DNA of 20,896 nucleotides from a virus. Under the pieces are notes generated by a model. That model had not been told where the DNA came from. It did no database searches and saw only the letters and a program-made list of their open reading frames with translations. The translations under genes and the position numbers were made by a program. The stretch covers positions 1 through 20,896 of IMG/VR virus record IMGVR_UViG_3300008117_001337. One strand, written 5' to 3'. How positions within the stretch are numbered: position 1 is the stretch's first letter; each line of letters opens with the position of its first letter. Of the stretch, positions 1 to 20,896 are shown piece after piece.

Positions 1-21
1 TAAACTCTTTAAGGATTAATT

Positions 22-1755
22 ATGGCAATTTATAGAGGACCAGGTGGACCAGGTGATGCTACAACAGATGCTACCAGTGAAGGTATAGTAGCGTCTAATG
101 CGGCTGCTGCTGCCCTTGTAAGTCAAACTGCTGCTGCGGCTAGTGCTACTGCCGCTGCTTCAAGTGCTTCTACCGCATCATCAAGTGCAAGTTCAGCATC
201 TAGCTCTGCATCTAGTGCAACAAGTTCAGCTTCTACAGCTACTACACAAGCAACCAATGCAGCTACAAGTGCATCTAACGCTGCTACATCTGCTTCCAAT
301 GCAGCAACTAGCGATACAAATGCTGCTGCTTCAGCCTCACTAGCAAATGATTGGGCTACTAAAACAGCAAGTCCAGTAGCTGGTGGGGAATACTCAGCTA
401 AATATCATGCACAAGCAGCTTCTACTTCTGCTTCTAATGCCTCTACATCTGCATCTAATGCAAGTACTTCCGCTTCTAACGCATCCTCTTCAGCATCAAG
501 TGCTTCTACAAGTGCAACGAATGCTGCAAATAGTGCTGCCGCTGCAGCTGCTTCATTTGATAGCTTTGATGACATTTACTTAGGTGCTAAAGCTAGTGCT
601 CCTACTACAGATAACGATGGAAACCCATTACAAACAGGTTCTATCTATTGGAATACTACAACTAATTCATTATGGATCAGAGATGGTTCAACATGGAATC
701 CTGCTGCATTCTCAGCATCAGGTTCAGTAATTTCATTCAATACAAGAACTGGGGCTGTTACTTTACAATCAAGTGATGTCTCAGGTGCTTTAGGATTTAC
801 TCCAGGACAAGGTACTGTAACATCAGTTGCAGCTACAGTTCCTACAGGATTAACCGTTACAGGTAGTCCAGTGACTTCAGCAGGTACATTAGCTTTCAGT
901 TACACTGCTGGTTATGAAATTCCAACAACAACAAAACAATCACAATGGGATACAGCATACGGTTGGGGCAACCATGCTTCAGCAGGGTATCTAACATCTG
1001 CTACAGCTGCAACTACTTATCAACCATTAGATGGTGATTTAACAGCTATTGCTGCTTTATCAGGTACAAGTGGTTTCCTTAAGAAAACAGCAGCTAACAC
1101 TTACACATTAGACACTAATACATATCTAACTACAGAAACAGACCCTGTTTACACAGCATCATCTTGGTATTCAACTACTAATAATGCTTCAAATTGGGAC
1201 ACTGCTTATAGCTGGGGTAATCATGCAAGTGCTGGTTATTTAACTTCAGCAGCCATTGGTTCAACTGTACAAGGTTATGATGCTAACACAGCTAAACTAA
1301 ATGTTGCTCAAACATTCACAGCTAAACAAACATTCACAGGTTCATCATCTGTTATTGCATCTAAATTCGTAAACGCTTTAGAAGGTGTAACTGTATCAGC
1401 AACAGCAGCTACAGGTACTATTAACTATGATGTAACAACTCAATCAGTATTATACTATACAACAAATGCAAGTGCAAACTGGACTGTAAACTTTAGAGGT
1501 TCATCAGGTACATCTTTAGATACAGCTATGGCTACTGGTGAAGCAATCACAGTAGTATTCTTAGTATCACAAGGTGCTACAGCATATTATAATAATGCAG
1601 TTACTATTGACGGTACATCTGTTACACCTAAATATCAAGGTGGTACAGCATGGACAAGTGGTAATGCTTCAGGTATAGATGCTTACTCATACACTATCGT
1701 TAAAACAGGTTCAGCTACATTTACAGTATTCGTATCTCAAACACAGTTTAAATAG
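22..1755 (+). CDS. Tail fibre-like protein, Ala/Ser/Thr-rich N-terminus
   Basis: 577 residues, probably a trimeric tail fibre or appendage that helps attach the virion. The N-terminus has a short Gly-Pro stretch (residues 5-12), then about 170 residues almost entirely Ala, Ser, Thr and Asn in short repeats, as seen in extended fibre shafts. The middle holds two copies of a 16-residue motif (residues 309-324 and 392-407, W-D-T-A-Y then W-G-N-H-A-S-A-G-Y) that I know from other phage tail fibres. The C-terminus, from about residue 450, looks like a compact beta-rich tip. The Shine-Dalgarno AAGGA lies at 11-15, six bases before the ATG. No catalytic motif is visible. It stands directly before a second adhesin gene, which supports a role in host recognition. 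Fibre identity is fairly sure; the receptor is unknown. Confidence 0.8.
   Translation: MAIYRGPGGPGDATTDATSEGIVASNAAAAALVSQTAAAASATAAASSASTASSSASSASSSASSATSSASTATTQATNAATSASNAATSASNAATSDTNAAASASLANDWATKTASPVAGGEYSAKYHAQAASTSASNASTSASNASTSASNASSSASSASTSATNAANSAAAAAASFDSFDDIYLGAKASAPTTDNDGNPLQTGSIYWNTTTNSLWIRDGSTWNPAAFSASGSVISFNTRTGAVTLQSSDVSGALGFTPGQGTVTSVAATVPTGLTVTGSPVTSAGTLAFSYTAGYEIPTTTKQSQWDTAYGWGNHASAGYLTSATAATTYQPLDGDLTAIAALSGTSGFLKKTAANTYTLDTNTYLTTETDPVYTASSWYSTTNNASNWDTAYSWGNHASAGYLTSAAIGSTVQGYDANTAKLNVAQTFTAKQTFTGSSSVIASKFVNALEGVTVSATAATGTINYDVTTQSVLYYTTNASANWTVNFRGSSGTSLDTAMATGEAITVVFLVSQGATAYYNNAVTIDGTSVTPKYQGGTAWTSGNASGIDAYSYTIVKTGSATFTVFVSQTQFK
79..570 (+). repeat. Low-complexity Ala/Ser/Thr coding repeat
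   Basis: Within the tail fibre gene, short degenerate units coding for S-A-S, N-A-A and T-S-A recur with changing codons. The DNA is therefore not a perfect tandem repeat although the protein is very repetitive. A glycine-free linker including a W-A-T-K segment interrupts it near 345-405. This is the likely fibre shaft. Confidence 0.7.
946..1242 (+). repeat. Two copies of a WGNH fibre motif
   Basis: Two 48-base units, 946-993 and 1195-1242, encode nearly the same 16 residues (WDTAYGWGNHASAGYL and WDTAYSWGNHASAGYL). Codon choice differs between them, so they are old duplicates kept at the protein level. They lie in the tail fibre protein and probably mark repeated structural units. Confidence 0.75.
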
Positions 1756-1765
1756 GAATTAGTTA

Positions 1766-2689
1766 ATGCCACTATTATCTAGACTAGCCGTACAAGCAGC
1801 AAAAGCTTATGGTATGCTATCATCCTCAGATAAAAACAAAGTAACAGCATCTTATCTTGTTGTTGCTGGTGGAGGCGGAGGAGGAGGTCGTAGAGGAGGT
1901 GGTGGTGGTGCAGGTGGTTATCAAACATCTACATTTATTTTATCTACTCTTAATACTTATGCTATTTCTGTAGGAGCAGGAGGTAATGGAGGAGATGGTT
2001 CACCAAGTGCAGCTAGTGTTGGCTCTAACTCCGTAATTTCAGGTACTGGATTAACTACTATTACTTCAAATGGAGGTGGTGGTGGAGGCGGTGGTGGAGA
2101 TATAGCACCTTCTAGTGGTGGTTCAGGAGGTGGTGGTGGTCGTGGGGCATTTTCTACTGGAGCTTCTGGAACTACAGGACAAGGAAATGCAGGAGGAAAT
2201 GGTGACGGAAGTGCTGGAACAGGTGGTGGCGGTGGTGCTGGTGCTGTAGGAGGTAATGGAACAACAGCAACATCGGGTAATGGTGGTAATGGCTCTGCAT
2301 CTTCTATATCAGGCTCTAGTGTAACTTATGCTGGTGGAGGCGGAGGAGGCGGTGCAGCTTCAACACCAATTTTAGGTTCAGCAGGAAATGGTGGAACAGG
2401 CGGTGGAGGTAATGGTTCTGCTAGTGGAAATGGTTCTAATGGAACTGCTAATTTGGGTGGAGGTGGAGGCGGTGGAGGTTATAATGCACCTACAGGATAT
2501 ACAGGCGGTTCAGGTGGTTCAGGCATAGTCATCATATCGTATGCGTCAGCAACCCCTAAATTCGTAGGTGGTACTCTTACTACTTCAGGTGGTAACCAAA
2601 TACACACATTCACATCTTCAGGCACATTAAGCCCTCTTACACCTGTAACAGCTAGTTATTTAGTCGTAAAATGGAACATCTGGAAGTAA
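1766..2689 (+). CDS. Glycine-rich adhesin, N-terminal part (frame-broken gene)
   Basis: 307 residues. A short N-terminal segment (residues 1-25) is followed by a glycine-rich domain (26 to about 290). It begins VTASYLVV, runs through long Gly stretches with GTGLTTITS at 93-101, and closes with a beta segment rich in I-V-I-I-S-Y. A second VTASYLVV starts at residue 294, but the frame then reads only six more residues to a stop. The rest of the second glycine-rich domain continues in another frame from 2670, so this is the upstream half of one much larger adhesin. Shine-Dalgarno AGGA lies at 1754-1757. Glycine-rich domains of this kind are common in virion surface proteins of aquatic phages. 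If translated alone it would lack the LamG and SPRY modules and may be non-functional. Confidence 0.75.
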   Translation: MPLLSRLAVQAAKAYGMLSSSDKNKVTASYLVVAGGGGGGGRRGGGGGAGGYQTSTFILSTLNTYAISVGAGGNGGDGSPSAASVGSNSVISGTGLTTITSNGGGGGGGGGDIAPSSGGSGGGGGRGAFSTGASGTTGQGNAGGNGDGSAGTGGGGGAGAVGGNGTTATSGNGGNGSASSISGSSVTYAGGGGGGGAASTPILGSAGNGGTGGGGNGSASGNGSNGTANLGGGGGGGGYNAPTGYTGGSGGSGIVIISYASATPKFVGGTLTTSGGNQIHTFTSSGTLSPLTPVTASYLVVKWNIWK

Positions 2690-3237
2690 TGGTTCTAATG
2701 GTTCAGACTCATCTTTAAATGGAACAGGATTAACTACAATTACATCAACTGGAGGTGGTAGAGGAGGTAATTTTTCCAATGCCAATACAGGATTTAATAA
2801 CGGAGCTAATGGTGGTTCTGGTGGTGGTGGTGGTAGTTCTGATACAGGATTTACTGCTGGTACTGGAGGTAATGGCACTTCAGGTCAAGGAAATGCAGGA
2901 GCAGCTGGAAGAAGTTTTAGCACTACAGGAGCATCAGGTGGCGGTGGTGGAGCTGGAGGAGCTGGAGCACAAGGAACTAATGGAGGAGCTGGAGGTGTTG
3001 GTGGTGTAGGTGTTGCTTCATCTATTAGTGGAACTTCTACATTCTATGCAGGTGGTGGTGCTGGAGGCGGAACAACATCAGCTTCTGGTGGTAATGGCGG
3101 TGGAGGAAATAGTAATGGTGCTAGTACTATTGGCTCATCTGGTACTGCTAATACAGGTGGAGGTGGTGGAGCTGGTGGAAATACAACAGGCTCTAACGGT
3201 GCAGCAGGTGGTTCAGGTATTGTTATCATCTCATACG
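1841..3237 (+). repeat. Tandem pair of glycine-rich domains
   Basis: Two glycine-rich domains lie in tandem across the frame break. Both have VTASYLVV (starting at 1841 and 2645), GTGLTTITS, long GGn runs, a G-I-V-I-I-S-Y segment and a closing G-G-N-x-I-H-T-F-T-S strand. The DNA of shared parts is diverged, so this is an ancient duplication, not a recent one. The second copy lacks about 40 residues that the first has between VTASYLVV and GTGLTTITS. Confidence 0.75.
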
Positions 3238-5630
3238 CTGGCTCACAAGCATTTAACGGTGGTCTAGTCACATCATCAGGTGGTAATACTATCCACACAT
3301 TTACTTCTACAGGTGCTTTAACACCATTAACAAATAACCTAAATAACTCTTTAAGGTTTAGAGGAAGTGCAAGTGCTTATCTAAATAGAACACCTACCTT
3401 AACAGGTAACAGACAAACATTTACTTATAGTTTTTGGACTAAATTAGGTGGAGTAATATCAGCAGGTGGCGACTTTATTTCATCTAATAATGCTGCTGGC
3501 GGTGGTGATGCAATAGCACTTCAAAGTTCTAGTCGTATAGCAATTGCAGGAAGCGGAACTAATCTTTTAGTTACAACTCAATTATTAAGAGACCCTTCAG
3601 CTTGGTATCATATTGTTGTTGCTGTGGATACAACTCAAGCAACTTCAGCAAATAGAATTAAGTTATATATTAATGGAAACCAAGTAACTGCTTTTAATAC
3701 AGCAAGCTATCCAGCACAAAACTATAATTTTACTTATTGGAATAGTAGTTCTTATGCTCAACTCATAGGTGGAGGATATTCATATCTTGACGGATACATG
3801 ACTGACATTAACTTCATTGACGGTCAAGCACTAGAACCCTATTACTTTGGCAACAATGACGCTAATGGTGTATGGAAACCTATCCTATATAAAGGCACAT
3901 ACGGCACTAACGGTTTCTACCTAACATTTGGTAACACAACATCCACTACAACATTAGGCTACGATAGTTCAGGTAACGGTAATAACTGGACTTGTAACAA
4001 CATTAGCTTAACAGCAGGTGTCACTTATGATGCTATGACTGATGTCCCTACTAATACAAGTGCGACTACGGCTAATTATGCTACTTTAAATCCTATTTTA
4101 CAAAACGGATGGTGGGCTGCTGTTAATAGAGGAACTATTCAAGATGGCAATTTAACTTTTGCTACAGGTGCAGGAGTTTCTGCATTTAGTAATTTTGATT
4201 TAGTAGGTAATAGTGGTAAGTGGTATTATGAAATGACTTGTAGTGCTACTGATACTGCCAATGCAATTGTAATTGCTGCTCAATCTCGTTCTACTTTTGA
4301 AGTGGGTTATTATCAAAACGGAAATAGACAAATTAATAGTGCAACTCCTACTGCTTATGGAGCATCATGGACAAGTGGAGATGTTATTGGTGTAGCTATT
4401 GATGTTCCTAATAACAATATTACATTTTATAAAAACAATACCAGTCAAGGTGTAATTAATAACGCATTTCCAACAGGACAACCTGTTTATGTAGGTGCTT
4501 ATTACAATACTTCATCAGGTTCTTATGCATTTAACTTTGGACAACGACCATTTGCATACACACCTCCTACAGGCTATGTAGCACTAAACACATATAACCT
4601 ACCTACTCCTACTATATTACAGGGTAATAAGTATATGGATGCTAACCTATGGTCAGGTAATAGTTCAGCACAAACAGTAGTAAACCAAGCACAGTTTAAA
4701 CCTGACTTTGTTTGGGTTAAGTCAAGAACAAATACACAATGGAATAACTTAACAGACTCTGTTCGTGGTGTAACTAAATTATTATATTCAAATGCTACAA
4801 ACGCAGAAGCAACAAATTCAACTGCATTAACAGCATTTAATAGCAATGGTTTTTCAGTAGGTGATGACTCAGGTGGTAATGGTGTAAATACTAGTGGTCA
4901 AAACTATGTAGGTTGGCAATGGCAAGCTGGTGCTGGAACAACCAGCACAAATACCAGCGGTTCAATATCATCGACTGTATCTGTAAACACAACTGCTGGG
5001 TTTAGTATTGTGACTTATACAGGTGTTGGTTCTAGTCCAAAAACTGTAGGTCATGGTTTAGGTGTAGCTCCTAAAATGATAATTCTAAAAAGTAGAGGAG
5101 CTGCAGTTAATTGGTATGTATGGCATACATCTTTAGGCGCAACTCAAGTTATTGAAGGTTTAAATACAACAGGCGCAGCAAGTACACAACCAACATTTAA
5201 TAGCACACTTCCAACATCATCTGTTATTTCTTTAGGCAATAACGACTCTAACAATAGTGGTTCTACTTATGTATTATATGTATGGGCAGAAATAGCAGGG
5301 TTTAGTAAATTTGGTAGCTATGTCGGAAATACAAGTGCTGATGGACCATTTGTATATTGTGGTTTTAGACCTAAATATCTATTAGTAAAAAATACAACAA
5401 GCTATGACTGGCATGTATTTGATGCAGCAAGAAATACATATAACTTTACTAATTCAAGTTTAAAACCTGATACAAGTGGAGCTGAATATACTAACAATGA
5501 TGTTTCTTATGACTTTTTATCTAATGGGTTTAAAGTAAGAGGAACAGACTTGGCACTTAACGCAAATGGTAATACAATGATATTTGCAGCATTTGCAGAA
5601 CATCCATTTAAAAACAGTAACGCAAGATAA
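2670..5630 (+). CDS. Glycine-rich/LamG/SPRY adhesin, C-terminal part (frame-broken gene)
   Basis: An open frame of 986 codons that continues the gene at 1766. It has no ATG, GTG or TTG near its beginning; the first such codon in frame is a GTG at 3624, inside a domain. Residues are numbered from 2670. The second glycine-rich domain covers 1-220. A LamG/concanavalin-like lectin fold covers about 223-447 (F-R-G-S-A-S-A-Y-L, A-W-Y-H-I-V-V-A-V-D, I-K-L-Y-I-N-G). An SPRY/B30.2-like domain covers about 470-633 (G-K-W-Y-Y-E-M, I-T-F-Y-K-N). The C-terminal module, about 635-986, ends F-A-E-H-P-F-K-N-S-N-A-R and resembles the DUF7483 family of phage and aquatic proteins. Such modules bind surface sugars or proteins, so this is a likely receptor-binding appendage. 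Whether the halves are joined in life cannot be decided here. Confidence 0.75.
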   Translation, partial: NGTSGSNGSNGSDSSLNGTGLTTITSTGGGRGGNFSNANTGFNNGANGGSGGGGGSSDTGFTAGTGGNGTSGQGNAGAAGRSFSTTGASGGGGGAGGAGAQGTNGGAGGVGGVGVASSISGTSTFYAGGGAGGGTTSASGGNGGGGNSNGASTIGSSGTANTGGGGGAGGNTTGSNGAAGGSGIVIISYAGSQAFNGGLVTSSGGNTIHTFTSTGALTPLTNNLNNSLRFRGSASAYLNRTPTLTGNRQTFTYSFWTKLGGVISAGGDFISSNNAAGGGDAIALQSSSRIAIAGSGTNLLVTTQLLRDPSAWYHIVVAVDTTQATSANRIKLYINGNQVTAFNTASYPAQNYNFTYWNSSSYAQLIGGGYSYLDGYMTDINFIDGQALEPYYFGNNDANGVWKPILYKGTYGTNGFYLTFGNTTSTTTLGYDSSGNGNNWTCNNISLTAGVTYDAMTDVPTNTSATTANYATLNPILQNGWWAAVNRGTIQDGNLTFATGAGVSAFSNFDLVGNSGKWYYEMTCSATDTANAIVIAAQSRSTFEVGYYQNGNRQINSATPTAYGASWTSGDVIGVAIDVPNNNITFYKNNTSQGVINNAFPTGQPVYVGAYYNTSSGSYAFNFGQRPFAYTPPTGYVALNTYNLPTPTILQGNKYMDANLWSGNSSAQTVVNQAQFKPDFVWVKSRTNTQWNNLTDSVRGVTKLLYSNATNAEATNSTALTAFNSNGFSVGDDSGGNGVNTSGQNYVGWQWQAGAGTTSTNTSGSISSTVSVNTTAGFSIVTYTGVGSSPKTVGHGLGVAPKMIILKSRGAAVNWYVWHTSLGATQVIEGLNTTGAASTQPTFNSTLPTSSVISLGNNDSNNSGSTYVLYVWAEIAGFSKFGSYVGNTSADGPFVYCGFRPKYLLVKNTTSYDWHVFDAARNTYNFTNSSLKPDTSGAEYTNNDVSYDFLSNGFKVRGTDLALNANGNTMIFAAFAEHPFKNSNAR

Positions 5631-5641
5631 TAGGAGAACAC

Positions 5642-6007
5642 ATGGCACATTTCGCACAACTTAACGAAGAAAACATAGTAACACAAGTCATTGTGGTTGC
5701 TAACCAAGACACAGCAGACCAAGACGGTGTAGAGAACGAAGCAATTGGTATTGCGTTCTGCACATCCTTACTTGGTGGTAATTGGAAACAAACATCTTAC
5801 AACGGTAAAATTCGTAAGAACTATGCAGGTATTGGATACAAGTATGATGCAACACTAGATGCATTCATACCCCCACAACCATTTGCTTCATGGACTTTAG
5901 ATGAAATAACAGCACAATGGAAAGCTCCAGTTGACTATCCAACTGATGGTGAAAGATACACTTGGAATGAAAAAACTTTAACTTGGGACGCAATCGTAGA
6001 GGAATAA
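5642..6007 (+). CDS. Conserved phage protein of unknown function
   Basis: 121 residues, soluble, no signal peptide or membrane segment. It opens M-A-H-F-A-Q-L-N with N-I-V-T-Q-V-I-V-V, has a G-N-W-K-Q-T-S-Y-N segment in the middle and a Trp-rich C-terminal third (P-F-A-S-W, A-Q-W-K, T-W-N, L-T-W-D). I recognise this type of small protein next to tail-fibre genes in cyanophages and other aquatic phages, where it is usually unnamed. A virion or fibre-associated role is possible from position only. Shine-Dalgarno AGGAG lies at 5632-5636, six bases before the ATG. Confidence 0.7.
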   Translation: MAHFAQLNEENIVTQVIVVANQDTADQDGVENEAIGIAFCTSLLGGNWKQTSYNGKIRKNYAGIGYKYDATLDAFIPPQPFASWTLDEITAQWKAPVDYPTDGERYTWNEKTLTWDAIVEE

Positions 6008-6008
6008 A

Positions 6009-6128
6009 ATGACTCCTGATCAACAAAAAGAAGCCATTAAAGAGGCATTAGAAGAGTGGTTAGATAAACAATTTACCAAGTTTGGTAGATGGTCTCTTCG
6101 TAGTATTGGGGCTATAGCTCTTTACTGA
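6009..6128 (+). CDS. Micro-ORF, possibly truncated small membrane protein
   Basis: 39 residues. The first 25 form a charged amphipathic helix (K-E-A-I-K-E-A-L-E-E-W-L-D-K), followed by G-R-W-S-L-R and a short hydrophobic stretch (S-I-G-A-I-A-L-Y) cut by TGA. The shape fits the N-terminal half of small single-pass phage proteins that I recall beside lysis genes, but the expected membrane helix is missing here. The stop of the preceding gene is one base away. The frame of the next gene stays open upstream from 6118 (L-F-T-E-A-S-I-R-A-I-Y-E), so a frameshift or deletion at 6117-6126 is possible. A genuine short protein cannot be excluded. Confidence 0.5.
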   Translation: MTPDQQKEAIKEALEEWLDKQFTKFGRWSLRSIGAIALY

Positions 6129-6153
6129 GGCATCTATTAGAGCAATCTATGAG

Positions 6154-6453
6154 ATGCTAACAAAAATATACCCATTTAATACATGGAAGCTTCCTTCATC
6201 TCGAAAGATTAAGTTTGTAGTTGACCATAAAATAGACCTACTAGGTCAGATGCACATGAAGCCATTTAAAATGGTTATTGGTACAAAACACCAAGAGCAT
6301 TTTATAACAGTTGTAACTACTATTGCACATGAGATGGTTCATCTAAAACTTTATTTAGATAAAGACCCTTCTTATAATGTACATAGAAAGAATTTTAGAG
6401 AGAAAACAGCAATAATAGGTGAACTATTTGGTTTTGATAGGAAGGCACTATGA
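6154..6453 (+). CDS. SprT-like zinc metallopeptidase-type protein
   Basis: 99 residues. The motif A-H-E-M-V-H-L at 58-64 supplies H59, E60 and H63 of an HExxH zinc site. A later H-R-K-N-F at 77-81 fits the third ligand region of SprT-like proteins. The protein is short for a protease and lacks the usual C-terminal zinc ribbon, so it may be a minimal catalytic domain. Related small HExxH proteins occur near lysis genes in podoviruses; the substrate is unknown. The ATG at 6154 has only a weak upstream purine run, and the frame remains open back to 6118. It overlaps the next gene by ATGA at 6450-6453, so the two are probably translated together. Confidence 0.65.
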   Translation: MLTKIYPFNTWKLPSSRKIKFVVDHKIDLLGQMHMKPFKMVIGTKHQEHFITVVTTIAHEMVHLKLYLDKDPSYNVHRKNFREKTAIIGELFGFDRKAL

Positions 6454-6734
6454 AACATTTACTATATTTACTTTTAATATTAGCAACATTACTTTACATC
6501 CATAAAGCTGAAGCAGAAGAGTATATGGTTATGCAATACAATGAGAATGTTCGTATTGTTCTCTCTAAAGAGAAGTGTCCTACAAAAGGATTTAGAGCTG
6601 TAGCTCAAAGAATAGATAAACAAATATTAAGAGCTTGTTGGTCTCCTAACGGAAACCTAATTAATATTCAATGGGAAGGTGGAGACTTTAGTGAGTTTCC
6701 AGTAGATAGATTTTATCCAGCAGAGGTTAAATAA
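6450..6734 (+). CDS. Secreted small protein with two cysteines
   Basis: 94 residues. A clear signal peptide occupies residues 1-22 (K-H, then leucine-rich core, then A-E-A before a likely cleavage site). The mature part is about 72 residues with C43 and C63, which could form a disulfide in the periplasm, and a Trp-rich C-terminal half (R-A-C-W, I-Q-W-E-G-G-D). I recall similar exported small proteins in lysis regions of aquatic phages, without an assigned function. Position just before the holin and endolysin suggests a role in lysis or in the periplasm, for example spanin-like, but there is no lipobox or coiled coil to support a spanin. It is linked to both neighbours by overlaps (ATGA before, TAATG after). 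Confidence 0.65.
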   Translation: MKHLLYLLLILATLLYIHKAEAEEYMVMQYNENVRIVLSKEKCPTKGFRAVAQRIDKQILRACWSPNGNLINIQWEGGDFSEFPVDRFYPAEVK

Positions 6735-7099
6735 TGGATCCAGTAACAATATTAGCAGCATTAGGACCTTTAGCAGTAGATTTAGGTAAGTCACTTATTA
6801 ATAGATTCGTAGCTCCTGATCAGTTTAAACCAGCTACCATAGAACAATATGCTCAGATGAAGGGTATAGATTTAGAGTTCTTTAAGGTTATGAATGAAGC
6901 AGGTGGAGGTAATCCATCTTATCCATGGGTAGAAGCTATTGTAAGACTTATGAGACCAGCGATTGGTCTATTAGTGTTAGCTACATGGGCTACTATGCAC
7001 TTACAAGGTATTGCAACACCTGAGGTAGATAACTTTGCTAGTGCTGTAGGATTCTATTTATTCGGTGAAAGAAGTTTATTTTATATTAAGAAGAAATGA
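6734..7099 (+). CDS. Holin, GTA_holin_3TM-like
   Basis: 121 residues. It has a hydrophobic N-terminus (I-L-A-A-L-G-P-L-A-V-D-L-G), a central helical segment, and a strong hydrophobic stretch at about 75-91 (R-P-A-I-G-L-L-V-L-A-T-W). A second follows at about 99-115 ending F-Y-L-F-G-E-R-S. This matches the three-helix holin family first described for gene-transfer-agent release (PF11351 type). It would form holes in the inner membrane and time lysis. The start overlaps the previous stop as TAATG, and the end overlaps the endolysin start as ATGA, so holin and endolysin are coupled. Assignment rests on hydrophobic pattern, size and context. Confidence 0.75.
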   Translation: MDPVTILAALGPLAVDLGKSLINRFVAPDQFKPATIEQYAQMKGIDLEFFKVMNEAGGGNPSYPWVEAIVRLMRPAIGLLVLATWATMHLQGIATPEVDNFASAVGFYLFGERSLFYIKKK

Positions 7100-7530
7100 A
7101 GTTAAGTCCTAATTTTAGTTTAGAAGAACTTACTTTTAGTCAAGTAGCATCAAGAAGAGGGTTAAATAATACTCCTTCAGATAAAGTAAAGGATAACTTA
7201 GAAAGACTTGCATTCTTTTTAGAACAAATTCGTAAACTATTTAATAAACCACTCCTGATTAGTTCAGGATATAGATCGAGGGAAGTCAATGAAGCAGTGG
7301 GTGGAAGTAAAACATCACAACATTGTGAGGGATGTGCAGCTGACTTTAATGTCAAGGGAATGTCTCCTAATGCTGTGGTCAGAGCCATTGTCGATGCTAA
7401 TATCCCTTACGATCAGGTTATATTAGAATTTGATAGTTGGGTACATATTTCTATTCCAACTGTTAAAGGAGCAACACCAAGGAAACAAGCTTTAATTATA
7501 GATAACAAAGGGAAGAGAGAGTTTAAGTGA
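7096..7530 (+). CDS. Endolysin, M15A-type peptidase
   Basis: 144 residues, the full size of a single-domain M15A (D-Ala-D-Ala carboxypeptidase-like) peptidase. The fold markers are in order: S-S-G-Y-R-S at 56-61, S-Q-H-C-E-G-C-A-A-D at 74-83 with zinc ligands H76 and D83, and W-V-H-I-S at 115-119 with the third ligand H117. The acidic catalytic residue is probably E111 or D113. There is no signal peptide, so release depends on the holin encoded just upstream. It would cut the peptide part of peptidoglycan. The stop overlaps a GTG start of the next gene (GTGA at 7527-7530). Confidence 0.9.
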   Translation: MKLSPNFSLEELTFSQVASRRGLNNTPSDKVKDNLERLAFFLEQIRKLFNKPLLISSGYRSREVNEAVGGSKTSQHCEGCAADFNVKGMSPNAVVRAIVDANIPYDQVILEFDSWVHISIPTVKGATPRKQALIIDNKGKREFK

Positions 7531-7703
7531 AGAAACCTACAACCAAGCTAGGGAAACAAACTAAAATTAGTAAAGTGATGCGTGAGTTTAAAGCAGGTAC
7601 ATTAAACACTGGCTCTAAGAAAGGTCCTGTTGTTAAATCTAAAAAACAAGCTATTGCAATTGCATTATCACAAGCAGGTATGTCTAAAAAGAAAGGTAAA
7701 TAA
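7527..7703 (+). CDS. Lysine-rich small protein, DUF6496-like
   Basis: 58 residues, 17 of them Lys or Arg (16 Lys). The core K-V-M-R-E-F-K-A-G-T-L-N-T-G-S followed by K-Q-A-I-A-I-A-L-S matches the DUF6496 family as I remember it. The tail is K-K-K-G-K. The start is GTG overlapping the endolysin stop, which suggests coupled translation. The DUF6496 role is unknown; the strong positive charge allows DNA or RNA binding. It is first of four lysine-rich micro-genes. Confidence 0.7.
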   Translation: MKKPTTKLGKQTKISKVMREFKAGTLNTGSKKGPVVKSKKQAIAIALSQAGMSKKKGK

Positions 7704-7705
7704 TT

Positions 7706-7837
7706 ATGCCAATGGTCGGAATGAAAAAATTTAGTTATACATCTAAGGGTAAAAAAGAAGCTAAAGAGTACGCAAAGAAAACTGGTAAGAAAATGGTTTC
7801 TAAACCTAAAAAGACTGGTGCAAAGCGTGGCTACTAA
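7706..7837 (+). CDS. Lysine-rich micro-protein
   Basis: 43 residues with 14 Lys and 1 Arg, so 35% basic. The start has M-P-M-V-G-M-K-K-F-S-Y, then alternating Lys/Ala/Glu helix-like sequence and a basic tail ending R-G-Y. It begins two bases after the previous stop, and no strong Shine-Dalgarno is visible because the upstream sequence is the end of the previous gene (A-A-A-G-G-T-A-A-A). I have seen close relatives beside DUF6496 genes in aquatic phages, unnamed. A nucleic-acid-binding role is only a guess from charge. Confidence 0.6.
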   Translation: MPMVGMKKFSYTSKGKKEAKEYAKKTGKKMVSKPKKTGAKRGY

Positions 7838-7979
7838 ACAAGGACTCTATGCTAACATCCATGCTAAGCGTAAAAGAATAGCAGCAGGATCAGGTGAGAA
7901 GATGCGTAAGGTGGGGTCTAAAGGGGCTCCCACTGCTAAAGCATTTAAACAAAGTGCTAAAACAGCGAGGAAGAAATGA
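7827..7979 (+). CDS. Lysine/arginine-rich micro-protein
   Basis: 50 residues with 11 Lys and 4 Arg (30% basic). It starts at GTG inside the previous gene (11-base overlap). The sequence contains Y-A-N-I-H-A-K-R-K-R and G-S-K-G-A-P-T-A-K-A-F-K, a pattern I recall from small conserved proteins of aquatic phages and some bacteria. Pro and Gly in the middle break it into two helical halves. The end overlaps the next start as ATGA. Function unknown. Confidence 0.65.
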   Translation: MATKQGLYANIHAKRKRIAAGSGEKMRKVGSKGAPTAKAFKQSAKTARKK

Positions 7980-8245
7980 TTAAAAAAGGCAAAGAAACTT
8001 TTAGTGGGTTTAACAAACCAAAGAGAACTCCAAGCCATCCTACTAAAAGCCATGCAGTGTTAGCTAAAGTAGGAGATGTAGAAAAGTTAATTAGATTTGG
8101 TCAGCAAGGTGTAAGTGGTGCAGGATCTGCCCCTAAAACAGCTTCTGAGAAAGCAAGACAAAAGTCTTTTAAAGCAAGGCACGCTAAGAACATAGCAAAA
8201 GGTAAGATGTCAGCAGCATATTGGGCTGACAAAGTAAAATGGTAA
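7976..8245 (+). CDS. Conserved basic phage protein of unknown function
   Basis: 89 residues, 21 Lys or Arg (24%). The C-terminal half K-A-R-H-A-K-N-I-A-K-G-K-M-S-A-A-Y-W-A-D ends in a Trp, and the N-terminal half has S-H-A-V-L-A-K and L-I-R-F-G-Q-Q-G. It resembles a widespread conserved family of short phage and bacterial proteins (possibly DUF6321; I am not certain of the name). The structured central R-F-G-Q-Q-G strand suggests a folded domain rather than a disordered tail. It is last of the four basic genes and is followed by a promoter, so it ends the upstream operon. Confidence 0.65.
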   Translation: MIKKGKETFSGFNKPKRTPSHPTKSHAVLAKVGDVEKLIRFGQQGVSGAGSAPKTASEKARQKSFKARHAKNIAKGKMSAAYWADKVKW

Positions 8246-8253
8246 TAAATTAG

Positions 8254-8282
8254 TTGACAAATAGCCATTCTTATGGTATAAT
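8254..8282 (+). promoter_or_regulatory. Consensus sigma70 promoter with extended -10
   Basis: TTGACA at 8254-8259, a 17-base spacer, and TATAAT at 8277-8282, preceded by TG at 8274-8275 (extended -10). This is a perfect match to the bacterial housekeeping consensus. It lies in the 63-base gap between the basic-protein genes and tail tubular A. Transcription should start near 8289, giving a leader of about 20 bases before the ATG at 8309. It would drive the tail and internal virion operon with host RNA polymerase. Confidence 0.9.
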
Positions 8283-8308
8283 TGTTGTATATACTGGGAA
8301 AATAACAC

Positions 8309-8950
8309 ATGACTTATTTAGAAATTGTCAATAAGGTTTTAAAAAGATTAAGGGAACCTACAGTGGCTTCTGTGAGTGAAAACTCATATAGCTCATTGAT
8401 TGGTGACTTAGTTAATGTCGCTAAGCGAGAAATTGAAGATGCTTGGAATTGGTCAACTTTAAGAACTACTCTTACAGCTACCACTGCTCCTGATCTCTTC
8501 AACTATGTGCTTCGTGGTGCTGGAACTCGTTTTAGAGTTTTAGAGATTATTAATGACACTGATAATGTGTTCTTATATCCTAGAGATAGTAAATGGTTTG
8601 AAAGAAGCCTATTAATGTCTCCTGTACAAAAAGGAAGCCCATTATACTACAATTTTAACGGTGTTACTACTTATGGTGATACTCAAGTGGATGTATTCCC
8701 TGTACCTGATGGTGTTTATACATTACGCTTTAATGTGGTGATGCCACAAGATGATTTAACTTTAGATACTGAAGTAGTACAAATACCTTACACTCTTCTT
8801 ATTGAAGGTACTCTTGCAAGAGCAATTGCTGAGAGAGGTGAGGATGGTGGAAACCAAGATCAAGAAATGCGTTACAGAAATATGTTAGCAGATTTAATTG
8901 CAATTGAAGCTGGTACTCGTCCTGAAGAAACTACTTGGTATCCTCAATAA
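8309..8950 (+). CDS. Tail tubular protein A-like (head-tail adaptor)
   Basis: 213 residues, close to T7 gp11. The N-terminal helix pair (I-V-N-K-V-L-K-R-L-R-E, then V-A-K-R-E-I-E-D-A-W-N-W-S-T-L-R) is the hallmark of this family, followed by a beta-rich region and a C-terminal helical part (E-G-T-L-A-R-A-I-A-E-R-G-E-D-G-G) ending T-T-W-Y-P-Q. It would form the ring linking portal and tail nozzle. It is the first gene after the promoter at 8254-8282. The Shine-Dalgarno is weak (GGGA near 8296-8299). The stop overlaps the tail tubular B start as TAATG, matching the fixed A-then-B order of podoviruses. Confidence 0.85.
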   Translation: MTYLEIVNKVLKRLREPTVASVSENSYSSLIGDLVNVAKREIEDAWNWSTLRTTLTATTAPDLFNYVLRGAGTRFRVLEIINDTDNVFLYPRDSKWFERSLLMSPVQKGSPLYYNFNGVTTYGDTQVDVFPVPDGVYTLRFNVVMPQDDLTLDTEVVQIPYTLLIEGTLARAIAERGEDGGNQDQEMRYRNMLADLIAIEAGTRPEETTWYPQ

Positions 8951-9996
8951 TGGCTGGAACATTAAAAACTACTTCTATAGCTGCACCTGGATTCATGGGT
9001 TTAAATACCCAAGACTCCTCTGTTACACTTGAGAGTGGTTATGCTTCTATTGCTACTAATTGTATCATTGACAAATATGGTAGATTAGGTGCTAGAAAAG
9101 GTTGGGATGCTGTTACTACAAACAATGGTACTCTTACTGATTCAGAAGCTATTGGTTCTATATTTGAATTTAAAGAGATAGATGGTACGATTAGTTATCT
9201 ATCTGCTGGTGGTGGTAAATTATTTTCAGGAACTGAAACTCTAACAGAGCACATTCCTAAAGCAGCTGACCAAACAACTAATGCCCCTATTACCCCTACA
9301 GATGATAGATGGCAATTTGCAGCGTTAGCTGAAGGTAGTAGTGCAACTGCTTCTTCTTATGGTTTTGCAGCACAGATTGGTAATCCATTATTAGTATGGA
9401 GAAAGACATCTCACTCAGGTCCTTACATCTTTCAAAGAGTAGGTGACTATGGTAGTAAGCCATCAGGTGTTTCTACATTTGACCCTGACTGTGTATTAGC
9501 AGCATTTGGTAGAATATGGGTAGCTAGAATGACTAGCCATAAACATACTCTTTATTATAGTAGATTATTAGATGGTGCAGCATTTACTGGCACTGGTTCA
9601 GGAATTATTGATATTAGTTCTGTTGTTGGTAATAACGATGAGATTACAGCACTAGCTTATCACAATAGTTATTTAGTTATATTCTGTAAGAATCACATTG
9701 TTATCTATCAAGGTGCTAATGATCCTTCTACAATGACTTTAGCTGATGTGGTGGTAGGTGTAGGATGTGTTGCTAGAGATTCTGTACAAAGCACAGGTAC
9801 CGACTTAATCTTCTTATCAAAGAGTGGTGTAAGAAGCTTTAACAGAACAGTGCAAGAAAATACAATGCCTCTTCGTGAACTCTCTTTAAATATTAGAGAT
9901 GACTTAGTAGGATACTTAGCAGTTCTCTATGGAATAATACAGCTGGTACAAACTATACAGCATTTTGTTCTACAGAGGATAGAGAATTATTTATAG
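8950..9996 (+). CDS. Tail tubular protein B-like, N-terminal part (frame-broken gene)
   Basis: 348 residues from ATG 8950; a TTG five codons upstream is in frame, but the TAATG overlap with the previous stop favours 8950. The sequence has the repeating beta features of the T7 gp12/nozzle family: G-G-L-N-T-type start (P-G-F-M-G-L-N-T-Q-D-S), D-K-Y-G-R-L-G-A-R-K-G-W, F-G-R-I-W-V-A-R, Y-H-N-S-Y-L-V-I-F, and S-K-S-G-V-R-S-F-N. After L-N-I-R-D-D-L-V at about 317-324 the frame loses family likeness and ends within 25 residues. The family's C-terminal part resumes in another frame (9903-10427). It would form the distal tail nozzle, so the break affects a normally essential gene. Confidence 0.8.
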   Translation: MAGTLKTTSIAAPGFMGLNTQDSSVTLESGYASIATNCIIDKYGRLGARKGWDAVTTNNGTLTDSEAIGSIFEFKEIDGTISYLSAGGGKLFSGTETLTEHIPKAADQTTNAPITPTDDRWQFAALAEGSSATASSYGFAAQIGNPLLVWRKTSHSGPYIFQRVGDYGSKPSGVSTFDPDCVLAAFGRIWVARMTSHKHTLYYSRLLDGAAFTGTGSGIIDISSVVGNNDEITALAYHNSYLVIFCKNHIVIYQGANDPSTMTLADVVVGVGCVARDSVQSTGTDLIFLSKSGVRSFNRTVQENTMPLRELSLNIRDDLVGYLAVLYGIIQLVQTIQHFVLQRIENYL

Positions 9997-10427
9997 GTCT
10001 TCCAGGTAAGATTGTTAAATACAATGGTTATTTAGATGGCACTACAACATATAATATGCAATATTATACATCTAGTTCCGACTTAGGAAGTGCTACAACG
10101 AATAAGATGCTTAAAAAAGCATCATTAGTAATTATAGGTAATGGTGATCAAGACTTTTCATTTAAATATGGATATGACTATACATTAAACTATACTACAC
10201 AACCTATTAATAGAAGTTTAGGTTCAGGAATATATAGTACTTTTGGTTCTACTTTTGAGTATGGTATTGCTAAATATTCTTCTGTAGGTATTGGTGTTAA
10301 TACAATTTATGTACCTTTAGGTGGATCAGGGAAAGTAATTCAATTTGGAGTTGAATCAGAAATTAATGATAATCCAGTGTCTATTCAAAAAATAGATGTT
10401 TATTTACAAACAGGGAAAATGATATAA
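9903..10427 (+). CDS. Tail tubular protein B-like, C-terminal part (frame-broken gene)
   Basis: Frame open from 9903 with no ATG, GTG or TTG until ATG 10056. Family-like sequence starts near 9930 (W-N-N-T-A-G-T-N-Y-T-A-F-C-S, R-E-L-F-I-G-L-P-G-K-I-V-K-Y-N-G-Y). It continues with L-K-K-A-S-L-V-I-I-G-N-G and V-Y-L-Q-T-G-K-M-I at the end, the usual C-terminus of this tail protein family. It therefore belongs with the gene at 8950, not a separate gene. Together they would give about 490 residues, and the stretch that normally links N-I-R-D to this Trp (about 50 residues as I recall the family) is not present. A -1 shift would connect them, but I see no slippery heptamer in the shared region 9903-9996. 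Confidence 0.7.
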   Translation, partial: LSRILSSSLWNNTAGTNYTAFCSTEDRELFIGLPGKIVKYNGYLDGTTTYNMQYYTSSSDLGSATTNKMLKKASLVIIGNGDQDFSFKYGYDYTLNYTTQPINRSLGSGIYSTFGSTFEYGIAKYSSVGIGVNTIYVPLGGSGKVIQFGVESEINDNPVSIQKIDVYLQTGKMI

Positions 10428-10966
10428 TGGCAAACTATACCAAGGCAACTAACTTTTTAGCAAAGGATTCACTAGCTTCAGGAGATCCAGCTAAAATTAT
10501 TAAAGGTTCTGAATTTGATGTAGAGTTTAATGCTTTACAAACAGCAGTCAATAGTAAAGCTAATATTCCTGCTGGTTGGTATCTATGTAATGGTGCAAAT
10601 GGTACTCCTGATTTAAGAAATAAATTTATTGTAGGTGCTGGCTCTACTTATGCAGTTGCAGCTACTGGAGGTAGTGCAGATGCTATTGTGGTATCTCATA
10701 CTCATACTGCTACAACAAGTTCAACCTCTCTTACAGGTGAGATTTCTAGCCAATATGCTAACGGTTCAAACTATGGTGGAACTACTGGTGTATTCTCACA
10801 AACTAATTACCAAGTAGATGGTGATGGTGGTGAAAGCCGTGCTGGTAGAACTATTTATTTTGATGGTACTCATAGTCATACAACAACTGTTAGCTCAACA
10901 GGTTCTAGCGGTACTAACGCTAATTTACCTCCATACTATGCTTTAGCATATATAATGAAAAGCTAA
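10427..10966 (+). CDS. Tail collar-type short fibre protein
   Basis: 179 residues. After a short N-terminal region (M-A-N-Y-T-K-A-T-N-F and G-S-E-F-D-V-E-F-N-A-L) comes a phage tail collar core: I-P-A-G-W-Y-L-C-N-G at 47-56, T-P-D-L-R-N-K-F-I-V-G-A-G at 60-72, then S-H-T-H-T and G-T-H-S-H-T, which are metal-binding His pairs seen in such fibres. The C-terminus is L-P-P-Y-Y-A-L-A-Y-I-M-K. It would be a short receptor-binding fibre at the tail. In the relatives I recall there is a longer linker between the N-terminal part and the I-P-A-G-W motif; here they touch. It is coupled to its neighbours by TAATG overlaps on both sides. Confidence 0.85.
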   Translation: MANYTKATNFLAKDSLASGDPAKIIKGSEFDVEFNALQTAVNSKANIPAGWYLCNGANGTPDLRNKFIVGAGSTYAVAATGGSADAIVVSHTHTATTSSTSLTGEISSQYANGSNYGGTTGVFSQTNYQVDGDGGESRAGRTIYFDGTHSHTTTVSSTGSSGTNANLPPYYALAYIMKS

Positions 10967-11325
10967 TGATTAAAGTAGAATACGCTAATTTATTATATAG
11001 GATTTATGGAAGTCCTAAAGAGAATAAAAAGAAGTTTTTAGAAGAAGCATTAACTTGGGAATATTACCCAATTTATCGTAATAATGACACTGTAGCTTTA
11101 ATACTTACTAAGGGGAATAGAATCCATTGTGGATGTCTTCCTGAATATAAAGGTAAGTGGTTTCCATTAAAGATGTATCAGCGTATCATGAAGAACTTAA
11201 TTCTAAAGTATGGAAGAGTAGAAACATCTACTTATCCTGAATCAGAAGAGTTTGTTAAAAGGTTAGGATTTAAAGAAGTTAGTAGAACAAAAGATGTTAT
11301 TAATTTTATAAAGACAGAGGTATAA
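10966..11325 (+). CDS. Possible GNAT-like acetyltransferase, function uncertain
   Basis: 119 residues, small and basic. The layout, with strands (V-A-L-I-L-T, C-G-C-L-P-E-Y), a central helix (Y-Q-R-I-M-K-N-L-I-L-K-Y-G) and a final Y-P-E-S-E-E-F-V-K-R-L-G-F-K-E-V, resembles the end of GNAT N-acetyltransferases, where the last motif is typically (x)-L-G-F-xx. A clear acetyl-CoA loop (R/Q-xx-G-x-G/A) is not seen, so catalysis is doubtful. Phages often have a GNAT-like or DUF2824-type gene between tail and internal proteins. It overlaps the collar gene as TAATG. Family confidence is low; coding confidence is high. Confidence 0.5.
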   Translation: MIKVEYANLLYRIYGSPKENKKKFLEEALTWEYYPIYRNNDTVALILTKGNRIHCGCLPEYKGKWFPLKMYQRIMKNLILKYGRVETSTYPESEEFVKRLGFKEVSRTKDVINFIKTEV

Positions 11326-11326
11326 T

Positions 11327-12073
11327 ATGAGTTTTGTTACAGATTTATTTGGTGGTGATGAACCTGATTATAGTCAGGCTGAGTTCAAGCCTTATAATAT
11401 TAAAGGTCCAGCTGGTGGAATAACTTATGAAGGTAAAACTGGAACAGTTACTCTTGCCCCTGAATTACAAGATTTATGGACTAAATATTTAGCAGGTGCT
11501 AAAGGTGCTCTACCTTCCGAAGAACAAATGAGCTTTGCTGGGGATGTGTCTCAATTAGGTAAAGGTTTATTTGCTAGAGGTGCTGGTACAGACATTAATG
11601 CTAAGACTAGAGATTACTACAATCAAGTTATTGCTGGCATGGAGCCACAAAGAGCAGCTGAAGAGTCTAGACTTGCTGATACACTATTCTCACAAGGTCG
11701 TACAGGTGCTGGTGTTGGAGTTGCTGGTGGTGGTTATATTAACCCTGAGCAATATTCTTTATTTAAAGCAAGAGAAGAAGCTAATAGAAATATCTATTTA
11801 GGTGCTGAAGATAGAGCAAGAGCACAACAATTAGAAGACCTTAAAAATGCTTTAGGTTTCTATGGCACAGGTCAAGAACTTAGAACAACCCCTTATGCTA
11901 CTTCAGCTAACATTCTTGGATATGGTACAGGTCTTCTTGGTATGGCTAATCCTTATCTAACTCCATCTATTCAATTAGGACAAGCTGGCTCTGAAGCTGG
12001 TGGTAGAATTGTTGGAGCACAACAACAAGGTTATGGACAAAATCTTGGTTTTTGGGGTAGTTTACTAGGGTAA
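11327..12073 (+). CDS. Internal virion protein, gp14-like
   Basis: 248 residues, Gly- and Gln-rich, no enzyme motif. It begins M-S-F-V-T-D-L-F-G-G-D-E-P-D-Y, a start I associate with internal core proteins of podoviruses. A helical middle (E-P-Q-R-A-A-E-E-S-R-L-A-D-T-L-F-S-Q-G-R) is followed by a Gly-rich, weakly hydrophobic stretch and a C-terminus with G-L-L-G, G-Y-G and G-F-W-G-S-L-L-G. Such proteins leave the capsid first at infection and may form the channel through the outer membrane. Position between tail proteins and the next two internal proteins fits T7 gp14-15-16 order. Shine-Dalgarno is AGAGG just upstream. Confidence 0.65.
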   Translation: MSFVTDLFGGDEPDYSQAEFKPYNIKGPAGGITYEGKTGTVTLAPELQDLWTKYLAGAKGALPSEEQMSFAGDVSQLGKGLFARGAGTDINAKTRDYYNQVIAGMEPQRAAEESRLADTLFSQGRTGAGVGVAGGGYINPEQYSLFKAREEANRNIYLGAEDRARAQQLEDLKNALGFYGTGQELRTTPYATSANILGYGTGLLGMANPYLTPSIQLGQAGSEAGGRIVGAQQQGYGQNLGFWGSLLG

Positions 12074-12091
12074 TTATTTAAAGGATTTATT

Positions 12092-13354
12092 ATGGCTAAT
12101 GTAGTTAAAAGTTTATTTGGTGACATCCTAGGACCATCTCCTGAAGAAATTCAGCAACAAATTTCTCTTCAAGACACAAGAGCTCCTCTTGGAAGAACAC
12201 TTATTACTAGAGGTGTAAGAGAACTAGGATCACTATTTGGTATTGAAGATCCTGCTCTTGTGAGAGCTAAGAAAGTTAGACAAGCTCTTTCAGAGGCTCA
12301 AAGCCAATTAAAGCCTGAAGATTTACAAAATCCTGATGTCCTCTATCCAAAACTTATTGAGACTTTTAAAGCTTATGACTTACCTGAAGAAGCTCTTCAA
12401 TTAGGTCAATATGCTATTGCTCAAAAGTCTGACTTAGAATTAACTAGGGCTAAGACTGATGTAGAGATTAAAAAGGCAATCACTGAGAAAGAAGGTAAGA
12501 AGTCTAACTTAGAAAAAGCTTTAGATAACCTATCTAATGCAGAGAAAGCTTTAAAAGAAGATCCTACTAATGAGTCATTAAAACTCCGTGTTAAAGCTTT
12601 TGGTGGGGAAGTAGATAAACTTTCTACAGAGAAACAATCTACAGATGCTCAGTATGCTGAAGCAAATGCTACATTGAATGATCCAAATGCTACAGCAGAT
12701 CAAAAGAAAATTGCACAACAAACTATTGATAGACTTTACCCAATTAAAGCAACAGGAATGGGTCAATATCAAAAGAACCCTGAGACAGGTGTTTATGAGC
12801 CTATCCCAGGTACTCCTGCAGCTGAGAAAGCTATTGATAAAGAGAAGAAAGAAGTGATGAGAATTAACAATCAACTTGCTTCTGTAAATCTTGTAGATAA
12901 AACTATTGATAAAGCTATAAGTCAACTTTCTCCTAAGACAACAGGTCTTGTTGGTGTTGGTGCATCTAAGATTCCAGGTACAGATGCTTATACCCTTAAA
13001 ACAACACTTAATACAGTTGTAGCTAACCTAGGCTTTGACAAATTACAAGCTATGCGAGATGCTTCGCCAACAGGTGGTGCACTTGGTCAAGTTGCTGTTA
13101 AGGAAATTGAGTTCTTACAACAAACTATTGCTTCTTTAGATCAAGGTTTAACTAAAGAGGAACTTGCTAAAAACTTAGCTGAAATTAAAGCAAGTTATGC
13201 TAGACTTCAAAATAGTCTTAAAGAGTCTTTATCTGAAAAAGCTCCAGCTCCTACAAAAGCACCTGCAACTACTCCAGCAAGTGCTACCCCAGCCCCAGCT
13301 GGTGGAAGTGTATTAGACATTATTAGAAGTTTTAAAACACCTAAAAAAGGGTAA
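12092..13354 (+). CDS. Internal virion protein, coiled-coil rich (gp15 position)
   Basis: 420 residues, mostly helical and charged. Long coiled coil is likely at about 105-200 (repeated E-K-K and L-E-K-A-L-D-N-L-S-N-A-E-K-A-L). A well conserved block near 305-355 includes A-N-L-G-F-D-K-L-Q-A-M-R-D-A-S-P-T-G-G-A and L-G-Q-V-A-V-K-E-I-E-F-L-Q, which I recall from internal or DNA-transfer proteins of aquatic phages. A Pro/Ala/Thr linker (about 388-406) leads to a short basic tail. It likely builds the ejection core with its neighbours. Shine-Dalgarno AAAGGA precedes ATG. Function is inferred from position and shape. Confidence 0.65.
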   Translation: MANVVKSLFGDILGPSPEEIQQQISLQDTRAPLGRTLITRGVRELGSLFGIEDPALVRAKKVRQALSEAQSQLKPEDLQNPDVLYPKLIETFKAYDLPEEALQLGQYAIAQKSDLELTRAKTDVEIKKAITEKEGKKSNLEKALDNLSNAEKALKEDPTNESLKLRVKAFGGEVDKLSTEKQSTDAQYAEANATLNDPNATADQKKIAQQTIDRLYPIKATGMGQYQKNPETGVYEPIPGTPAAEKAIDKEKKEVMRINNQLASVNLVDKTIDKAISQLSPKTTGLVGVGASKIPGTDAYTLKTTLNTVVANLGFDKLQAMRDASPTGGALGQVAVKEIEFLQQTIASLDQGLTKEELAKNLAEIKASYARLQNSLKESLSEKAPAPTKAPATTPASATPAPAGGSVLDIIRSFKTPKKG

Positions 13355-13356
13355 TC

Positions 13357-15144
13357 ATGAATATTGATTGGTCTAAATTATCTCAAGAACAACTTGACAT
13401 AGCTGAGAAAGTAGTATTAGAAGCTCAGAAGCAAGGTGTTGATGAAAACCTAGCATTAAGTATGGCTAACATTGAAAGTGGTTTTAAAGCCTCTGCCAAG
13501 TCACCTAAGGGTGCTATTGGTGTTATGCAACTTATGCCTAGCACTGCTAAAGATTTAAATGTTGACCCTAATAATGTGGATGAAAACATTAAAGGTGGCG
13601 TATCTTATATTAAACAAAACTTTGAGAAGTATAAAGATCCATACCTAACTGGTATTGCTTACAATGCAGGTCCTGGAGTTGCAGATAGATTCTTATCATC
13701 TAAAGATCCATCAATACTTCCTAGTGAGACTATTGACTATGTTACTAGACTAGGTGATTTATACACACCTGCAGTTAATGTAACTCCTACAGAAGCTACT
13801 CCTCAAACAGAACAACCTTCTTTAGAAGCTACACCAGGAACAGTTCAATCTGCTGTAGAGAATCCACAAAATTACTATGAGTTTAACCCACAAAATATTG
13901 GAGTTAGTTCTGCTATTAGTGCTGGATTAAGTTTAATTCCTGCTATTGGTGGTCCATACAGAGTTGGTAGAGTTGGTGTAGAATTAGGTAAGCGAGTTTT
14001 AGGTGGAGCAGCATCAGGTGCAGCATCTTCTCTTGCTGGTGAATACTACAAAGCTGGAAGACCTGAGAATTTTGAGAATGATGTGACAGCTATGGGTATT
14101 GAGTTAGCAGCTGGAGCAGCTCCTACAATTACTAGAGAACTCATTGGAAGACTTCCCACAGCGATTACTAACCTATTTCCAGGAGATACTCTTACTAGAT
14201 ATATTGGTAAACCATTAAAGAGTTTATTAGGTGGTGAAACTGAATCTGAGTTTGTTTTAAAAGAAGCTAAACTTGGTAAGACAGATGCTGGTTTTGCAAA
14301 GAGAGTAAAACCTGGTACTTCTACAGATGTATTTACTAGAGGTAATGAAGAAGCTCAAAGAAGATTCTTAGCACAAAATAATATTCCTTTTACACAAGCA
14401 GAGACAGCAGATAATGCTGTAAGAAACTTTGTTAAGACAAACATTGATGATCTATTTAAACAAGGCAAAGGTTTTGTTGATAGTCCTCAATATCAAAAAT
14501 TACAAGCAGACTTAGCTCAAAGTATTAGAGATGGTCTTGTTGACCCACAAGAACTAAAAATTATTTCTAAAGTTATTGGTAGTCAAAAGTCTCCATTAAA
14601 TGCTGATAAGTTTAAAACAACTTTACTTAACTTAGCTCAACAAAGTGAGACTACTGGTTATAAAGTATATAACTTAGATAAGACAGCTCAAAAGCTTCTT
14701 ACAAATGCTATGGATGATTATTTTACATCAACTACTGGTAAGCCATTATATGGTATTCTTAAAAAGGTTGAGGAAGATAAATATGTAGCTCAAGCTAGAG
14801 ATAGTTTACCAGTATTAATACAAAAAGGATTTAAGGGTGAAGATATAGATCAAGCTCTAACAAATCTTTCTAAGAGTAAAGCTGGTGTAGAAGATTTTAG
14901 AAAGTCTCTCAGTACTTACCTTAAAGTAATTCCTGAGAAAGATTTAGTAGCTGAGTTCAATAGACTTGAGCCAGTTATGCGTAAATCTAAAGTACTTCCT
15001 ATGGAAGATTTAACTAAGATTAAGAGAAGTATTGCTGAATATAAATCTACTGGAGCTAAATTAGGAACTGTTGGAGCTGTTGTTCTAAAAGATTCTATAT
15101 TAGGTTTATTAGGTGCAGAAGCGGCTAGAGTAATGCCTATGTAA
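13357..15144 (+). CDS. Internal virion protein with lytic transglycosylase domain
   Basis: 595 residues. Residues 15-135 form an SLT (goose-lysozyme-like) domain: catalytic E40 in N-I-E-S-G-F, G-V-M-Q-L-M-P-S-T-A at 55-64 and A-Y-N-A-G-P-G at 101-107. It would cut peptidoglycan strands during DNA entry, as T7 gp16 does. A Pro/Thr/Glu linker follows (about 140-165), then a Gly/Ala-rich weakly hydrophobic segment (about 185-225) that may contact the membrane, then a long helical region to the end. T7 gp16 is over twice this length, so this is a short version. It is the last gene of the + strand operon, followed by a hairpin terminator. Shine-Dalgarno AAGGG precedes the ATG. Confidence 0.85.
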   Translation: MNIDWSKLSQEQLDIAEKVVLEAQKQGVDENLALSMANIESGFKASAKSPKGAIGVMQLMPSTAKDLNVDPNNVDENIKGGVSYIKQNFEKYKDPYLTGIAYNAGPGVADRFLSSKDPSILPSETIDYVTRLGDLYTPAVNVTPTEATPQTEQPSLEATPGTVQSAVENPQNYYEFNPQNIGVSSAISAGLSLIPAIGGPYRVGRVGVELGKRVLGGAASGAASSLAGEYYKAGRPENFENDVTAMGIELAAGAAPTITRELIGRLPTAITNLFPGDTLTRYIGKPLKSLLGGETESEFVLKEAKLGKTDAGFAKRVKPGTSTDVFTRGNEEAQRRFLAQNNIPFTQAETADNAVRNFVKTNIDDLFKQGKGFVDSPQYQKLQADLAQSIRDGLVDPQELKIISKVIGSQKSPLNADKFKTTLLNLAQQSETTGYKVYNLDKTAQKLLTNAMDDYFTSTTGKPLYGILKKVEEDKYVAQARDSLPVLIQKGFKGEDIDQALTNLSKSKAGVEDFRKSLSTYLKVIPEKDLVAEFNRLEPVMRKSKVLPMEDLTKIKRSIAEYKSTGAKLGTVGAVVLKDSILGLLGAEAARVMPM

Positions 15145-15149
15145 TAAAA

Positions 15150-15168
15150 AAGGGGCGTTAAGCCCCTT
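15150..15168. terminator. Hairpin terminator between convergent operons
   Basis: Stem AAGGGGC (15150-15156) pairs with GCCCCTT (15162-15168) across a five-base loop. On the - strand the hairpin is followed by TTTTTTA, a good intrinsic terminator. On the + strand it is followed by an AT-rich but less pure tail (AATTATTTA). It lies between the end of the internal virion operon and the end of the leftward operon and should stop both. Confidence 0.85.
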
Positions 15169-15170
15169 AA

Positions 15171-15314
15171 TTATTTAGCCATCATATACAATCCTACATT
15201 TGCTAAAGCATATCCAAAGTAGCAAAGACTCATTCCACCGTTGCCTACATAAAATTGTTCAGCACTTATATACGCATAAATGAGTCCTGTAATGATAATT
15301 AGTATATGACTCAT
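15171..15314 (-). CDS. Small membrane protein, unknown function
   Basis: 47 residues. Two hydrophobic segments, about 3-16 (H-I-L-I-I-I-T-G-L-I-Y-A-Y-I) and 29-45 (S-L-C-Y-F-G-Y-A-L-A-N-V-G-L-Y), with a short polar turn E-Q-F-Y-V-G-N-G between them suggest a hairpin in the membrane. I recall similar short proteins with G-Y-A-x-x-N-V-G-L in aquatic phages, without a role. The ATG at 15312-15314 follows the preceding gene's stop (15315-15317) with no spacer, so translation is probably coupled. It ends next to the terminator and is the last gene of the leftward operon. The possibility of a second holin or antiholin is open. Confidence 0.6.
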   Translation of the reverse strand: MSHILIIITGLIYAYISAEQFYVGNGGMSLCYFGYALANVGLYMMAK

Positions 15315-15470
15315 TTACTCACCTTCTTCATCCCATTCTATCATTACTCTAAGAATTGCAAGATCAAGAAGGAGTATCCACCCCTTCCCTTTCCTACCAA
15401 TCTGTTTATAACTCATGTGTTCAAATCCTACATTAACTCCACTAATAAATTCTGATCCAAAATAATACAT
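15315..15470 (-). CDS. Small protein of unknown function
   Basis: 51 residues. The start M-Y-Y-F-G-S-E-F-I-S-G-V-N-V-G-F is aromatic and Gly-rich; the middle is basic (Y-K-Q-I-G-R-K-G-K-G-W), followed by a hydrophobic stretch I-L-L-L-D-L-A-I-L-R-V and an acidic tail W-D-E-E-G-E. The hydrophobic run is short and carries an Asp, so a membrane helix is doubtful. The start overlaps the HNH nuclease stop as TAATG. I do not recognise it. Confidence 0.55.
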   Translation of the reverse strand: MYYFGSEFISGVNVGFEHMSYKQIGRKGKGWILLLDLAILRVMIEWDEEGE

Positions 15471-15928
15471 TAGTTTACCTCGCCTTTCATAAAATCATAC
15501 AGCTTTTTAATTTCATCTACACTAGCATTTCCTTTTAACATATTTGCTCTATTGGATATAATTTGAATATTTCCTTTTACATACCCAAGATCAGGTATAA
15601 TCTTATCAATAGATGGTGCATAGTTATGGTCATTTATTTTAAAAGGTACTTTAAATACAGGGCAGATATCAGGAATAATAATATCAGATATTTCTATCGT
15701 AAATGGAATACCCTTTACTTTAGCTCTAACTTTTGTTCTATGCCATATATTATACTCTCTACTTTTTTGTCTATAACTTTCTTTAGATATAGGCTTTCTG
15801 CAAGATTTACATACAGTATTAATACCCTCTTTACATCCTTTGTGTTTATGGTACTCAGAAAATAATTTCCAAGTACCACATTTAACACATTTTCTACTTC
15901 CATTATTAATGAGATTTACATTAGCCAT
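15470..15928 (-). CDS. HNH endonuclease, homing-type, with zinc ribbon
   Basis: 152 residues. C14-x2-C17 and C40-x2-C43 form an N-terminal zinc ribbon. The C-terminal nuclease core has C89-P90, P-S-I-D at 105-108, G-Y-V-x-G-N at 115-120 and N-R-A-N-M-L-K at 126-132, matching the HNH family common in phage genomes, in which the first His is replaced by Asp (D108). Such enzymes usually act as selfish homing nucleases that cut related phages. It has its own promoter at 15949-15977 and a strong Shine-Dalgarno (AAGGAG, complement of 15935-15940), unlike the other - strand genes, which are packed by overlaps. This supports a cassette inserted between the reductase and the small genes. An in vivo role in DNA processing is also possible. 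Confidence 0.85.
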   Translation of the reverse strand: MANVNLINNGSRKCVKCGTWKLFSEYHKHKGCKEGINTVCKSCRKPISKESYRQKSREYNIWHRTKVRAKVKGIPFTIEISDIIIPDICPVFKVPFKINDHNYAPSIDKIIPDLGYVKGNIQIISNRANMLKGNASVDEIKKLYDFMKGEVN

Positions 15929-15948
15929 TTATTACTCCTTATACACAT

Positions 15949-15977
15949 ATTATAACATATATGTGAGATAAAGTCAA
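15949..15977 (-). promoter_or_regulatory. Sigma70 promoter with extended -10 before HNH gene
   Basis: On the - strand, TTGACT (complement of 15972-15977), a 17-base spacer, then TATAAT (complement of 15949-15954), with TG one base before it (extended -10). It fills most of the 54-base gap between the reductase and the HNH gene. Transcription should start near 15942, giving a leader of about 14 bases including the Shine-Dalgarno. It has the same design as the promoter at 8254-8282. Confidence 0.85.
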
Positions 15978-15982
15978 GCTAT

Positions 15983-17920
15983 TTATGTAAGTTCACAACT
16001 TGATCCACTACAAGCCAAGTTATCTTTAGCTTCTGTATGGTCGTCAGTTTCAATTACTTTCGTTAAGTCTATCTCTTGAAGATGTTTAAACATTTCATCG
16101 AAGATTTCTTTAGTACAGTCTTCAAATGGAGCTTGTTGATAAGTGCCTCCATTATAAGGTAGTACAGAGATACCAGTATAGTTATAACGATTCTCCCACA
16201 TCCACTTACCACATTCTTCCCACTCATCATCTTTTAATGAAATGGTACAAGAAACATTGTGTTTATTATCACCTCTATCATGACCATAAGCTACCCACTC
16301 TAAGTTAAATTTCTTAACTCGTTCTAAGATTTCTTTATAGCTTTCAGTACGAAGGATAGAACCTTCAGGAGCTTTCTGAGGGAAACTCATAACAGCTTCT
16401 AAGTGTGGTTTCCATACACAGTCTTCAATTAAAGCAGGTACAGTTGAAGTCATATATCTGTATAATGGTTCATTCTTACCTACACGCATACGGCGAATAT
16501 AGTAATCATTATGCCAAGCATGAATACCACTACTGCTACCAAGTACCAAAGAAGTAGTGCCAGCAGGCTTAACAGTAGTAATTCTTGCAGACTCATTGAT
16601 GCCAATAATATTCGCAACTCGTTTATTTTCTTCTTTAGCCTCACCTGCAGCCTCCGCTAAGTTTAATTTAAGAACACCCCCTGAAGCAATACCTGTCATA
16701 GAAACACCAAGTAGTGCATCCTCTTCAGAAGTTTCTTTCCATACACTTCTTAGATAATGGAAGTCAGTGTAGCCAGCTTGTAATGTACCAATGAATGCTG
16801 CAGCCCTAACACGAGCATTAAGTGTGTCTTGAGTTGTTACATCTGATACATTAACTTCAACTAGATTACAATAGGAGTTAGGTCTTAAACTAATTTCAGC
16901 ACATGGATTAGTACCTACATCATAGTTATTAGTCCAAAATACTCCAGGTTCTCCTGCACCTGATTGTTCTACTCGTTTCCAAATGGAAGACCACTCTTCT
17001 TCTGTAATCTCTTCACGATTTAAAGCTACTGAATTATTAGCTCTACCTCGTTGTGGATTAAGTTCCCACCAGTCACCACTCTTAGCTGACATCATGTCCA
17101 TATCATCTTTATCGAATAAAGAGATTAGGGCAGCTCTACGAATACCACCTGAGAGTACTGCATCAGCAATATGACAGATCATATCATGTACTTCGATAGG
17201 TTCTAGCTTACGACCAACAGCATTGTTTAACACACTACGAAGCTTATCTAAACAGATGCGTAATGGGTCAGGACCAGGAGCCTTACCACCTGAAGTGATT
17301 AGTCTAGCACCTTTAGGTCTAATGTCTCTAAAGTCAAATACTGGATCAGATTTACCAAGTGTATAGGCTTTAATTAATACTTTAACAGCATCAGCCCAAC
17401 CCTCAATAGAATCTCCTACCAAGAATCGTCGTTGTTTAGCGGATGGACCAACGATAGTAGGGAGTCTATCTGTATGTCTGCGTTGTACGCTAAAGCCCAC
17501 ACCACTTCCCCCAAGTAAGTTAAACATGGTCTCGCTGAAAACGGCAGGATGATCGACAGGGGAATAAGCACAATTGAACATACGATTATTACTGAGTTCA
17601 ATAGGAGTGCCACCGAACTGTAAGCTACGCATAGAAGGCAATACTTGACGATTGTAAACATATTTGTAAACATCTTTAATTTCCTCTTTTAACTGTGGAT
17701 ACTTCTTCATGTGCATGACCATGTTACGACTTACTAACTCTTCCCAAGTTTCTCTGCGTTGGGTTTCAGGGACATACTTAGCATATTTATTAAATATGGT
17801 GATGTCACTTAATATCTTCTGACTTTTATCCATTATCTTCTTTCTTATAGCGTAGTTATATAAATTAATCGGAGGAAGTTGTTCAATAATCTTTTCTTGT
17901 AATTCAGTTAATGTTATCAT
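15983..17920 (-). CDS. nrdJ: Class II (B12-dependent) ribonucleotide reductase
   Basis: 645 residues, of the monomeric ribonucleoside-triphosphate reductase type known from Lactobacillus leichmannii (about 740 residues), so somewhat short. Key residues are in place: C117 in F-N-C-A-Y, N338-P-C340-A-E342 with C340 as the thiyl-radical cysteine, C351 eleven residues later as partner for C117, P-A-G-T-T-S near 450, and a C-terminal C637-x4-C642 pair that shuttles electrons. It uses adenosylcobalamin to turn ribonucleotides into deoxyribonucleotides, needing neither oxygen nor an iron subunit. The enzyme supplies dNTPs for phage replication. The start overlaps the DUF3310 gene as ATGA, so both are co-expressed. 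It is followed by the 54-base promoter gap. Confidence 0.93.
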   Translation of the reverse strand: MITLTELQEKIIEQLPPINLYNYAIRKKIMDKSQKILSDITIFNKYAKYVPETQRRETWEELVSRNMVMHMKKYPQLKEEIKDVYKYVYNRQVLPSMRSLQFGGTPIELSNNRMFNCAYSPVDHPAVFSETMFNLLGGSGVGFSVQRRHTDRLPTIVGPSAKQRRFLVGDSIEGWADAVKVLIKAYTLGKSDPVFDFRDIRPKGARLITSGGKAPGPDPLRICLDKLRSVLNNAVGRKLEPIEVHDMICHIADAVLSGGIRRAALISLFDKDDMDMMSAKSGDWWELNPQRGRANNSVALNREEITEEEWSSIWKRVEQSGAGEPGVFWTNNYDVGTNPCAEISLRPNSYCNLVEVNVSDVTTQDTLNARVRAAAFIGTLQAGYTDFHYLRSVWKETSEEDALLGVSMTGIASGGVLKLNLAEAAGEAKEENKRVANIIGINESARITTVKPAGTTSLVLGSSSGIHAWHNDYYIRRMRVGKNEPLYRYMTSTVPALIEDCVWKPHLEAVMSFPQKAPEGSILRTESYKEILERVKKFNLEWVAYGHDRGDNKHNVSCTISLKDDEWEECGKWMWENRYNYTGISVLPYNGGTYQQAPFEDCTKEIFDEMFKHLQEIDLTKVIETDDHTEAKDNLACSGSSCELT

Positions 17921-18123
17921 GTTTTCAATTCTTTTAATAGCTCTACATAGTGAATGACTTTATCTAGGTCAGCTTTACCACCCTTGTCTTTCCATCTGCA
18001 GATATATTTAATTATGTTTCCTTCTATAAAAGGTATATTGTTTTTAGTTATAAACTCTATGGGTTGTATAGTAAATTTCTTATAATGGTCTCCTCCTACT
18101 TGTTTACTAAGCGATGTTGACAT
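17917..18123 (-). CDS. DUF3310 protein (nucleotide-metabolism associated)
   Basis: 68 residues from ATG at 18121-18123, which has a good Shine-Dalgarno (AGGAG, about seven bases upstream). A longer frame to 18210 would lie inside the exonuclease gene and has no family likeness, so the short start is preferred. The core V-G-G-D-H-Y-K-K-F, P-I-E-F-I, G-N-I-I-K-Y-I-C-R-W-K-D-K-G-G and D-L-D-K-V-I-H-Y-V is the DUF3310 signature. DUF3310 is the domain found in T7 gp1.7, a nucleotide kinase, and in many phages. Being in front of the reductase supports a role in nucleotide supply. Its start overlaps the end of the exonuclease gene by 17 bases. Confidence 0.85.
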   Translation of the reverse strand: MSTSLSKQVGGDHYKKFTIQPIEFITKNNIPFIEGNIIKYICRWKDKGGKADLDKVIHYVELLKELKT

Positions 18124-18859
18124 ACTTCTCTCCTGTTTTATGGCTAATACTCTTAGTACCTCTGAACCAATTTCCACATCCTTGGCATTGGAAGCGTTGA
18201 TACTTAGCATTAGTTGTTATTGCATATCCTCTCTTCTGATGATGTTTTCCACCACAATTAGGGCAGACTAAACCATCTTCAGATAAGACAGATAAATTCA
18301 AGTGATTCTTAATCCATGGTTTAAAGCGTTGATAGACATTCTCTAAGAGCACTACATCATTCTTATTGTACTTCTCCATTGTCTTCCAAGCTTGTGGGTC
18401 TTTGTTTAAACATTTAATCCAAAGCTCATGTCCTTCATGTGCTACTTTCTTACCAAGTCCTAAAGCTTGAGAAACATAGTCTAGTTTGTTAGAAACAAAT
18501 CTAAACTGTCTCTTAGCAACTTGCAATAGATCAATCTGTTTAAATGGAGCAGGAGGTGTCATACCATTTAAGATAAAGTCTTTATTGAGGGTAGGAATAT
18601 CGAATCTAGCCCCATTATAGTGAATGACTGCATCAGCCTCGTCTAGAAGTTTGTGAATACCTTGTAGCATCTTCTTTTGTGACGACTTATTCACTGAATC
18701 AAATATAACTTCTTTCTTACCTAACCACTTTGCTGCATAGCAGAGTGTTGTAGAGCTTTCAAGGATTTGATTCAATCCAATGTTCTGATCCCAAATACCC
18801 CACGCATGGACAGTATTGGGACTTGTCTCTATATCTAGCAATAGTATTTTACTCGTCAT
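18107..18859 (-). CDS. DEDD-family 3'-5' exonuclease with zinc ribbon
   Basis: 250 residues from ATG 18857-18859, chosen over the ATG at 18874 because GGAG lies nine bases before it. RNase H-like (RNase_H_2) exonuclease: L-L-L-D9-I-E11 (Exo I), Y-N-G-A-R-F-D87 (Exo II) and Y164-x3-D168 (Exo III, DEDDy form), with two-metal chemistry expected. A C-terminal zinc ribbon, C199-x2-C202 and C225-x2-C228, with several aromatic residues between, probably binds DNA. It could proofread or trim DNA ends; no polymerase domain is present here, so it is not simply the exonuclease half of a polymerase. It overlaps genes on both sides (11 bases upstream, 17 downstream). Confidence 0.85.
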   Translation of the reverse strand: MTSKILLLDIETSPNTVHAWGIWDQNIGLNQILESSTTLCYAAKWLGKKEVIFDSVNKSSQKKMLQGIHKLLDEADAVIHYNGARFDIPTLNKDFILNGMTPPAPFKQIDLLQVAKRQFRFVSNKLDYVSQALGLGKKVAHEGHELWIKCLNKDPQAWKTMEKYNKNDVVLLENVYQRFKPWIKNHLNLSVLSEDGLVCPNCGGKHHQKRGYAITTNAKYQRFQCQGCGNWFRGTKSISHKTGEKYVNIA

Positions 18860-19088
18860 TAAACTGTTCTCCATTAGGTTTAGCTACACCATCTTTAAAT
18901 CGTTTCTCTACTTCACCTGTGCTTTTATTCAACTCATACTCATAATGGTCTCCTGTGTTACCATTCTGCGAGATCACATCAATTCTTGATTGCTTCTTAC
19001 CGAATATGCGTTCAAAGTTTTCTTCACCTTGTTTAGTAAAGAATCCTTTTGTTTGAATGCTGTCACCTGTTATATCATTCTTACTCAT
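18849..19088 (-). CDS. Unknown small acidic protein
   Basis: 79 residues, polar and charged with no membrane segment. Contains F-T-K-Q-G-E-E-N-F-E-R-I-F-G-K-K near 17-32 and a later strand-like G-D-H-Y-E-Y-E-L-N-K-S-T-G-E-V-E, suggesting a small mixed fold. No named family is recognised. It overlaps the neighbouring genes by 8 and 11 bases, so it belongs to the replication operon. Confidence 0.55.
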   Translation of the reverse strand: MSKNDITGDSIQTKGFFTKQGEENFERIFGKKQSRIDVISQNGNTGDHYEYELNKSTGEVEKRFKDGVAKPNGEQFNDE

Positions 19089-19314
19089 ATGATAATTCCC
19101 TTACTTTTTTAAACACTTCTCGTCTGTCGCTAAACTTATAAGAACCATCCAAATGTAAAAAGAAAGCAGTCCAACCATGATTGGCATGGAATGTTCCTGT
19201 CACTTCTTTTCCGTTAATAGTATCAAAATAAATCCAAGGATAGTTAGCCGCAAAAGTTACATCTATACCTATCTTTTTAAGCCTAGCCCTAAATTTTGAT
19301 AATCTATCAGTCAT
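19081..19314 (-). CDS. Conserved phage protein of unknown function
   Basis: 77 residues. The pattern R-L-S-K-F-R-A-R-L-K-K-I-G-I, then N-Y-P-W-I-Y-F-D, G-T-F-H-A-N-H-G-W-T-A-F-F and Y-K-F-S-D-R-R-E-V-F-K-K-V-R is one I recall from hypothetical proteins of many tailed phages, including T4-like ones. The aromatic centre and basic ends suggest a compact nucleic-acid-binding or regulatory fold, but that is inference. It overlaps both neighbours by a few bases. Confidence 0.6.
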   Translation of the reverse strand: MTDRLSKFRARLKKIGIDVTFAANYPWIYFDTINGKEVTGTFHANHGWTAFFLHLDGSYKFSDRREVFKKVRELSYE

Positions 19315-19502
19315 TGTAACTTCCCTTCATATACCCAATCAGGAAGATAGTGCAGGTATATCTCATGACCTTCTTCCGTTTGTTCTAGTACACAATTTCT
19401 TACTATATAATTTGCTACCATCTTTAATAATATTTCTTCTTCTTGCTCATCTATCTCTACACTCTCGAAAGAGCCATCAGCTTTTAGTCCTTTTACTAAC
19501 AC
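19311..19502 (-). CDS. Unknown small acidic protein
   Basis: 63 residues, GTG start at 19500-19502, preceded by a purine-rich GGAAAGGG that can serve as Shine-Dalgarno. It overlaps the HNH gene end by 26 bases. Composition is acidic (V-E-I-D-E-Q-E-E-E near 16-24) with a helical segment and a Tyr/Trp-rich tail (H-Y-L-P-D-W-V-Y). A later ATG in frame would give a shorter protein of 36 residues. No family is recognised. Confidence 0.5.
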   Translation of the reverse strand: MLVKGLKADGSFESVEIDEQEEEILLKMVANYIVRNCVLEQTEEGHEIYLHYLPDWVYEGKLQ

Positions 19503-19854
19503 GCTTTACCCTTTCCGTTTTTGTTTTTTCGTCATGACAACCTTTGCAGAGTACTTGTAGATTATCCGATGAACAAAAGAGCCGTGCAATAAATATATCC
19601 CACGACTCGAATCCTTTTTTAGGGCACACCACAGGAAGTATGTGATCCACCTGAACCTCCTTAGCAGGGAAATGCCCTTTGCATCCAGCACATTCATAGT
19701 GCATAGCCAAGCGTTGAGATTTGTCGTTAATTTTTTTACCAACTTGAGCTTCTTTAAGAGATTCATATTTTGGGGGATACCTTCTAAAACCACCTCGTAA
19801 GGTAGAAGTTATAAATGATTTTAAGCGACCTTCAGTCCATTCCTTATTCGCCAT
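19477..19854 (-). CDS. HNH endonuclease, replication-operon type
   Basis: 125 residues from ATG 19852-19854 (M-A-N-K-E-W-T-E-G-R); the frame is open 12 codons further, but that part lies inside the exonuclease gene. C55-x2-C58 and C103-x2-C106 form the zinc frame around the HNH core V-D70-H71-I-L-P-V-V, N98-L-Q-V-L and C106-H107. Nucleases with this start and core are regular members of podovirus replication operons next to the 5'-3' exonuclease, where they could resolve DNA branches or cut host DNA, the job T7 endonuclease I has in T7. That comparison is inference. The start overlaps the exonuclease end by 11 bases. Confidence 0.88.
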   Translation of the reverse strand: MANKEWTEGRLKSFITSTLRGGFRRYPPKYESLKEAQVGKKINDKSQRLAMHYECAGCKGHFPAKEVQVDHILPVVCPKKGFESWDIFIARLFCSSDNLQVLCKGCHDEKTKTERVKRVSKRTKS

Positions 19855-20518
19855 TAGATAGTCTTTCAAAATGATGTTGATAGTCATCATCTAGTGATCT
19901 CAAGATGTATAAACATCTTCCATTCATTATCATCCACTCATCATTTTCATACATCTCTCTAACAGTAGAAAACATTTCTTGTTCTGTAAAACACTCAGCA
20001 AGGGCTTTCTTAGCCTTTACTGGTCCAATTCCTGCTATACCTTTTATGTTATCAGAAGTATCACCTGTCAATAGTTGAGTATAAAAGTTTCTAAGTCCAG
20101 TTTCTTCATCTACTTCATAGAACTCTTTTTTAACGAAGTTGTAGTGCTTTCCAGGCACTTGCAATAGGTCTTTATCTATGGAACAAATGAGACTAGATTC
20201 ATTTTGATTAATACCAAGATAATCGTCTGCTTCCATTCCAGTAGCCACTGTTCCTTGCCAACTCTCTACAAGATAGTCTCGAAGAAATTGTAGGTGCTTA
20301 GGTTTGGTTGCAGTACGATTAGCCTTGTATTCAGGATAGACTTGCTTCCTGAAATTGTCAGGAGATGTCAAGAATAATTTATACTCAGTAGCTTCTACTT
20401 CATTTAAAGTATTCTCAATCATCTCATTGACACGATAGACGGCAATAGCCTCGTTGTCATTCTCTGTGGTACAAGCCACACGAAATGCGAATATATCTCC
20501 GTCTAGTAAAGCTTCCAT
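19844..20518 (-). CDS. 5'-3' exonuclease / flap endonuclease (T7 gp6-like)
   Basis: 224 residues. Metal-binding acidic residues lie in order: D6 and D8 in L-D-G-D, E96-A-D98-D99, D115-K-D117 and G152-D153-x2-D156-N. The Y-K-A-N-R motif at 64-68 and the helix-hairpin-helix segment G-I-A-G-I-G-P-V-K-A-K-K at about 160-171 are typical of the FEN/5'-3' exonuclease family. It removes RNA primers and helps degrade host DNA, feeding nucleotides to the reductase downstream. Start overlaps the previous stop as TAATG (20516-20520). Slightly short but complete. Confidence 0.93.
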   Translation of the reverse strand: MEALLDGDIFAFRVACTTENDNEAIAVYRVNEMIENTLNEVEATEYKLFLTSPDNFRKQVYPEYKANRTATKPKHLQFLRDYLVESWQGTVATGMEADDYLGINQNESSLICSIDKDLLQVPGKHYNFVKKEFYEVDEETGLRNFYTQLLTGDTSDNIKGIAGIGPVKAKKALAECFTEQEMFSTVREMYENDEWMIMNGRCLYILRSLDDDYQHHFERLSNGE

Positions 20519-20880
20519 TAATCTACTTCGCCATCAGCTTCTTTAGAGAAGACATAAGCCTCGAATTGTTTAGCAGTGTTGATAACCTCACTTACTGGTT
20601 TACCTTGACCTAACAATTCCACCGCAGTTGATAGAGAAGATTGACGAATAATATACACTTGTCGTCTAGCTCTTTCTTCTGCTGTCTCATAATTACTACC
20701 AATGACTTTACCACCGCCACCAGTTGACTTAGTAGCTTCAACTCTAGGAGGTGCATCACCTTCTTTAGCAATAGCTTTCCACTGCCAGTAATCACCTTCT
20801 TTAACTGTGACTACATCGACACGATCACCTTTGGCATAGCCCTGAATATCCTTAAATACAGCAGGGTTACTAAATGACAT
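20518..20880 (-). CDS. Possible ssDNA-binding protein, uncertain
   Basis: 120 residues. It begins M-S-F-S-N-P-A-V-F-K-D-I-Q-G-Y and has two strand-rich stretches (D-R-V-D-V-V-T-V-K, Y-W-Q-W-K-A-I-A) in the first half, followed by a Gly-rich loop and then a helix E-T-A-E-E-R-A-R-R-Q-V-Y-I-I-R-Q-S-S. I recall similar proteins at this position in podoviruses, in front of the exonuclease, sometimes labelled single-stranded DNA binding. The beta-rich half is compatible with an OB fold, but this is inference. It lies 16 bases from the window end, so upstream promoter sequences are not visible; a weak purine run precedes the ATG. Confidence 0.55.
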   Translation of the reverse strand: MSFSNPAVFKDIQGYAKGDRVDVVTVKEGDYWQWKAIAKEGDAPPRVEATKSTGGGGKVIGSNYETAEERARRQVYIIRQSSLSTAVELLGQGKPVSEVINTAKQFEAYVFSKEADGEVD

Positions 20881-20896
20881 AAGCTTCTTGCCTTGC

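Follow-up and report, generated by a model that had tools for sequence, protein, structure and literature searches.

The break in the reading frame of a glycine-rich gene in the window, by which we mean the whole stretch of 20,896 nucleotides that was analyzed, is best explained as an assembly gap that was closed up, a reading to which we assign a probability of roughly 0.95; judged from sequence comparisons, the real gene would be one continuous tail adhesin gene encoding about 1,327 amino acids. That the product is a tail adhesin is most likely because a tail-fiber gene precedes it, it has a SPRY domain, and tail and virion families are matched. Assembly would have halted at the edge of a linker common to many co-occurring phages, and two contig ends would have been set adjacent, presumably in a scaffold in which a run of unknown bases (Ns) separated them; loss of this N run during creation or storage of the record would have left 119 bases missing and the frame shifted. 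The mechanical step that we infer is scaffolding with subsequent loss of the N run, and it should be noted that an assembler that abutted contig ends without an N run would give the same picture.

The Break in the Adhesin Gene

The gene is present as two parts that meet at the junction.

1766..2668, plus strand: 5′ part of the adhesin gene, which contains the shared linker after the first Gly_rich_2 domain; open frame 1766-2689
2668..2669, no strand: junction with 119 bases missing; the same 119 bases are present in contigs L016 and L025; microhomology 0
2669..5630, plus strand: 3′ part of the adhesin gene, with the rest of the second Gly_rich_2 domain, SPRY, and DUF7483; open frame 2670-5630

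The 5′ part has a Pfam match to Gly_rich_2 (73.1 bits), and the 3′ part matches DUF7483 (388 bits), SPRY (38 bits), and Gly_rich_2 (30 bits). In the first glycine-rich domain, VTASYLVV starts at 1841 and GTGLTTITS at 2042, with 177 bases in between; in the second, VTASYLVV occupies 2645-2668 and GTGLTTITS starts at 2721, with 52 bases in between (2669-2720). The open frame from 1766 runs to 2689 and overlaps by 20 bases with the frame that opens at 2670 and ends at 5630. These spacings and the coincident change of frame had been pointed out in a preliminary description of the sequence and were confirmed on recomputation, which places the junction after base 2668.

Relatives of the downstream part were searched for and included two 100% matches, both of them IMG/VR contigs from other metagenomes: 3300032050_001719 (L005/L016) and 3300008114_000872 (L006/L025). 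L016 has zero substitutions relative to window positions 1-8358, the window being the same as L016 up to base 2668, and for L025 the count is two over 11 kb. These are the only two near-identical contigs that cover the site; in each, an identical stretch of 119 bases separates window positions 2668 and 2669, and the missing bases are thus present in independent assemblies of almost the same sequence. As 119 leaves a remainder of 2 on division by 3, the frame shifts. The preliminary description had put the loss at 125 bases and had proposed a comparison with the closest relatives; they do carry extra bases at the site, but the figure of 125 holds only as the difference between the two domains of the gene itself and not as the size of the missing piece, since the spacing in the second domain of the intact contigs is 171 bases, two codons less than the 177 of the first. 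In L016, which reaches the start of the gene, a single open frame encodes 1,327 amino acids with two Gly_rich_2 domains, SPRY, and DUF7483. In this intact protein, Gly_rich_2 (PF21722) is matched in two stretches with 117.3 bits in all, above the curated cut-off of 24.3, and DUF7483 (PF24299) is matched over the full profile with 387.3 bits, above the curated cut-off of 27. The exact pattern at the 2668/2669 junction is found in no other IMG/VR contig.

All linker-bearing contigs with enough downstream sequence encode homologues of one protein. Fifteen complete frames (L016 and fourteen more distant homologues) are unbroken, with stop-to-stop lengths of 1,322-1,366 codons. Four other complete frames are shorter (560 codons in L017, 1008 in L022, 851 in L029, and 972 in L045), which may reflect gaps, errors, or real truncation; a fifth shorter frame, that of L041, contains a gap described below.

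Further Gaps in the Window and in Other Contigs

At least five places in the window have 60-159 bases missing without any mark, and at least two of these break a reading frame. Apart from the junction in the adhesin gene, there are four clean gaps, each seen in comparison with two to four near-identical contigs (L016, L025, and L059-L062).

6121..6122, no strand: second gap, 60 bases missing; bases present in L016 and L025 and also in L067, a more distant contig; microhomology 0
9924..9925, no strand: third gap, 130 bases missing; bases present in L025 and L060; microhomology 0
10565..10566, no strand: fourth gap, an in-frame loss of 159 bases within gene 10427-10966; bases present in L025, L060, and L061; microhomology 2
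17879..17880, no strand: fifth gap, a loss of 124 bases at the beginning of the minus-strand ribonucleotide reductase gene; bases present in L059, L060, L061, and L062; microhomology 1

The gap at 9924 divides a 543-codon frame, found at 1518-3149 in L060, into 8935-9996 and 10056-10427. The gene models that adjoin the gaps (8935-9996, 10056-10427, 10427-10966, and the start of 15983-17920) are unreliable.

Such gaps are not peculiar to the window. Two stretches present in the window, of 146 and 36 bases, are absent from L025 itself, and clean gaps also occur in L055 (two) and L041 (one), contigs of other phages that are both from 3300008266. When L015 is aligned with L047, also of the 3300008xxx series, the BLAST blocks show two more candidate jumps of the same kind. 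Among near-identical pairs from other series, no clean gaps were found in about 48 kb. The related contig L063 is without 226 bases at window positions 19089-19314, approximately the extent of a small gene at 19081-19314, and this absence may be either a difference in gene content or another gap.

Ten junctions were examined, of which five belong to the window, two each to L025 and L055, and one to L041; their microhomology is 0-2 bases with a mean of 0.70, which is not above the 0.76 obtained for random cuts in the window. Recombination or slippage usually involves more junction homology than this, a de Bruijn misjoin results in an overlap of about k-mer length, and the collapse of a repeat leaves overlapping sequence where the two sides meet. 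The low junction homology, together with the additional gaps, therefore fits scaffold gaps from which unknown bases were dropped, as opposed to recombination or a switch. Across 51 loci with 501,586 bases in total, no N run is longer than 2. A search of the literature for the contig series and for how it was assembled found nothing usable.

Two other observations concern the content of the window. A short unlisted open frame at 7829-7979, of about 50 codons with a GTG start, encodes KRKRIAAGSGEKMRKVGSKGAPTAKAF; over about 145 bases, its DNA shows 70-83% identity to that of phages of Prochlorococcus, Synechococcus, Pelagibacter, and Roseobacter, and on these alignments the frame appears unusually conserved for a gene so small. 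Searches for RNA families and tRNAs in the window found none.

The Linker and the Ends of Contigs

The first of the two contig ends postulated at the junction coincides with the end of a segment that separates the two glycine-rich domains.

2513..2668, plus strand: 52-codon linker between the two glycine-rich domains, common to many phage contigs and the likely cause of the assembly break

A 30-mer within the linker occurs in 44 IMG/VR contigs, ten of which are from 3300008xxx assemblies, and has no exact match in bacterial and archaeal genomes. The mean DNA identity of the linker to the window in spanning contigs is 92%, and 80% at third positions, but it should be noted that the choice of contigs by an exact 30-mer inflates identity and that the third-position value is about 75% when the ten third positions of the 30-mer are left out. 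On both sides of the linker, identity falls mostly to 20-70% in an ungapped comparison. Contig ends cluster here: of 23 whole contigs, 6 have an end no more than 75 bases from the linker motif, compared with 0.45 expected (P about 1e-5). The end of L023 (3300008107) is exactly the base equivalent to 2668, and that of L044 is the exact edge of the 62-base gap of L041, which adjoins the same linker. The break at 2668 is likely to have arisen because a linker shared by co-occurring phages breaks assemblies. The linker, which is nearly unchanged even at third positions in dozens of phage contigs that have otherwise diverged, might also be a homology joint for phages that swap hypervariable glycine-rich receptor-binding domains, although we regard this role as doubtful.

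Alternative Explanations

The preliminary description had offered two explanations, a broken, switchable adhesin carried in the phage population and an assembly that collapsed over glycine repeats. A real deletion that alters host binding would be in keeping with the effect of the junction on a probable receptor-binding protein, in which one glycine-rich domain loses some of its sequence and the frame shifts. However, the junction is unique to this record in IMG/VR, whereas both near-identical contigs, which come from other samples, have the intact segment, and the two forms are thus not seen side by side in the population; the four similar gaps lie in unrelated genes, including that for ribonucleotide reductase; and the site, with a microhomology of 0, has no repeat, invertible segment, or tract that a switch could use. 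A real deletion or switch is therefore very unlikely. Deletion between short repeats was considered separately and rejected, there being no homology at the junction.

The suggestion of an assembly error is sustained, but probably not in the form of a collapse across glycine repeats. The region is indeed repetitive and encodes two similar domains, but the overlap that a collapse is expected to leave is absent, and the similar gaps sit in genes that are not repetitive, which makes this route extremely improbable. The 20-base overlap of the two frames (2670-2689) could also bring to mind a programmed frameshift or ribosomal bypass that joins them; because the near-identical contigs, with their additional 119 bases, read through in a single frame, no bypass is called for, and the probability of such a mechanism is negligible. 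A closed-up assembly gap remains the preferred explanation, under which the linker is mildly interesting and the frame break would not be a real feature of the phage. In this and similar records, a broken frame, a short protein, or an odd gene start calls for comparison with near-identical contigs before it is given a biological interpretation.

Comparison with Known Systems

The protein was compared with glycine-rich tail adhesins with SPRY and DUF7483 from marine and freshwater podoviruses. The SPRY protein of Methylophilales phage MEP301 shares the C-terminal SPRY and DUF7483 part, as do proteins of Pelagibacter and cyanobacterial phages, in each case with 33-45% identity, but the match to MEP301 and other isolates does not extend over the glycine-rich domains. 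The gp38-type adhesins of T-even-like phages presumably resemble it in having glycine-rich stretches in a probable receptor-binding protein, which we take as a lead only; no solved gp38 was matched, and only the SPRY part matches solved structures. With respect to the break itself, the relevant comparison is with scaffold gaps lost in metagenomic virus contigs. The present case differs in that no N run is left as a marker, but it resembles them in its clean losses of 36-159 bases at many places without junction homology, in the identity of the rest of the sequence, and in contig ends that fall on the same base in other assemblies.
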